From NCBI RefSeq assembly GCF_014295415.1, contig NZ_CP052909.1, positions 2,604,001 through 2,668,000 on the forward strand: 64,000 nucleotides of DNA. The letters are read 5' to 3'. A program made the position numbers and the translations under genes. The stretch comes from Constantimarinum furrinae (GTDB taxonomy: Bacteria; Bacteroidota; Bacteroidia; Flavobacteriales; Flavobacteriaceae). Positions 1 through 64,000 of this stretch are shown one piece after another. Every line of letters begins with the position of its first letter. Positions within the stretch are counted from its first letter, which is position 1. The notes under the pieces were generated by a model. The model was not told the origin of the DNA and made no database searches. It saw only the letters and a list, made by a program, of their open reading frames with translations.

Positions 1-129
1 CAAATAGCGAAATGGCAAAAACCTAATACTAATAAGAAGATATAGTCCGCCACCAATTAATAAGATCAATAGAGGAAGCCCCCAGGCATATGATGAGAGT
101 TCTGAAAAAAAAGTATTGATTGTTTCCAA
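1..129 (-). CDS. Sodium:alanine symporter (AGCS) family, N-terminal fragment
   Basis: The reverse strand carries 43 open codons that run off the left edge of the window. The peptide contains AWGLPLLILLIGGGLY followed by RFLPFRYL, which is the characteristic first membrane segment of AGCS sodium:amino-acid (alanine/glycine) symporters of the inner membrane. I place the start at a TTG (127-129) because an in-frame stop lies 14 codons upstream (ending just before ATT-ACT-TTA-GAG) and there is no ATG in between; the true start could differ by a few codons. It is divergent from the lipid A deacylase gene, with about 75 bases between them. The family call is good although only the N-terminus is visible. 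Confidence 0.7.
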   Translation of the reverse strand, partial: METINTFFSELSSYAWGLPLLILLIGGGLYLLISIRFLPFRYL

Positions 130-203
130 ATAGGTGCTTTTAGGTGCCTCTAAAGTAATTTAAATTTTGAAAATCGCTTCAATTAACTTTAATTGCAGCC
201 CTA

Positions 204-1472
204 ATGAGGCAATTACTAACCGTATCACTCTTATTTCTTCCATTGTTTATAGTAGCTCAAGAGCTGTCGGATAAGCAAAATAACAGTTTTATATTCACTA
301 CTGAAGTCATGGTTGGCCAATCGGCTGAATCGAATAGTAATTACCCCGAGAGAAATCTGCAGTATCAATTATGGGCGAATTTCGGTTGGGATCAATCCAA
401 AAATTGGCAGGAATGGGCGCAACGCATGAAAAAAGTTCGAACAGGAATTGGTCTGGGCTATACCAACTTTGGCAATTCAGACAGTTTGGGGAGCGCGATA
501 ACACTTATGCCCAATATAGAGTTTAATGCCTTTCGCAGTGATCGGTTAAAGGTTAATGTAGGTATGGGCGGTTCATATTTTACCAAAAAATACGACCCCC
601 TTACCAATCCAAACAATCAAGGCATCACTACAGACCTGGCCTGGTCGTTTCGCTTATTCATGTATTATAATTTTTTAACGGGCGAAAAAATCGATTGGCG
701 TATGGGGATTGGGTACTCTCACCATTCAAACGGACATACAAGATTACCCAACCAAGGGGTGAATTCCTTTCTGTTAAGTCTTTCGGCAGATTTAAAAAGC
801 AATATAGCCAACACTTCCGAGGAAATTGATATTAATCGTTACACGCGTTCATCTTATAGTTACCTCTCCTTAAGATCGGGCTATGGAATTAACGTCTTGT
901 CCGGTGCTTACAACGACAAAAAAGGAATTTACACGGTTTCGGGAGCGTATGGAAAAGTCCTTAACAATACGTTCAGAATAGGTGTTGGAGCGTATTACAG
1001 GTTTTATCAGCACTATTACGATTATATTGAAGGCAATGAGTCATTGGTACAGGATGGACGTGAATTTGAATCCTTCAAGATGAATCCCGGATGGAACGCC
1101 TCTAATATTGGAATTTATTTGAACGGTGAATTTTTACTGAATCACTTCGGAATTGATCTCGGCATTGGGTACAATCTTCATAAACCGGCGTACAAGATCG
1201 ACTGGAGAATCAATCAAGGATGGGATAACACCCCTAGAGAGATCCCTGAGTACTGGATGTTAGGGGAATTTGATTCAAAGTTTAAACTGAAGCATGCTAT
1301 TTTGACCAGAATGGGTTTGAAATATTATCTTATTGGAACAACAAAAGCTCCCAAAAACAATCTTTATCTGGGCTTTCATATCAATGCCAACCTCGGACAG
1401 GCCGACTTTACTGAACTTAGTTTGGGATATGTGTACAGTTTTAATTTTATGAATCGCGAAGATAAGCCCTAA
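204..1472 (+). CDS. Acyloxyacyl hydrolase / PagL-like lipid A deacylase, outer membrane barrel
   Basis: 422 residues with a signal peptide (cleavage likely after VAQ, about residue 19) and many alternating amphipathic strands, as expected of an outer membrane barrel. The motif HHSNG (H173, S175) matches the catalytic His-x-Ser of PagL lipid A 3-O-deacylases, which remove an acyl chain from lipid A. The protein is about twice the length of classical PagL, as is common for the Bacteroidota branch; the extra C-terminal half (about 220-422) is also strand-rich. At the position where PagL has its catalytic Glu, 12 residues after the Ser, I read N187, so activity is uncertain. The 3' end overlaps the purC end by 26 bases on the opposite strand. 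Confidence 0.75.
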
Positions 1473-2400
1473 CATTGTTGTCAATTCTATTCTCAATATT
1501 GGATAGATCTGCTTTCTTAAATGTTTCTCCGGTAATATTTTCGTAGAGTTCAATATATCGCTCTGAAACGGTTTCAATATATTGGTCCGTCATATCGGGC
1601 ACTTCCTGACCTTCGAGACCTTGGAAACCGTTCTGTATTAACCATTGCCGAACAAATTCCTTGCTAAGCTGTTTTTGAGGTTCATTATTTTCCTGTCTTT
1701 CAGCATAGCCTTCGGCATAGAAATATCTCGAAGAATCGGGCGTATGAATTTCATCGATAAGAACGATTCTTCCGTCCTTCGTTTTTCCGAATTCATATTT
1801 TGTATCCACCAGAATAAGACCTCGTCCGGCAGCAATTTCAGTTCCTCGTTGAAACAATTTTCGGGTAAAATCTTCAAGTTGTAAATAATCCTCTTCCGAA
1901 ACAATATCACGATTTAGGATCTCTTCGCGTGAAATATCTTCATCGTGATCTCCTTTCTCCGCCTTGGTCGCCGGTGTTATAATAGGATGGGGAAAAGCAT
2001 CGTTTTCTTTCATTTTGTCCGGCATGGCCACACCACACAGCATTCGTTTTCCCAATTTGTATTCTCTGGCAGCATGGCCACTCATATACCCTCGGATCAC
2101 CATTTCTACCTTAAAAGGTTCACAGGCATGTCCAACAGCTACGTTGGGATCTGGGGTGGCAATTAGCCAGTTGGGAACAATATCGCTGGTTTCATTCAGC
2201 ATTTTTGTAGCAATCTGATTTAAAATCTGACCCTTATAGGGAATTCCCTTTGGCATGACCACATCGAAAGCACTGAGTCTGTCGGTTGCGATCATCACCA
2301 TAATATCGTTCTCCAAAGTATATACTTCGCGCACCTTTCCGCGGTAAACCGATTTCTGACCCGGAAAGTTAAAATTTGTACTGGTAAGGGTATTACTCAT
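1447..2400 (-). CDS. purC: Phosphoribosylaminoimidazole-succinocarboxamide synthase
   Basis: 317 residues. SAICAR synthase joins CAIR and aspartate using ATP in cytosolic purine synthesis. Diagnostic segments are [10 protein letters not shown] near the N-terminus (nucleotide-binding strand region), [30 protein letters not shown] and [15 protein letters not shown], in the family order. The length agrees with the longer eukaryote-like/Bacteroidota form rather than the ~240-residue E. coli form. It starts 2 bases after the phoH-like stop, so the two are almost certainly cotranscribed from the promoter upstream of phoH. Confidence 0.96.
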
Positions 2401-2402
2401 AA

Positions 2403-3356
2403 TTAGTCTACATTTTCTATCGCTTTGTACGCAGCGATCACCTTTTTTACCAATCGGTGACGAATGACATCCTTATCATCAAGATAGATCATACCTACCC
2501 CATCCACGTCTTTTAAAACCAACAAAGCTTCCTTTAATCCTGAAATAACCCGTCTAGGAAGATCGATCTGTCCAGGGTCACCGGTAATCATAAATTTAGC
2601 GTTCTTACCCATACGGGTGAGAAACATCTTCATTTGTGCGTGCGTGGTATTTTGTGCTTCGTCAAGAATTACAAAAGCATTATCTAAGGTACGACCCCGC
2701 ATAAATGCTAATGGTGCGATCTGGATTACCCCTTTTTCAATATGAGACTCTAGCTTTTCATGTGGGACCATATCGCGCAATGCGTCATACAAAGGTTGCA
2801 TATACGGATCGAGCTTCTCCTTGAGGTCGCCCGGTAAAAAACCCAAATTTTCTCCGGCCTCCACGGCAGGTCTGGTTAATATAATTCGTTTTACCTGCTT
2901 CTCTTTTAGTGCTTTAACCGCGAGTGCCACACCGGTATAGGTTTTCCCCGTTCCGGCCGGACCAACTGCAAATACCATATCATTTTTACTCATGAGGTTA
3001 ACCAGCTTACGCTGATTGGCAGTTTGAGCCTTGATTAGTTTCCCATTAACCCCATGTACAAGAACTTCATTACTACTTGGAGGAGTTTCGTAATCTTCCT
3101 TACTCTCACTTTGGAGGATTCGCTCTATCTCGTTTTCATCAAGCTTGTTGTACTTGGCAAAATGTTCGAGGAGCATGGTAAGTCTTGTGTCGAATTCTTC
3201 GAGAATCTCTTCGTCGCCATAAGCCCTTATTTTACTGCCCCGGGCAACGATCTTTAGTTTAGGAAAGTATTTTTTCAGAAGGTCGATATTAGCATTCTGA
3301 AGTCCGAAAAAATCTCTTGGGCTAATTTCGGTTAATTCAATAATAAGTTCATTCAA
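2403..3356 (-). CDS. phoH: PhoH-family ATPase (PhoH/YbeZ type)
   Basis: 317 residues. The N-terminal ~100 residues contain a KH-like fold segment ([18 protein letters not shown]), followed by the PhoH P-loop ATPase domain with Walker A GPAGTGKT at about 132-139 and Walker [12 protein letters not shown] near 230. It also has the FMRGRTL and [10 protein letters not shown] segments of the family. YbeZ-type PhoH proteins are cytosolic, work with the YbeY RNase in RNA metabolism, and are widely conserved in bacteria. The gene is first in a two-gene operon with purC. The upstream region holds a divergent promoter pair shared with the DUF62 gene. Confidence 0.93.
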
Positions 3357-3398
3357 AAGCGGGAATATTTAAATTTAATTATATGGCGTAAAAATAGT

Positions 3399-3428
3399 TT
3401 TGCTACTCACAAAAGTAACCTATTTTTG
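3399..3428 (+). promoter_or_regulatory. Bacteroidota promoter for the DUF62 gene (TTTTG-N18-TATTTTTG)
   Basis: The -33 element TTG ends at 3402, and 18 bases later TATTTTTG (3421-3428) matches the Bacteroidota -7 consensus TAnnTTTG. A transcript would begin near 3434, upstream of the ATG at 3464. The same spacing and the same -7 sequence recur before the TlpA gene (62405-62435). Confidence 0.55.
3410..3417 (-). promoter_or_regulatory. Candidate -7 box for phoH-purC (TACTTTTG)
   Basis: CAAAAGTA on the + strand reads TACTTTTG on the minus strand, a TAnnTTTG match 54 bases upstream of the phoH start. I find no TTG at ideal -33 spacing. It lies inside the divergent DUF62 promoter, so the two polymerases would compete. 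Confidence 0.35.
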
Positions 3429-3463
3429 TGGTACTTAAATTAACAAAATATCAACAATTTTCC

Positions 3464-4300
3464 ATGCCCATCATAACGCTTACAACCGATTTTGGAGAGA
3501 AAGATCACTTTGCAGGAGGGGTAAAAGGTGCTATTTACAGTGAATTGGACGATGTAAGGATTGTTGATATCTCGCATTCGGTATCACCGTTTCATATCTC
3601 AGAGGCTGCATATATCATTCAGAATGCCTATCGTAGTTTTCCGCAGGGTACGGTTCATATCATTGGAATCGATTCGGGACTAAACCCCGAGAACAAACAT
3701 ATTGCCGTATATCTGGATGGGCATTATTTTATCTGTGCCAACAACGGGATCATTTCAATGCTGGCTTCAGAAATAAATCCGGAAAAGATCGTTGAAATCA
3801 ACATACACGATCGTATTGACAGTAATTTTCCCGTTCTGGATGTCTTTGTAAAAGTAGCATGTCATTTAGCAAGAGGCGGAACCTTAGAAGTTATTGGGAA
3901 ACCCATTTCAGAATTAAAAGAACTTACAGGCATTCGTCCGGTGGTGAACCGGGAGGCAAACCAGATCATAGGAAATGTGATCTATATTGACAACTACGGA
4001 AATGTGGTGTCTAACATCACCAAGAGTTTGTTCGATGAAGTTGGAAAAGGCCGCCCCTTTAAAATAACTGCCCGTACTGCCAGCTTTAATAAGGTGTACA
4101 CCAATTACAGTGATGCGATCAATTTTGACCTCCCTCCTGAAAAGCGTGAAGAAGACGGGAAGAAACTCGCACTGTGGAACAGTAGTAATTATCTGGAATT
4201 GGCCATTTACAAAAGTAATCCCTCAACTGTAGGAAGTGCCTCTACCCTATTCGGCCTCGAATTTCGTGATACCGTAACTGTAAACTTTGATGCGACCTAA
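3464..4300 (+). CDS. DUF62 / SAM hydroxide adenosyltransferase-family protein
   Basis: 278 residues from ATG 3464. A GTG at 3428 would extend the frame but overlaps the -7 promoter box, and the family normally begins MPIITLTTDFG. The family (fluorinase/chlorinase fold) uses SAM plus water or halide to give adenosine and methionine. The N-terminal SAM domain (1-165) and C-terminal beta domain (NVIYIDNYGNVVSNI onward) are both present. Of the conserved Asp-Arg-His set known from archaeal DUF62 proteins I see the Asp (D70, in GIDSGLNPENKH), but Asn stands where Arg is expected and the His of the usual HGRD motif is absent (NFPVLDVF). Whether it hydrolyses SAM is therefore open. It leads the ABM-gldF-gldG run. 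Confidence 0.8.
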   Translation: MPIITLTTDFGEKDHFAGGVKGAIYSELDDVRIVDISHSVSPFHISEAAYIIQNAYRSFPQGTVHIIGIDSGLNPENKHIAVYLDGHYFICANNGIISMLASEINPEKIVEINIHDRIDSNFPVLDVFVKVACHLARGGTLEVIGKPISELKELTGIRPVVNREANQIIGNVIYIDNYGNVVSNITKSLFDEVGKGRPFKITARTASFNKVYTNYSDAINFDLPPEKREEDGKKLALWNSSNYLELAIYKSNPSTVGSASTLFGLEFRDTVTVNFDAT

Positions 4301-4330
4301 ACGAGGATACTAAATCTGAATCTGAAAAAA

Positions 4331-4627
4331 ATGTTTACAAGAATTGTAAAAATGGAATTTAAAGCCACAGAGGTACCCGCTTTTCTTTCTAATTTTGAAA
4401 ACGTAAAAAATAAAATACGCTCGTTTCCCGGATGTAGGTTTCTCGAATTGTATCGGGATAAGAATGATGATACAATCTTTTTTACCTATAGTCGTTGGGA
4501 AATGGAGCAGGATCTTGAAAATTACAGAAAGAGTGCTCTGTTTAAAGAAGTTTGGGCACAAACCAAGCCAAAGTTCAGAATAAAAGCAGAAGCCTGGAGC
4601 GTGGATACTTTGTATCGTGAAATGTGA
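4331..4627 (+). CDS. Antibiotic biosynthesis monooxygenase (ABM)-fold protein
   Basis: 98 residues, a single ferredoxin-like ABM domain: MFTRIVKMEF strand, helix, FPGCRFLELYRD strand, TIFFTYSRW strand, then the helix LENYRKSALFKEVWAQ. Such small dimeric proteins include quinol monooxygenases and heme-degrading enzymes, but many have no known substrate and this one shows no residue that settles it. It lies 30 bases after the DUF62 gene and 25 bases before gldF, consistent with one transcript. The arrangement DUF62-ABM-gldF-gldG-dnaN is, to my knowledge, common in Flavobacteriaceae. Confidence 0.8.
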   Translation: MFTRIVKMEFKATEVPAFLSNFENVKNKIRSFPGCRFLELYRDKNDDTIFFTYSRWEMEQDLENYRKSALFKEVWAQTKPKFRIKAEAWSVDTLYREM

Positions 4628-4652
4628 ATCATAACAACAAAGATTAAGTTGA

Positions 4653-5366
4653 ATGTACCCAATAATTAAAAGAGAAATAGCGTCATTTTTTGCCGGACCC
4701 ATCGGGTATCTGGTTATTGCTGTTTTTTTGGTGATCAACGGACTCTTTCTCTGGGTGTTTCCCGGGAATTACAATATTCTCGATGCCGGATTTGCAGATC
4801 TTTCAGCATTTTTTGAATTGGCTCCCTGGGTGCTTCTTTTCCTGATTCCGGCTGTGACCATGCGCAGTTTCAGTGACGAACTAAAAATGGGTACACTGGA
4901 ATTATTGCTTACAAAGCCTATTTCGGTGCGAAGTATCGTTCTTGGAAAATATTTTGGGGCCATAACTCTTATCATCATTGCAATTGTACCTACACTACTG
5001 TATGTTCTTACCATATCACAATTGGGTAATCCAGAAGGGAACTGGGATGGAGGTTCTACACTGGGCTCTTATATAGGTTTATTGTTTTTAGTAATTGCGT
5101 ATGCAGCCATAGGCGTTTTTTCCTCAACACTTTCTGAAAACCAGATCGTAGCATTTATCATTGCAGTGTTTTTATGTTTTGCACTGTTTTATGGATTTGA
5201 GGGATTGGCCGGACTAATTTCAGAATTTCCCATTGAAAACTTTGGAATGAAAGCTCATTTCGACAGTGTAGCCAGAGGAGTGATCGATACGCGCGACGTG
5301 ATTTACTTCTTAAGCATTGCATTGGTATTTATTGGTTTAACGGTCTTACGTCTTAAAAAAAGCTAA
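4653..5366 (+). CDS. gldF: Gliding motility ABC transporter permease GldF
   Basis: 237 residues, an inner-membrane permease with about six hydrophobic segments. The family signature FSDELKMGTLELLLTKPIS (cytoplasmic loop) follows the second segment (LLFLIPAVTMRS). GldF and GldG are thought to form an ABC transporter with the ATPase GldA and are needed for gliding in Flavobacterium johnsoniae, where gldA is not linked; no gldA is visible here either. The stop overlaps the gldG ATG (TAATG), so translation is probably coupled. Confidence 0.93.
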   Translation: MYPIIKREIASFFAGPIGYLVIAVFLVINGLFLWVFPGNYNILDAGFADLSAFFELAPWVLLFLIPAVTMRSFSDELKMGTLELLLTKPISVRSIVLGKYFGAITLIIIAIVPTLLYVLTISQLGNPEGNWDGGSTLGSYIGLLFLVIAYAAIGVFSSTLSENQIVAFIIAVFLCFALFYGFEGLAGLISEFPIENFGMKAHFDSVARGVIDTRDVIYFLSIALVFIGLTVLRLKKS

Positions 5367-7054
5367 TGAGCGGTCACAGAAAAAATATCACTCAATTTGG
5401 CTTGTTGTTACTGGCATTACTTTTACTGAATATTGCCGGCAACTTTTTGTATAAGCGTTTCGATCTTACTCAGGATAAACGTTATACGTTATCTGAAGCC
5501 GCTAAAGAGACCATTGAAACCTTAGAGTCACCTATAGTGGTCGACGTGTTTATGAAGGGGGATTTTCCACCTGAATTCAGACGACTTCAAACCGAAACCC
5601 GTCAGTTGCTTGAAGAGTTCGCAGCTTACAACTCAAATATAAAATTCGAATTTATCGATCCGCTCGAAGATGAAGAAAACAGCGAAGCCATTCAGCAGCA
5701 ATTAGCCTCTTTTGGCTTGACAGCAGCTCAGGTTCAGGTACAGGAGAACGGAAAACTATCGACGGCTCTGGTTTATCCGTGGGCTCTTGCCTATAACGGT
5801 GAGCAAACCGTGAAGATCCCTATACTGAAAAATCAGTTGGGAACCACATCCGAAGAACGTGTAAACAACTCTATTCAGAATTTGGAATACGCCTTTGCCG
5901 ACGGTTTCAATAAGCTTATTCATCCTAAAAAGAGAAAGGTTGCTGTTTTAAAGGGTAACGGTGAAATGGACGATCGCTATATAGCTGATTTTTTTGCTAC
6001 ACTTCGCAATTACTATTTTATTGCCCCGTTTACACTGGATTCGGCCGAAACGGCTCCGATTAAAACATTAGATCAGCTTAAAAGTTTCGATCTTATCGTT
6101 GCGGCAAAACCAACCGAGGTTTTCAGTACTTCTGAAAAATATATTCTAGATCAGTACATAATGCATGGTGGGGCTTCCTTATGGCTTATGGACGCAACAG
6201 AAAATGTTCAGGATACGATAAGTGGCAGAACTTTTGCTTTTGGAAAGGACCTTAATCTGGGTGATTTCTTTTTTAAATATGGCGTCAGGATCAACCCAAA
6301 CCTGGTTAAGGATCTCTATTCCGCTCCGATAGTATTGGCATCAGGAAATGAAAACGAGACCCAGTTTAACCGCTATCCGTGGTTTTATTTTCCACTGAGT
6401 AACAGTGCTAATGAACACCCGGTGGTTACCAATATCGAAGCCGTAAAATTCGATTACGCCAGCGGAATTGATGTGCTTCAGAATGATGTAAAGAAAACTA
6501 TTTTACTTACCACCTCACCTATCACGAAGATTGTGGGACTACCTCACGAGATCGATCTGGATGGGGAAATTCCAAAGAATCTGAAAATCGTAAATGAAGG
6601 TCCCGATCCCGAGGAATTTTCGGCCGGAGAAGTTCCTTTGGCGGTCTTACTCGAGGGAGAATTTCCATCGGCTTTTACCAACCGAATAAAACCATTTCAG
6701 CTATCAGAAGTAAAAACAACAAGCATTCCTACTAAAATGGTAGTTGTAAGTGACGGGGATATTATAAAAAATCAGTTAGACAGGAATCGTCCGCTCGAAT
6801 TAGGCTTCGACAAATACACTCAGGCGTTCTACGGAAACAAAGAATTTTTGCTCAATACCGTAAATTATCTTCTTGATGACAGCGGACTTATAAACATTCG
6901 TTCTAAAAAAATCGCAGTTCCGTTTCTAGATCCGCAAAAAACCAGTGAGGAGCGCACCAAATGGCAGCTAATTAACATGCTGTTACCATTGGGTTTATTA
7001 GCAATCTTCGGAATATTCTTTCAATACTTCAGAAAGCGAAAATACGCCCGCTAA
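5366..7054 (+). CDS. gldG: Gliding motility auxiliary ABC transporter component GldG
   Basis: 562 residues. One N-terminal membrane segment (about 13-30) is followed by RFDLTQDKRYTLSEAAKET, the typical opening of the GldG/ABC-auxiliary periplasmic domain. A large extracytoplasmic region follows, then a C-terminal membrane segment (about 536-553) and a short basic tail. It partners GldF at the inner membrane. The start ATG shares a base with the gldF stop. Length and architecture match known GldG proteins. Confidence 0.93.
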   Translation: MSGHRKNITQFGLLLLALLLLNIAGNFLYKRFDLTQDKRYTLSEAAKETIETLESPIVVDVFMKGDFPPEFRRLQTETRQLLEEFAAYNSNIKFEFIDPLEDEENSEAIQQQLASFGLTAAQVQVQENGKLSTALVYPWALAYNGEQTVKIPILKNQLGTTSEERVNNSIQNLEYAFADGFNKLIHPKKRKVAVLKGNGEMDDRYIADFFATLRNYYFIAPFTLDSAETAPIKTLDQLKSFDLIVAAKPTEVFSTSEKYILDQYIMHGGASLWLMDATENVQDTISGRTFAFGKDLNLGDFFFKYGVRINPNLVKDLYSAPIVLASGNENETQFNRYPWFYFPLSNSANEHPVVTNIEAVKFDYASGIDVLQNDVKKTILLTTSPITKIVGLPHEIDLDGEIPKNLKIVNEGPDPEEFSAGEVPLAVLLEGEFPSAFTNRIKPFQLSEVKTTSIPTKMVVVSDGDIIKNQLDRNRPLELGFDKYTQAFYGNKEFLLNTVNYLLDDSGLINIRSKKIAVPFLDPQKTSEERTKWQLINMLLPLGLLAIFGIFFQYFRKRKYAR

Positions 7055-7093
7055 ATGTTAATAAGTTAGTTTTTACAAACGTCTCAATTGAAA

Positions 7094-7101
7094 TATATTT
7101 G
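7094..7101 (+). promoter_or_regulatory. Candidate -7 box for dnaN (TATATTTG)
   Basis: TATATTTG followed by TAG matches the Bacteroidota -7 consensus and lies 59 bases upstream of the dnaN ATG, in the 106-base gap after gldG. The -33 region (TTAGTTTTTAC) is not a clear TTG. Confidence 0.4.
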
Positions 7102-7160
7102 TAGGTAAGCCGAAACGGAAAAAGGCGTAAGATTTAATCAATTCTCATAAAAAAGATTCA

Positions 7161-8279
7161 ATGAAGTTCATCGTATCGAGTTCGTACTTATTAAAGCAGT
7201 TACAAGTTTTGGGTGGGATCATAAATACCAATAATACCCTGCCTATTTTAGATAATTTTTTGTTCAATCTGGACGGTAATGCGTTAACGGTGTCTGCTTC
7301 AGATCTTGAGACCACCATTTCCTCAAATTTAAAAGTGGAAAGCAGCGAAAAAGGCAGTGTTTGTATTCCTGCGCGTTTGCTGTTGGATACGCTAAAAACC
7401 TTTCCCGAGCAACCGCTCACATTTACGATTGAAGACAACAACACCGTTGAAATTAGCAGTAATCACGGGAAATACGCTCTGGCCTATGCCAACGGAGAAG
7501 AATTTCCTACTGCTGTGGAACTAAAAGATCCTTCTTCAACTAAAGTACAAGGTGATGTGTTGGCAACAGCGATTAGCAAGACCATTTTTGCCAGTGGAAA
7601 TGACGATCTGCGTCCGGTAATGAGTGGTGTATTCTTTCAGTTTTCTACGGAAGGGCTTACGTTTGTTGCAACCGATGCTCATAAGCTAGTAAAATACAGC
7701 CGGGAAGACGTCACTGCCACTCAGACTGCCGAGTACATTATGCCTAAAAAGCCATTAAATCTTTTAAAAAGCATTCTAGCCGGTAGTGAAGAGGAAGTGA
7801 CCATAGAATACAACGAAAGCAATGCTAAGTTCATTTTTGAAGGCACCGAAATGATCTGCAGGCTAATCGATGGAAAATACCCCAATTACGAAGCGGTAAT
7901 TCCGAAGGAAAACCCCAATAAGCTTACTATAGACCGAAATCAATTCCTTAACTCTGTGCGAAGAGTTTCCATTTTTTCGAATAAGACCACGCACCAGATC
8001 CGTCTTAAGATCGCCGGTGCCGAACTCAATATTTCTGCCGAAGACATCGATTACAGTAATAAAGCCGAAGAACGATTAACATGTGACTATCAGGGCGACG
8101 ATATGCAAATTGGATTTAATTCGCGATTTCTTACCGAAATGCTTAGCAATCTAACCAGCGATGAAGTCTCGTTGGAAATGTCGTTGCCTAATCGTGCGGG
8201 AATTCTTACTCCGGTAGACGGTTTGGATGACGGCGAACAGGTAACAATGTTAGTGATGCCCGTTATGCTGAATAACTGA
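7161..8279 (+). CDS. dnaN: DNA polymerase III subunit beta (sliding clamp)
   Basis: 372 residues, the usual length for three tandem clamp domains. It opens MKFIVSSSYLLKQLQVLGGIINTNNTLPIL and carries conserved segments such as RPVMSGVFF, TDAHKLVKY and LIDGKYPNY, ending in the C-terminal strand VTMLVMPVML. The clamp ring encircles DNA and tethers polymerase III and repair enzymes. It is not next to dnaA here, as is usual in Bacteroidota. A strong hairpin downstream ends the transcript. Confidence 0.97.
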   Translation: MKFIVSSSYLLKQLQVLGGIINTNNTLPILDNFLFNLDGNALTVSASDLETTISSNLKVESSEKGSVCIPARLLLDTLKTFPEQPLTFTIEDNNTVEISSNHGKYALAYANGEEFPTAVELKDPSSTKVQGDVLATAISKTIFASGNDDLRPVMSGVFFQFSTEGLTFVATDAHKLVKYSREDVTATQTAEYIMPKKPLNLLKSILAGSEEEVTIEYNESNAKFIFEGTEMICRLIDGKYPNYEAVIPKENPNKLTIDRNQFLNSVRRVSIFSNKTTHQIRLKIAGAELNISAEDIDYSNKAEERLTCDYQGDDMQIGFNSRFLTEMLSNLTSDEVSLEMSLPNRAGILTPVDGLDDGEQVTMLVMPVMLNN

Positions 8280-8304
8280 TAGACGAAAATTTAATAGTTT
8301 AAAA

Positions 8305-8338
8305 ATCAAATATCCCGCCTAGTTGCGGGATATTTGAT
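8305..8338 (+). terminator. Perfect 14-bp inverted repeat after dnaN
   Basis: A 14-base arm (8305-8318, ending CCCGC) pairs perfectly with 8325-8338 around a 6-base loop CTAGTT. There is no long T run after it, so it may act as a bidirectional or T-poor terminator between dnaN and the hydrolase gene. Confidence 0.6.
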
Positions 8339-8367
8339 ATAATAAGAAGGTTTAAATAGTATCTTTG
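8334..8367 (+). promoter_or_regulatory. Candidate promoter for the RsbQ-like gene (TTG-N23-TATCTTTG)
   Basis: TATCTTTG at 8360-8367 matches the -7 consensus, with a TTG at 8334-8336 at the long end of permitted spacing and overlapping the dnaN hairpin. It would give a leader of about 65 bases before the ATG at 8440. Confidence 0.4.
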
Positions 8368-8439
8368 AAAGTGTAATGAATCATTTTATTATTCTGTCAA
8401 ATTTTTTTTATGTATTTTAATTGTTACTAGCAACAAAAC

Positions 8440-9246
8440 ATGAAAAGTTCAAAAAATACCAGCATTGAACAATTGTTCAATATAAATGTTCTTGGAAACG
8501 GTTCTCAGCCCATGCTATTTGCTCATGGCTATGGTTGTGATCAAAATATGTTCCGGTTTTTGTACCCTTATTTTGAAAATGATTATAAGATCGTTCTTTT
8601 TGATTATATAGGGGCAGGAAAATCTGATATAACCGCCTATTCTAAAGATAAGTATAGTTCATTGGAAGCCTATGCCGATGACATTATTACGATATGCAAG
8701 GAACTGGAATTAAGAGATGTGATTTTTATAGGTCATTCAGTAAGTGCCATGATCGGAGTTTTGGCGGCTAACAAATCGCCGGAAACATTCTCTAAAATGA
8801 TTATGATAGGGCCCTCCCCGAGATATATAGATGATGAAACTTATAAGGGTGGTTTCGAAGAATCGTCCATTATGGAACTTCTAGAAACCTTAGATAGTAA
8901 TTATCTTGGATGGTCGCAAACTATGGCTCCGGTTATTATGGGCAATGCAGACAGGCCTCACTTAGGAGAAGAGTTAAGTTCCAGTTTTTGCAGTACGGAT
9001 CCGGAGATCGCGAAGAATTTTGCCCGAGTTACCTTCTTATCCGATAACCGGAAAGACCTTCATTCTGTATCGGTACCCTGCCTAATCATACAATGCAAGC
9101 AAGATGTCATTGCACCAATTGAAGTAGGAGAATATACGGCGAAGAATTTAAAAAACGGAAAATTAAAAATTATAAATGCCACAGGTCATTGTCCCAATTT
9201 AAGTGCACCCAAAGAAACTGCTGAAGCAATTAAAGAGTTTTTATAG
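8440..9246 (+). CDS. RsbQ-like alpha/beta hydrolase (signalling hydrolase)
   Basis: 268 residues. The Ser-Asp-His triad is visible as S100 (GHSVSAMIG), D222 (QCKQDVIAP) and H250 (TGHCPNLS). The segments MIGPSPRYI, GGFEESSIMELLE, DRPHLGEEL and FCSTDPEIA are close to Bacillus RsbQ, which acts upstream of the PAS phosphatase RsbP in energy-stress sensing and resembles the plant receptors D14 and KAI2. There is no signal peptide, so it is cytosolic. The hybrid kinase gene follows after 8 bases and carries a PAS domain, mirroring the rsbQ-rsbP pairing. I infer that it makes or delivers a small ligand to that PAS domain; the ligand is unknown. Confidence 0.85.
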   Translation: MKSSKNTSIEQLFNINVLGNGSQPMLFAHGYGCDQNMFRFLYPYFENDYKIVLFDYIGAGKSDITAYSKDKYSSLEAYADDIITICKELELRDVIFIGHSVSAMIGVLAANKSPETFSKMIMIGPSPRYIDDETYKGGFEESSIMELLETLDSNYLGWSQTMAPVIMGNADRPHLGEELSSSFCSTDPEIAKNFARVTFLSDNRKDLHSVSVPCLIIQCKQDVIAPIEVGEYTAKNLKNGKLKIINATGHCPNLSAPKETAEAIKEFL

Positions 9247-9254
9247 GAAGAAGT

Positions 9255-11246
9255 GTGGAGAACAATGAAAAATCTGAAAATCTTGATCCGGGTCGGCTAA
9301 AAGCGGCACTTGATCTATATGACAATGCGCCATGTGGTTCGATCTCATTTCAGAATGACGGTCTTATTTATGATATAAATAAGACACTCTGCAATTGGCT
9401 GGGTTATGAAAAGGAGGAATTAATTAATGTACGTACACTCCCGAGTCTGTTTAAAATAGGAGGACAAATATTCTTTGAAACACATTTTTTTCCTCTTATT
9501 AAAATGCAGGGCTTTATAAAAGAAGTATATTTTGATATTCTGAGAAAGGACAAAAGTATACTTCACGGCCTTATAAATGTTAGAGAGATCCCCCATGAAA
9601 ATGACCAACCTTCCACCTATCAGGCTACCATACTGGATATTTCCGATCGCTGGCATTATGAGGCTGCCTTGTTGGAAGCCAAGCGAAAGGCCGAAGCTGA
9701 TTCAAAAGCAAAAGCCGATTTTCTAGCTACCATCAGCCATGAAATTAGAACACCCTTGAATTCTATCCTGGGAATTGGGAACCTACTGCATCAAACTCCG
9801 TTGAACAAAAATCAAAAAGAATACGCTCGCTTATTGCTCCATTCTTCTGAACATTTACTTAGTTTGGTGAACAATCTCCTTGATCTAAGTAAGATCGAAG
9901 CTAAAAAGATTGCATTAGAGCATGTTCCCTTTAATATTCATGATCTCACTACGATTATAAATCACACCTTTTCGGTAAGGGCGAAGGAAAAGGGAATTAA
10001 GATGAATGTAGTGTTCGACAACAATGTTCCTCACAACCTTATAGGAGATCCTGTAAAGCTTAAACAGGTCTTAACCAACCTTATTGGGAATGCCATAAAA
10101 TTTACTAAAGAGGGGTCTGTTTCATTGAAAATTTCCTTGTTAGAAAAGAATGAAAACGAGGTATGTTTACAATTCTTAGTTACTGATACCGGAATAGGAA
10201 TACCGGAAGAAAAACTGGAAGCGATCTTTCAGGAATTTTCTCAGGCAAGCTATGATGTAAGTGTAGAATTTGGAGGTACCGGACTGGGTCTAACTATCAG
10301 CAAAAAGCTATTAGAACTTCACAATAGTACTTTATCTGTAACCAGCAAATTAAAAGAAGGATCAACATTTAGTTTTAGTATTTGGTATTCCTTGTCTGAT
10401 AGTGTGGTTCCAAAAGTAGATGCCTTACCGTCTCCTTCTAAAAAGCATAAATTCGGGAAGATAAAGGTGTTGGTTGTTGACGATAATCCTGCAAATATAT
10501 TTATAGCCGAACAGTATTTAGATCAATGGAATATAAAATATAATTCGGCTGAAAGTGGCGCTGAAGCCCTACACATTTTGGAGAGAAAGCACTTCGATCT
10601 AATATTACTGGATTTGCAAATGCCGAAAATGAGTGGTTATGAAACTGCGAAAAAGATCAGGAAATTGAAGCAAAAAAATAAATCGGTGATTGTTGCATTT
10701 TCTGCCTCTACGAAAGGCGAAGTAAACAAACAGCTTCAGGAAGCAGGTATTGATGATCACCTTCCCAAACCGTTTCAACCGAAAGAATTGTATGAGATAT
10801 TATTAAAATACAAAACTCCTTCAAAGGAATCTTCCCCTAAAAGTGCTAAAACGCAGCAACCTTCCGTAAATCTAAGGAAAATGAGTAAATCTAAAATTAA
10901 ACGTCCAGTAAGCGCCAGCTTCAACCTCTCCCGTTTTGAGAAGATGGCCAGTAATAAACCTGAATATCTTAAAAAATTCAAATTAAGTTCACTTGATGGA
11001 GTCATAAGCTATCAAAAGGATTTTAACAAAGCCGTAAATAAAAAAGACATAAATCTGCTTTCCGATCTCATTCATAAAAGCACCATGACCCTTTATTATA
11101 TACAGGCAGATCGGTTAAGTGAATATTTAAAAGAATGTCGCAATTTACTACAAGAAAATCCTATAGATAATTCACTGTTATCTACCAAAGTGCAAGATTG
11201 TAATGAGGAGTTCGATATCATTATAAATGGGTTAAAGCAGGAATGA
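9255..11246 (+). CDS. PAS hybrid histidine kinase with receiver and Hpt-like tail
   Basis: 663 residues, no membrane segment, so a soluble sensor. Order: PAS domain (about 15-135), short coiled coil, HisKA (H162 in TISHEIRTPLNS), HATPase (N, G1 and G2 boxes: NLIGNAIKF, DTGIGIP, GGTGLGL; about 262-378), receiver (DD at 409-410, phospho-acceptor D453 in LLDLQMPKMSG, K508 in LPKPF), then a linker and a helical C-terminal region (about 555-660). In that tail H607 sits in LIHKSTM and may be a weak Hpt site. Translation begins at GTG 9255; the nearby ATG at 9265 is out of frame. It is cotranscribed with the RsbQ-like hydrolase 8 bases upstream, which probably supplies its signal. The output partner is not encoded nearby. 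Confidence 0.88.
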   Translation: MENNEKSENLDPGRLKAALDLYDNAPCGSISFQNDGLIYDINKTLCNWLGYEKEELINVRTLPSLFKIGGQIFFETHFFPLIKMQGFIKEVYFDILRKDKSILHGLINVREIPHENDQPSTYQATILDISDRWHYEAALLEAKRKAEADSKAKADFLATISHEIRTPLNSILGIGNLLHQTPLNKNQKEYARLLLHSSEHLLSLVNNLLDLSKIEAKKIALEHVPFNIHDLTTIINHTFSVRAKEKGIKMNVVFDNNVPHNLIGDPVKLKQVLTNLIGNAIKFTKEGSVSLKISLLEKNENEVCLQFLVTDTGIGIPEEKLEAIFQEFSQASYDVSVEFGGTGLGLTISKKLLELHNSTLSVTSKLKEGSTFSFSIWYSLSDSVVPKVDALPSPSKKHKFGKIKVLVVDDNPANIFIAEQYLDQWNIKYNSAESGAEALHILERKHFDLILLDLQMPKMSGYETAKKIRKLKQKNKSVIVAFSASTKGEVNKQLQEAGIDDHLPKPFQPKELYEILLKYKTPSKESSPKSAKTQQPSVNLRKMSKSKIKRPVSASFNLSRFEKMASNKPEYLKKFKLSSLDGVISYQKDFNKAVNKKDINLLSDLIHKSTMTLYYIQADRLSEYLKECRNLLQENPIDNSLLSTKVQDCNEEFDIIINGLKQE

Positions 11247-11331
11247 CCAAACTAGAGTTTAACAAAAAGCTAACAACCTTATAATTTTTCTGCTCTATTT
11301 TTAATTAAAATTTTTTTAATAAATATTCTCT

Positions 11332-12996
11332 ATGTCCATACTTCCGGAAGCTATTGACCGATATCGTAAGTTTTTCAGTTTTATAATTAAGTACTGGAAT
11401 AGTGATCTCGTTAAATATTCGTCCGATCGGGCATTAGGCAAAGATACAGAGATAGAACGGTCGTCATTTGATCAGGATCCGGAAGAATTTGTGAAGGATC
11501 TGAAAACAATGGGTCCCACCTATATTAAACTTGGGCAACTACTATCTACACGTCCGGATCTACTTCCGGAATCATATTTAGAAGCTTTGTGTCAATTACA
11601 AGATGATGTAGAAACAATTCCGTACGAACAAATTCACGAAACTTTTGAAGAGGTAATAGGATCACGTATCTCAAAATGCTTTAAGGAGTTTGATGAAATT
11701 CCAATGGCAAGTGCTTCCATTGGACAGGTTCACAAAGCCGTTCTTCATTCCGGAAAAAAGGTTGCCGTAAAAATACAGCGTCCGCAGATTCGGGAGCAAT
11801 TTTTAAAAGATCTAAATACCTTACAAGAAATAGCCACTTGGGCTGTAAAAAATTCGGAAGATGCACGAAAGTACAATGTAGCCGAGCTAGTGGATGAATT
11901 AAGATATACCCTGCTTCAAGAACTCGACTATAATGCTGAAGCCGAACATCTTATGCTTTTAGCAGAAAATTTAAAACACTTTAACCATTTACATGTACCA
12001 CAACCCATTTTGGACTATACTTCTTCGAAAGTATTGACAATGGAACTCGTTGAGGGGCAAAAAGTGACGAAAGTGAGTCCGCTAAAGAGAATGGAGAAGA
12101 ATTTAGATCCACTTTTAGATGACTTAATATGTGGTTATTTGAAGCAAGTTATAGAAGATGGTTTTGCTCATGCCGATCCTCATCCGGGTAATATTTTTAT
12201 TACTAACGACAACAGGTTAGCCTTAATGGATTTGGGAATGACTGCTCATTTTACTAAAGAATTGCAAAGCGAAATTCTTCAATTAATGATTGGATTGAGT
12301 AGTTATGATAGTAATCAGGTGTCTAAAGTTATACTGGCAATGAGTCATTATGATCAAGAGACTGCAAATATAGATGGGTTCAACAAGAATATAAGTCGTC
12401 TCATTCAGGAGAGTGAAATAAGCAAAGCTGATACAATGCAAACGGGGCGTCATATCATACAAATGAACAGAATTGCAGCACATCATGGCATTCAAATTCC
12501 AGCACCCTTAAATATGTTAGCAAAAATACTGCTCAATATGGATCAAATCGTCGCGGAACTTTCTCCCCGATACAATGTGAATGAAACTATTCGAGGGTAT
12601 ATAAAAAAAATAATGCACACCAAGACCATTAGCGAGTTAAAGCCTGAGAACATATTTAATCTTATACTGGAAACTAAGAAATTAACAGAGAAAATGCCCG
12701 AGCGACTCAATGCTATATTGGAAAATCTTTCTACGAATCAATTTAAGGTTAAAGTTGATGCCATTAATGAAGATAGATTTACCGACGCTTTCCAAAAAGT
12801 CGCCAACCGTATCACTTTGGGTCTTATAATTGCCGCGATGATCATTGGTGCTGCCCTGTTAATTCAAATTCCAACGTCGTGGAAGATCTTCGGGTATCCC
12901 GGTCTGGCGATCCTGTTGTTTTTTGTGGCTGCCTTGCTTGGCTTTTACATCATCTACGCCATTATATTCAAGGATCAGGATTTTAAAAAACGATAG
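11332..12996 (+). CDS. AarF/UbiB-family atypical kinase, membrane-anchored
   Basis: 554 residues. UbiB/ADCK-family signature segments are present: the KxGQ-type motif in YIKLGQLLSTRPDLLPE, the Ala-rich loop ASIGQVHKA, the lysine in VAVKIQRP, the catalytic loop FAHADPHPGNIF and the metal site LMDLGM. Two hydrophobic segments at the C-terminus (about 503-521 and 525-546) anchor it in the inner membrane. Members support isoprenoid-quinone or lipid homeostasis with ATPase activity; the substrate here is not defined. It stands alone, with an AT-rich 85-base upstream region. Confidence 0.9.
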   Translation: MSILPEAIDRYRKFFSFIIKYWNSDLVKYSSDRALGKDTEIERSSFDQDPEEFVKDLKTMGPTYIKLGQLLSTRPDLLPESYLEALCQLQDDVETIPYEQIHETFEEVIGSRISKCFKEFDEIPMASASIGQVHKAVLHSGKKVAVKIQRPQIREQFLKDLNTLQEIATWAVKNSEDARKYNVAELVDELRYTLLQELDYNAEAEHLMLLAENLKHFNHLHVPQPILDYTSSKVLTMELVEGQKVTKVSPLKRMEKNLDPLLDDLICGYLKQVIEDGFAHADPHPGNIFITNDNRLALMDLGMTAHFTKELQSEILQLMIGLSSYDSNQVSKVILAMSHYDQETANIDGFNKNISRLIQESEISKADTMQTGRHIIQMNRIAAHHGIQIPAPLNMLAKILLNMDQIVAELSPRYNVNETIRGYIKKIMHTKTISELKPENIFNLILETKKLTEKMPERLNAILENLSTNQFKVKVDAINEDRFTDAFQKVANRITLGLIIAAMIIGAALLIQIPTSWKIFGYPGLAILLFFVAALLGFYIIYAIIFKDQDFKKR

Positions 12997-13245
12997 GAAT
13001 TCATAGTAATGAAGTTGTATGAAATTCTGCATACGATTAATTCAACAATCTATGAATCAAACTTAATCGTAAAGAAACACTCAGAAACTTCAAATATCGT
13101 CCTAAACCCACGCTTTCTATGCCCCGTATTAGGCTTGTGGAAATACTAAAAATTTAAAATAGTAGCAAATTGGGATTGACTTCCCGTTTAGAGAATGATG
13201 ACATTTTAAAGATGAGTCGATGTATGTATATCACTAACTTTAAAA
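12997..13245. other. 249-base intergenic region with an imperfect nested inverted repeat
   Basis: ATTCATAG (12999-13006) pairs with CTATGAAT (13050-13057), and inside it GTATG (13017-13021) pairs with CATAC (13030-13034), so this could fold as a long imperfect hairpin after the aarF stop. There is no T tract, and I call it only a possible terminator. Beyond it I see no gene, tRNA or clear promoter; a weak TAACTTTA box lies just before the next ATG. Confidence 0.3.
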
Positions 13246-14298
13246 ATGTACTTCATGAGAACACTTTACTTATTTTTACTTTTAATCTGCATTCCACTAT
13301 GTTCTGTCAACGCTCAACTTACCGACGTAGTTACCGGCCTTAACGATCCTTCCAGGTTATTGTTAAACGGAAATGATCTCTATTTTACGACGCCCAGCAC
13401 AATTTCTAAAATAGACATCACTGTTCCATCTCCTACCCCAGAAGTGGTAGTCACTGGTTTGAGTACGGCCACGGGCATGGTTTTAAACGGGAACGATCTC
13501 TATGTTGCTCAATTTAACGGGGGAAAGATATCGAAAATTGATATTTCAAATCCAAATCCGACGGTACAGGATGTGATTACCGGATTAAACACTCCCAACG
13601 GTCTGGCAATTCGAGGAAACTTCATTTATTTTTCTGATAATAACAACAATACGGTAAGGCGCGTAGATTATACTAATCCCGGTGCCCCGGAAGTCGTCGC
13701 CACTTCTGCATTTAATTTCAATCCCATCGGATTGGTCTTTGATGATAATCTCCTCTATATATCGAGCGGAATAGCAAACCGTGTTTCGACCGTCGATGTT
13801 ACAAGTGGTGTTACAACGCCTGTAGACGTGGTGGTTGGTGTAAACCGACCATTAGGAATCCGGTTAAATTCTACTAACCTCTATATTGCTGAGCGGAATG
13901 ATAATAAAATTTCTGTAAATGATATTACTTCGGGGTCGAATATAGCCGAAGATCTGGTTACCGGTCTCAATCAGCCCAGTGATATCGCTCTTAACAATGA
14001 ATTTTTATTTATACTTGAAAGTGGTGCCAATAAGATTTCGAAATATCCGCTGCTGCTTGGAATTGAAGAGTCCAATGCGTCTAGGTTAACCTTATATCCC
14101 AATCCTGCAAATGGTGGTATTATAAACATTTCAGGGGTGCAGGAACCAGCTGCGGTTGCAATTATGAATATGTTAGGTCAAAAAGTAAAAGAATTAACGC
14201 TATCTCCAATGGAAGAGATCGATATTTCAGATTTGGCCTCCGGTAGTTATATACTTTCTATCGATGACACAACACACTTAAGGTTTATTAAAAACTAA
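13246..14298 (+). CDS. Secreted beta-propeller protein with T9SS type A sorting domain
   Basis: 350 residues. A signal peptide begins at MRTLYLFLLLI (the ATG at 13255 may be the real start) with cleavage likely after VNAQ. Six or so repeats of about 45 residues each contain VTGL(N)xPxGLxLNGNxLY patterns, giving an NHL/SMP-30-like propeller. The C-terminus (about 275-350) is a type IX secretion sorting domain: TLYPNPANG, then VAIMNMLGQKV and the final GSYILSI...RFIKN. The product is therefore exported by T9SS and attached to or released from the cell surface. The binding target is unknown. It is followed by a strong terminator. Confidence 0.85.
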   Translation: MYFMRTLYLFLLLICIPLCSVNAQLTDVVTGLNDPSRLLLNGNDLYFTTPSTISKIDITVPSPTPEVVVTGLSTATGMVLNGNDLYVAQFNGGKISKIDISNPNPTVQDVITGLNTPNGLAIRGNFIYFSDNNNNTVRRVDYTNPGAPEVVATSAFNFNPIGLVFDDNLLYISSGIANRVSTVDVTSGVTTPVDVVVGVNRPLGIRLNSTNLYIAERNDNKISVNDITSGSNIAEDLVTGLNQPSDIALNNEFLFILESGANKISKYPLLLGIEESNASRLTLYPNPANGGIINISGVQEPAAVAIMNMLGQKVKELTLSPMEEIDISDLASGSYILSIDDTTHLRFIKN

Positions 14299-14313
14299 TT
14301 TCAGAAACAACAC

Positions 14314-14338
14314 AAACCCGCCAAATGGCGGGTTTTTT
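14314..14338 (+). terminator. Rho-independent terminator of the T9SS cargo gene
   Basis: AACCCGCC (14315-14322), loop AAAT, GGCGGGTT (14327-14334), then continued T's to 14338. It begins 16 bases after the stop codon and is a classic intrinsic terminator; it may also serve the convergent DUF4870 gene. Confidence 0.85.
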
Positions 14339-14349
14339 GCAATTAATTC

Positions 14350-14712
14350 TTAAGAAATAAACCGTATCGTTAAAAAGTAACTGGGAGATTCCCCGTTACT
14401 GGCTCGGATTGCATTTACAATAGGCATTATAAATCCAACTACACATGCCATAATAAGCGTAAGTATACCTAAGCCAAGCAATAGAATTGCAGGAATACTT
14501 AAAACAATATACAATAAGAGGCTTATCTGAAAGTTTACAGCGGCCTTCCCGTGCTCATCCATCTCGATGACTTTTTCCTTTGTAGTTAACCAAATGATAA
14601 GAGGTGCAATTAAACTTCCGAAGCCAATAAAATAGCCCAATAATTGTGACAGGTGCATTACAACAACTAATTGTTTGTCGCTTCGCTTTTGAGTGTGGTT
14701 GATGACTTCCAT
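14350..14712 (-). CDS. DUF4870 small membrane protein
   Basis: 120 residues with three hydrophobic segments (about 17-41, 66-84, 85-103) and the family pattern HLSQLLGYF...PLIIWL...DEHGKAAVNFQISLLLY. DUF4870 proteins resemble the Tic20/HOATZ-like membrane fold and have no established function. It is divergent from mnmE across about 130 bases and convergent with the T9SS cargo gene. Confidence 0.85.
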   Translation of the reverse strand: MEVINHTQKRSDKQLVVVMHLSQLLGYFIGFGSLIAPLIIWLTTKEKVIEMDEHGKAAVNFQISLLLYIVLSIPAILLLGLGILTLIMACVVGFIMPIVNAIRASNGESPSYFLTIRFIS

Positions 14713-14825
14713 TTTTTGATCGATTTAAGAGGTTTCATTTAATTAGTAGAAAAAAATAAAAAATGTTACAATCACCGGATCAACAATTAAAATCAGCTCG
14801 TGTACGTCCGGCAGCACAATATTAC

Positions 14826-14833
14826 TATTTTTG
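14826..14833 (+). promoter_or_regulatory. Possible -7 box before mnmE (TATTTTTG)
   Basis: TATTTTTGTAG is the same -7 string seen before the DUF62 and TlpA genes, but it ends only 8 bases before the mnmE ATG (14842) and has no TTG at -33 spacing. It would give an almost leaderless transcript, so the call is weak. Confidence 0.25.
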
Positions 14834-14841
14834 TAGCTGAA

Positions 14842-16290
14842 ATGATACACAACGATACCATAGTTGCCTTAGCAACACCTTCGGGAGCAGGAGCCATCGC
14901 CGTCATCAGGCTTTCGGGAATTGATGCAATTTCCACAGCGTCTTCACTGTTTCATTCAGTTTCAAAAAAGAAACTTGAAAATCAAAAAACGCACACAGTA
15001 CACCTTGGGCATATTAAAGATGGTGATCGAGTGATCGACGAGGTACTGGCCACCCTGTTTAAGAATCCCAACAGTTATACCGGAGAAGATGTGGTTGAAA
15101 TCTCTTGTCACGGGAGCCCCTTCATTCAACAGGAAATCATACAATTATGCCTAAGAAGTGGTTGCAGAATGGCACAGGCCGGTGAATTTACATTACGCGC
15201 ATTCATAAACGGCAAGATGGATCTGAGTCAGGCCGAAGCCGTAGCCGATCTTATCGCTTCAGACAGTGCGGCTTCGCACCAGCTGGCTATTCAACAAATG
15301 CGTGGCGGCTTCTCTTCTGAAATTAAATTGCTTCGGGAGGAATTATTGCATTTTGCGTCGCTTATTGAACTTGAATTGGATTTTGCGGAAGAGGATGTAG
15401 AGTTTGCAAACCGTGAAGATTTTCAGAAACTTATATCCCGAATAACACAAGTCCTGAAACGGCTAATAGATTCATTCGCAACCGGAAATGTGCTCAAGAA
15501 CGGGATACCTGTTGCTATAGTAGGCGAACCCAATGTGGGAAAATCTACCTTGTTAAATGCCTTGCTCAACGAGGAGCGTTCTATAGTGAGTGATATAGCA
15601 GGTACTACGAGAGATACTATTGAAGATGAATTGTCAATTGGCGGTATAGGGTTTAGGTTTATAGATACGGCAGGAATTAGAGAGACAACAGATACCATAG
15701 AAGGACTTGGAATAAAAAAAACCTTCGAAAAAATGGAAGCGGCACAGGTGGTTGTTTATTTATTCGACGCTTCTCTATTAGGGTCAAAGAATACCCATTC
15801 TACGTCTCAAACATCGCCCAATCTAGTGGGGGATATGTCACAGATCCTTATAGAGATCGAGAAAGTAAAGAACAGATTTCCGCAGAAGCAGCTGATCGTG
15901 ATAGCTAACAAGAGTGACCAACTTTCAACTCACGAGATAAAACAGCTTTCCGCTTCATTGAATACGCTCAATGGACTACACCATCTTCTTATTTCAGCCA
16001 AAACCGGTGAAGGTATAGAGGAATTAAAAACCAGACTGCTCGACTTTGTGAATACAGGTGCACTACGCAATAATGAAACTATAGTGACCAATACACGACA
16101 TTATGATGCCCTGCTGAAGGCATTAGAAGAAATTCAGAAAGTACAAAGCGGAATCGACAGTAATCTAAGCGGAGACCTACTGGCCATCGATATACGACAA
16201 GCCCTGTACTATTTTGGAGAGATCACCGGAGAGATCACCAACGATGATCTTTTAGGAAATATCTTTGCAAATTTCTGTATCGGAAAGTAA
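14842..16290 (+). CDS. mnmE: tRNA modification GTPase MnmE
   Basis: 482 residues from ATG 14842, where the family start MIHNDTIVALATPSGAGAI is exact; an upstream in-frame GTG (14800) is unlikely. Domains: N-terminal THF-binding (1-120), helical domain, then an inserted G domain with GEPNVGKSTLLN, DIAGTTRDTIED, DTAGIRETTD and NKSDQ. The essential C-terminal motif FCIGK closes the protein. With MnmG it installs the carboxymethylaminomethyl group on wobble U34 of certain tRNAs. The stretch around SLLGSKNTHSTSQTSPN looks like a lineage-specific loop in the G domain. Confidence 0.97.
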   Translation: MIHNDTIVALATPSGAGAIAVIRLSGIDAISTASSLFHSVSKKKLENQKTHTVHLGHIKDGDRVIDEVLATLFKNPNSYTGEDVVEISCHGSPFIQQEIIQLCLRSGCRMAQAGEFTLRAFINGKMDLSQAEAVADLIASDSAASHQLAIQQMRGGFSSEIKLLREELLHFASLIELELDFAEEDVEFANREDFQKLISRITQVLKRLIDSFATGNVLKNGIPVAIVGEPNVGKSTLLNALLNEERSIVSDIAGTTRDTIEDELSIGGIGFRFIDTAGIRETTDTIEGLGIKKTFEKMEAAQVVVYLFDASLLGSKNTHSTSQTSPNLVGDMSQILIEIEKVKNRFPQKQLIVIANKSDQLSTHEIKQLSASLNTLNGLHHLLISAKTGEGIEELKTRLLDFVNTGALRNNETIVTNTRHYDALLKALEEIQKVQSGIDSNLSGDLLAIDIRQALYYFGEITGEITNDDLLGNIFANFCIGK

Positions 16291-16291
16291 G

Positions 16292-16313
16292 CCTGAAGAA
16301 AAGAAACTTCAGG
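16292..16313. terminator. Short hairpin after mnmE
   Basis: CCTGAAG (16292-16298) pairs with CTTCAGG (16307-16313) around an 8-base A-rich loop, 1 base after the mnmE stop. It lacks a T run on either strand, so termination is only suggested. Confidence 0.35.
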
Positions 16314-16341
16314 AACGAAAAAAATTCAAAAATGAGAAGAC

Positions 16342-16425
16342 CTATACCCGCTCTTTGATCTCGATGATTAACGCAATAACTAAACACAGTACGATGGTAC
16401 CTATAACTAATCCGCCTACTCCCAT
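16342..16425 (-). CDS. 27-residue single-pass membrane peptide (small ORF)
   Basis: The minus strand from ATG 16425 reads MGVGGLVIGTIVLC, continues through LVIALIIEIK and ends ERV-stop at 16342. It is one hydrophobic helix with a charged C-terminal tail (EIKERV), preceded by an A-rich AAAATTAAAACT leader typical of translated Bacteroidota genes. It lies between mnmE and the wzi gene, on the wzi strand and about 60 bases past the wzi stop, so it could be the last gene of the export operon. I recognise no family. Evidence is composition and leader only; chance is possible. Confidence 0.4.
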   Translation of the reverse strand: MGVGGLVIGTIVLCLVIALIIEIKERV

Positions 16426-16486
16426 AGTTTTAATTTTTTAAAATTAATTATTTTACAAGTTGCTAAGATACTATTTCCTTAGTCAA

Positions 16487-17830
16487 TCAGAAAGAATAAA
16501 TATACTTCACTCCTCCTCCAATTATTGTTTCACTGATGTTGCTGGAATCTATACCTATAAGTCCCTTAACTGTCCCGAGTTTTTGAGTTGTATAAGCAAC
16601 TTCGGCATAATTATACCAGGCCTTTACAGTCTGATTGAAGGGTCGGCTTAACAACCCCTTATTCTCAACATAAGAAGTTTTGAATTTCCAGTCTATCTTT
16701 TTGAATGTACCCGACAATCCAAAATGGTGTGCACGGGTACGGTTACTTGTAATTGGAACCGTGGTTGCTGTTATTTCTATCGAATTATCTGATACAAAGA
16801 ACGGCATACCAATAATAAACTCATCATACCGCCATCCATTTCTGTACACACTATTATTAAAATAATTATCGAAGCCGCTACCCACAGAAATCCCACTTTG
16901 GTCTAAAGTATCTATATATTCATATAAAACAGCGGTTATCACAGCATTTTTTTGAGGCTGAAAGAATACCCCCCAAACACCGTCCGGAAAGTTTGCAAAT
17001 CGTGTCCCTGAACCATCCTCAAAAGGGTGGTCGTGATATATGTTAAATGTACCAAGCGAAGACTTGAATTCGTAATCCAGCAACAAAGATCCTAAATGAT
17101 TACCCAAGGCATTCAGTGTTTCGCCTTCCATACCGGTTTCGGCCGTTTCTCTGGCGAAGAATACATCGACAAATGCCGAAAAATCATCTTTTAAAGGTCC
17201 AAATACCGGTGATGTTCCTCCCCATTGGGCATAATGTTGAAGCAAGACTTTCAGTGTATTCGTTTCATTGAATGTTGTGATCACACCTAAACGCTTGTAA
17301 TGTACACGGACATCCTCAACGAAGCGATCATCATTTAGTGCAAAATGAGCAATTCCCCAGTCTATTCCGAAAGTTTCAGAGATCTTTATCGGTTTATTCG
17401 CTTCAATGATCAACCCCGGCAGAGGTCTGGCGTTGCCCGAATTTAAATAATCCAAATTGGTGGCCGAAAGTCCGTTAGCTACAACGGGTCTCATCTTCGA
17501 GCCTAAAGTGGTTTTTATCCAGTTATTACTATATCTGAAAAATAGATCCCTTCTCTGAAGTTCATCGGCAATCACACCGTCCCGGTAAAAGAATGCAGCA
17601 CCTGCCTCAAATATGTGGCTTCCGGTAGTATAGGATGCGTTCAAAGAGGCCGTTCCGGAAAAGTTCGTCATACTTCCCAGCTCCCCTTGCGTATTTGTAT
17701 AAAACCAAAAAGGAATTGAACTTTCTGAAGAAACTATCCCCGTAGAGGCTACTTCCCCATGCCAATCGATCGTTTGTGATTTCGCGGCAGAAACAAGACA
17801 TAGGAACAGAAATATCAAACCATTTCTCAT
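16487..17830 (-). CDS. Wzi-family capsule assembly outer membrane protein
   Basis: 447 residues with signal peptide (MRNGLIFLFLCLVSAAKSQ) and strand-rich sequence throughout, fitting the 18-strand Wzi-type barrel that holds capsule at the cell surface. Recognisable family segments are GVIADELQRRDLFFRYS, GNARPLPGLIIE, FALNDDRFVEDVRVHYKRLG, and YHDHPFEDGSG (the HxHPFED-like motif). It is placed just downstream of the Wza- and Wzc-like genes, so the product most likely anchors the polymer made by this locus. It starts 45 bases after the wzc stop, probably on the same transcript. Confidence 0.85.
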   Translation of the reverse strand: MRNGLIFLFLCLVSAAKSQTIDWHGEVASTGIVSSESSIPFWFYTNTQGELGSMTNFSGTASLNASYTTGSHIFEAGAAFFYRDGVIADELQRRDLFFRYSNNWIKTTLGSKMRPVVANGLSATNLDYLNSGNARPLPGLIIEANKPIKISETFGIDWGIAHFALNDDRFVEDVRVHYKRLGVITTFNETNTLKVLLQHYAQWGGTSPVFGPLKDDFSAFVDVFFARETAETGMEGETLNALGNHLGSLLLDYEFKSSLGTFNIYHDHPFEDGSGTRFANFPDGVWGVFFQPQKNAVITAVLYEYIDTLDQSGISVGSGFDNYFNNSVYRNGWRYDEFIIGMPFFVSDNSIEITATTVPITSNRTRAHHFGLSGTFKKIDWKFKTSYVENKGLLSRPFNQTVKAWYNYAEVAYTTQKLGTVKGLIGIDSSNISETIIGGGVKYIYSF

Positions 17831-17875
17831 AAACGGATAATATGAATTTAGTCGGTTGAGTTTTAAAAAATTCTG

Positions 17876-20260
17876 CTATGAGCGAAAGATACGCTTATAC
17901 CAGGGTTGTTGTTCCTCGCTATAGGTATATCCGTATTTATTTCCGTAGCCAAAATTATTCATATTCACATTGTTCAGTACAATAGCTACATCTGATAAAC
18001 GCCCGTCTTCAATGGCATCCTTCGGAAATTCCAACAATCGTCTGTCTGTATAACCGGCTCGTACCACATAAAGAAGCTTGTCTGCAAATTTATTGATCAA
18101 AATGGTATCGGTCACCAACATCGAAGGTGCCGTATCTACGATCACAAAATCGAAGTTCTCATTTAACTCATCGAAGAATTCCTTTGTTCTGTCCTGCAAT
18201 AATAATTCGGCCGGATTTGGAGGAATAACTCCCGAGAGTATAATACTTAGATTCTTATTGTAATTACTTGGCGTTGCCAAAGAAGTAGCACTTAGTGATT
18301 CATCGATAATAAACTCCGTAAGCCCTTGTTGCGATTTTGACTGATCGGGTAAATATCTATGCAATTGTGGGTTTCTGATGTCACCCCCAACCAGCACAAC
18401 CTTTTTTCCCGTGAGTGCCAGGGTTAGTGCCAGATTAAAAGCCACAAAGGTCTTTCCCTCTCCCTTGATCGTGGAAGTAACAAAAATTACATTAGATTTT
18501 CTAATACTATCTCCCTTGTTTATAGTGAGATACTGCAAATTGGTCCGTAAAATTCGAAATGCCTCGGCCAATATACTTCTATCATTATGTTGAATAAGCT
18601 CTTCGTCGCCTCTTTTCAGTTTTGGGATCTCCCCAAGAATAGGTGTGCTACCTAATACCCGCTCTACATCCAGTCTGTTACTAACCTTCGAATTCAGTAA
18701 ATAAGACAGATAAATGAGTAAAAATGGAACTAAAAGTCCCGCGATCAAAGCCCCGAGATAAATAAGCATCTTATTTGGCGAGACTGGTGTCTTCCCACTG
18801 TATGCGTTGTCTACGATCTTAGCCTTTGGTGCTGTAACCGCTAGTGAAATTGACGCTTCTTCCCTCTGCTGAAGTAGAAAAAGATATAGTTGTTCTTTAA
18901 TGCTTTGCTGTCTTTCTATGCCACGGTAAAGTTTTTCTTGAGTTGGAACTTTAGATATTTTCGAGTTGAGCACCGATTCCTGATAATTTAGATCGCGCAT
19001 GGAAATTTTAAGGGAATTACTTATATTCTGAAGGCTGCTTCGAACCCCCGAACGCATCTGCTCTATCTGGTTGTTTAAATTTACAACTACCGGGTTCTTC
19101 ATAGTTGAGTTTTTCAACAATCGATTGCGTTCTAGCACTAGCTGATTGTAACTCGACACAGTATTCGCAATTTCTTCACTTTCTATCCCAATATTGGCAG
19201 GTAACAGATCATCTTCGGAAGCATTTTCCATATAATTAATCATAGAATTTGCCAATTCCAATTGTGTTCCGATATCCAACTGACGCTTATTGAATTCGCT
19301 TGAATTCTCGAGGATAAGCTGGGCTTCTGCCTCTATGTTGGTGAGTCTGTTTTTAGATTTGAACTGCTCCTTATTTCGCTCTACCGAATCAAGCTCTTCA
19401 GTTATGATCTCTAGTCTCGAATCAATGAAATTTGAGGTTTTCTGAGCTACCTGATTTCTGTCGTTAATAGCATCCTTATTATACTGAAATATCAATTCGT
19501 TTATAAAATCTTCGGCCTTTTCACGAACCGGAGACTGCATGGTAAGTGTAACCACGTTGCTATTTCGTATCTCGTTGGCAACGTTAATTCGATTCTGGTA
19601 GCTTATTGCCACAGCCTCTAACGGTCTGTATGAAACAGAAATGGTCTTTCCCTTATAGCTATTGAATTTTTCAAGATTCTCAAGTTCGGGAACCACTGTG
19701 ATAACACCAAAAGGCAACTCTACGGGATTTCCGAAACTATAAGTTCCTTTTATGGCATCGTTCTCGTTTGTGATCTCATATTCGGTTTCAGAAATAAGTT
19801 CAAAGAATAATTTTGGCACCGCCCTGTTCTCATCATTGTCTTTGAACGAAAGAAATTGTACTGTAAATGGTCTGTAATCATAAATATCAGACGTCTTTAT
19901 CGTACCTATGGATTCGTAGGTGATGTTAAAATTCAACTCTCGGATTACTTCAGTAACAATGCGTTTCGATTTAAAAATAGCCAGTTCGTTTTCAATATTA
20001 CTATTGTTGAATTTTGAAAAGAATCCGCCATAATCCGAAAAGGCGGCCAATTCTGCCGGACCTCCACCGCTTTTCTCATCTTTAACGATAACTGTGGCTT
20101 TACTCAGATATAGCGGTGTTGAATACCGAAGATAAATAAAGGCAGCAACTATTGCGATCGTCACTCCCAAGGCAAACAAATACCAATATCGGGTATATTG
20201 TTCAAGGAGTTCCCGAAGCGTTTTTTCTTTATTTTCTGAAAGATTTGGGCTTTCGATCAT
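17876..20260 (-). CDS. wzc: Wzc-like polysaccharide co-polymerase with BY-kinase domain
   Basis: 794 residues. Wzz/chain-length domain with membrane segments at about 32-50 and 507-528 and a long coiled-coil periplasmic region between. The cytoplasmic tyrosine kinase follows: Walker A STIKGEGKTFVAFN (about 600), Walker A' VVLVGGDIRNPQ (the first Asp of the usual DxD is Gly) and Walker B FVIVDTAPS. The C-terminal tail is tyrosine-rich (NNFGYGNKYGYTYSEE...WY), the autophosphorylation cluster. It controls chain length and export with the adjacent Wza. No Wzb-type phosphatase gene is visible in the window. It starts 10 bases after the wza stop. Confidence 0.92.
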   Translation of the reverse strand: MIESPNLSENKEKTLRELLEQYTRYWYLFALGVTIAIVAAFIYLRYSTPLYLSKATVIVKDEKSGGGPAELAAFSDYGGFFSKFNNSNIENELAIFKSKRIVTEVIRELNFNITYESIGTIKTSDIYDYRPFTVQFLSFKDNDENRAVPKLFFELISETEYEITNENDAIKGTYSFGNPVELPFGVITVVPELENLEKFNSYKGKTISVSYRPLEAVAISYQNRINVANEIRNSNVVTLTMQSPVREKAEDFINELIFQYNKDAINDRNQVAQKTSNFIDSRLEIITEELDSVERNKEQFKSKNRLTNIEAEAQLILENSSEFNKRQLDIGTQLELANSMINYMENASEDDLLPANIGIESEEIANTVSSYNQLVLERNRLLKNSTMKNPVVVNLNNQIEQMRSGVRSSLQNISNSLKISMRDLNYQESVLNSKISKVPTQEKLYRGIERQQSIKEQLYLFLLQQREEASISLAVTAPKAKIVDNAYSGKTPVSPNKMLIYLGALIAGLLVPFLLIYLSYLLNSKVSNRLDVERVLGSTPILGEIPKLKRGDEELIQHNDRSILAEAFRILRTNLQYLTINKGDSIRKSNVIFVTSTIKGEGKTFVAFNLALTLALTGKKVVLVGGDIRNPQLHRYLPDQSKSQQGLTEFIIDESLSATSLATPSNYNKNLSIILSGVIPPNPAELLLQDRTKEFFDELNENFDFVIVDTAPSMLVTDTILINKFADKLLYVVRAGYTDRRLLEFPKDAIEDGRLSDVAIVLNNVNMNNFGYGNKYGYTYSEEQQPWYKRIFRS

Positions 20261-20270
20261 GTTTTTCTGT

Positions 20271-21026
20271 TTAACGTGAGAGCAAAATTACGGTGCTTAA
20301 TACCACAGTTACCAGCGATAATAATGCCGGAATATCGGGTAAAAAACCTGACTTTTTAACTCCTTTTAATGACGGTTCGACATACACGACATCATTCTGT
20401 TTTAGAAAATAAAACGCACTCGAATAAAAATCTGTCTGTGTAATATCAACATTTTTAACGATGCGTTTCCCATCATCTTCTCGTATAATTACGATCCTGT
20501 TCCTGTTACCATCTTTGGTAAGGTCTCCTGCCAGTCCAATAGCTTCCGGCAAGGTGACACGCTCGTCTTTTATAGTAAAAACCCCGGGGGTCATTACTTC
20601 TCCTAAGACTGTAATTTTAAAATTCATGATGCGCACATCAACAACCACATCTTTTACATATTCCTGCAATTGAGCTTTAAGTTGAGACTCTATCATCTTT
20701 CGTGTCTTGCCGCTCACAGGCACACTTCCCAGAACTGGAAAATTTATAGTTCCGTCTGCGTTTACCAGATATCCTTTGAGACCTGGATTATTTGTATTTG
20801 CATTTACCTCTGTCTCGGTAACCCGAATAAACGGCGCGACAAGTTCCTTATCTAAAGATGAAACCGAAATATAGAGTATATCATTCGGTTCTATTACGGG
20901 TTCGAATGCCTTGTTAATATCCTTATTATTCAAACTATCGGAATCCTGAAAATAGATGATCTGTTTTTTTGTTGCACAAGACAGCAAGAGCGCAGAAACA
21001 CCAAGGAGGACTATAAATCTTTTCAT
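20271..21026 (-). CDS. wza: Wza-like polysaccharide export lipoprotein
   Basis: 251 residues from ATG 21026; upstream in-frame codons precede the signal peptide and are probably not translated. Lipobox LLLSC gives lipidated C17. A poly-export domain (PNDILYISVSSLD...) is followed by an SLBB domain (ITVLGEVMTPGVFTIKDERVTLPEAIGLAGDL) and a C-terminal hydrophobic helix (ALLSLVTVVLSTVILL), which in Wza crosses the outer membrane. The protein is shorter than E. coli Wza (fewer SLBB repeats), usual for Bacteroidota. It lies directly upstream of wzc. Confidence 0.92.
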   Translation of the reverse strand: MKRFIVLLGVSALLLSCATKKQIIYFQDSDSLNNKDINKAFEPVIEPNDILYISVSSLDKELVAPFIRVTETEVNANTNNPGLKGYLVNADGTINFPVLGSVPVSGKTRKMIESQLKAQLQEYVKDVVVDVRIMNFKITVLGEVMTPGVFTIKDERVTLPEAIGLAGDLTKDGNRNRIVIIREDDGKRIVKNVDITQTDFYSSAFYFLKQNDVVYVEPSLKGVKKSGFLPDIPALLSLVTVVLSTVILLSR

Positions 21027-21043
21027 ACAATGGATTGTTGTTG

Positions 21044-21051
21044 CAAATATA
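21044..21051 (-). promoter_or_regulatory. Candidate -7 box for wza-wzc-wzi (TATATTTG)
   Basis: CAAATATA on + reads TATATTTG on the minus strand, 18 bases before the wza ATG; a TTG (21075-21077, minus strand) lies 23 bases further up. The flanking string GCAAATATAAT is repeated before the pglF-like gene (23085-). Confidence 0.45.
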
Positions 21052-21101
21052 ATAGTAATTAAACGAGCTGGGTTCAATACATCAAATTTTATGGATTACC
21101 C

Positions 21102-23066
21102 TTAGGTTGTGCTTTTAGATTCGGTTGATTTAGGTTGATCTAATACTTCAAATTCAGAATTTTCAGAAATATATTCAGGTACGAGATCCTTCAACAGTTC
21201 CACAACTTTTCGTGCTCTGCCCCGGGTTGCCGTTTCTATCAATACCTTTACTTTCTCTCGTATTTCGGAAAAATTCCCCACGGGCACCTTAGAAATCATG
21301 ATCTTAGGGTGATGGGTGGGCAAGGAAGTGGACATATCGTTAAGCAACTCTTCATATAACTTTTCACCGGGTCGCAAACCGGATATTTTTATATCCACAT
21401 CCTCATAAGGTTCTAATCCTGAAAGACGAATCATTCGTTCGGCAAGATCAAGAATTCTAACCGGTTCGCCCATATCGAAAACATAGATCTCACCACCATT
21501 CCCCATGGTTCCTGCCTGTAAGACCAATTGGCAGGCCTCCGGAATTGTCATAAAATACCTTATTATGTCTTTATGAGTAACCGTTACCGGGCCACCCTGT
21601 GCAATTTGTTTTCTGAAATGCGGAATCACACTTCCACTGGATCCCAGTACGTTTCCGAACCGGGTCGTGATAAATTTTGTAGGAATATCCTCTTCGTACT
21701 GAAGCGATTGCACGTACATTTCAGCGACTCGCTTAGAAGCTCCCATGACATTAGTTGGATTTACGGCTTTGTCTGTGGAAACCATTACAAACTTCTGAAT
21801 ATCATTACTCACCGCCAGAATCGACAGATTTACCGTTCCAAGAATATTAACATAAATTGCTTCATGCGGATTCCTTTCAATCAACGGAACATGCTTATAT
21901 GCCGCAGCATGGTAAATAACATCGAATTTATACTTATGAAATAATAACCCCAATCGGTACATATTACTGATATCAGCAAGTTCAGTAATAAAGTTAAGGC
22001 TCGGGTAATTGAGTTGTAAATACAACTCCAGTTCGTGAAGTACAGACTCTGCCTGATCGAGAATAACCACTTGTTTTGGGTTAAATTCGGCGATCTGACG
22101 AACGATCTCACTACCAATGGAACCTGCACCACCCGTGACTAAGATTGTCTTGCTTTCAAGATCGTTCTTAATAAGCTCGTTATCGATCGTTATGGGGTCC
22201 CGTTGTAAAAGATCTTCAATTTCAAGGGGTTTTATCTGTTGTCTTATATCTTCTTTTTTGTTCCATTTTTCTACAATGGGCACATTAAAGATCTCAATGC
22301 TGTTTGCGATACAATCTTCGACAAGTTGATTTTTTCTTTTACCGGAAATTGATTCTCCAATAAGTAACACCCCATCAATCTCCAGTTTATTAATAGTTTC
22401 AGAAAAACTATTTTTTATTGGAATAACGGGCTTTCCGAGAATTTTATAGCGCTTAGAATCGAGATTCTCTGTCAAAAATCCAATAAGCTGAAACGGTAGA
22501 TTCGATTCGGTAGTAAGTGCTTTTCCTACCGAAATGGTGTGGTCGTCTACTCCTACGATCACTACTTTTTTCTTGATTTCATCTGCAGCCGAATTCCGAA
22601 GAAACTGATAGCTCTCCTTTACTGCAATACGAAACAATAACATTATGGTAAAGGACAACAGTATATATAATAGTATAGAGGTGGTTAAAAATATCTTCTG
22701 CCCTTCAAACACAGCATACACCGAATTTAATACCAAAAGGGTGATTAGCGTAAAAAATGCTGATAGTGCAAGTTTTAATATATCGGTAAAAGTAGAATGC
22801 CGGATAATTCCGGAATAGGTCTTAAAAACAAAGAAGAAGGTAACATTCACTGCCAGTATTGCCACACCTTGTTCGATAAGTGTCAATGCGGTAAGAAATT
22901 TAATTGGCGTCCCCAAAAGGATGAGGTATACCAGAACGATAGATACCACCACTAAGAAAGTATCGATCAAAAGTACGATCCATCTTGGAAGATATCGCTG
23001 GTCTAACATTTTGAGGCTGTTATCACCTTTGTACAATGTGGACAATATTTTTTTGGCGATCGACAC
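21102..23066 (-). CDS. UDP-sugar 4,6-dehydratase, membrane-anchored (PglF/CapD/WbpM type)
   Basis: 654 residues. Four hydrophobic segments in the first ~160 residues, a CoA-binding-like domain (about 155-290), then the SDR dehydratase: TGGAGSIGSEIVRQ (NAD loop), AAYKHVPLIE, STDKAVNPTNVMGASKR (Met replaces the usual Tyr before the Lys, as in PglF/FlaA1) and TRFGNVLGSSGSV. This class turns UDP-GlcNAc into UDP-4-keto-6-deoxy-GlcNAc. The next three genes match PglE, PglD and PglC in the same order, so it most likely starts di-N-acetylbacillosamine synthesis. An inverting UDP-QuiNAc or UDP-FucNAc role cannot be excluded. Confidence 0.9.
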   Translation of the reverse strand: MSIAKKILSTLYKGDNSLKMLDQRYLPRWIVLLIDTFLVVVSIVLVYLILLGTPIKFLTALTLIEQGVAILAVNVTFFFVFKTYSGIIRHSTFTDILKLALSAFFTLITLLVLNSVYAVFEGQKIFLTTSILLYILLSFTIMLLFRIAVKESYQFLRNSAADEIKKKVVIVGVDDHTISVGKALTTESNLPFQLIGFLTENLDSKRYKILGKPVIPIKNSFSETINKLEIDGVLLIGESISGKRKNQLVEDCIANSIEIFNVPIVEKWNKKEDIRQQIKPLEIEDLLQRDPITIDNELIKNDLESKTILVTGGAGSIGSEIVRQIAEFNPKQVVILDQAESVLHELELYLQLNYPSLNFITELADISNMYRLGLLFHKYKFDVIYHAAAYKHVPLIERNPHEAIYVNILGTVNLSILAVSNDIQKFVMVSTDKAVNPTNVMGASKRVAEMYVQSLQYEEDIPTKFITTRFGNVLGSSGSVIPHFRKQIAQGGPVTVTHKDIIRYFMTIPEACQLVLQAGTMGNGGEIYVFDMGEPVRILDLAERMIRLSGLEPYEDVDIKISGLRPGEKLYEELLNDMSTSLPTHHPKIMISKVPVGNFSEIREKVKVLIETATRGRARKVVELLKDLVPEYISENSEFEVLDQPKSTESKSTT

Positions 23067-23085
23067 TAAGCGTTTAATTTAGAGG

Positions 23086-23093
23086 CAAATATA
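23086..23093 (-). promoter_or_regulatory. Candidate -7 box for the pglF-like gene (TATATTTG)
   Basis: TATATTTG on the minus strand, 20 bases before the ATG at 23066, in the 35-base gap between the pglE- and pglF-like genes. It has the same GCAAATATAAT context as the wza promoter candidate; no clear -33 TTG. Confidence 0.35.
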
Positions 23094-23101
23094 ATTATTA
23101 T

Positions 23102-24232
23102 CTAAACGAATTGAGTTAAGACTGTCATAATCCTTTTCTTCTCTTCAGTAGTTAAGTTAGATCCTGATGGCAGGCAAATTCCTTTTTTGAAAAGTCCTTC
23201 GGAAACAGAATTTCCGTAGTAGGGGGCATCTTTGAAAACGGGTTGTAAGTGCATAGGTTTCCATAGCGGTCTGGATTCTATATTATCATTTTCAAGGGCA
23301 AATCTTATTTCTTCTGAAGTAAATCGACTTTTTTCAGGATCCACAACAATACAACTCAACCAGTGATTAGATCGAAGCTGATCTGAAGGTTCAGTAAAAA
23401 CCGTGATTCCTTCGGAAGTACTAAACAAATCTTTGTAAAATAGATTCATCTGCCTTCTAAGTTCAATATGCTTGTCCAGAACTTCCATTTGTCCGCAACC
23501 AATCCCGGCACAAATATTACTAAGACGGTAATTGTACCCAATATGTGAGTGCTGATAATGCGGTGCATTGTCTCGTGCCTGAGTCGCTAAAAAAATAGCC
23601 TTTTCCTTTACTGCCTTGTCCTTGGAGACCAATGCGCCTCCTCCGGACGTAGTGATGATCTTGTTTCCGTTAAACGACAATATAGATATCGTACCAAATG
23701 TACCGCATTTCTTGTCCTTATAGGTACTTCCTAAGGCTTCGGCACTGTCTTCAATGATCGGAATATCATATTTTTCAGCAATGGCATTAATTTCGTCTAC
23801 CTTATAAGGCATTCCATATAAATGCACTGCAATAATTGCTTTTGGCTTTTTACCTTTTGATATTCTATCCTTGATGGCATTTTCAAGATATAACGGACAC
23901 ATATTCCAGGTCTCTGGTTCGCTGTCAACAAATATCGGCGTGGCACCCTGATAGACTATAGGATTCGCCGATGCCGAAAAAGTCATACTCTGACAAATCA
24001 CCTCATCACCTCTTTCCACTCCAAGCAATATCAAAGCCAGATGCAGGGCCGCAGTGCCCGAGCTGAGTGCTGCAACTTTAGAATCCTTCCCCAGATAAGA
24101 CTCAATAGCCTCTTCAAAGGAGGTAACATTTGGCCCCAATGGGGCAATCCAATTGGTTTTAAAAGCAGAATTGATATAATCTTGCTCGGTGCCTCCCATA
24201 TGAGGCGATGACAAATAGATCTTGCTATTCAT
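23102..24232 (-). CDS. PLP-dependent UDP-4-keto sugar aminotransferase (PglE type)
   Basis: 376 residues, DegT/DnrJ/EryC1 fold. Family marks: LSSGTAALHLALILLGV, GDEVICQSMTFSASANPIVYQGA, IIEDSAEALGSTYKDKKCGTFG and the PLP-lysine segment SFNGNKIITTSGGGALVS, which is very close to Campylobacter PglE. It would convert UDP-4-keto-6-deoxy-GlcNAc to the 4-amino sugar. The 3' neighbour PglD-like gene overlaps its start by 8 bases, so the two are translationally linked. Confidence 0.9.
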   Translation of the reverse strand: MNSKIYLSSPHMGGTEQDYINSAFKTNWIAPLGPNVTSFEEAIESYLGKDSKVAALSSGTAALHLALILLGVERGDEVICQSMTFSASANPIVYQGATPIFVDSEPETWNMCPLYLENAIKDRISKGKKPKAIIAVHLYGMPYKVDEINAIAEKYDIPIIEDSAEALGSTYKDKKCGTFGTISILSFNGNKIITTSGGGALVSKDKAVKEKAIFLATQARDNAPHYQHSHIGYNYRLSNICAGIGCGQMEVLDKHIELRRQMNLFYKDLFSTSEGITVFTEPSDQLRSNHWLSCIVVDPEKSRFTSEEIRFALENDNIESRPLWKPMHLQPVFKDAPYYGNSVSEGLFKKGICLPSGSNLTTEEKKRIMTVLTQFV

Positions 24233-24842
24233 TTTTCGAATTGTCTCTTATTTTCTTAGCAGGATTCCCATAAACCACGGCATAATCCGGAATATCCTTA
24301 GTCACCACAGCTCCCGCACCAATAGTGACCCACTTCCCTACTTTCACTTCAGGAAGTATTACACTGCCCGCTCCTACAAGTGTTCCTTCACCAATGGTTA
24401 CTCCGCCAGCCACTGCAGCCTGAATAGCGATATGCACATAATCTCCAATCTTGACATTATGAGAAACCGTTGCATTATTGTTTATTATACAGTGGTTTCC
24501 AATACACACATCGGCATCAAGTACCGCATTGGGATGCACTAAAGTCCCACACCCAATGGATACGGAAGGAAACACAGCCGCAGATTTATGGATAAAGCTG
24601 GGATATTCGCCATTAAGCTTTTCTGCCAGTTTTTTTCTAATGGAATTGGTTCCAATAGTGATGCAAAGAGGAACATTGGTTAAGTCGGCGTCATTGTATT
24701 TTTCAACAGCAACATTGAGTACTGAGGTTAGTTTAGGTGCATCATCATATACGATAGATGGAGCATATTCTCCAAGACTTTCGATTAAAGCGGTAGCTGC
24801 AAAACTATGCCCTCCGGCTCCGTAAAGTATGATAGGTTTCAT
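24225..24842 (-). CDS. UDP-4-amino sugar N-acetyltransferase (PglD type)
   Basis: 205 residues. N-terminal Rossmann-like sugar-binding part (IILYGAGGHSFAA) and a C-terminal left-handed beta helix with hexapeptide repeats (about 85-190). The His of TVSHNVKIGDYVHI is placed like the catalytic base of PglD. It would use acetyl-CoA to finish UDP-di-N-acetylbacillosamine. It sits between PglC- and PglE-like genes with TAATG overlap to the former, strongly supporting the pathway call. Confidence 0.88.
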   Translation of the reverse strand: MKPIILYGAGGHSFAATALIESLGEYAPSIVYDDAPKLTSVLNVAVEKYNDADLTNVPLCITIGTNSIRKKLAEKLNGEYPSFIHKSAAVFPSVSIGCGTLVHPNAVLDADVCIGNHCIINNNATVSHNVKIGDYVHIAIQAAVAGGVTIGEGTLVGAGSVILPEVKVGKWVTIGAGAVVTKDIPDYAVVYGNPAKKIRDNSKNE

Positions 24843-25450
24843 TATTCTTTTGTTCCTTTAAAACGGTTCATGGTCCCCGCAGAATTTCCGGAAATATCAC
24901 TTCTGGAAAAAACTTTGGATACTGTCTTAAACAAAATCTGTAAATCCAGTACAAAGCTAATTTTTTTCACGTAGAACACATCCAATTCAAACTTTTTTTC
25001 CCAACTCACAGCGTTTCTACCATTTACCTGTGCATAACCTGTAATCCCGGGTCTTAGCTGGTGTCGTTGTCGCTGAAAGTCGTTGTATAAAGGCAGGTAT
25101 TCCGGAAGTAAAGGTCTGGGGCCAACTATACTCATATCACCTTTAATTACGTTGAGTAACTGTGGGATCTCATCCAGGGAAGTAGATCGTATAAATTTTC
25201 CGAAACCATTTAAACGTTGATCGTCCGGTAACAAATTGCCATTCGCGTCTGTGGTATCGGTCATTGTTTTAAATTTTATGATCTTAAAGATTCGCTCATT
25301 CTTTCCGGGTCGATGTTGAATAAAAAAAGGGTTTTTCCCCGAGGCGATAAAAATTGTCACGGCAATCACTAAAAATAGCGGAAACAGAACCAAAAAGATG
25401 GTCAGCGATACCAGAAAATCCAAGGTAGGTTTTACGACGTTTTTATACAC
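24842..25450 (-). CDS. Initiating phosphoglycosyltransferase (PglC type)
   Basis: 202 residues, the small monotopic bacterial sugar transferase. It has an N-terminal re-entrant hydrophobic segment (FLVSLTIFLVLFPLFLVI), the KFKTMTD motif, the catalytic Asp-Glu in SLDEIPQLLNV, and GDMSIVGPRPLLPEY. It transfers a sugar phosphate, by context di-N-acetylbacillosamine-P, to undecaprenyl phosphate at the inner face of the inner membrane, starting the repeat unit. The size matches PglC rather than the larger WbaP or WcaJ type. Confidence 0.92.
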   Translation of the reverse strand: MYKNVVKPTLDFLVSLTIFLVLFPLFLVIAVTIFIASGKNPFFIQHRPGKNERIFKIIKFKTMTDTTDANGNLLPDDQRLNGFGKFIRSTSLDEIPQLLNVIKGDMSIVGPRPLLPEYLPLYNDFQRQRHQLRPGITGYAQVNGRNAVSWEKKFELDVFYVKKISFVLDLQILFKTVSKVFSRSDISGNSAGTMNRFKGTKE

Positions 25451-25462
25451 AGCGCAAAGGTA

Positions 25463-26623
25463 CTAAATACCGGATAGTTGTTTATCGTATTCCGCATGCA
25501 ATGCTTCCCAAACTGCATGGCGTTCATAGCGGCCTAAAATATGTGGGCGGGCATGGTCTTTCATATGTGTAAATAATGTTTTGTCATGAAGCAGTTTTTC
25601 CATAGCCTTTTTTAACTCATTTGAATTTTTCACCTCAACGATCAAACCATTGGTTAGGTGCTCGATGATCTCATTGCATCCGTTAATGTTACTTACGACC
25701 GCTGGCAATTCCATCGCTCCTGCCTGCAGCACTACATTGGGGAAGCCTTCCCTGTAGCTAGGAAATACCAGAGCATTACTCAGCGCATAAAAAGGTCTCA
25801 CCTCTTCACGATAACCGGTGGTGAGAATCTTTGGATGCTTGTTGAGGATTTTTTTTGTGGACTCTGAAATCGGATCCAGATCGTCTTCAAAGGGACCTAC
25901 AAGTAGCAGCGTGGTGTTTGTATATTTCTTTTGAAGCAAACTGAATGCCTCAATCATTTCATGAACTCCTTTATCTTTCACAATCCTGCCTACAAAGACA
26001 AAGACAAAATCTGAATCCGGAATTCCCAGAAGTGCTTTCTCTTGCGCTATTTGTTCTTCAGAAAAATGTGCTTTACTAAAAAATTGGGTATCTATTCCAT
26101 TACTACTGCCATCACCGATCACTTTGAGCTTGTTTGAAGATGTAAAGCCTTGTTCAATAATTATATTCTTTAATCCCTTAGAATTAGGATACACATGGGT
26201 GGCAAATCTGTAGGTAAGCCGTTCTACGAAGTTTAACAGAAGACGTTTAAACCCCTTGGCCTCGAGCAGCGGCAGTCCGGCAACCGTATGTAATCTTATG
26301 GGAACACCGGCAAAGTAGGCGGCCATCATTCCTACAATCCCTGCTTTAGGAGTGTGGGTATGAACGATCTCTGGTTTATTTCTTTTTAAATATCGAAAGA
26401 GGGTAAATACCGCTCTCAGATCCTTAAAGGGTGTTATCTCCCGTGTTAGGTCAACATAAAATGTATTTACTCCTTCCCGCTCACCATAGCGTCTAAGGCG
26501 TTCTTCTTCTGAAGAAACAGCGGTTATATCAAAAAACCGATTCATATATCCCAATTGCCCTTCCAGTAATTTCTCTAGAGACAGCGGGACGGTTGTGATG
26601 CGTATTAATTTTGGTTTTGACAT
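25463..26623 (-). CDS. GT4 glycosyltransferase (CapM-like)
   Basis: 386 residues, GT-B fold. The N-terminal acceptor domain includes HTHTPKAGIVGMMAAYFAG; the donor domain has FVFVGRIVKDKGVHEMIEAF and the EX7E-type site in PSYREGFPNVVLQAGAMELP. It probably adds the second or a later sugar to the Und-PP-linked repeat. Its start overlaps the upstream glycosyltransferase gene by 19 bases, so they are cotranscribed. Specificity cannot be read from sequence. Confidence 0.88.
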   Translation of the reverse strand: MSKPKLIRITTVPLSLEKLLEGQLGYMNRFFDITAVSSEEERLRRYGEREGVNTFYVDLTREITPFKDLRAVFTLFRYLKRNKPEIVHTHTPKAGIVGMMAAYFAGVPIRLHTVAGLPLLEAKGFKRLLLNFVERLTYRFATHVYPNSKGLKNIIIEQGFTSSNKLKVIGDGSSNGIDTQFFSKAHFSEEQIAQEKALLGIPDSDFVFVFVGRIVKDKGVHEMIEAFSLLQKKYTNTTLLLVGPFEDDLDPISESTKKILNKHPKILTTGYREEVRPFYALSNALVFPSYREGFPNVVLQAGAMELPAVVSNINGCNEIIEHLTNGLIVEVKNSNELKKAMEKLLHDKTLFTHMKDHARPHILGRYERHAVWEALHAEYDKQLSGI

Positions 26624-27696
26624 ATTGAAGTATATAACTGAATATGACTTTGAATCATTTTATCTAAACTGTACATTTTTGCTCGCTGCGCACAAGAAAT
26701 AGCAGTCTCTTTGTAATACTTTGAGTCACTTAGCAACAAATTAATATGACTGGCCAGATCGACCGGGTCTGCGTGTTCAAACAATACCCCGGCGCCATGG
26801 ACCAAAGTACTAAGTCCGAATACTTTAGAAGCCACCAACGGAGTTCCCGACGCCATGGCCTCGATTCCCGACAAAGATAATCCTTCATGATGTGAGGACA
26901 TAACAGCGAGGTCTGCCATTTTCAGTAATTGAGGCACATCGGATCGTATACCTAGAAAGTGTACGCGTTTTGAAATGTCTAATGTGGCTGTAAGTTCTTT
27001 CATTCTTAGGATCTCGGGACCATCTCCAACCAATAAGAGTTGTACAGGAACCGAAATAAACGGGATCGCCCGTAGCAGAGTTTCCTGATCTTTCTGTTTT
27101 GAAAAACGAGCTACTTGAATTATGATCTTCTCTCCGTTCGCAACAAAATCCATTCTATTGGCAGGAGTTGCACTGTTCAATTTATTGAAATCCACCCCGT
27201 TTGGTATCTTCTTGAATTTAGTATTTCGGACGCGAAGATGTCGTTTAAGTAATAATTTTACTTCAGTAGAAATTACCACAACTTTCGAATATTTCCTGTA
27301 TACCCATCGATCGATTAGCTTATAAAGTAAGTTCTTTCGGCGTCGGTTAGAAGTACTGTGCTCGGTAAAGATCAATTTTGTCTTGGAGAGCGAGAGCACT
27401 TTAGCGATTGCAACCCAATAAAGAGCAGGGAAAAGATGCACATGAACCAGATCGTATTTTTTTAAATACCGCATGATCTTGAAAATATGAAATGGATTGT
27501 AAACACTACCTCCTCCCAAATACATGATCTTACAACAATGTTTTTCTTCCAGTTCAACCAAAAAGGGGTGCTGATTCCCGTTGAGTAAAAGCAATTCTAC
27601 GTCAATTCCCTTTTCCACAAATTTAGGAACGGATTCCAGTATAATCTTTTCAGCTCCACCCGTTGCTAAACTATTAATTACCTGAAGAACCTTCAT
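26605..27696 (-). CDS. GT4 glycosyltransferase
   Basis: 363 residues, GT-B fold of the GT4 class: VINSLATGGAEKIILE at the N-terminus (typical acceptor loop), HVHLFPALYW, IIQVARFSKQKDQETLLRAI, and SSHHEGLSLSGIEAMASGTPLVAS holding the donor-binding Glu pair. It acts on the lipid-linked repeat at the cytosolic face. The gene follows the Wzy candidate by 12 bases and overlaps the next GT4 gene. Confidence 0.88.
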   Translation of the reverse strand: MKVLQVINSLATGGAEKIILESVPKFVEKGIDVELLLLNGNQHPFLVELEEKHCCKIMYLGGGSVYNPFHIFKIMRYLKKYDLVHVHLFPALYWVAIAKVLSLSKTKLIFTEHSTSNRRRKNLLYKLIDRWVYRKYSKVVVISTEVKLLLKRHLRVRNTKFKKIPNGVDFNKLNSATPANRMDFVANGEKIIIQVARFSKQKDQETLLRAIPFISVPVQLLLVGDGPEILRMKELTATLDISKRVHFLGIRSDVPQLLKMADLAVMSSHHEGLSLSGIEAMASGTPLVASKVFGLSTLVHGAGVLFEHADPVDLASHINLLLSDSKYYKETAISCAQRAKMYSLDKMIQSHIQLYTSICQNQN

Positions 27697-27708
27697 AAGA
27701 GCTTAGAG

Positions 27709-28878
27709 TTAGGGAGTTCCGGAATTAGCTGTTCTATTCTGAATGCTATAAGAAAATGCCCATAGGCAAAGAAAGAGCAATGCCGGGATAAACATATTCT
27801 TTTGTCTAAGCATAATTCCAAGATTCCCAAGAATAAGCGAAAATGAAATAACACCAAGGATAAAAAATATAAACAGGCTTTTAAAAAAATAGCTGGCCTT
27901 AAAAAATAGCTTGATAGGATTCAGCCAAATAAATTTAGCTGTTAAGATCAATAACAACAAGTTTTCCAGTGAAGCAATTATTGCGAGAACACCATTCACG
28001 TCAAAAAACAAAGGTCGGAATAAAAAGGTGAATACTTTTAACGGAAAAGAATAGCTGGAAATATCCACTCCGGTTCCTGTGTGACTTCGGCTCAATTTAG
28101 ATACCTTGTCTTCAGAATAGCTTGAAATCGTTTCCAAATCGAAGTTTTCAATGCGAAGATAAAGCATAATGGTATCAAAAAAACCAACAAAGGCACCTAC
28201 GAGAATAATGAAAAAGAAGATCTTAACATACACCTTTAGACCTCCATCCAGTATGTAGCCTATTCCGAAGGACAACAACAGAAATGCAGCTATATGCGGT
28301 CGCGTAAAATAAACAAGAAACATAGCCAAAAGAATCTTTATCAAATGCTTTTTCGGCTGTTGCATCGCATAGAAAAAAATAGCAATACAAAAAAACATAA
28401 GCGTATCCTTCCCTACTCCTGCTGTCCAGAAATGCAAATTGGGTAGAAAGAATATAAATGGGAAAAGATTAAGTTGAAAAAGTTTGCTGTTAAAAGCAAT
28501 TCGCTGCTTGAATATTACATAAAAGAATAAAAAGCCTATATAGCCTAAGAGTGCATAGGCTACTGATCCGGTGAGAAAAGATAACTCGAACAGCTTACTG
28601 GGAATGTAATTTAATACATACATAAAATAGGTTCCAAAGCCCAATGAAAAGTAGTCGGCCATGGTCATATTCGGGTTTACTTCAAACTCTGTCCAATATG
28701 TAATTGCATCTCCTCCATTGGCCAAAACATAGAAGTAAAAGGCCACACAAATCACAAGATGATAGGCCCATAACAAATTCAATGTCTTGGAGTCACTTTT
28801 ATCCAGTTGATGCCGAAACAAATATTTCGCCTTAAAGCCAAGGAATAGTAAAATTATGATCAGGCAAATATCCAGCAC
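27709..28878 (-). CDS. Polytopic membrane protein, Wzy-type polymerase candidate
   Basis: 389 residues with about ten hydrophobic segments and short loops. There is a larger loop around 255-290 (SSYSEDKVSKLSRSHTGTGVD). The pattern GVGKDTLMFFCIAIFFY, FTRPHIAAF with a conserved Arg, and a late GNLGIMLRQKNMF with Arg is what I associate with EpsG/Wzy-like polymerases of Bacteroidota. No other polymerase candidate is in the locus, which supports the role by elimination. Sequence conservation in this class is poor, so function is inferred. Confidence 0.65.
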   Translation of the reverse strand: MLDICLIIILLFLGFKAKYLFRHQLDKSDSKTLNLLWAYHLVICVAFYFYVLANGGDAITYWTEFEVNPNMTMADYFSLGFGTYFMYVLNYIPSKLFELSFLTGSVAYALLGYIGFLFFYVIFKQRIAFNSKLFQLNLFPFIFFLPNLHFWTAGVGKDTLMFFCIAIFFYAMQQPKKHLIKILLAMFLVYFTRPHIAAFLLLSFGIGYILDGGLKVYVKIFFFIILVGAFVGFFDTIMLYLRIENFDLETISSYSEDKVSKLSRSHTGTGVDISSYSFPLKVFTFLFRPLFFDVNGVLAIIASLENLLLLILTAKFIWLNPIKLFFKASYFFKSLFIFFILGVISFSLILGNLGIMLRQKNMFIPALLFLCLWAFSYSIQNRTANSGTP

Positions 28879-28955
28879 GAATTTTAGATTTGGTTGAAAA
28901 CTTGAGTAAACATATTAAAAATAAAGTTTCCGAGGGCGTGAAAGCGCTACCTCTT

Positions 28956-30188
28956 TTAACTGGTAAGCACCTCTATGCCCGATGCATAGGTTAGATTTTG
29001 CGATGTATACCGACGATTGTTCATATATTTTTCTGTGAGAGCCTCGTAATTCCCAAGGCACTTCTCCAGGGCATCTGCCAAACTATCAACATTAGAGGGT
29101 GTAAAGTTTATCGAAAGCGATTCGTTAACATTAACCTCCGTAACACTTTTAAAGGAGCCATTGATCACCAATTTCCCGGAAGCCAAGGCGTCAAGATATT
29201 TTACATGTATTATTAATTCTGAATATACATTCTGCTTATCGGGGCAGACAATAATATTGGCAAGATCCTGATAAGTTCTAAGTTCGTGATATTTTGTACG
29301 TCCCAGAAAAACGATCTTATCTTCCAATTTGAATTCATTTACCAGTTGCTGAGATTCTTCATACGTTGGTCCGTCGCCTATTAAAAACAACCTGGAATTA
29401 TACTTGGTGTGTACTTTCTGAAAAGCCCTTATCAGGTCCGGAACTCCTCCGGTCTTTTTAAAAGCTCCTGCAAAAAGTATGATCTTTTCATCCTCACTAA
29501 TTTCGAACTTAGTTTCCAACTCTCCTTTTAACTTTTCATCTACGATATCTAATCCTTCATTAGTAGACAAATAGTACGGAAGGATATAATTCCGTTTATA
29601 TGCTACTTCGGGATATTCATCAATAAAATAGCGTTCCATCTCTCCACTCGCAAAAATGAGTCCGTTGGCGTGTTGACAAACCTTTTTATCCAACAGATTG
29701 GAAACATAATATTTGGTTCTGAATTTTAGGGTTTTTAAAAGATCCTTTGCCTGTTCGGCCTGAAATTTAAATTCTAGGGTGGCCACCCCGTGAAGATCAT
29801 TAATATAACCTCTAATTACATTGTGATGCTTCAACCAATATCCAATTGAGTTATCCAGGTATTCAAAGAAAAAAATATTTTCTTCTTTAAACGGTTCCAA
29901 AACCGCTTGTAATCTTTTGAAGAATTTTGAATAAAAGAACCGCACTACTCCGGCCGAAAACAGTCCCAAAAGAAATTGAAATCGGCGTTTGTCATTGCGC
30001 GAAAATTTATACGCTATTGATATATGCTTTATCGACGGATGAAATCCATCTTTATTTTCAGCATTTGAAATAAAAATAACCTCCCGTCCGCTTTTAGCGA
30101 GTTCATTTAGAATTCCTTGCATACGAATTGTTCCGCCACCTTCGTTAACGAAATCATTCATAGAAAAGAAAACAAATCTTTTAGCCAT
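28956..30188 (-). CDS. GT4-like glycosyltransferase
   Basis: 410 residues. The donor-binding half is clear: KIILFAGAFKKTGGVPDLIRAFQKV, LFLIGDGPTYEESQQLV, and a degenerate C-terminal site (CPDKQNVYSELIIHVKYLDALASGKLV) where GT4 enzymes usually have EGFG...E. The N-terminal half starts FVFFSMNDFVNEGGGTIRMQGI, an acceptor-side loop. It is part of the repeat-unit assembly set. The altered EX7E region (YSELIIHVKYLDA) makes donor choice uncertain. Confidence 0.75.
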   Translation of the reverse strand: MAKRFVFFSMNDFVNEGGGTIRMQGILNELAKSGREVIFISNAENKDGFHPSIKHISIAYKFSRNDKRRFQFLLGLFSAGVVRFFYSKFFKRLQAVLEPFKEENIFFFEYLDNSIGYWLKHHNVIRGYINDLHGVATLEFKFQAEQAKDLLKTLKFRTKYYVSNLLDKKVCQHANGLIFASGEMERYFIDEYPEVAYKRNYILPYYLSTNEGLDIVDEKLKGELETKFEISEDEKIILFAGAFKKTGGVPDLIRAFQKVHTKYNSRLFLIGDGPTYEESQQLVNEFKLEDKIVFLGRTKYHELRTYQDLANIIVCPDKQNVYSELIIHVKYLDALASGKLVINGSFKSVTEVNVNESLSINFTPSNVDSLADALEKCLGNYEALTEKYMNNRRYTSQNLTYASGIEVLTS

Positions 30189-30195
30189 AATATTT

Positions 30196-31323
30196 TTATT
30201 TAAACAGGCCTTTTGCCTTCATTTCATCGATAGACTTAGAGTAATTGTCTTCATTGACTTCCTGAGATTGGACCCATTCCACGAACTTTGAAACTCCTGT
30301 CTTAAAATCATACCGGGGCGTAAATCCTAATTTTTCCTTGATCTTGGAGAGGTCGGCCACATTATGTCGAATATCACCCAAACGAAAATTACCCGTAACT
30401 TCTATGGATACAGGAGACTTATATTTTTCCTTCAAGGTGGTCGCCACGTCCATCACAGTGGTTTGTATACCCGACCCCACATTGAAAACCTCATAGTTTG
30501 CTTCCTCCATTTCGAGTCCGAGTACTGTTGCATTCACAACATCATCAATAAATACAAAATCACGGCTCTCTTCTCCATCTTCAAAGATGTTGATATCGTT
30601 ACCGTTTCTTATCTGAGTTGAAAAAATTGACAATATTCCGGTATAGGGGTTCTTTAACGATTGACCGGGTCCGTAAACGTTCTGATACCTAAAGGCCACT
30701 GCAGGAATATTAACAGATCGGCACACGTTGAGTACCATTTGCTCCTGATTTTGTTTGGTAATTCCGTATACAGAACTTGGATGAATTTTAGAGTTTTCGT
30801 CGGTTTTGGCTAAGGTTAGTTCCTTTCCGCATTGAGGACATTTGGGTTCAAAATCTCCTTGAAGTAAATGGGACTCCTCTCTTTCCACTGGATACACGTC
30901 TCCGTGAGTTTCACAACTATATTTACCTTCACCGTAGATGGCCCTAGATGAAGCTACGATCACTTTTTCAACATTATGTGGTTCATTTACAAGATGATCC
31001 AGTAACAAAGCGGTACCATTTATATTTACATCCACATATTTCTGAACCTCGTACATGGATTGACCGGTTCCTGTTTCAGCAGCAAGATGAACGACAACAT
31101 GCTGATCCTTCAATGCATTTTCCCAATCGGTTTTACGGCGAACATCTCCTTTTATAAAGTTGACTTTGTCCTTTATGGATTCATAAAGACTGGAGTTCTC
31201 TCCGTGGATCTGTTCTGAAAGTGAATCAAGAACAGTAATATTATATCCCTTTTCAATTAAGGTTAGTGCCAGATTGGATCCTATAAAGCCGGCTCCACCG
31301 GTGATCAAAACGTTCTTTTTCAT
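30196..31323 (-). CDS. NAD-dependent sugar epimerase/dehydratase with zinc-ribbon insertion
   Basis: 375 residues from ATG 31323; an in-frame TTG at 31338 is unlikely to be the start. Extended SDR: NVLITGGAGFIGSNLALTL binds NAD, and SSVYGITKQ carries the Tyr-x3-Lys pair. Between strands 6 and 7 there is an insert with C, H, CPQCGK (YSCETHGDVYP ... PKCPQCGKEL), a probable zinc ribbon that I associate with the rhamnose/talose-type 4-epimerase branch. It makes a nucleotide sugar for the polymer. It is flanked by glycosyltransferase genes 7 and 11 bases away. Confidence 0.85.
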   Translation of the reverse strand: MKKNVLITGGAGFIGSNLALTLIEKGYNITVLDSLSEQIHGENSSLYESIKDKVNFIKGDVRRKTDWENALKDQHVVVHLAAETGTGQSMYEVQKYVDVNINGTALLLDHLVNEPHNVEKVIVASSRAIYGEGKYSCETHGDVYPVEREESHLLQGDFEPKCPQCGKELTLAKTDENSKIHPSSVYGITKQNQEQMVLNVCRSVNIPAVAFRYQNVYGPGQSLKNPYTGILSIFSTQIRNGNDINIFEDGEESRDFVFIDDVVNATVLGLEMEEANYEVFNVGSGIQTTVMDVATTLKEKYKSPVSIEVTGNFRLGDIRHNVADLSKIKEKLGFTPRYDFKTGVSKFVEWVQSQEVNEDNYSKSIDEMKAKGLFK

Positions 31324-31334
31324 GAGTCTGTGTT

Positions 31335-32537
31335 TCAATTTTTAAATATGCGTTCGTAAATTTCCTGATACTTTTCAACCCCTTTATCCAATGAAAAGTA
31401 AGTTTCCGCGAGATTACGGCATCGATTAGATGTTGCCTGATTAAGAAGTGGGGTAATAACTTCTGAAAAATTATAAGTATCAAGCTCTTCAAAATCGATG
31501 ATCTTTCCAACTGAATACTGTTCGATATAATATTCGTGATCCCCTACATCCTTATTGGTAAGTACAGGTATGCCTGAAGCCAGCAGCTCCCCAAGTTTTG
31601 TTGCAGCTGAAGCTTTTTTGGAAAAATAGGGGTGAATATAGAACAGCGAAATATCAATTTCCTTCAGGCGTGAAGGCATTTCGGCAAAAGAGATCTTTTC
31701 AATCCTGTATTTTTCCGAAGGTATTTGATACTTGCTTAAAGTTTCTTTTATAAAGGCATGCTGATTGTATTGATCGTTATTGAAGATCAGGAAATTATAA
31801 TCCATAAACTCCCCGATCTTGGACAAAGTGATTGCTGTCTTTTCAAAATCGTACCAGCCCACAGCGGTACCAATATATCCTATAGTTATCGGCTTTTTGT
31901 ATTCTCTTTTATGCTGCACAAAGCGATCGAGATCTACACAGGTGGGGATGATCTCAATATTTTTTATGCTGTCTCCTCCTCGAAACAATTCGTTATTTAA
32001 CACTGTTGCTTTACCGCTTCGGGCGAGAATTACAATACCTCCGGCCTTCTTATACAATCTTTTTTCGAGTCGCTTCAGAAATTTGTACAAGAACTTACCT
32101 CGATCTAACGAACCGATATCGGCGCGTTCATCAAACCAGAAATTCCGGGTGTCGAACAGGTAAGTAACAGGGTAGAATTTTTTAACGAACCAAGCGGGAA
32201 TAGCGGTAATATAGCTTCGGCAATGAATATTGCGGAGCTTGTCTTTTCTTACAATTCCGAAAACTTTGGCGGTAAACCTAAAAAAATTAAGCAATTTCCC
32301 GATCTTACTTTCTCCGTAAGATATAGGGATCCATCGAATTCCTTTTTCTGAAAGTTGACTTTTAAGCAAGTCAAATTCGGCTTTGTTTTGAAGATCGGCA
32401 GGTTTTTCTAAAGACAGCAGGGTATACTCGTAAGTATTAGACAGTTTATAGACATAGCTCAATACCTGTGATGCTCCTAAAGGCTCCATCATTCCATTAT
32501 AACTTAAATAAAGGACTCTTTTTTTCATGAATGCCAT
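31335..32537 (-). CDS. GT4-like glycosyltransferase
   Basis: 400 residues, GT-B fold. N-terminal VLYLSYNGMMEPLGASQVLSYVYKL is typical of a GT4 acceptor domain; the C-terminal half has TIGYIGTAVGWYDFEKT and ASAATKLGELLASGIPVLTNKDVGD, the donor-site helix with an E. The start overlaps the asnB stop by 13 bases; ATG 32528 is a nearby alternative. Probable role is addition of one sugar of the repeat unit. Confidence 0.82.
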   Translation of the reverse strand: MAFMKKRVLYLSYNGMMEPLGASQVLSYVYKLSNTYEYTLLSLEKPADLQNKAEFDLLKSQLSEKGIRWIPISYGESKIGKLLNFFRFTAKVFGIVRKDKLRNIHCRSYITAIPAWFVKKFYPVTYLFDTRNFWFDERADIGSLDRGKFLYKFLKRLEKRLYKKAGGIVILARSGKATVLNNELFRGGDSIKNIEIIPTCVDLDRFVQHKREYKKPITIGYIGTAVGWYDFEKTAITLSKIGEFMDYNFLIFNNDQYNQHAFIKETLSKYQIPSEKYRIEKISFAEMPSRLKEIDISLFYIHPYFSKKASAATKLGELLASGIPVLTNKDVGDHEYYIEQYSVGKIIDFEELDTYNFSEVITPLLNQATSNRCRNLAETYFSLDKGVEKYQEIYERIFKN

Positions 32538-34387
32538 TTTTCATACCACATTTGGAAGACTAGGAGATACCATAATGTCTGGTAGTGCTTGGTCTCATCC
32601 AATAGTATGGCGCTTTTTATAGTACTGATGTCTTTGTGATTAAAAATACCTTGCTTATTAATAAATTCTTCGTTCAGGTAATACTCAATCTTTTCTGTAA
32701 GCTCGTTTTGAAGCCATCGCTTCATCGGAATTGCAAATCCCATCTTTGGTCGTTCCATTAAATCCTTCGGAACATGCTTATGTACGATCTCCGTTAAAAT
32801 AAACTTCTTAGAACCGTTGTTGTATTTAAAAGCATCGGGAAGCGTGGCTACATACTCAATAATTCTGTGATCCAACAGAGGTTCCCTACCTTCCAGACTT
32901 GCACTCATTGTCGCTCTATCCACCTTCGTTAATATATCATCCGGCAAATAGGTTTGATAATCATATTGCATCATCTTCGAAAGATCTCCCTCAATACTAT
33001 CGTTTTCAAAATTATTCACCATAGCCATAGAGTCTATAGAAGACTTTAGAAACAGACGATCCACTTCTTCGGGGTGAAGGCCGGAATTCAAAAGGTTTGC
33101 CAACTGATAGACCGAAGGATCCTTATACAGTTTTTTAATTCGCTTCCTTTTCTCACTATCTTTAATAAGAAGATTCATTATAACACCTAAATCAGCCGGA
33201 ATTTTTTTAATGGTGCGTAGCCGTTGAAGCTGTTTAAGGTAATCGTATCGGTTATACCCCCCAAATACTTCATCACCTCCATCTGCAGATAGCGCTACGG
33301 TAACTTGCTCTTTTGCAAATTTACTTAATAACATAGTGGGAATGGCGCTTGAATCCCCAAAGGGTTCGTCGAAAAAATGAGGAATTTGCTCTATAAGATC
33401 GAAAAGGTGATGTTCTTCACAATAGATCTCCGAATGATTTGTTCCAAGTCGGTTGGCTGTTTCTTTAGCAAATTTTGCCTCATTAAGATCCTGGTCTGCG
33501 ACTCCTATAGTAAAGGTGTTGATCTTCTTAGAAGTTTCAGTTTGCAACATAGCTGCCGTAAGTGTGCTATCGTATCCGCCACTAAGAAAAACACCTACGG
33601 GTACATCGGCAACCATCCGGTATTCGCAGGCACTTTTCAGAATGCCTTCTGTTTCGGTTTTTGCCTCTTCAAAATCGATCTTCAATTTTGGTTTTTCATA
33701 ATAGGTCTCGACGTTCCAGTATTTTTCAATTATGATTTCTTTACTGAAAGGATTGAAGTGCATTAGGCTTCCCGGCGGAAGCTTCTTAACCCGCTTATAA
33801 ATTGAATTTGGTGTAGGAATATAGCCGTACTGAATGTATTGCTTTACTTGTGAAATGTCGATCTCCTTTTCAAACCCAGGGTTTGCGTGAAAAGCCTTTA
33901 ATTCTGAAGCAAACATGAACAACGAGCCATCCCAGAAGTAATACAGTGGCTTTACTCCCGGCCGATCTCTGAAAATTTTAAGATCCTGAGTCCTTTTGTT
34001 AAAAATGGCGAAGGCAAACATTCCTATAAAATGATGTACACAATCGTTCTGCCATTGTTCAAAGGCGTGAAGGATCACTTCGGTATCGGAATCGGTTTTA
34101 AATTCATGTCCCAGCGCTATCAACTTAATTTTAAGTGCTTTGTAATTATAGATCTCACCATTAAATACAATGACCCAATCATTATAATGCATTGGCTGAT
34201 TTGCATGGGTGGAAGTATCTATGATGCTTAAGCGGCGATGTCCCATACCAAGATTGTACGCATTTTCTGCATTAAAATAAATTGCGCCGGCATCAGGACC
34301 ACGGTGAAGCAGTGTATCACTCATTTTGGTGATATTCTCTGCTGTGCAAGTCTTTGAAAAATCAATAAATCCGGAAATTCCACACAT
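32525..34387 (-). CDS. asnB: Glutamine-dependent asparagine synthetase-like amidotransferase
   Basis: 620 residues. Class II glutaminase domain with the N-terminal catalytic Cys (MCGISGF, C2), LLHRGPDAG and GHRRLSIID. The synthetase domain (about 210-610) has the PP-loop VGVFLSGGYDSTLTAAML. It could make asparagine, but AsnB-like proteins inside O-antigen and capsule loci (such as WbpS) amidate uronic acids. Its place between glycosyltransferase and acyltransferase genes supports that role here. No uronate-making dehydrogenase is visible in the window. Confidence 0.88.
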   Translation of the reverse strand: MCGISGFIDFSKTCTAENITKMSDTLLHRGPDAGAIYFNAENAYNLGMGHRRLSIIDTSTHANQPMHYNDWVIVFNGEIYNYKALKIKLIALGHEFKTDSDTEVILHAFEQWQNDCVHHFIGMFAFAIFNKRTQDLKIFRDRPGVKPLYYFWDGSLFMFASELKAFHANPGFEKEIDISQVKQYIQYGYIPTPNSIYKRVKKLPPGSLMHFNPFSKEIIIEKYWNVETYYEKPKLKIDFEEAKTETEGILKSACEYRMVADVPVGVFLSGGYDSTLTAAMLQTETSKKINTFTIGVADQDLNEAKFAKETANRLGTNHSEIYCEEHHLFDLIEQIPHFFDEPFGDSSAIPTMLLSKFAKEQVTVALSADGGDEVFGGYNRYDYLKQLQRLRTIKKIPADLGVIMNLLIKDSEKRKRIKKLYKDPSVYQLANLLNSGLHPEEVDRLFLKSSIDSMAMVNNFENDSIEGDLSKMMQYDYQTYLPDDILTKVDRATMSASLEGREPLLDHRIIEYVATLPDAFKYNNGSKKFILTEIVHKHVPKDLMERPKMGFAIPMKRWLQNELTEKIEYYLNEEFINKQGIFNHKDISTIKSAILLDETKHYQTLWYLLVFQMWYEKWHS

Positions 34388-34463
34388 AGGTCGTGTTCTC
34401 AGTTACAAATTATTATATAAACAAATTACAGTGTTGTGCATGTTACCTTTGGTTTCGCTGTTC

Positions 34464-34916
34464 TTAAGAGTCAATTGACTTAATTAGTCGGGCAGGATTT
34501 CCTCCAATAATACTATGTGACGGAAAGTCTTTGGTTACTACACTTCCGGCTGCTACAATGCTGTTTTTTTTAATGGTAACACCCGGAAGAATGATTGCTC
34601 CGGCTCCAATCCAAACATCGTCCTCTATTTTTACAAAGGACGAAATATGAGGAACATTCGATGTTGTAAATAATTTTTCGGGATCCAATCCGCTATCGAA
34701 GATCATTGCCCGTGTAGATAACGTAACACGTTCTCCAATCTCGACTCTATCCCGTCCCTGAATATACACCCCGTAATTAATCACAGAGTCCCTGCCAATT
34801 TTGATGTTCTTATAATTTCCGATCTTAAATTTTCCGTATACGTGTACACGACTCCCAAACAAAATGCTTGCGTACAATGAAAGCACTCTATAATATATTT
34901 TTCTGAATATTCGCAT
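34464..34916 (-). CDS. Left-handed beta-helix acyltransferase (WcaF/Maa type)
   Basis: 150 residues. Hexapeptide repeats run from about 28 to 140 (for example [49 protein letters not shown]). The end GGNPARLIK is the usual cap of sugar O-acetyltransferases. It likely acetylates a sugar of the repeat unit using acetyl-CoA. It is separated from asnB by 76 bases and from the upstream flippase by 9. Confidence 0.85.
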
Positions 34917-34925
34917 AGACTAAAA

Positions 34926-36395
34926 TTATTGATCCCTTCTGTTTACAAAATTTATACTTCGGTGAGCTACCATGGATCTCAGATCAATCAACTCGTTCAT
35001 TTTAAACATTTTAGATAATACTATATAAAGCAGAACACTCACTGTGGTTCCTATTAACAATACGGTAAAATTGCCTAGACCATAGGAAGTCAAAAGACCG
35101 TAGACATAATAAAGTACGGCTCCAACGAATACATTGAGAAGCAAAATAGGAATGAGGTCTGCAAGCTGTTTTAGAAAATGATAACCCATCACTCTTGACA
35201 AGTAAAATGAATTTAAGAGAAATGAAACGAAATAAGCCGCTACCTGACTCCATAAAAGAGCAATTATACCCACTTTAAACGTTGCGATAATTCCTATAAC
35301 GATAAAGAGCTTATTAATAAATCCCAGATACAAGTACAGATCACTCCTTCCCTTTACTTTAAATATTACCATATTAAATACCACCAAAGGATGTAATATC
35401 CCTGCAAAACATAATATTTGGAGATAAGGTAATGCAGGTAGCCACTTTTCAGTAAACAGAAAAGTAATTGCCGGTGCTGCAAGTATAATTAGACATACCA
35501 TAATGGGTGTTAACACGAACATCATGAGCAATAACATGCGCCTGTATACCGTGAGCATCTTTTCGGCATCGTCCTGAATACTCGAGAAAATAGGATAGGC
35601 CACTTTATTGATCGCACCGTAAATGTTGGACACGGGAACCTGCTTTAAAGTGTTGGCTTGCGTATAATATCCTACCTGGGCCACTGCAAAGTTCTTCCCA
35701 ATAAAAATATTGAAAATATTAGCAAAGATGCTGTTCAATATCTCCATTAAAGCGATCTTATAACCAAAAGAAAAATGATGCTTTACTCGCCCCCATTGTA
35801 ATGATAACGTAGGTTTCCAGCTTGCATAGAACCACAGTTGAACAGATATTAAAAAGGCCTTGACAAGCGCCATATAAACCAAACTCCATACCCCATAACC
35901 GTGATATGCCATGGTTAAGCCCACAATACTGGATATGATAAGCGCCGGAATTACAATTGCGATCTGCCGTTTAAACCTCAATTCCTTTACAAGGATGGCA
36001 TTTTGAACAGCCGTAAAAGCAGATATAACAAAAGTTAAGCTAAATACTCTTATAATGTTGGTTAATACCTCCTGATCGTAAAATTTAGCAATAAAAGGTG
36101 CAGAGACATATACCAGGGCGTAAACCGCAATACTGCTTATTAAATTAACGTAAAACACTGACGAAAAATCGTGAGTATCGGGATCTTTGGTTCGTATCAA
36201 GGATTCGGTCATCCCTCCTTCCAATAAAACCACTCCTATACTTATAAAAACGTAGATCATCCCCATTAATCCGAAGTCCTCCGGCAGGATCATACGTGTC
36301 ATAAAAATGATCACCACAAAATTAATCCCCTGCGAACTAAACTGCTGCAATAAAGACCATAAGGCATTAGATCTTGCTATATTACCAAGGCTCAT
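34926..36395 (-). CDS. Wzx-like flippase / MOP-family exporter (copy 1)
   Basis: 489 residues, about 12-14 hydrophobic segments. N-terminal SNALWSLLQQFSSQGINFVVIIFMTRMILPEDFGLMGMI is the polysaccharide-type MOP signature, as are FAVAQVGYYTQANTLKQVPVSNI and ISSIQDD. It flips Und-PP-linked repeats across the inner membrane. A second MOP gene of identical length lies at 40294-41763, and the two share the general layout but clearly differ in sequence. Upstream is a 283-base gap that may hold a promoter. Confidence 0.9.
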   Translation of the reverse strand: MSLGNIARSNALWSLLQQFSSQGINFVVIIFMTRMILPEDFGLMGMIYVFISIGVVLLEGGMTESLIRTKDPDTHDFSSVFYVNLISSIAVYALVYVSAPFIAKFYDQEVLTNIIRVFSLTFVISAFTAVQNAILVKELRFKRQIAIVIPALIISSIVGLTMAYHGYGVWSLVYMALVKAFLISVQLWFYASWKPTLSLQWGRVKHHFSFGYKIALMEILNSIFANIFNIFIGKNFAVAQVGYYTQANTLKQVPVSNIYGAINKVAYPIFSSIQDDAEKMLTVYRRMLLLMMFVLTPIMVCLIILAAPAITFLFTEKWLPALPYLQILCFAGILHPLVVFNMVIFKVKGRSDLYLYLGFINKLFIVIGIIATFKVGIIALLWSQVAAYFVSFLLNSFYLSRVMGYHFLKQLADLIPILLLNVFVGAVLYYVYGLLTSYGLGNFTVLLIGTTVSVLLYIVLSKMFKMNELIDLRSMVAHRSINFVNRRDQ

Positions 36396-36678
36396 AAGGC
36401 GATAGTTTCCTTTTTTGAATTGTTAGTAACCAAGGTCCCAACAACGGTTTGTTTTAATTTATCCTTTCGATCGGGCTTCGTGCAACATGATAATGTTACA
36501 TCGCTTGGGGAGTGTATTAAAAATACAAAGGCGATACCGCGATAGCCATTTCAAGCAGCGGCAAAGTTACTATAAAGAATCGTTTTTACCATAGAAATTA
36601 TAGTCAATTTAAAGCTGATAAAAAGTTGTATTTCAATATATTACGGCGAGTTGACCGATTAAAATTGTCTTTCCCTTA
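36396..36678. other. 283-base gap between flippase and sulfotransferase genes
   Basis: No coding frame of note is visible. On the minus strand a TAACTTTG -7-like box (36562-36569) lies about 165 bases before the flippase ATG, without a -33 TTG. The gap splits the polysaccharide locus into two blocks and could hold an internal promoter or the scar of an exchange event. Confidence 0.3.
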
Positions 36679-37584
36679 TCAAACTGATTTATAATAATTT
36701 AGAGATTGTTTTTTGAACACCTCATTCAATTCTTCAAACAAAGGATTAGAAATTTCTAAATGCGATCGATCTGTTCGTGATAGTTTCTGAAAAATCCCCT
36801 GTTTTAATTTTGAAGGAAATAAATATGAAAAAGGAGCTTTTAATCCCAACCGTCTTCCCCAATACCACATTGACTTAAACCGGGGCGTTTGCGCAGCATT
36901 ATTCTTATCGAATAAATAATACCCAAAAGGTGAGATTTTGAGTTCAGCAGAGAGGTTTGCTAAAAAACTGTCGGTATTATCGATCATATCTTCGAAGCGT
37001 ACACAAATTACTGTTTTAAAAAGTGCCGAATACTTCTCAATTACGCTGTCATAAAAACTCATATTGAGATAGGTATACCAAGGCAGATCACCGCTTCTTT
37101 GCAATTTCAATTGGGTCGTCATACAATGTTCGAACGATTGTTTTTCACGGCCCAAACCCAGATCCATTCGATAATGAGAATACGCCCGTTCTAAGGGATC
37201 TCTTAGTATAATTACAATAGTAGCATTTGGGTTGTATTCATAAATTCTTCGGGCAGTATCCGGTGCATGCAGATAAGCTGTACTGGCTTCAGCTACATAA
37301 ATATGTTGCTCAGCAGCCTGAGAAAATAGTGTTTGATAGTGTATAGGATTTTCGATGTGGGCAATATGTTTCGGCGAAGGAAATTTTTTATCAAAGTATG
37401 TTTCGAGATCGAAAAATCGAGACGGTTCATATAATGCCTTCGGAAGTGAATCCACAAAATAATTAGGCTCCTTTATTGGAGAAAAATATATCTGAGGGTG
37501 CTTAGAAAGTACTTCAGAAAAAGAGGTAGTACCACTTCGCATGGCACCTACAACAAACAGATTTGCTTTTCGTTCTGAACTCAT
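36679..37584 (-). CDS. PAPS-dependent sulfotransferase
   Basis: 301 residues. The 5'-phosphosulfate loop is FVVGAMRSGTTSFSEVLSKH near residue 10-29, and the 3'-phosphate site is IVIILRDPLERAYSHYRMDL (about 123-142, with R and S). This is the carbohydrate sulfotransferase (heparan NDST/Stf0-like) layout. It would transfer sulfate from PAPS to a sugar of the polymer. The PAPS module (cysC, cysD, cysN) and cysQ for clearing PAP lie upstream on the same strand, so supply and use are genetically linked. Its start overlaps the GT2 stop by 4 bases. Confidence 0.88.
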   Translation of the reverse strand: MSSERKANLFVVGAMRSGTTSFSEVLSKHPQIYFSPIKEPNYFVDSLPKALYEPSRFFDLETYFDKKFPSPKHIAHIENPIHYQTLFSQAAEQHIYVAEASTAYLHAPDTARRIYEYNPNATIVIILRDPLERAYSHYRMDLGLGREKQSFEHCMTTQLKLQRSGDLPWYTYLNMSFYDSVIEKYSALFKTVICVRFEDMIDNTDSFLANLSAELKISPFGYYLFDKNNAAQTPRFKSMWYWGRRLGLKAPFSYLFPSKLKQGIFQKLSRTDRSHLEISNPLFEELNEVFKKQSLNYYKSV

Positions 37585-38504
37585 CTCCGAAGATATTTTA
37601 ACACCGGATACACATTAAATGGCACTATTTTCAGGAAACCAAATAACATCCTTTGGGGGGCAGAAACTAATTTTTTGATCAAATTTATGACTGCTTTCCG
37701 CTCTCGTCTGGAATAGTTCCCATAATACTTTAAATAGGTAAGCGTTACAAAGCTATTGATATACGTGCCAAAATATCCTTTATCAGTTTCTGTAAGCTCC
37801 CCTTTCACTTCTTTAAGTGTATTGAGATATACTGTAAAGTCTGAAGCAGCATAACCGAAGTCAACTACGCTTGTGGCTTCTAACTTTCGGTAAAACGACA
37901 GCTCCCTATTGACAAAAACCACGGGATGATCTGTGGTAAGTCGCAACCACAGATCGTGATCTTCATGTTTTTGTTGTTCCTTTCTGAAAAGTCCTTTTTC
38001 CAGCAACAACGGCTTGCTTATCACAGTATTTGACGAATTCATTGGTGGAAGATAACGGCTTATTATCTGAAAATAATTCAGTAATTCTGTTTCCCCATCA
38101 TCCGGTAATAGCGTATTCGAATATCGCTCTGTAACAGTATCGAAGACCCTGCTCCTCCCACTTGCAAATATAAGCTGGTCGGGGAATTTCTGCATGGCCC
38201 CTACTATCTCATTCAGAAAATGAGGAGCCCACCAGTCATCTGCATCCAAAAGTGCTATCCATGGGTATTTTGCCTTTTTTATTCCGGTATTTCTGGCTTC
38301 GGAAACGCCGCTATGTACCTGTTTTATTAGTTGAATTCTCTCCTCATTAAACGCTTCAACAATTGATAAAGAACCATCAGTGCTTCCATCATCTATGATG
38401 ATCAACTCGAAATCCCTGAAACTTTGTGTTAGCACCGAATTTATCGCTTCCGCGATATATGCTTGTTTATTATATAATGGGATAATAACGCTTATCATGA
38501 TCAC
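37581..38504 (-). CDS. GT2 family glycosyltransferase
   Basis: 307 residues, GT-A fold: ISVIIPLYNKQAYIAEAINS, FELIIIDDGSTDGS and the metal-binding ALLDADDWW (DxD). A probable catalytic base lies in QQKHEDHDLWLRL. The C-terminal ~60 residues contain a basic amphipathic helix. Translation may start at M1 or M3 (38498). It overlaps the sulfotransferase by 4 bases and the RibK-like gene by 4 bases, so the three are tightly coupled. Confidence 0.88.
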   Translation of the reverse strand: MIMISVIIPLYNKQAYIAEAINSVLTQSFRDFELIIIDDGSTDGSLSIVEAFNEERIQLIKQVHSGVSEARNTGIKKAKYPWIALLDADDWWAPHFLNEIVGAMQKFPDQLIFASGRSRVFDTVTERYSNTLLPDDGETELLNYFQIISRYLPPMNSSNTVISKPLLLEKGLFRKEQQKHEDHDLWLRLTTDHPVVFVNRELSFYRKLEATSVVDFGYAASDFTVYLNTLKEVKGELTETDKGYFGTYINSFVTLTYLKYYGNYSRRERKAVINLIKKLVSAPQRMLFGFLKIVPFNVYPVLKYLRR

Positions 38505-39016
38505 TTTTTAATTCCGAAGAATCTTTTAAATCGGAAGGTACTATTCTGAAATTTGCCTAACAAATTCGTATAAATACTATCCCTGTAATAAAGTTTCTCC
38601 CTCCCTTTCCAACTTAGGTTCCAGAGATACAGATTCGTAGCCGTAAGTTTTTGAAGGAGCGATGCTTCAATTTCGATCCTTACATCCTCACCTGAAAATC
38701 GATCCCTCAGTTTAGTAGTGGCAACAATTTCGAGGATATGCATCGGACACTGACTCCATCGATATACAAGACATGATATACCATTTACAGTTATTGGCCA
38801 GAAAAAAAACTGATTCCTGTAGTTATATGCACAACGATCCTTATTGAATTGAATCGGAGTCTTTAAAACCACATTTAAGGTTCCCGGAAAAATCTCAAGA
38901 TTGTGTTTACTGAAAAATTCCTGCAGGGTTAGCATGCGATGTGTTCCCAATCCACGGCCGTTCACGACTCTCCCCGTAAATTTTCTTATGTGTCCGCTAC
39001 TGTTGATACTATCCAT
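38501..39016 (-). CDS. RibK-like (DUF120, CTP-dependent kinase fold) protein in a capsule locus
   Basis: 171 residues. I read the order of motifs of archaeal CTP-dependent riboflavin kinase: FTGRVVNGRGLGTHRM (Gly-rich first loop, like GEVVSGLGEGRYF), LEIFPGTLNVVLK (the PGTLNV motif), then CPMHILEIVATTKLRDRF followed by SGEDVRIEIE (like the closing IEIIAPVKLRE...DGD.V.IE). There is a shorter middle and an extra basic C-terminus (about 128-171). In RibK these parts bind CTP, metal and flavin. The riboflavin identity is doubtful given its place between GT2 and a nucleotidyltransferase-like gene; a CTP-dependent kinase acting on a sugar or polyol is one inference. The start ends 18 bases after the next gene's stop. 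Confidence 0.6.
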   Translation of the reverse strand: MDSINSSGHIRKFTGRVVNGRGLGTHRMLTLQEFFSKHNLEIFPGTLNVVLKTPIQFNKDRCAYNYRNQFFFWPITVNGISCLVYRWSQCPMHILEIVATTKLRDRFSGEDVRIEIEASLLQKLTATNLYLWNLSWKGREKLYYRDSIYTNLLGKFQNSTFRFKRFFGIKK

Positions 39017-39034
39017 GAATTAAATTGCGGTAAT

Positions 39035-40294
39035 TTACGATAGTTTCGCCTTTGCTGCCTTTAAAAGACGGAAAATGGGCTCAGGAAGTACATTTTTTGC
39101 CATCGTCTTTAATGTTGTTGCTCCATACCCTTTTCTCAATACCGAGCCTTTCTTTGGGAGTTTTCCCGTGATCGCTGTGTTATTATAAACCGCTTTATCG
39201 ATCGGACTCTCAAAATAATAGCCCTCGGCTACAAAATATCCCCGAAGTATTTCACTCATTTCGGTTTCGTTATGGATCGCTTCGGAAGTAAACCATTTGA
39301 AATTAAGACCCTCTGAAAGTCCTGCAAGCGTATTGATATGCTCGGGGTTTACGGTTTCTTTCTGAACCTTACAATGGAATAACAGGCTAAAGAAATGATC
39401 TGTTTCTGAAGGAATATAGATATTGTTTTTCAGGATTTTTCGTTTCAGCATTCGGTGTTGCCACACCGCTGGCAGGTAATTATCTCCTATAAACCGAAGG
39501 TCTAAAGACACATTCGTATTGGCAATTTTTACTTCAGCCTTAAAGGGCTTATGGCTCAATTGAGTTGCACCCATGGCGGAAGCCAGTCGCTGAAAATTAT
39601 TAGTAAGAAAGTCGATGTCACCGCGCGTGTGTTCATCGCGAATTGCTTCAAAATTTCTTAGCACCAGATAATTACAGCTTATATTTAGAAATTTAAATAG
39701 GTCGTTATAGTTATTCCAACCGGATACACCTTCAGTATCCCTTACAAACTTTTTTTGTGTTATCTTTTTGTTATCCAAAAGATCATTGACAAGCTGGGTT
39801 CCCAGCATTAAAGGTGCCTGATAAAAGAACTCCTGAGCGTTATTACTTGAATGTACACCGAACTGAACTCCCGTTTTATCGAAAATTTCTTTTCTGATGG
39901 CCTTTTTCAACTCAATAATATTCAGGTTAGAAAACTCGATCTTTCCCGATACAGATGGCGTGTGTCCATAACGTGGCGCATGATCCTTTACGATAAAAAC
40001 TACGAAAGAGTGGCTTCCAATCTTTTCTGCGATTGCCGAGTGTCTTTCAAGATTTTTATCATTTTTAAATAGGGGAATCTCATACAGCCGAAATGCATTT
40101 CGATAAAAATGAGCTTCACTCCAATGTATTTCAGTCTCTAAGAGGATCTCGAACCTGGATTGTAAATCGGTCTTAATCTCACTTAGAAACGGCAGTGCAG
40201 TTTCCCAGATCATAAAACAACCGTGATCGTAAAATAACGCTTCGGAGCTATTTTGAGCTTTAATGATATGGTCAAAATTGAATCGGTTTCGCAC
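39035..40294 (-). CDS. Possible NDPK-like / nucleotidyltransferase-fold two-domain protein
   Basis: 419 residues, no signal or membrane segment. The C-terminal part (about 195-320) has the nucleotidyltransferase-like pattern YLVLRNFEAI..HTRGDIDFLTNN, later VSLDLRFIGDNYLPAVWQHRML and DHFFSLLFHCKVQK; D in GDIDFL (two Asp) and in LDLR are candidate metal ligands. The N-terminal ~180 residues end FGVHSSNNAQEFFYQAPLML, which recalls the HGSD...A..E end of nucleoside diphosphate kinase, but that link is weak. It is followed 18 bases later by the RibK-like gene, so the two may act together on an unusual nucleotide-activated building block. I know no described family member by name. Confidence 0.5.
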   Translation of the reverse strand: MRNRFNFDHIIKAQNSSEALFYDHGCFMIWETALPFLSEIKTDLQSRFEILLETEIHWSEAHFYRNAFRLYEIPLFKNDKNLERHSAIAEKIGSHSFVVFIVKDHAPRYGHTPSVSGKIEFSNLNIIELKKAIRKEIFDKTGVQFGVHSSNNAQEFFYQAPLMLGTQLVNDLLDNKKITQKKFVRDTEGVSGWNNYNDLFKFLNISCNYLVLRNFEAIRDEHTRGDIDFLTNNFQRLASAMGATQLSHKPFKAEVKIANTNVSLDLRFIGDNYLPAVWQHRMLKRKILKNNIYIPSETDHFFSLLFHCKVQKETVNPEHINTLAGLSEGLNFKWFTSEAIHNETEMSEILRGYFVAEGYYFESPIDKAVYNNTAITGKLPKKGSVLRKGYGATTLKTMAKNVLPEPIFRLLKAAKAKLS

Positions 40295-41763
40295 TAGTAT
40301 TCTCGTTTTAATTCTTCATCCATAAAAGTAAGGTTTCTGTGTTTAATGAGCTGATACATAAACCGAACTTCACGTTTTGCAAACAAGACAAAGAATATGG
40401 CAACCGATAATAAATAAAAGAGGAGTATAAAAGGCCAATCGATAAAGTTCAGCAATACCATTGAAGAACCCCCACACGCCAGCAATAGGCTTAACGGAAC
40501 CTTCAGAACCGCTAAATATTGATTGAGTGGAAATCGAAAGATCCTTTTTAAATAAACGAAGGTGAGCAATGCCGAAAGCAAGGTTGCAACTGTAAAACCC
40601 CATGCCGCACCGCTTACACCGTTACTGTAAATTCCGAAGAAAATACAGGGGACAAAGAATAAAAACGATTTAACCAGCTGCAGATTAAATTCGAGACGCA
40701 CTCTTCCGAAGGAGCGAAACAACGCCTGATTGGAATTTACCCACATTTGAATAAAAACCGAAATACACAGTATCTTAATCAAAGGAACAGAGTGAGTCCA
40801 CTTGGCGCCAAAAAACAAAATGAGAAAATATTCAGCGAATAAATAGATCAGCAATATTATTGGATATACCAACATCATATTAACTGAGAGCGTTCTTAAA
40901 TAGGTGGTTATTAATTTTTCCGGTTCATCCTGCATAGTCACATAAACCGGGAACATTACTTTGTTTATTACGCCGGCGATCTGAGATCGTAAGGTATTGG
41001 TAAGTAAAAAAGCAAAAGCGTAATAGCCAAGCGTAGTGGCCCCTAAAAACTTACCCACCAACAAATAATCAGATTTTTGCGCTACTACGTTAGCTATGGA
41101 AGTTCCGGTAGTGAAAATTCCGAAGCCAAATATTTCCTTAAAATGTTCCTCACTCCAATTAAGGCGCGGGCTCCATTCTGATGCTAAAAAACTTAACGGT
41201 ACCAGGATCACCGATTTAATCACTGAATAACACACCAGAGCCCAGACTCCGAGTCCCTTAAACGCTAAAAAAAACGCGAGCGATCCGGCGATAATATTGC
41301 TGATACTATTTATAACAGCCAGCTTTTTAAACTGCATTTGTTTGGTGAGTCTGGCACGTTGTACCACCGAGAGGGAGCTGGTTAGCAAAGTTATACTTAA
41401 AGCAGGAACTATCTTAATTAATATGGGTTCATTATAGAAAGCTGCTATAAAAGGTGAGATCACAAAATAAATGAGCAAGAGCAAGCAGACAGACCAAACA
41501 AGTCCCGACCAGAAAGCTGTACTGTGGTGGGACTTAGTGAGCAACATATTTTTCTTTTGAATGAGCGCATTTCCGAACCCCAGATCATTGACAACCTGCA
41601 GAAAAGACACAAAAACAATCGCCATTCCTACAACACCAAAATCTTCCGGAAACAGTAGTTTGGCAAGTAAAAACTGAATGATAAGATCGAAACTGCGATT
41701 AAAAACCGATTCGGTTGTGGTCCAGAAGACTCCGCCAAGTATCTTTCTTTTTAGACGGGACAT
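40294..41763 (-). CDS. Wzx-like flippase / MOP-family exporter (copy 2)
   Basis: 489 residues with 12-14 hydrophobic segments. It opens SRLKRKILGGVFWTTTESVFNRSFDLIIQFLLAKLLFPEDFG, the WzxC-type start, and has FLGATTLGYYAFAFLLTNTLRSQ and VMFPVYVTMQDEPEKL. It shares one base with the downstream nucleotidyltransferase-like gene (stop/start overlap). Having two flippases in one locus suggests two polymers or replacement of part of the locus. The C-terminal 35 residues are charged and cytosolic. Confidence 0.9.
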   Translation of the reverse strand: MSRLKRKILGGVFWTTTESVFNRSFDLIIQFLLAKLLFPEDFGVVGMAIVFVSFLQVVNDLGFGNALIQKKNMLLTKSHHSTAFWSGLVWSVCLLLLIYFVISPFIAAFYNEPILIKIVPALSITLLTSSLSVVQRARLTKQMQFKKLAVINSISNIIAGSLAFFLAFKGLGVWALVCYSVIKSVILVPLSFLASEWSPRLNWSEEHFKEIFGFGIFTTGTSIANVVAQKSDYLLVGKFLGATTLGYYAFAFLLTNTLRSQIAGVINKVMFPVYVTMQDEPEKLITTYLRTLSVNMMLVYPIILLIYLFAEYFLILFFGAKWTHSVPLIKILCISVFIQMWVNSNQALFRSFGRVRLEFNLQLVKSFLFFVPCIFFGIYSNGVSGAAWGFTVATLLSALLTFVYLKRIFRFPLNQYLAVLKVPLSLLLACGGSSMVLLNFIDWPFILLFYLLSVAIFFVLFAKREVRFMYQLIKHRNLTFMDEELKREY

Positions 41764-41932
41764 TTAAATAATGGGATATGATTTCTGAAAAGAAAAATTT
41801 GAACCGACGGCTTTAGCATGGTAAAAAGGTTTCGAATATAAAATGGACGGGGTGAATTGCTGCTTTCCCCTTATGCCATAATATCCTCTTCATCCAAAGA
41901 TAGGAATCAATTCTAAAATATACAGGCTTTCT
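41764..41932. other. 169-base gap between cysN and flippase copy 2
   Basis: No gene seen. A minus-strand TATCTTTG (41895-41902) matches the -7 consensus about 130 bases before the flippase ATG but lacks a -33 TTG at the right distance. It could start a separate transcript for the polysaccharide block. Confidence 0.25.
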
Positions 41933-43201
41933 TTACAGGATCATCCCTGCGGCTACGGTTTCATGTGTAGCATCATCGATTAGTATAAAGCTTCCTGTGA
42001 TCCGATTGTCGCGGTATTCGTCCACCATTAACGGACGGGTAGCTCTAACAGTAACACGGGCAATATCATTCATCGTAAGGTCCTTATCCTCTTCGTTTCT
42101 GGAATAGGTGTTGATGTCAATTTTATACAGCACATCCTTGATCATTGCTTTTTGTTCGTTCGATGTATGAATGATGGTGTATTTGGCACGTGGTCGGGCC
42201 GAATTATTGTGTAGCCAGCAAAGCATAGCGTTAAACTCTTGAATGGCTTCCGGTTTGTTATTCGCCTTTACGATCATATCGCCTCTGCTAACATCAATAT
42301 CATCTTCAAGTGTCATAGCGATCGACATGGGAGCGTACGCTTCATCCAAAGGTCCGTCGCACGTATCTATTGTTTTTATTTTTGAAGTGAATCCCGATGG
42401 CATCACCACAACATCATCTCCTGGTCTAAATATTCCACTGGCCACTCGCCCTGCATAGCCTCTGTAGTCTATATACCCCTCTCTTTGTGGTCTTATAACC
42501 GTTTGTACTGGAAACCGGGCGTCGATCTTATTAATATCGCTGCTTATATGCAGGTGCTCTAACGTATGTAAAAGCGGAGCTCCCTGATACCAGTCCATGT
42601 TAGTACTTCGGTTAACCACGTTGTCTCCATTAAGGGCACTAATGGGCAGGAATCGGATATCTTTTACGTATAACTTTGATGAAAATTCTTCAAATTGTTG
42701 AATAATGTCCTCATAGATCGCTTCTGAATACTCCACCAGATCCATTTTGTTAATACATACGATGATATGTGGTATTTGAAGCAGGGAAGCGATAAAGGCA
42801 TGTCTTTTGGTTTGCTCGATCACTCCGTGTCTAGCATCAATCAGGATAAGCGCGGCGTTTGCTGTAGATGCTCCTGTAACCATATTACGGGTGTATTGAA
42901 TATGTCCTGGAGTATCGGCAATAATAAATTTCCGCTTTGGTGTAGTAAAATAACGGTATGCCACATCTATAGTAATCCCCTGCTCCCGCTCGTCGCGCAG
43001 CCCATCGGTAAATAAGGCCAGATCAACACCATGGTGTCCTTTTCGTTTGCTAGTGTTCTCAACAGCCAACAACTGATCTTCGAAGATCGCTTTACTATCA
43101 TACAGCAATCTCCCAATTAAAGTACTTTTTCCGTCATCCACACTTCCGGCTGTGGTAAAACGTAATAATTGATTGTTGTCTATTTTTACAGAATTACTCA
43201 T
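41933..43201 (-). CDS. cysN: Sulfate adenylyltransferase subunit 1 (GTPase)
   Basis: 422 residues. EF-Tu-like GTPase with FTTAGSVDDGKSTLIGRLL, DTPGHIQYTRNMVTGAS and INKMDLVEYS, followed by two beta-barrel domains. With CysD it makes APS from ATP and sulfate, driven by GTP hydrolysis. It has no fused CysC kinase domain; a separate cysC lies two genes upstream. No PAPS or sulfite reductase gene is near, which favours sulfation over cysteine synthesis. It begins 49 bases after the cysD stop. Confidence 0.96.
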   Translation of the reverse strand: MSNSVKIDNNQLLRFTTAGSVDDGKSTLIGRLLYDSKAIFEDQLLAVENTSKRKGHHGVDLALFTDGLRDEREQGITIDVAYRYFTTPKRKFIIADTPGHIQYTRNMVTGASTANAALILIDARHGVIEQTKRHAFIASLLQIPHIIVCINKMDLVEYSEAIYEDIIQQFEEFSSKLYVKDIRFLPISALNGDNVVNRSTNMDWYQGAPLLHTLEHLHISSDINKIDARFPVQTVIRPQREGYIDYRGYAGRVASGIFRPGDDVVVMPSGFTSKIKTIDTCDGPLDEAYAPMSIAMTLEDDIDVSRGDMIVKANNKPEAIQEFNAMLCWLHNNSARPRAKYTIIHTSNEQKAMIKDVLYKIDINTYSRNEEDKDLTMNDIARVTVRATRPLMVDEYRDNRITGSFILIDDATHETVAAGMIL

Positions 43202-43250
43202 TTATTAAGATATATACAAGATTGTTTTTTTCATTAAAAGCGAACACAGT

Positions 43251-44156
43251 TTAAAAATACCCCTGCCGTTTACGGTCTTCCATAGAAGTCTCACTGCGTT
43301 TATCATCGGTACGATTACCGCGCTCGGTTTGCTTCATTGCCGATACTTCGGCCACGATCTTTTCGAGGGTATCGGCATCAGATTCAATTCCACCGGTTAT
43401 GGTGATATCTCCCAATGTCCGAAATCTTATCTTTTTTGACAGTACTTCTTCCCCTTCTTCCAGTTTTAAATGCTCAGATACCGGGATCCAGGAGTCGTTC
43501 CGCCATACCACATCACGTTGATGAGCAAAATACAGGGAAGGAATAGCAATATTTTCTCTTAAAATATAATTCCAAACGTCCATTTCGGTCCAGTTACTAA
43601 TGGGAAATGCCCTAAAATGCTCTCCTTCAAAATGCTTTCCATTTAGGATATTCCATAGCTCCGGTCGCTGATTTTTAGGATCCCATTGACCAAAATCGTC
43701 CCTGTGTGAAAAAAAGCGTTCCTTGGCTCTGGCTTTTTCTTCATCCCGGCGACCGCCACCAATGGCACAATCTACTTTGTTGGATTCTATAGCGTCTAAT
43801 AAGGTGGTGATCTGAAGTGCATTTCGCGTAGCATTCTTGCCCTTTTCTTCTGCTACTCTTCCCGTATCAATAGACTCCTGCACAGAACCTACGATAAGTT
43901 GAGCATCCAATGCTTTAATAAGATCATCGCGAAACTGTATGGTTTCCGGGAAATTATGCCCTGTATCCACGTGCATTAACGGAAACGGGATCTTAGAGGG
44001 ATAAAACGCTTTTTTAGCAAGATGAGTCACTAATATAGAATCTTTTCCGCCGGAAAATAATATTACAGGATTCTGAAACTGTGCCCATACCTCTCTCAAA
44101 ATAAAAATGGCTTCAGATTCTAATTCATCTAAATAATTTAAATAGTACTTACTCAT
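43251..44156 (-). CDS. cysD: Sulfate adenylyltransferase subunit 2
   Basis: 301 residues, PP-loop ATP pyrophosphatase fold: PVILFSGGKDSILVTHLA is the nucleotide motif. MHVDTGHNFPETI, GGGRRDEEKARAKERFFS, and AFPISNWTEMDVWNYI are CysD family blocks. It partners CysN to adenylate sulfate. It is 1 base after the cysC stop, so they are cotranscribed. Confidence 0.97.
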   Translation of the reverse strand: MSKYYLNYLDELESEAIFILREVWAQFQNPVILFSGGKDSILVTHLAKKAFYPSKIPFPLMHVDTGHNFPETIQFRDDLIKALDAQLIVGSVQESIDTGRVAEEKGKNATRNALQITTLLDAIESNKVDCAIGGGRRDEEKARAKERFFSHRDDFGQWDPKNQRPELWNILNGKHFEGEHFRAFPISNWTEMDVWNYILRENIAIPSLYFAHQRDVVWRNDSWIPVSEHLKLEEGEEVLSKKIRFRTLGDITITGGIESDADTLEKIVAEVSAMKQTERGNRTDDKRSETSMEDRKRQGYF

Positions 44157-44157
44157 G

Positions 44158-44751
44158 CTACTGCTTAATTTTTTTATTTACCAAAGCTATAATTATGGCG
44201 ACTGCCTCCTCCACCGAAGTATTCACAGTATCTATCTGTAGATCGGGTGCAACCGGAGCTTCATACGGTGCATTTACACCCGTAAAATTTTGTATTTCTC
44301 CGGCACGGGCCTTGGCATACAAGCCTTTTACATCACGACGTTCGCATTCGTCAATTGGAGTGTTCACAAAGATTTCCATCACATTGGAATAGCCTGCGAT
44401 CTGTTTAACCTGCTCCCGGTCTCTGGCATAAGGAGAAACAAAGGCCGCAAGGACAACAAGTCCGGCATCGAGCATTAAACTTGAAACTTCGGCGATACGT
44501 CTTATGTTCTCACTTCTATCTTCCGGGGAAAAAGAAAGGTTGCTGTTTAATCCCTTTCTAACATTATCTCCGTCCAGCGTATAGGTGTGTACTCCTTCTT
44601 TAACCAAAGCCATTTCAACGGCATTTGCTATAGTGGATTTACCCGATCCCGACAGTCCCGTAAACCATAACAATAATGGCTTATGATTCTTCAACCCACT
44701 TCGTTGTTCGGGCGTTGTATTAAAATTGTGAGGGATGATATTCTCCTGCAT
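44158..44751 (-). CDS. cysC: Adenylyl-sulfate (APS) kinase
   Basis: 197 residues, P-loop kinase: LWFTGLSGSGKSTIANAVE (Walker A), TLDGDNVRKGLNSNLSFS and DVKGLYAKARAGEIQNFTGV (APS-binding lid). It phosphorylates APS to PAPS, the donor used by the sulfotransferase of this locus. Its ATG shares a base with the stop of the DUF2061 gene. Downstream cysD follows after 1 base. Confidence 0.97.
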   Translation of the reverse strand: MQENIIPHNFNTTPEQRSGLKNHKPLLLWFTGLSGSGKSTIANAVEMALVKEGVHTYTLDGDNVRKGLNSNLSFSPEDRSENIRRIAEVSSLMLDAGLVVLAAFVSPYARDREQVKQIAGYSNVMEIFVNTPIDECERRDVKGLYAKARAGEIQNFTGVNAPYEAPVAPDLQIDTVNTSVEEAVAIIIALVNKKIKQ

Positions 44752-45203
44752 TACTGTTTAAAAAGATTTAAAACATAGTTTCGAATGCGTCCCAGAGGCA
44801 GTCTCAACCACAGTCTTTCGTGAAAATAATAGAGTACAAATTTAGTAATTAACTCGGTTAACGCTATAAAAAGAGCAACTTCATCGAAATTATTTAAGAT
44901 CGTTCCGCTAATGATAAAGGTAGTGGTGGTCGCTATGATACGCCAGGATATACTCTTATACAGGGTTTGTCTTGTCGTTACCGTATCTCCGTTTCTGAAA
45001 TTCAGCCAGATACGCTCGTGTACATAGTAGATCAATAATTTTATAAGAAACTCTGCAAAACCAATTTTCAAGGCATTCTCAAGGCTACAATTACCGGTTA
45101 GACATGTAACCAGCAATACGACCAGGATAGTATCTGTTGTGGCGATGATACGCCATGAAATGCCCTTCAACAGGCTTCTGATATGTGACTCTTTTTTATA
45201 CAA
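44751..45203 (-). CDS. Duplicated DUF2061 membrane protein of the sulfate module
   Basis: 150 residues made of two related halves (about 5-68 and 77-140): both contain the (K)SISWRIIATT core, then a membrane helix pair, then a Y(V/F)HER(I/L)WL end. Each half is a DUF2061 unit with two hydrophobic segments. DUF2061 has no assigned biochemistry, but it is placed between cysQ and cysC; a role in sulfate entry or in scaffolding the PAPS enzymes at the membrane is only a guess. It starts 3 bases after the cysQ stop. Confidence 0.85.
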   Translation of the reverse strand: MYKKESHIRSLLKGISWRIIATTDTILVVLLVTCLTGNCSLENALKIGFAEFLIKLLIYYVHERIWLNFRNGDTVTTRQTLYKSISWRIIATTTTFIISGTILNNFDEVALFIALTELITKFVLYYFHERLWLRLPLGRIRNYVLNLFKQ

Positions 45204-45206
45204 GAA

Positions 45207-46004
45207 TTAATTCTTAGCCGAAACCACAAAATACGGATTCAGTAAATTTTCTTTATTATATCGTAAGGATTTTCCCGTTTTTTCCTCAGTTACGACAAGG
45301 CCCACGGCCTCACAAATAGCTTGTCCGGCTGCGGTGTCCCACTCCATTGTTGGAGCATAACGCGGATAAATATGTGCTTCGCCTTCAGCCACAAGGCAAA
45401 ATTTTAGAGAGCTTCCTTTAGAAACGATCTCGACTGTATGCTTTTTTTCAATTTCTGAAATAAATACTTTGGTATCCTCATTTAAATGCGAACGACTACC
45501 CACAACTTTTACGGGATCGGTAATCGCTGCAAGTGGCGCAATTTCTGAAGCCTTTTCCAATATGTCTGCTATCGGCATCGACTCATCACTCAAAACAAAT
45601 TTATAAGAAGTGTCGGCCTTGTGGTTGGTAAAATATAAGGTTTTGCTCACCGGTACATAGATCACTCCTAATAAGGGACGTCCTTCTGCAATAAGCGCAA
45701 TATTTACGGTGAATTCGCCATTTCGCTTAATAAACTCCTTGGTACCGTCCAAAGGATCCACGATCCAGCAACGTTTCCATTGCGATCGTTCGTAAAACGG
45801 AATACGCTTGTTCTCCTCACTTATAATAGGAACAGAAGTTTGCTCTAAATAGGACATGATCACAGCATTCGCTTTTTTATCGGCTGTGGTTAGAGGAGAA
45901 TCATCGCCTTTGATCTCTATGTCAAAATCGGTGGCATATACGTCCATAATAGCCTTTCCGGCATCGATCGAAGCTTTTATGGCAGTATTCAAGAGGTCTT
46001 TCAT
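45207..46004 (-). CDS. cysQ: 3'(2'),5'-bisphosphate nucleotidase (PAP phosphatase)
   Basis: 265 residues of the inositol-monophosphatase fold. Metal and catalytic motifs: DDSPLTTADKKAN, IISEENKR, IVDPLDGTKEFIKRNGEFTVNIA and MEWDTAAGQAICEAVG. CysQ removes the 3' phosphate from PAP, the inhibitory by-product of sulfotransferases, giving AMP. It is the first gene of the sulfate module, fitting a sulfation rather than assimilation role. A TACATTTG -7 box lies 26 bases before its start. Confidence 0.95.
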   Translation of the reverse strand: MKDLLNTAIKASIDAGKAIMDVYATDFDIEIKGDDSPLTTADKKANAVIMSYLEQTSVPIISEENKRIPFYERSQWKRCWIVDPLDGTKEFIKRNGEFTVNIALIAEGRPLLGVIYVPVSKTLYFTNHKADTSYKFVLSDESMPIADILEKASEIAPLAAITDPVKVVGSRSHLNEDTKVFISEIEKKHTVEIVSKGSSLKFCLVAEGEAHIYPRYAPTMEWDTAAGQAICEAVGLVVTEEKTGKSLRYNKENLLNPYFVVSAKN

Positions 46005-46029
46005 GTAATGGGTTGACTTTTAAAGCGGT

Positions 46030-46037
46030 CAAATGTA
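46030..46037 (-). promoter_or_regulatory. Candidate -7 box for the cysQ operon (TACATTTG)
   Basis: CAAATGTA on + reads TACATTTG on the minus strand, 26 bases before the cysQ ATG. The -33 position is not clear. It would start the sulfate module and perhaps the whole polysaccharide block. Confidence 0.4.
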
Positions 46038-46178
46038 CAATATTTACACCAAAGGACAGGATGATCAAACGGCTAAATCGTTGCGTTTAAAATCTACTGC
46101 TATAATACAGAGAATCCTTATTTTTTTCTTAAAAGCCGAAGAAAATGCGTTAAAGAAAATCTAAATGCCTTTCAAAAA

Positions 46179-46209
46179 TTGTGGGGAATTAAAAGCCCTT
46201 GTACCTTTA
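46179..46209 (+). promoter_or_regulatory. Candidate dps promoter (TTG-N20-TACCTTTA)
   Basis: TTG at 46179-46181 is followed after 20 bases by TACCTTTA (46202-46209), one base off TAnnTTTG, 18 bases before the dps ATG. The 222-base gap shared with cysQ holds no other feature I recognise. Confidence 0.35.
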
Positions 46210-46226
46210 AAAATAAAACAACCTCA

Positions 46227-46718
46227 ATGAACTATTTAAATCTAAAAAAAAGTGAAACTGCCCAGGTAGCTAAAGAGCTCAATGTCTTGTTGGCAGATTA
46301 CCATTTGTATTATCAAAAACTACGGAATTTTCATTGGAATGTAGTAGGTAAGAATTTCTTCGACCTGCACATAAAATTTGAAGACATGTATGAGGATGCA
46401 AAGTTGAAAGTAGATGAGATCGCAGAAAGGATCTTAACACTACGCTATCAGCCGGTGAGTAATTTTTCGGAATATTTAAAAATGTCGAACCTTAAGGAGT
46501 CTCCTTCCGACATTAAAGATGTCGAAATGGTGAAAGCACTCTTAAGCGACCATGGAGATATTCTTAAACAAATGACAAAGGTCATTGAACAGGCAGAAGC
46601 TGTAGGCGATGAAGGAACTATCGATCTTTTAGGATCTTATGTTGCAGATCTTGAGAAAATTAGCTGGATGCTGGACGCCTGGAGTATGAAAAGCGGTGAT
46701 AACCACCCGGAAGCATAA
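46227..46718 (+). CDS. dps: Dps-family ferritin-like DNA protection protein
   Basis: 163 residues from ATG 46227 (MNYLNLKK); upstream in-frame codons precede the likely promoter and are not counted. Four-helix bundle with the Dps inter-subunit ferroxidase residues: YYQKLRNFHWNVVGKNFFDLH (two His) and FEDMYEDAK (D, E). Dodecamers oxidise and store iron and protect DNA in stress and stationary phase. The end (SGDNHPEA) lacks a basic DNA-binding tail. The next ORF begins 20 bases later on the same strand. Confidence 0.93.
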   Translation: MNYLNLKKSETAQVAKELNVLLADYHLYYQKLRNFHWNVVGKNFFDLHIKFEDMYEDAKLKVDEIAERILTLRYQPVSNFSEYLKMSNLKESPSDIKDVEMVKALLSDHGDILKQMTKVIEQAEAVGDEGTIDLLGSYVADLEKISWMLDAWSMKSGDNHPEA

Positions 46719-46737
46719 TCTTTTTCATTTTACCTAC

Positions 46738-47601
46738 ATGAAACAACTCGTAGGGGTTTTCATTTTGGCGATACTTAATTTAGGATGTCAGGATTTGGGT
46801 AAACTCCAAATCCTCGCTTCCTTACCGGGAGAATTAAAAGAAATAAGCGGCATCGAAAAAATAAAGGGCAGCGAATTGCTTTGGGCGATTACCGATTCAA
46901 AGAACGCTGCCGACATTTTTGGTTATAATACTAAAACGAATAGCATTGATAGGGTAATTTCACTAGAAAACGGAACAAACGTCGACTGGGAAGACATCGC
47001 AGGCGATGGAAACGGAAACCTGTATGTAGGTGACTTCGGAAATAATCGCAATAAAAGAAAAGATCTTACCATTTATGGCATTGAGAATGTCTCTAATTTT
47101 ACAGCCGCCAGATCCAGTACAATAGCCACTGTCACCACCTTCAATTTTGAAGATCAAAAGGAATTTCCGCCTAAAAAGAAAGATCGCAATTTCGATGTAG
47201 AAGCATTTATCGTAAAGGATGGTTTTTTCTATCTCTTTACTCGAAACAGGAGTTCACATTTTGACGGAACCACAAAACTTTACAGAGTTCCCACAAAACA
47301 GGGAAGTTTTGAGGCTGAATTAATAGGAAGCTATAAAACTTGCGAAGATGATGATGACTGCCAGATCACTGCAGCCAGTATCGATCGTGATGCGGGAAAG
47401 ATAGCGCTCTTAAGTTATAATAAGGTCTGGATCATTTCAGAATATAAAGGCGATCAATTTTTTAAAGGAAAGATCGAAAAGATAAATCTGGATCACAGAT
47501 CACAAAAGGAAAGTGTAACCTTTAAAAACTCAGAAACGCTGTATATAGCAGATGAACTTACTGGAATTGAAGGTGGCAATCTTTACGAATTGCCTATTTA
47601 A
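46738..47601 (+). CDS. Beta-propeller lipoprotein of unknown function
   Basis: 287 residues from ATG 46738. Signal with lipobox LNLGC (Cys about residue 17), so it is membrane-anchored and extracytoplasmic. Repeated strand patterns (LWAITDSKNAADIFGYNTKT, DIAGDGNGNLYVGDFGNN, FNFEDQKEFPPKK, EAFIVKDGFFYLFTRN, ASIDRDAGKIALLSY) suggest a six- or seven-bladed propeller similar to SdiA-regulated/phytase-like proteins. VDWEDIA and FDVEAF may be calcium or ligand sites. Function unknown. The end overlaps the convergent phosphoesterase-barrel gene by 4 bases. Confidence 0.7.
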   Translation: MKQLVGVFILAILNLGCQDLGKLQILASLPGELKEISGIEKIKGSELLWAITDSKNAADIFGYNTKTNSIDRVISLENGTNVDWEDIAGDGNGNLYVGDFGNNRNKRKDLTIYGIENVSNFTAARSSTIATVTTFNFEDQKEFPPKKKDRNFDVEAFIVKDGFFYLFTRNRSSHFDGTTKLYRVPTKQGSFEAELIGSYKTCEDDDDCQITAASIDRDAGKIALLSYNKVWIISEYKGDQFFKGKIEKINLDHRSQKESVTFKNSETLYIADELTGIEGGNLYELPI

Positions 47602-50600
47602 AAAGTAAATCCGAAGCCAAAAGTAATGCGGGTTCCTTCTTCCCCTGTGAATAGATTTACATCACCCCTTAAAGCATCGGTCCAGCGAACCATCATACCT
47701 CCTCCATAACTGCCATGCCAAACATCGGAAGTATCATTCTCTACCCAAACTCTTCCAATATCATAACCTCCGTAAACGCCTATAGCCAAAGGAAAAAAGA
47801 AGGTTTTTATCTTTTTGAAATCGTACGCCAGATCGGCGCTTCCCAAGGCACTGTGTTTTCCGGTAAAACGCTGATTCCGATATCCTCTAAATCCGGTATT
47901 GGAACCCAAATTTGCACTGTTATAAAATTGAGGCATATCCCCGATCATGCCCGTGGTTTCCACTTTTGTCTTAAGCACCAGTCTGTTATTACTTAAAAGT
48001 GAATTGTATAATATCAACTGAGCATTTCCATATCCTGTAATGGCATTACCCTCCAAATCATCAATTCCACCTACTGTCGTTTCGAAGAGCATTCCTTTTG
48101 ATGGGAAGTCGGTGTCGTTGATATTTTTATAGGCATACGTTGCAGACGGAATTCCAAAATATCGTCTTTCACCAAAGGCTTCAGGTGAAGTTCCGTCTAT
48201 GATGTTGGCACCATTTCGGAATATTTTAACTGTTTTCAGGTTATATTTTATCTGAAAAAAGCTGCCGTACACACCTTCCGTTTCCAGCCCTACTCCCCCT
48301 TCAAAGATCTCCAAATTGACACGGTTATAATCCAGGCTCAGTTGTGCTTCAGGGTTATTAGTCTCATTTCCGAAGCCAAAGAAATTTTCGGTATAATTCT
48401 TTGACGTGTATCTGGTATTCAGAATAAAATTAAATTTTGATAATATAGCGGCATATGCTTTGTTAAACCTAAGGTCCAAACCCTGTGTGAGGAATTGATA
48501 ATTTAACAGAACTTCGGCTTTTCTGCCATACGGGTTTTCGATAAACTCATTAACAGTCTTTTCATATCCCGCCTCCAATACGGTACCATCATCCGGATTA
48601 AAACCAACCTTAAATGAAATGCCACCACCCGTGGTCGGCTCTTTTTTATAATCGTACGTATTCGCCTGATAGAAGTTCGTCATTCTGAAATTTGCTCCGC
48701 CTCTGTTTACAATATCATTTTCCTTATCTCTTCGGTCGTAGACCTTTATTCGCCGCCCTTCCTTTAGATCGTAGCTGTCTTTTTCCTGTCCGCCAATAAT
48801 TCGTATCAATACAGGCTTCTTGGCAGTACCGCTGCTGGTAAAAACATCTTTATCGTCCAAGCCGTATAACCATACCTCTCTTGTATCTTTACTGTTAAAG
48901 GTTCTGCTGAATAACGCCTCCCCTTTCTCACCGTCTTTAATACGAAAGGCCGAGATCTCCGTTTCGCCATTTGGTTTTCTTACTATGTCGAAATGGTCAT
49001 CCTTATCGGTTCCCGTTAGTACCTGAAACTGTATAAAGTGATCGAAATAGCGTTCTACAATATGTACCAGATTATTTTTGCGTTGAAGAAAGTTCTCCTT
49101 TATTTCTTCAATAGTACCGTCTTGAACTTCTTCCGGTAACGCCAAAAAAGCCTCATTTAAGGTCTGTTCGTCGATCGCTTGTTGTAAAAATTTCGCCTGT
49201 TGAATCCATACTTCCTTGTCGCTTCGCTTTATGAGCGCTCTGTCGAGTTTGGATCCGGCCTTATTAAACCATTTAACATCGTAAATATCGGGCCCATAGA
49301 CACCAAACTGATTTACACTTCCCATGATATTGCGGAGTAAGTTCAGAAAGGAACCGTCAAAATTTGCAAATACCTGGTCCCTGTCGCGGGGAATGGGCAC
49401 AAAAACTGTTTTTCCCTTTTCATTTTCAAAAACCGCCCAGCGCCATTGATCGCTGTGTCTGTCCCAGTCGCCAATGAGCATATCGAAGATACGGGCACGT
49501 ATATATGTCACTTCATCGAGTACATTGTCTTCATCCTCTCGAAGCATTTTTAAAAGATCGTCGGTACTTTCTATATCGTCTGGATAACCAAAACTTTTGC
49601 GGTTAGTGTATTCTTCCGAAGGGCGTTCCACGATCATATACAATTGGTCCCCGTATTCCTCATTGTATTTCCCAAGTCGCTTTTGCTGCGGAACATAATA
49701 CAATTCGGGTGTGGTATAATACACTTCGGCAGCTTTTGCGATCTTCGGAATAGCGAAGGCTGCATAGGGATGCGCCGCCGTATAAAAGTCAAGTATCAGA
49801 TTTTCGGGGATGGTCCTCGAAAAATATTTCTCTCCATCAATGCCTTTGAAAGGAACGGTCTCCAGAAACTGGACCGCACTTTTCTTTAGAGCCCGCATAT
49901 TGTATTCTTTACCGTCTTTCGTCTCCAGTCGCAACGATTTGGTTTGATGTCCACCCCCCGGCCGAATTACCTCCAGCCCGCCATAAAGGGTATCTAACAC
50001 CGCTGTTGGAACGGTTACCTGTTTCCCATAAACTTCGCGATAATGGTTTCCCCAAAAGGATTTGAAAAAGTCACTTTTTTCTACTTTGTCGAGTTCATAT
50101 ACCGAGGTAGTGTAGGTCTTCGGAAAACGGGTAGGCAGACTGTCAAGATTGGGTTCTACAACAGGAGTGAACAACTTTTTTCGGAATAAGAGCTTTTCTT
50201 TTTCCCCTTCTGAAACTCCATAAAAATTTGTCCAAACACTACCATCCTTCAAAATATCCAAGGTGGCATAGCCCTTTTTACCGTAGGAAAACAATCCGTT
50301 ATCGCTTATTGATACCGGGCGTGTTTCGGAAGCTGCCCCACTCACAATTTGTTTAAAATTTCCGCTTTCAATGTACTGAAGATTCAATTCGTGGCCCGAC
50401 ACCATTACGATTCGATGATCCTCTTCATCTAACATATTACTAAGTCTGGCCATTAATTCATTATAGCGTTTATTATACCGATCCTGCGTGGAGATGGCCC
50501 CTTGGGACCTTATCTCGGCGATTAACGTTGCCACTCCGGGTAGGGGGATATCTCCTTGCAGCGGAAAAATATGATCCCTGAAGGAAAACCTTCCGCCGTG

Positions 50601-51257
50601 ACTTCCATTGGTAAACATTGGATGATGCATGGCAAATACGATAAGTTTATTTGCACTCTTTTTGAACTCTCCCTCTATTTCCTGAAAAAATTTGTCCCTG
50701 GATTTGATCTCGCATTTATCATTCATCTCATGCAGTTTATCCCAATCTGCAATATACCACTGACTATCGATCACAATAAGCTGAATATCCTCTGTAATTT
50801 CAACACTCTCTATGGGACAGCCGTTATTTGGAGTAAGTACATCTTCTTTATCCAACTTCTTTTCAAGATAATCTTCAATGACTTCCAGACCGTCTATAGC
50901 ATCAAGTTTCCAGTCATAATTTCCGGGTATAAAAAATGCATTGGCCTGCGACGCATTTACCAGATCAATTTGAGGATCAAGTTCCTTTTTAGCCCGGTCA
51001 TTATTTTTTGCCGAAATATTATCCCCGGTAAACAGAATGTTGTTTTCGGTTTGCGGCTGGCTTTCTATTTTTTTCTGAATAGCATCTAACACGACTTTTG
51101 ATCGCTCCCCACCGGCATTTCCCAATATATAGAATCGTTGTTCAGTCGCTATGGTGTTACTTTCTGTGAAATCCTGAGGCTCATCGAGCATGACTCCATG
51201 AATAGCGCAAGAGCTGAAGATCCCTGCCAATACAACTAGAAATATAATTTTTTTCAT
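47598..51257 (-). CDS. Phosphoesterase/kinase-like/Omp85 lipoprotein, copy C (phosphoesterase motifs degenerate)
   Basis: 1219 residues, third in the operon. Lipobox FSSC lipidates C17. Calcineurin-like domain (about 40-345): GNAG (N47 for the metal Asp), GDN (D79), GNYD (Y114 for His), HH (211-212) and GHEL (L291 for the last His), so the metal site looks incomplete. Middle domain (about 385-670): GGGHQT (434-439), K459 in MRALKKS, DWDRH (D599, H601) and PIPRDRDQVF (D625, D627), resembling atypical kinases. C-terminal barrel (about 830-1219) has the Omp85 loop signature FRGYRNQRF and ends with aromatic-rich strand FGFGFTF. It starts 8 bases after the middle copy's stop. The role is unknown. 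Confidence 0.82.
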   Translation of the reverse strand: MKKIIFLVVLAGIFSSCAIHGVMLDEPQDFTESNTIATEQRFYILGNAGGERSKVVLDAIQKKIESQPQTENNILFTGDNISAKNNDRAKKELDPQIDLVNASQANAFFIPGNYDWKLDAIDGLEVIEDYLEKKLDKEDVLTPNNGCPIESVEITEDIQLIVIDSQWYIADWDKLHEMNDKCEIKSRDKFFQEIEGEFKKSANKLIVFAMHHPMFTNGSHGGRFSFRDHIFPLQGDIPLPGVATLIAEIRSQGAISTQDRYNKRYNELMARLSNMLDEEDHRIVMVSGHELNLQYIESGNFKQIVSGAASETRPVSISDNGLFSYGKKGYATLDILKDGSVWTNFYGVSEGEKEKLLFRKKLFTPVVEPNLDSLPTRFPKTYTTSVYELDKVEKSDFFKSFWGNHYREVYGKQVTVPTAVLDTLYGGLEVIRPGGGHQTKSLRLETKDGKEYNMRALKKSAVQFLETVPFKGIDGEKYFSRTIPENLILDFYTAAHPYAAFAIPKIAKAAEVYYTTPELYYVPQQKRLGKYNEEYGDQLYMIVERPSEEYTNRKSFGYPDDIESTDDLLKMLREDEDNVLDEVTYIRARIFDMLIGDWDRHSDQWRWAVFENEKGKTVFVPIPRDRDQVFANFDGSFLNLLRNIMGSVNQFGVYGPDIYDVKWFNKAGSKLDRALIKRSDKEVWIQQAKFLQQAIDEQTLNEAFLALPEEVQDGTIEEIKENFLQRKNNLVHIVERYFDHFIQFQVLTGTDKDDHFDIVRKPNGETEISAFRIKDGEKGEALFSRTFNSKDTREVWLYGLDDKDVFTSSGTAKKPVLIRIIGGQEKDSYDLKEGRRIKVYDRRDKENDIVNRGGANFRMTNFYQANTYDYKKEPTTGGGISFKVGFNPDDGTVLEAGYEKTVNEFIENPYGRKAEVLLNYQFLTQGLDLRFNKAYAAILSKFNFILNTRYTSKNYTENFFGFGNETNNPEAQLSLDYNRVNLEIFEGGVGLETEGVYGSFFQIKYNLKTVKIFRNGANIIDGTSPEAFGERRYFGIPSATYAYKNINDTDFPSKGMLFETTVGGIDDLEGNAITGYGNAQLILYNSLLSNNRLVLKTKVETTGMIGDMPQFYNSANLGSNTGFRGYRNQRFTGKHSALGSADLAYDFKKIKTFFFPLAIGVYGGYDIGRVWVENDTSDVWHGSYGGGMMVRWTDALRGDVNLFTGEEGTRITFGFGFTF

Positions 51258-51265
51258 GTCTTTTC

Positions 51266-54200
51266 TTAAAATGAAAAACCAAATCCGAAAGAATATCGTG
51301 TTCCTTCAGAAGAGTAAAATCCTGAAAAAGTTCCTTGTAGTCCACCGGGACCGTTCAGCCAGAAACCTCCTCCCACATCGCTGTGCCATTTGTTGGATGA
51401 AAATGAGGGCACCCATACTTTACCAACATCGGTGCCGGCGAATAATCCCATTTGTATTGGGATCAGTTCAATTTTAAACTCATTAAAGCTAAACCGCAGG
51501 TCTGCACTTCCCACTAAAGAGGACTTTCCGGTAAAACGTTCTTCTCTGTATCCTCGTAAACCTGTATTTGCGCCTAGCTTAACACCCTGATAAAATTCAA
51601 ATTTATTGTCGAAGTTAAATTGTCCTCTAATATTCGTTTTTAATACCAGGCGACGGTTCTTTACCAGGCTATTGTAAAAACCTAGCCTCGTATCGAGAAA
51701 ACCAAACAATCGGTCGATATCCTGTAAATTATCGGTTACCCCAATATGAAGATCAAACATCATTCCTCGGGAAGGATTTCGGGCGTCATCAAAACTTCGG
51801 TAATTGTAAATTCCTTCAAGTGTACCAAAATAATCTGTTTCATTTACTTCAAAAGTAGAAGTTGGGGCTGCATTGGAATTCACCGGAGTTCCAACAGTTA
51901 TGGCATTAAATTTAGTCTGAACCTTGTAAAAACTACCAAAGCTGGAGTTTCGCAACAGTCCGGCGTTAGCCGAGATAGTTTGTATTTCCACACGGTTATA
52001 ATCGAATCCAAGGGATGCTTCTGGGTTTACGGTCTCATTTCCATAGCCAAAGTAATTTACGGTGTAATTCGGACTAGTAAAATAGGCTCCAAAGCTCAGG
52101 TTTTTATCATCCTGTATATTCGCAAATTCCCCGCTGTACTCCACATCGAAGCTCGAAGTGTCGAAATAATAGGACGCACGGGCTACATGACGTTGAGAAA
52201 ATGGGTTGCGTTGGTAGTTATTCACCTGATAGGTATATTGAAAGCCGGGGGTAACCCCATCGTCAGGATTATACCCCAAACTTGCCGAATAACCATTAAT
52301 TCTGTTGATCTGTTTTCGGTAATCGTAAGTATTTAAATTGTACACATCGGTAAAACGTACACTTCCCGAATTGTGTATTTCAAGGTTATTTTCCCTGCTT
52401 TCGTGATCATACACTTTGGCATTACGTCCGTTTATTAATCGAAATGTATCAATTCCCTGTCCACCAACAATACGCACATAAATTGGCTCCGTACCTTCCC
52501 CTTTTATCTCGAACGTATCCTGTCCGTCAAGTCCGAATATCCATATCTCGTCGGTATCGATGGTTCTGAAAGTTCTATCTATTAATGGCTTCGCAAGTTT
52601 TGCTTTAAAATTTGGATAAACCTTTACATTGGTCTGTCCGTCCGGAAGTCGAGTAATTTCAAAAAAATCATTGAAATTACTTCCTTCTATTGTTTGCTGT
52701 TTTGCGAGGTATGTGTAATAACGGTCTGCAATATCTACCAGGTTCCCTCTTCGTGCTTTGAGCGTTTTAATAATTTCCTGCAACGATTCGTCCCTAACCT
52801 CTTCCGGAATATTTAAAAATGCAGTGTCAATGACTTCATCACTTAACTTTTGCTGAATCTCTCTCGCCAGATACAACCAGTGTCCTCTCCCGGCCCGTTT
52901 TACCAAAGCCCGGTCCAGAATAATTCCTTCTTTATTGAAAAATTCGAGATCCCGTATATCATCTGTATATAAATGCCGCTGATTATTGCTTCCGAAGATG
53001 GATTTTGCCACATCGAGAATATTCCCTTCTAAGTTCGAAAATGCATCGTCTCTGTTTCTGGGAATTGGCACATAAACATTTAAGCTGTCACGGTTAAAAT
53101 ATTCGGCCCAACGCCAATGGTCACTTTCCCTGTCCCAATCGCCAATAAGCATATCGAAAAGTCTGGATTTAATATAATTGGATTCATCTATGGTTATATC
53201 GCCGCGACGCCTTAGCTTAATGAGGATATCATCGGTAGACTCAACGTCATCGGGATATTTAAAGGTACTGAGTCCCTCACTGTCCTCGTTGGGTTCAATA
53301 GAAATATAATACAATGCGTCTCCAAAGTCTTCGTTGTAATTTCCAAGACGTTTTTGTTTGGGCACATAAAAGAGTCTAGGTGTCGTTTTAAAAATATCGA
53401 TGGCGTCGGCAAGATCTGGAACTGCCATAATCGCATAGGGGTGTGAAGCGGTATAAAAATTACTGCTGAACGACTCAGGTATCGATACCTCTTCTATGAT
53501 CTCTGTATTTTGTGTTGGATCTGATTCTTGGGGGTCTGAAGGCGCCTCTAACCTTGACTGATAGTCCAAAACATTTTTTTTCAAGGCCCGCATACGGTAT
53601 TCATTACCTTGCTCGTCCCTTAATCGCAATGATTTGTAATTTTCACTGCGGCTTTCACCTATGACTCTCACCCCTCCAAAAATAGAGTCCAAACGCCCAA
53701 TGTTCGCTACCACGGGTTGGCTGTAGACATCTTTATATTTGGCCCCCCAAATAGTCTTAAAGTACAACGTTTCCCGAATGGAGTCGGGGGTGTAAATAGC
53801 TGCAGTTTTTGTTCTTTCTGAATAGGGAATTACGGGTAAATTACTTACGTCATATTGTTTTCTGGGAGGAAGCATTTCCTTCTGAAACAGCAATTTGGGT
53901 TTAAATTCCGGCCCAACTCCATAATATCGAACCCAAGAAGAGCCGTCATCAAAAACATCCATTACCGCAAATCCTTGTCCGCCATAACTGAACTCCCCAA
54001 ACTCCCCAATGGTGGCAAAACTCGATTTAGCTCCGTTTCCGGTCTGTATCTGTATCAATCCATCCTTTTCTATATGATGCATGGTATGTTCATGACCCGA
54101 AGCAAATACTAATCGGTTGTTTCTTTGAGCCAGGGCAGCGAGACGATTCATCAGGTTATTATACAATTCGTTATATCTGTCCTGTACCGATACTCCTCCC

Positions 54201-54997
54201 TGCGATCGTATTTGAGCCACTAGAGAAGCGAGAATTGGCATTGGGATCTTTTTCTGTAGAGGATACAAATGCTTCTTTAAAGCGTAATACCCCCCATGTG
54301 TACCATTGGTGAACATAGGATGATGCATGGCAAATACAATGGTCTTATCCTGATACTTCTGCAGTTCAACCTCTATTTCAATAAAAAGTTTTTCTCTCGA
54401 TTTGATCTCACAGGATTCATTAAATGCAGGATCGGTATTCCAGTCTTCCAGATACCATTGCGAATCCAGAAGGATCAACTGAATATTTTCAGAGACTTCA
54501 ATACTTTCTAACGGACATCCTCCAGAGGGTTTGAGCATGTTCTTATCGGTGAGTTCTTTTAAATAATTTTCCTCACGCAGCAATCCGCTAAGTCCGCCAT
54601 TATACCAATCGTGATTGCCGGGAATGAAAATAACTTCTCCTTTAAATTCCTTAATGGCACCGATCTGAGCATTAATTTGATGCTCGGCGAACGATCGAAC
54701 CGGTGAACCCTCAATGGGCATACCATCCGGGTAAATATTATCACCTAAAAAAATGGCGTAATCATTCTCGGTATTTTCTTGCTTTATTAAATTCTGAAGC
54801 GCTTTTAATGCATCGCTCATTCCGTCTGCAGGGGAAAGACCGGCGTCACCTACCAGATAAAAGGTTCGTTCTATATTTTTATCTGTAGGATAAAGAGGTT
54901 TAAACTCTGGATCTCTAAATTGAACGTCATAGGTAGAGCAGGACACGAAAAAGAGTGCCGCAAATAGCAGAAGTACATGGTTCTTGAATCTGTTCAT
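51266..54997 (-). CDS. Phosphoesterase/kinase-like/Omp85 lipoprotein, copy B (phosphoesterase motifs intact)
   Basis: 1243 residues, second in the operon. Lipobox FVSC gives C20. The calcineurin-like domain (about 44-365) is complete by eye: GDAG (D51), GDNIYPDG (D86), GNHD (N128, H129), HH (225-226) and GHEH (H302, H304). The middle domain aligns with its paralogs but has lost the kinase-like marks: the Gly loop reads GESRSENYK, DRH has become DRE (E624), and PIPRDRD has become PIPRNRD (N648). K474 is kept. An acidic linker (about 483-505) is inserted after the lysine. The C-terminal barrel carries LRGYREERF and ends YSFGFGFSF. Its ATG overlaps the first copy's stop (TAATG). Confidence 0.83.
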   Translation of the reverse strand: MNRFKNHVLLLFAALFFVSCSTYDVQFRDPEFKPLYPTDKNIERTFYLVGDAGLSPADGMSDALKALQNLIKQENTENDYAIFLGDNIYPDGMPIEGSPVRSFAEHQINAQIGAIKEFKGEVIFIPGNHDWYNGGLSGLLREENYLKELTDKNMLKPSGGCPLESIEVSENIQLILLDSQWYLEDWNTDPAFNESCEIKSREKLFIEIEVELQKYQDKTIVFAMHHPMFTNGTHGGYYALKKHLYPLQKKIPMPILASLVAQIRSQGGVSVQDRYNELYNNLMNRLAALAQRNNRLVFASGHEHTMHHIEKDGLIQIQTGNGAKSSFATIGEFGEFSYGGQGFAVMDVFDDGSSWVRYYGVGPEFKPKLLFQKEMLPPRKQYDVSNLPVIPYSERTKTAAIYTPDSIRETLYFKTIWGAKYKDVYSQPVVANIGRLDSIFGGVRVIGESRSENYKSLRLRDEQGNEYRMRALKKNVLDYQSRLEAPSDPQESDPTQNTEIIEEVSIPESFSSNFYTASHPYAIMAVPDLADAIDIFKTTPRLFYVPKQKRLGNYNEDFGDALYYISIEPNEDSEGLSTFKYPDDVESTDDILIKLRRRGDITIDESNYIKSRLFDMLIGDWDRESDHWRWAEYFNRDSLNVYVPIPRNRDDAFSNLEGNILDVAKSIFGSNNQRHLYTDDIRDLEFFNKEGIILDRALVKRAGRGHWLYLAREIQQKLSDEVIDTAFLNIPEEVRDESLQEIIKTLKARRGNLVDIADRYYTYLAKQQTIEGSNFNDFFEITRLPDGQTNVKVYPNFKAKLAKPLIDRTFRTIDTDEIWIFGLDGQDTFEIKGEGTEPIYVRIVGGQGIDTFRLINGRNAKVYDHESRENNLEIHNSGSVRFTDVYNLNTYDYRKQINRINGYSASLGYNPDDGVTPGFQYTYQVNNYQRNPFSQRHVARASYYFDTSSFDVEYSGEFANIQDDKNLSFGAYFTSPNYTVNYFGYGNETVNPEASLGFDYNRVEIQTISANAGLLRNSSFGSFYKVQTKFNAITVGTPVNSNAAPTSTFEVNETDYFGTLEGIYNYRSFDDARNPSRGMMFDLHIGVTDNLQDIDRLFGFLDTRLGFYNSLVKNRRLVLKTNIRGQFNFDNKFEFYQGVKLGANTGLRGYREERFTGKSSLVGSADLRFSFNEFKIELIPIQMGLFAGTDVGKVWVPSFSSNKWHSDVGGGFWLNGPGGLQGTFSGFYSSEGTRYSFGFGFSF

Positions 54998-57900
54998 TAC
55001 ATCGATACAGCTAATCCAAAGGTTATACGAACGCCTTCATCTCCGGTAAAGACATTGAGGGTGCCACTAAGGACATCGGCAGCATTTATCCAAAATCCAC
55101 CACCAAAATCGCTATGCCAAACATTAGAAGAATCATTAGAAACCCATACTCTACCCACATCATATCCGCCAAACACACCTATTTGAATGGGTGATAAGCC
55201 TGTACGGAATGTATTAAAACTGTATCGCAGATCGGCACTTCCCACGGCGGCATTTCTGCCTGTAAATCGTTCTTCACGATATCCCCTTAGTCCTGTATCG
55301 GAACCAATTTGGGCACCCTGATAGAATTCGAAATCGTTTCCTAATCTGAATTGCCCCTGAGCCTGTGTCTTTAAAACCAACTTTCTGTCTCGTGTAAGTC
55401 CGTTGTAGAAAACCAGTAACGGATCTGCAAAACCAAATATCCTATCAGTGTCTTCCAGATTTTGTGTTCCCCCCAGATTAAGGCGAAATAACATTCCCCT
55501 ACCGGGATTCACTTTGTTGTCATAGCTTTCGTATTCGTAAGTTCCCTGGGCCGTTAAAAAATATAACGGATTTTCTATATTCGGATCGGCAAACATTGAT
55601 ATGAATCTTCCCGGTGTGTTTTCTACTTCTACCGAATGAAATTTAGTTTCCAATCTATAGGTACTTCCATATTGAGAATCCTTGGTGATTCCTATATGCG
55701 CACCATATCCTCCCAGGCGTACCCGGTTGTAATCAAGATCAAAGGCATCGGGGTTTTCATATTCAGGATTCAAGGTTTCATTTCCTATTCCGAAGAAATT
55801 TTCAGAGAAATTAGGGTTTTTATAATGACCTCCAATTACAAAATTCCATTCTTTGGTAATGTTGGCAAATTCAGCTTCATAATTGATGTCCCAACTTTGT
55901 GTCGCAAAATAGTATCCGGCATTAAAACGGTGTTGTTGAGAAAATGGATTGCGCTGAAAACCATTCACCGTGTACACATTGCTGACACCAATTTTAAATC
56001 CGTCGTCGGGATTAAACCCGATAGCAGGTAAAAACAGGTTAGTACTCAGTATCTGCTTCGTATAATCGTAAGTGTTGAAATCGTAATTCTCGGTTAAGCG
56101 AATAGCCGCACCACCTCGTTCTTCAATAGTATTATTTTTATTCTTTTGATCGTAGATCTTTATGTTTCTACCATTTGATATCTTATAGGTATCGTTATTT
56201 TGTCCTCCTATCAATCGTATAAAGATGGGGCGACTTCCATTTCCTTTGACCTCAAAGATATCATCGTCATCGAGCCCGTATACCCAGATCTCACGAGTGT
56301 CATCACGTGAAAAGGTGCGATCTACAAACAGATCTGCTTTTTCTCCCTGTTTAATTCTATACACCTTGATACTCGTTTCCCCGTTTTCCAGTCTGGTGAT
56401 CTCGAAATGATCATCTTTATCGGTTCCTGTAATCGTCTGCAGATTTGAAAAATAATCGTAAAATTCGTTTGCGATCTTAACCAGATTATCCCGTCTTCCT
56501 TTTAGTTTATTTTTAATTTCGGCTGCAGTTTCGTCCCTTGCCTCTTCAGGAAGATCCATAAACGCATTTTCAATGACCTCATCGGTAATATTTTCCTGAA
56601 GAAATTTCGCCTGAGCCACCCATTCTTCCCTGCCGTAATTCTCAACAAAGGCTCTATCTAATTTTATACCTGCATTATTAAACCATTTGGTGTGTTTCAG
56701 TTCCTCGCCATACACCTGAAATTGTCTCGATGTACTAAACAGTACTCTTACTAGGTCTAACAAACCTCCGTCGAAATTTGCATATACCTGATCCCTGTCT
56801 CTCGGGATTGGAACAAATAGATCTTTCCCGTCCCTGTCTTTAAATTCTGCAAAGCGCCATTGGTCGTTATGCCGATCCCAGTCCCCGATTAACATATCGA
56901 ACATACGGGCCCGTATATATGCCTTTTCATCTAAAACATTCTCTTCGTCCTCCCGAAGTTTTTCCAACATATCGTCTGTACTTTCAATGTCATCGGCATA
57001 ATTGAAAATCGCTCCGTCGTAAGGCTTATCCGGGCGTTCTACGATCATATATAGCTCATCACCATAATCTTCATTGAATTTCCCCAGTGCCTTTTGCTTC
57101 GGAATATAATAGAGCTTCGGATTGGTATGAAAAACGCCTGCGGCATCCGACAACTTCGGAATGGTGAATGCTCCATACGGATGTGCAGCCGTGTAAAAAT
57201 CGAGTATGAGGTCTTCAGGGATGGTATTTCTGAAGCCATCTTCTACCTCCTTATCCTTCAAAATAACAGTTTGTAAAAACTGAACAGCGCTTTTCCGAAG
57301 TGCACGCATATTGTAATCACGGCCTTCTTTATCTTTTAGGCGCAATGAGCGGGTTTGGTGCCCTCCTCCTGCTCTTTCAACGGTAAGTCCGCCATATAAC
57401 GTGTCCAGCAAGGCAACTTTGGCAGTGACCTCGGTTCCGTAGATCTTTCGGTAGTGATCTCCCCAAACGGTTTTATAAAACCCGGTTTTCTCAACGCGAT
57501 CATCTTCATAGACCGAAGCCTTTACAGTATTGGGATACGTTTTTGGTAAGCCGGAAAGATCGTATTCTTTTTCAGCTTCTATAATTTCTTTCTGAAACAG
57601 GGTTGTAACTTCAGCATTCTCGTCAGTTTTAATAAAACGAACCGATGAGGTCCCATCCTTGTATACATCCAGAACCGCAAAACCTCTTCCGCCATAGCTA
57701 AACAAACCTGTTTCGCCTAACGCAGCTCTGGTTTCATCGCCACCAGATCCTGAAATGATCTGCTTGATATTGTCATCTTCCAGATATTGCAAGGATTTTT
57801 CATGACCGGAAACAAAAACCATGCGCTCATGATCTTTGGCGAGTATATTTAGTCGGCTCATCAATTCGTGGTAACTTTCGTTATACCGGTCTTGTTTCGA

Positions 57901-58686
57901 TATCGCTCCCTGACTTCGAATCTGATATATGAGCGATGCCAATCCGGGAACAGGCAATAACTGATTGATCGCACCATAACGTCCGCCGTAGGGACCATTG
58001 GTCATAAGCGGGTGATGCATCGCAAAAATTATGGTTTTATGTTTGTTCTTTTTAAGTTCCCCTTCAACTTCCACAAAGAACTTGGCGCGGGTTTTAATTT
58101 CGCATTTGTCGTTCATTTTAGGGTGATCGTTCCAATTTTCGAGGTACCATTGAGAATCTATAATAATAAGCTGAATATTATCGCCTACTTCTACACTTTC
58201 CAGCGGACAACCATTATTTGGCTGTAATATATCTTCGGCATTTAATTTTTCTTCCAGAAGATCCTCCTCGTTTTCGAGTCCGTCGACACTGGATCTCCAA
58301 TCAAGATTCCCCGGTAATACAACCACCTTTCCCTTAAAATCCTTCAGAGCGTTCAACTGCGGCTCCAGACGTTTCTTCGCTTCAGCATTTGCTTCAGCGT
58401 TTTTATCGGGTAATCCTCCAGGATAAAAGCTATTTCCGAGGAAAATGGTATAACTGTCCTTAGTCTTTTCCGACGAGATATATTTTTTAAAGGCCGTTAG
58501 GGTCTGGTTGTGTTCTTCTTTAGAAAAACCCGCATTACCTATTAGATAAAAGGTCCTGTCGATCTCCTTATTCTTTGAAGGAGTGGTGTTTGTGGATTCA
58601 ATTTCCCTGTATTTAGGAGCATGTGAAGCACAACCGATAAAAAGAAGCGCAGTAAGAATAGTTATAATGATGTTAATTTTCTTCAT
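54997..58686 (-). CDS. Phosphoesterase/kinase-like/Omp85 lipoprotein, copy A (phosphoesterase motifs degenerate)
   Basis: 1229 residues, first in the operon. Lipobox FIGC gives C19. Calcineurin-like domain (about 44-355): GNAG (N51), GNS (N85 for the second metal Asp), GNLD (L128), HH (224-225) and GHEK (K297), so at least four metal ligands are changed. Middle domain (about 390-680): GGGHQT (440-445), K465, DWDRH (D604, H606), PIPRDRDQVY (D630, D632), close to copy C. The C-terminal Omp85-type barrel carries LRGYREERF. The start is divergent from the HD-PycTM gene over a 35-base gap. Copies A and C are more alike to each other than to B in the middle domain. Confidence 0.82.
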   Translation of the reverse strand: MKKINIIITILTALLFIGCASHAPKYREIESTNTTPSKNKEIDRTFYLIGNAGFSKEEHNQTLTAFKKYISSEKTKDSYTIFLGNSFYPGGLPDKNAEANAEAKKRLEPQLNALKDFKGKVVVLPGNLDWRSSVDGLENEEDLLEEKLNAEDILQPNNGCPLESVEVGDNIQLIIIDSQWYLENWNDHPKMNDKCEIKTRAKFFVEVEGELKKNKHKTIIFAMHHPLMTNGPYGGRYGAINQLLPVPGLASLIYQIRSQGAISKQDRYNESYHELMSRLNILAKDHERMVFVSGHEKSLQYLEDDNIKQIISGSGGDETRAALGETGLFSYGGRGFAVLDVYKDGTSSVRFIKTDENAEVTTLFQKEIIEAEKEYDLSGLPKTYPNTVKASVYEDDRVEKTGFYKTVWGDHYRKIYGTEVTAKVALLDTLYGGLTVERAGGGHQTRSLRLKDKEGRDYNMRALRKSAVQFLQTVILKDKEVEDGFRNTIPEDLILDFYTAAHPYGAFTIPKLSDAAGVFHTNPKLYYIPKQKALGKFNEDYGDELYMIVERPDKPYDGAIFNYADDIESTDDMLEKLREDEENVLDEKAYIRARMFDMLIGDWDRHNDQWRFAEFKDRDGKDLFVPIPRDRDQVYANFDGGLLDLVRVLFSTSRQFQVYGEELKHTKWFNNAGIKLDRAFVENYGREEWVAQAKFLQENITDEVIENAFMDLPEEARDETAAEIKNKLKGRRDNLVKIANEFYDYFSNLQTITGTDKDDHFEITRLENGETSIKVYRIKQGEKADLFVDRTFSRDDTREIWVYGLDDDDIFEVKGNGSRPIFIRLIGGQNNDTYKISNGRNIKIYDQKNKNNTIEERGGAAIRLTENYDFNTYDYTKQILSTNLFLPAIGFNPDDGFKIGVSNVYTVNGFQRNPFSQQHRFNAGYYFATQSWDINYEAEFANITKEWNFVIGGHYKNPNFSENFFGIGNETLNPEYENPDAFDLDYNRVRLGGYGAHIGITKDSQYGSTYRLETKFHSVEVENTPGRFISMFADPNIENPLYFLTAQGTYEYESYDNKVNPGRGMLFRLNLGGTQNLEDTDRIFGFADPLLVFYNGLTRDRKLVLKTQAQGQFRLGNDFEFYQGAQIGSDTGLRGYREERFTGRNAAVGSADLRYSFNTFRTGLSPIQIGVFGGYDVGRVWVSNDSSNVWHSDFGGGFWINAADVLSGTLNVFTGDEGVRITFGLAVSM

Positions 58687-58721
58687 AAGAAATTTCTAGC
58701 GGTTATTTTTTAGTAATTTGG

Positions 58722-59963
58722 ATGTTTAAATTTAAAAGTATGAGTAACATCATTGAAGCAACAGATGAATTCGTTCTAAATCTTTTTAAAGATAAGCTTC
58801 CAAGTACGTTTGTATACCATAATTATACCCATACAAAACGCGTATATAAAAGTATAAATGAAATTATTGAAGATTCACAATTTAATGTTAAAGATGCTAC
58901 AATCCTGCGTTTAGCGGCATTATTGCATGATACCGGATACATTGAAAAACGCGAAGGACATGAGGAGGAAAGTGTTAGGATCGCAACTGAATTTCTCGAA
59001 TCTCAGGATGTTGAAAAAGATATAATTGAGGGGGTTCAGAATTGCATCATGGCCACCAAATTCAAAGGAACTCCGAAAGGAAAATTAGAGCAAATAATTA
59101 GAGACGCCGATTCTTCACATTTTGGAAAGGATTATTTCCAGGAAGCGAGCGACTTTTTGAGACAAGAGCTCAAATCGCAGGGTATTCGAAATTATTCTCC
59201 CAGAGAATGGCGGGATGAAAATATAAAGGTTCTCATTGAAAAGCATCAGTTCTATAGTGATTATGCATTAAAAAACTGGCAACCCGTTAAGGAGGAGAAT
59301 CTTGCCAAGCTGATGAAAGAACGAAAAAAGGACAGCAAAAAACTTAAAAAGGAGCAAATAAAGGCACAAATGAAAGCCAAGTATAAGGATGCAAGTCCCG
59401 AGCGAGGAATTCAGACCTTTTACCGTGTCGCTTTGAGAAACCATATAAAGTTAAGTGATATCGCCGATACCAAAGCGAACATCCTGCTGTCTGTAAATGC
59501 CATTATTATTTCGCTTATTCTGGCCAATTTATTTTCCAAGTTCGACACCAATTCGTATCTGGTTTGGCCAACGACAGTTTTTGTACTGTCTAGTGCTGTG
59601 ACTATGATCCTGGCAGTAATTGCCACGAGACCAAACGTTACCAGGGGAGAATTTACCAAAGAAGATGTTGCGAATAAGAGCGTGAACCTTACCTTTTTCG
59701 GAAATTTTCACAAGATGAAGCTCGAGGATTACCAATGGGCTATTAATGAGCTCCTAAAAGACCGTGACTATGTGTATTCTTCACTTACTAAGGATCTTTA
59801 TTTCCTAGGGAAGGTACTCGACAGAAAATACAGAATATTGCGCCTCACTTATACCATATTCGTAATTGGCACCATCATATCGATCATTGCCTTCGGAATT
59901 TCATTTGGGGTAGCAGATATTTCGGTAGAGGAAGTTAGTAAGATCGTCGACCCGGAAGCGTAA
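58722..59963 (+). CDS. HD-domain phosphohydrolase fused to PycTM (Pycsar effector-like) membrane domain
   Basis: 413 residues; ATG 58740 (residue 7) is an alternative start. HD domain (about 12-185): H37 (in YTHTKRV), H69-D70 (LLHDTGY), H80 and D128 (IRDADSSHFG). A basic, helical linker follows (190-225). The PycTM/DUF5706-type region is about 228-400: IKLSDIADTKANILLSVNAIIIS with membrane segments near 253-271, 283-301 and 377-397. In Pycsar anti-phage systems PycTM effectors sense cyclic CMP or UMP and damage the membrane, but there is no PycC cyclase in this window. The HD part may hydrolyse a nucleotide. It is divergent from the phosphoesterase operon and convergent with the GAF gene. Confidence 0.85.
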   Translation: MFKFKSMSNIIEATDEFVLNLFKDKLPSTFVYHNYTHTKRVYKSINEIIEDSQFNVKDATILRLAALLHDTGYIEKREGHEEESVRIATEFLESQDVEKDIIEGVQNCIMATKFKGTPKGKLEQIIRDADSSHFGKDYFQEASDFLRQELKSQGIRNYSPREWRDENIKVLIEKHQFYSDYALKNWQPVKEENLAKLMKERKKDSKKLKKEQIKAQMKAKYKDASPERGIQTFYRVALRNHIKLSDIADTKANILLSVNAIIISLILANLFSKFDTNSYLVWPTTVFVLSSAVTMILAVIATRPNVTRGEFTKEDVANKSVNLTFFGNFHKMKLEDYQWAINELLKDRDYVYSSLTKDLYFLGKVLDRKYRILRLTYTIFVIGTIISIIAFGISFGVADISVEEVSKIVDPEA

Positions 59964-62333
59964 TTAGGAATTGATTTGAGTCATAAGATCATCATAAGTG
60001 TAATATTCCTTCTGATTGTCTTTTTTCTTTGAGTACAGCACGCTAACACGAATGGCTTTTAGTCCGGTAACACCCTGAAGGTCTTCTAATTCTACGATCT
60101 CGACATCTTTGTTTAGCACTTTTTTATGCTGAAGGAAAGATATGTACTTTAAGTATTCCCTTTCGTCGGCCTTCTGTGAATAGATGATCGCTATTTTTCC
60201 TGCCTGAGTGATGCGCTCGTCGGTACCTTTAATGTATGCTTTATCTACGCGTTTTTTTACGACCTCGTATCGTGCATTATAAGTGCCGTCGACGTCAAAT
60301 CGCTTTTCGTCCATTCTAAACCGCAACGCGAGGGATCCGTTGAATGCAAGGATCATTGAAGCGACATCCAGAGGGACCGGAAGCTCTTCCTTTAAGGCGT
60401 AATAATTATTCTCCATTTCGCACATCACCTGTAACTGCCAGAGTCTAAGGTTATATAGATATACCTTATTAAAACTTTTGTGTTTGGTAATGGACTCGCC
60501 TATATACAAATTGTGTTCTACTCCATCGGTCTTAAATCGTTCAAAATAATGCGGATACATTTGCTGAGCTTCCAATTGCTTCTTATCCAGCAGGGATGCC
60601 ATGCGTTTATTGATCTGCATCACCGAATCGTCGTAGTCTTTCCGGTGTTTATAAACCAGACCGGTACCTTTTTCAATAAGCTCGTAATATTCGTCCACAA
60701 AGGTCTTTAAGGTATCGTTCTTTTTGCTCAAATGGCTGAATAATGGAATCACTTCGGTTCGGATAAAATTAAGAACCTGACGTTCACTGTCTACCTGCAA
60801 CTCCTTTTTTAGATCTTTCAGATAGTCATTAATTCTGAAATCCATGTGCTCATATATAGGCAATGCTTCCAGTTTATAGATCTTACTTATTATTTTCTGA
60901 ATATGTTTCAGCTGAAGCTGAAGGTCCTTTTGTGTGGCCTGATTTCGTGCCTCTGAAGAACCCTTTACATCCATTTGTCCGTATAACGGATGTACGTCAT
61001 CGAAAACGATCTCTCTGAAATATGTGGGTGAGTTACTGGTTTTGGCCGCCAAATAACGTTTGGCTTCGTTCTTGAATTTCCAGTGAACACTTGGGTGAAT
61101 AGCCGTACATTCGTCTTGAATAATTAATTCCAGCTCGTTTTCCAACTGTTCTTTCGAACGCACCACCGCATTGATAAGAAACGGCATGACGTCTTTGAGT
61201 TTATGTGCATTAATAGTATTTAATGCATTTACCGTAGAAGATACGAGCTCTGCCACTCCTAATACTTTACCTTCGTGTACGATCGATATTAAGATCGCAC
61301 TCTTAATTCCCTGGTCCAACAGTTTTTTATAAAGTACATTGGACGGATATAATTTATGATACTTTTCTGTGTTGGTAATACAGTAAAGCTCGTGCTTTTT
61401 AAATAAGGTGTAATAAGAAACATCACAAAGTGCAGTGGTGCAGTCTTCCGAATTTTCACCATTTAAGATAAAACTATTACTTTCCTTATAGATCAGCTTT
61501 TCGAATGTTCCTTCTTCTTCGTTAAAATCGGACATTCCTACTCTTAGGTCCGGACAGGCGAAAATGGTTCTAAATATTTGTGCTATCTCATCACTAAAGC
61601 CTTCTCCTTCGTTTTCAAATCGCAATAAATGGGCTTTAAAGTCGGATATCGCCACATCTGTGGTTACATCGAACATATTTGAAATAATAAACCCTTTGAA
61701 CTCCCAGCTGTTTGGAGGAAATTTTTCCTTCCAAAGGTCGATATTATCAAAATTTTCAACTAATTCATCAACATCTTCCTGAGTGATCTCTCGTGATCGT
61801 GACGTTTTGTTGATCTCTATAAAATCACCGTTAAACACAACGCGATAGCTTCGCATCATTCCGGCCGAGTTAGGTATTTTATAATAAAAAGGCCTTCTGA
61901 AATCAACCTTATAGCCGTAGAACATGTTTAAGATCATGCTGCAACCCATAATATAAAGATGATCTGAATCAAAATTTACAAGTGAGGGAACAAAATCCTC
62001 TCCGGCATCTTCGATGATATTTTTAAAACGCTGACTCGACTTAAAGATCAACACCTGAAAAGGTGAAGTTGCCACCTTTATTTCGTTCAATGCGAGAGCA
62101 GGTGCGAAAATGTCTTCCAAAATGATATCGATTTGCGGCTGATGAACCTTAAAATCGTTTGGAGTTTTTAAACCTGAGGAAAGTTTTGGATACTGTTCGG
62201 CAATGGCAACGATTTCCCGGGCACGAACATGATTCGCATTATCCTTGAGAATAGAGCGATAATGTTCGAAGAGTTTATTAAAACTTATCTTGATATCTAA
62301 AGGAAATTCTTCCTTTTTGGTTTTCATTTTCAA
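59964..62333 (-). CDS. Large GAF-like domain protein, function unknown
   Basis: 789 residues, soluble, no signal. The middle (about 255-395) reads like a GAF sensor domain: CTTALCDVSYYTLFKKHELYCITNTEK, GIKSAILISIVHEGKVLGVAELVSSTVNALN. The N-terminal ~240 residues and C-terminal ~390 are mostly helical and unrecognised; the last 70 (KIAIIYSQKADEREYLKYISFLQHKK...) look like an alpha/beta unit. The stop codons of this gene and the HD-PycTM gene are adjacent (59961-59966). I cannot assign a ligand or output; a sensor or scaffold role is inferred from the GAF segment only. Confidence 0.6.
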   Translation of the reverse strand: MKMKTKKEEFPLDIKISFNKLFEHYRSILKDNANHVRAREIVAIAEQYPKLSSGLKTPNDFKVHQPQIDIILEDIFAPALALNEIKVATSPFQVLIFKSSQRFKNIIEDAGEDFVPSLVNFDSDHLYIMGCSMILNMFYGYKVDFRRPFYYKIPNSAGMMRSYRVVFNGDFIEINKTSRSREITQEDVDELVENFDNIDLWKEKFPPNSWEFKGFIISNMFDVTTDVAISDFKAHLLRFENEGEGFSDEIAQIFRTIFACPDLRVGMSDFNEEEGTFEKLIYKESNSFILNGENSEDCTTALCDVSYYTLFKKHELYCITNTEKYHKLYPSNVLYKKLLDQGIKSAILISIVHEGKVLGVAELVSSTVNALNTINAHKLKDVMPFLINAVVRSKEQLENELELIIQDECTAIHPSVHWKFKNEAKRYLAAKTSNSPTYFREIVFDDVHPLYGQMDVKGSSEARNQATQKDLQLQLKHIQKIISKIYKLEALPIYEHMDFRINDYLKDLKKELQVDSERQVLNFIRTEVIPLFSHLSKKNDTLKTFVDEYYELIEKGTGLVYKHRKDYDDSVMQINKRMASLLDKKQLEAQQMYPHYFERFKTDGVEHNLYIGESITKHKSFNKVYLYNLRLWQLQVMCEMENNYYALKEELPVPLDVASMILAFNGSLALRFRMDEKRFDVDGTYNARYEVVKKRVDKAYIKGTDERITQAGKIAIIYSQKADEREYLKYISFLQHKKVLNKDVEIVELEDLQGVTGLKAIRVSVLYSKKKDNQKEYYTYDDLMTQINS

Positions 62334-62404
62334 AATATTATACTTGTAAAATTACATATTATGTTCCTGCAATATAAATAATTAACAATAAATTGATTGC
62401 TCCG

Positions 62405-62435
62405 TTTTGTTTAGAGAAAAATACAACTATTTTTG
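62405..62435 (+). promoter_or_regulatory. Bacteroidota promoter for the TlpA-type gene (TTTTG-N18-TATTTTTG)
   Basis: TTG at 62407-62409, 18 bases, then TATTTTTG at 62428-62435; predicted transcript start near 62441, 9-15 bases before the candidate ATGs. It shows the translation start lies at 62450 or 62456, not at the upstream 62393. Confidence 0.55.
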
Positions 62436-62449
62436 TAGGACAAATTTCT

Positions 62450-63571
62450 ATGATTATGAGACGTTACATCCCTGTTTTACTTACATTATTACTTTTTTCA
62501 TGTTCCAATGATCCCGATACTTATACGCTTGACGGAACGGCAAGTGGCTTTGATGATGGCACTCAGGTTTTTGTATATGAAGTGGTTGATGCAAACCAAC
62601 CTGTTATCGTCGATACCATACAAATCGAAAACGGGACCTTTACTGCAGAATACCCAAAAACCGATGTGGTTGCTATACGATATCTAAGTGTGCAGAATCC
62701 GCAGGGGACAGTGGTATTTATTCCGGAGAATGAAAATTTAAAGGCAACCTTGTACAAGGACAGCATGTTTGCTTCTTCGGTTTCGGGAGGAAAAGAAAAT
62801 TTAGCTCTTAGTGATCTCAACAGGAAACTCCGCATGTTTCAAAACCGTAAAAGGGACGTTGGACAGCGTTTCCGACAGGCACGGCAAGAGCAGGATCAAA
62901 TGCTGGCCAGTGAATTACAAAAGGAAAACATTAGTTTAAATCAGCAGGAAGCCATTGCGAAAAAACAATATATCAAAGAGAATACAAATACACTGTTTGC
63001 ACTGATGCTCACTTCAGAAATGCTAAGTAAAAGAGAGTTAACTGCCACCGAAGCTAACGAGGTTGTAGAATCACTTTCTCCAAAAATGGCAGAAACACAA
63101 ATGGCCAAAAAGATCACCTCAGCATTAGCATCTCTCTCAAAAGGAGAAGTAGGCAGTAAGGCCCCGGATTTTACGGCACCCGACCCGAATGGTAACATGC
63201 TTTCGCTTAAAGAGACTTTAGGTAAGTATACTCTGGTAGATTTTTGGGCATCATGGTGTAAACCCTGTCGGATGGAAAACCCGAATGTGGTAAGAGTCTA
63301 CAACAAATACCACGATAAGGGTTTAAATATTATTAGTGTTTCTTTAGACAGAGCCAATCAAAAAGATCGATGGTTAAAAGCCATAGCCGATGATCAAATG
63401 GATTGGTATCACGTTTCCAATCTACAGTTCTGGCAGGATCCCATCGCAAAAGATTACAATGTAAGATCGATCCCGGCTACGTTTCTTTTAGATGAAAACG
63501 GTACGATAATCGCCAAAAATTTACGCGGAGCTCAGTTAGAAACCCAAATGGCTGCCTTATTAGGGCCTTAA
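62450..63571 (+). CDS. TlpA/ResA-type thioredoxin lipoprotein with DUF4369 domain
   Basis: 373 residues from ATG 62450 (ATG 62456 is nearly as good). Lipobox LFSC lipidates C18, placing it in the periplasm. N-terminal DUF4369 beta domain (about 20-125), a charged helical linker, then a thioredoxin fold (about 235-373). Its redox site is WASWCKPC (C270, C273) and its cis-Pro lies in VRSIPATFLLDENG. Such proteins reduce or exchange disulfides in the envelope. The promoter is well marked. Its stop overlaps the stop of the convergent SIMPL gene by 2 bases. Confidence 0.9.
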   Translation: MIMRRYIPVLLTLLLFSCSNDPDTYTLDGTASGFDDGTQVFVYEVVDANQPVIVDTIQIENGTFTAEYPKTDVVAIRYLSVQNPQGTVVFIPENENLKATLYKDSMFASSVSGGKENLALSDLNRKLRMFQNRKRDVGQRFRQARQEQDQMLASELQKENISLNQQEAIAKKQYIKENTNTLFALMLTSEMLSKRELTATEANEVVESLSPKMAETQMAKKITSALASLSKGEVGSKAPDFTAPDPNGNMLSLKETLGKYTLVDFWASWCKPCRMENPNVVRVYNKYHDKGLNIISVSLDRANQKDRWLKAIADDQMDWYHVSNLQFWQDPIAKDYNVRSIPATFLLDENGTIIAKNLRGAQLETQMAALLGP

Positions 63572-64000
63572 TTCAATAAAAAACTAACGTTTACGGTAAC
63601 GCTCACTTCCATTTCGCCGGGGGCGATGGTTTGTTGTGAACTTCCTCCTTCACTGTCCATGGCCATTGTCTTATACATGGGCATAGGCGTGTTCACCGCT
63701 CTGTATTCACTTATTGAAACCGCTTTCCCTATGGTCTGATCAAGCACCGAGGCATATTCGGTGGCCTTCATTTTTGCATTTGAAATAGCTTTTTTCCGCG
63801 CTTCAGATTCTAAAGATTTGATCTGAGATGAGGAAAACGAAATACCGTCGATTCTGTTGATGCCACTTTCAAGCAAGCCATTCATAAGAACTTCGTATTT
63901 TGTAAGATCTCTCAGCTTTATAGCGATCGCCTGGTTGGCAGAATACGTATAGGTCTTGGTATTGTACTCGTAGTTCTTATTAAGTCTGATATATTCGGTA
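63568..64000 (-). CDS. SIMPL (DUF541) domain protein, C-terminal part
   Basis: The frame is open to the right edge, so at least 143 residues are visible and the N-terminus is missing; an internal ATG at 63885 is not the start. Visible are the SIMPL-type segments YSANQAIAIKLRDL, GINRIDGISFSSSQIKSLE, ARKKAISNAKMKATEYASVL and the closing GEMEVSVTVNVSFLLN. SIMPL/DUF541 proteins are periplasmic or outer membrane-associated beta-alpha proteins linked to oxidative-stress protection, with unclear chemistry. It is convergent with the TlpA-type gene. Confidence 0.85.
   Translation of the reverse strand, partial: TEYIRLNKNYEYNTKTYTYSANQAIAIKLRDLTKYEVLMNGLLESGINRIDGISFSSSQIKSLESEARKKAISNAKMKATEYASVLDQTIGKAVSISEYRAVNTPMPMYKTMAMDSEGGSSQQTIAPGEMEVSVTVNVSFLLN

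Follow-up and report, generated by a model that had tools for sequence, protein, structure and literature searches.

Few bacterial protein kinases act outside the cytoplasm, and I know of none that is part of an outer-membrane barrel protein. A fusion of a PF00149 domain, called a metalloprotease, to an Omp85 barrel was reported by Heinz and Lithgow in 2014 as the 'Metallo' subfamily of Omp85, and its distribution was described as genus-level (PMC4104836). The words 'kinase' and 'phosphatase' are absent from the text of that paper, and neither tandem copies nor reciprocal loss was found there. As for kinases acting outside the cytoplasm, the activity of CotH is abolished by substituting Asp228 or Asp251 (PMC7821199), and the pseudokinase Fam20A activates Fam20C (PMC7948968).

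Here, I analysed a window of Constantimarinum furrinae DNA, i.e. the whole stretch of 64,000 nucleotides from contig NZ_CP052909.1 (positions 2,604,001 to 2,668,000), with three tandem genes designated copies A, B, and C. Judging from their architecture, their family may be the 'Metallo' subfamily. The kinase-like domain and the reciprocal split of active sites reported below appear to be new; no description of either was found in the literature searched, which covered only a minority of subscription papers. The first-pass annotation of this DNA likewise knew of no description of the arrangement, which holds for the split, but the phosphatase-Omp85 architecture has been known since 2014.

Three tandem lipoproteins of one architecture

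The first-pass annotation had proposed three tandem phosphoesterase/kinase-like/Omp85 lipoproteins encoded by overlapping genes, and the three ORFs were recovered at the same coordinates, all on the minus strand, as are the domains given below. Transcription runs from copy C (58686-54997, 1229 aa), the first gene of the operon, through copy B (54997-51266, 1243 aa) to copy A (51257-47598, 1219 aa). The stop codon of C and the ATG of B share one base (TAATG), and the gap between the stop codon of B and the start of A is 8 nt. Thus, the three genes are likely to be co-transcribed and translationally coupled. In a protein alignment, B and C share 40% and 49% identity with A, respectively. A lipoprotein signal is present at the N terminus of all three copies (...IFSSC, ...FFVSC, and ...LLFIGC). 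Since no acidic or lysine-acidic run that would be read as a surface-export signal was recognised after the lipoprotein cysteine of any copy, a periplasmic location of the N termini was taken as the default reading.

In structural models of copy A (pLDDT 85.6) and copy B (pLDDT 82.6), the N-terminal domain has a purple-acid-type metallophosphoesterase fold. The domain of B (residues 44-385; 53843-54868) matches PF00149 in Pfam with an E-value of 5e-10, and the model of B matches pig purple acid phosphatase (1ute) in Foldseek with an E-value of 1.5e-10. The domain of A (residues 36-366; 50160-51152) aligns with human TRAP (2bq8) over 261 residues in VIA-align (Z 28.9, rmsd 2.7). The corresponding domain of C lies approximately at 57571-58557 and matches PF00149 with 22.7 bits.

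The C-terminal domain is, according to the same models, an Omp85 barrel of the BamA/TamA type. The barrel of A (residues 875-1217; 47607-48635) aligns with TamA (4n74) over 289 residues (VIA-align, Z 25.5, rmsd 2.9). In Foldseek searches, the barrel of B (residues 881-1243; 51269-52357) matched BamA/TamA with E-values of 1e-9 to 1e-12, the best being 4e-12. The NCBIfam model Omp85_fam matches the barrels of B (E 7e-10) and C (E 7.5e-16; approximately 55000-56049, also placed by alignment with A and B), both under its cut-off. The RGY/RGF loop motif of Omp85 is conserved across the copies as LRGYREERFTG or FRGYRNQRFTG. No POTRA domain was matched in Pfam scans, and the enzyme domains take up the N-terminal part.

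The middle domain has no named family in Pfam. It occupies residues 376-742 in A (49032-50132) and residues 386-770 in B (52688-53842), and together with the following linker it lies approximately at 56239-57543 in C, as judged from profile residues and motifs. When 38 diverse members were scanned with Pfam, three kinase-fold families, Fam20C (E 0.001), CotH (0.019), and HipA_C (0.11), were found amid otherwise unrelated weak matches, with all of the Fam20C and CotH matches in these members below the curated cut-off. In a search of 148 whole genomes, nothing exceeded the Fam20C cut-off, and the best Fam20C match was inside a member of the present family. Profile comparison of the middle domain with CotH by hhalign gave a P-value of 1.4e-4 and a probability of 53%. 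As controls, the reversed profile gave a P-value of 0.46, and the two remaining domains gave 0.13 and 0.56. The alignment superposes GDWDRHxDQW...PIPRDRD on GNWDNYxxNKN...IPYDYD of CotH, so that the catalytic and metal-binding Asp positions align. The G-loop, DWDRH, and PRDRD are among the most conserved positions of the family, and the order of secondary structures in the model of A is compatible with a kinase fold. In fold searches with the full-length models, the matches listed were taken up by the phosphatase and the barrel and thus none reached the middle domain, and comparison of its profile with the sequences of solved structures gave nothing useful. This weak but specific resemblance suggests that the middle domain probably has a kinase fold similar to those of Fam20C/CotH-type kinases. 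The term 'kinase-like' in the first-pass annotation is thus specifically backed by the likeness to Fam20C and CotH, with the assignment itself below the profile thresholds.

A kinase-like fold may carry other chemistry, such as AMPylation, glutamylation, or the phosphorylation of a sugar or lipid as by Fam20B. In that case, the split between the copies would be real, but it would not be one of protein kinase versus protein phosphatase. The family is distant from any characterised kinase, Fam20-fold enzymes include a xylose kinase (PMC7948968), and substrates such as glycans or lipids would fit a location in the cell envelope. The Asp positions for catalysis and metal binding shared with CotH point the other way, though they are compatible with either chemistry. 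I regard this alternative as somewhat unlikely.

Reciprocal loss across the family

Copy B keeps all metal ligands and the catalytic His of the phosphatase domain in the motifs GDAG, GDNIY, GNHD, HHP, and GHEH, and the tyrosine of GDNIY is presumably the position that ligates iron in TRAP. Ligands have been lost in A (GNAG, GDNI, GNYD, GHEL) and in C (GNAG, GNSF, GNLD, GHEK). Since the Asp of the second motif is present in A (GDN) and absent in C (GNS), the two phosphatase domains decayed by different routes. In the middle domain, the situation is reversed. A and C have intact GGGHQT, DWDRH, and PIPRDRD motifs, whereas B has the degenerate sequences ESRSENY, DWDRE, and PIPRNRD, in which the glycine loop is absent and Asn replaces the first Asp of PRDRD. 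All of the motifs cited in the first-pass annotation for this reciprocal loss were found in the alignment of the three proteins and in that of all homologs.

Is this state ancestral? The family is present in 143 of the 199 Flavobacteriaceae genomes sampled, mostly as a single copy. Since the single-copy members carry both motif sets intact, the intact bifunctional form is most likely to be ancestral. Beyond Flavobacteriaceae, the modules are mixed: besides full three-domain proteins, there are proteins of kinase and barrel that lack the phosphatase, as well as phosphatases and kinase-like proteins that stand alone. A distant genome (L133) has three consecutive overlapping genes, one each for the kinase-like, phosphatase, and barrel modules. 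Such fused-versus-separate gene arrangements are classical evidence for parts working together. A kinase-like lipoprotein that stands alone (about 437 aa, with conserved motifs; L004:1390-2703) also occurs in the C. furrinae genome (C1:2500567-2501634) and in relatives.

A total of 167 full-length members were scored for seven phosphatase ligands and eight middle-domain positions, with six of them excluded as truncated or distant. Among the remaining 161, both sites are intact in 96, only the phosphatase is lost in 47, only the middle domain is lost in 18, and both are lost in none. The absence of double loss has a hypergeometric P-value of 0.0013, which is optimistic because the members share descent. 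Each of the three copies forms a monophyletic group in the trees, and the opposite losses are fixed by clade. Random variation of the motifs among homologs, an outcome that would have undone the first-pass reading, is ruled out by these clade-fixed and mutually exclusive losses.

Loss of the phosphatase site has several origins: the group of A and C, a dispersed divergent group, L040, and L061 with L072. The middle-domain motifs are retained in every phosphatase-dead copy scored. There are dispersed older full-length paralogs (L005:13770-17492, L155, and L159-L170) that have lost the phosphatase ligands and kept the kinase-like motifs, mostly without a kinase-dead partner. Loss of the middle-domain site has two origins, one in the ancestor of B and the other in Aquimarina brevivitae (L156). 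The latter genome encodes two more copies, L072 and L155, in which the phosphatase is dead and the kinase-like site intact. With only two independent losses, a tree-corrected test has little power. The loss in B was stepwise, since the B of L005 retains PIPRDRD and that of L238 retains a part of the loop.

When 397 family genomes were scanned for DWDR with a next codon that does not start with C (i.e. not His), such copies were found in 10 genomes, and all those examined are B orthologs adjoining A and/or C. In fact, every B found adjoins an A and/or a C. Where the copies are present, the gene order is always C-B-A, and pairs of C and B and pairs of B and A both occur. A heterotrimer, which the first-pass annotation had envisaged, is not supported as a requirement in view of these pairs, as many genomes have only B and A or only C and B.

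The linkage also bears on ordinary neofunctionalisation, in which the copies acquired different substrates after tandem duplication and lost sites by independent relaxation with no cooperation. Loss of the phosphatase alone is common, and many genomes have dispersed phosphatase-dead paralogs without a kinase-dead partner, just as expected from such a process. However, kinase loss was seen only where a phosphatase-dead, kinase-intact copy shares the genome, twice independently, and B is always in tandem with A or C. I consider this explanation unlikely.

Selection and a probable division of labour

Among orthologs from different genera, the kinase-like domain of A and C is better conserved (identity 0.71-0.83) than the phosphatase domain (0.51-0.63), whereas in B the phosphatase domain (0.61-0.74) is better conserved than the kinase-like domain (0.52-0.68). 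For comparison, the two domains of similarly diverged intact homologs differ in identity by -0.02 (sd 0.05). Between close species, dN/dS is approximately 0.01-0.11 in almost all domains of all copies, with dS near saturation in several pairs. All of the domains, including the dead ones, are under purifying selection. The crossover of identity, together with the low dN/dS, suggests that the dead domains are relaxed relative to the live ones and yet retained. The model of the middle domain of B has low-confidence loops that are absent from the model of A, which fits the relaxation.

Pseudogene decay is ruled out by the low dN/dS and the full-length ORFs. Decay or an assembly artefact would account for the motif losses and nothing else, and ORFs of full length occur in many species with dN/dS well under 1 in live and dead domains alike, which makes either exceedingly improbable. 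It is also conceivable that A and C serve for binding or as scaffolds in a structural outer-membrane complex of the copies, with a pseudoenzyme phosphatase domain that binds a ligand and a middle domain that is a conserved binding module and no enzyme. The dead domains are still constrained, and one of the best fold matches (Z 27) was GAP50, a membrane anchor with the purple-acid fold, in agreement with this idea. A pure scaffold would not readily explain the high conservation of the kinase-like catalytic residues, kept wherever the phosphatase is dead. Such a role thus seems quite improbable.

I favour, as a fairly probable history, that a kinase/phosphatase lipoprotein was divided by duplication into a phosphatase subunit and one or two kinase-like subunits, each dedicated to its own activity. 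In the ancestor, an outer-membrane lipoprotein, a phosphatase of the purple-acid type would have been joined to a kinase domain similar to Fam20C/CotH and to an Omp85 barrel. This protein may have both attached a phosphate and taken it off, or sensed a phosphate before taking it off. After tandem duplication in one flavobacterial lineage, the phosphatase function may have become the specialty of B, and the kinase-like function that of A and C. The dead domain of each copy might be kept as a structural or regulatory partner that holds the complex together or tunes the activity, in the manner of Fam20A with Fam20C. The division of labour suggested in the first-pass annotation from complementary decay is now strengthened by the clade-fixed losses, the linkage of B with A or C, the recurrent kinase loss, and the crossover of rates, while catalysis is what I infer.

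In this split, the live domains would be catalytic and opposed on one periplasmic or surface substrate, and the copies would associate. ATP is not expected in the periplasm, so the kinase domain would need another donor or export. The phosphate donor in the periplasm is the weakest step of the proposed mechanism. More tentatively, and with somewhat more doubt than belief on my part, the locus might encode a reversible phosphorylation system at the outer membrane, in which the Omp85-anchored kinase subunits A and C counteract the phosphatase subunit B, the bifunctional ancestor having been split at least twice. Each subunit would then have a pseudo-form of the other enzyme on board. If true, a widespread flavobacterial family in which a kinase-like domain goes with a phosphatase, whether intact, split, or as separate modules, would open outer-membrane phospho-signalling or phospho-modification to direct tests. 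The tandem copies would be natural separation-of-function variants, i.e. kinase-dead and phosphatase-dead alleles kept under selection, and the trio would be a clear example of the duplication-degeneration-complementation process acting on domains instead of expression.

Neighbouring genes and known systems

A gene for an HD phosphohydrolase with a PycTM membrane domain (Pfam HD and PycTM; 58722-59963, plus strand) is the divergent neighbour of copy C, with 35 bases between the two. It is divergently adjacent in 78 of 139 family loci and nearby in about 30 more, including those of other families, and it may possibly be functionally linked to the present family as a candidate partner. No other neighbour of the family is as well conserved across Bacteroidota as the HD-PycTM gene, which is mostly divergent, the two starts being about 25-60 bases apart. 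In two distant genomes, the HD-PycTM gene lies beside polyphosphate kinase and SixA. A link to polyphosphate or phosphate metabolism remains a weak lead, since the PPX-PPK1-SixA set of the C. furrinae genome is more than 100 kb away.

Other genes recur around the family. A 789-aa protein with a weak match to the GAF domain (59964-62333 of the window) is conserved two genes upstream in 64 loci, and a convergent gene (46696-47601 of the window), conserved on the downstream side in 46 loci, encodes a relative of SdiA-regulated or phytase-like propeller proteins. An operon found in L144 (L144:5568-12422), and also in L143 and L141, encodes a stand-alone purple-acid-type phosphatase, a 561-aa lipoprotein, an Omp85 protein, and a protein resembling ATP/ADP transporters with HEAT repeats. 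The 561-aa lipoprotein of L143 and L144 has kinase-like motifs (DTDRRDANTM...VQDFGN), and this operon is possibly a second set of kinase-like, phosphatase, and Omp85 proteins. As a relative of the middle domain, the 561-aa protein was rejected, as profile comparison detected no relationship.

How does the trio compare with known systems? Among Bacteroidota, TamL and further Omp85 lipoproteins share the lipid-anchored N terminus and the Omp85 barrel (PMC12045153). As is generally known and also described there, TamL-type lipoproteins are TamA-like with POTRA domains, in place of which the present family has enzyme domains. The 'Metallo' Omp85 proteins were reported at the genus level (PMC4104836), whereas the present family extends across Flavobacteriaceae and other Bacteroidota families. 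The fold is common to purple acid phosphatases, including TRAP (ACP5), and Plasmodium GAP50 (Z 27-29), and B has the ligand pattern of purple acid phosphatases (GDxG, GDNxY, GNHD, H, GHxH). Unlike them and GAP50, the present family is bacterial and fused to kinase-like and barrel domains, and the ligands are lost in A and C. With CotH and Fam20C kinases, the middle domain seems to have in common the region of the catalytic loop and the metal Asp as well as an extracytoplasmic location, but it is under the Pfam cut-offs and fused to a phosphatase and a barrel. Fam20A and Fam20C provide a precedent for pseudokinase and kinase paralogs acting jointly (PMC7948968). In contrast to Fam20A, the putative pseudokinase copy B carries an intact phosphatase site.
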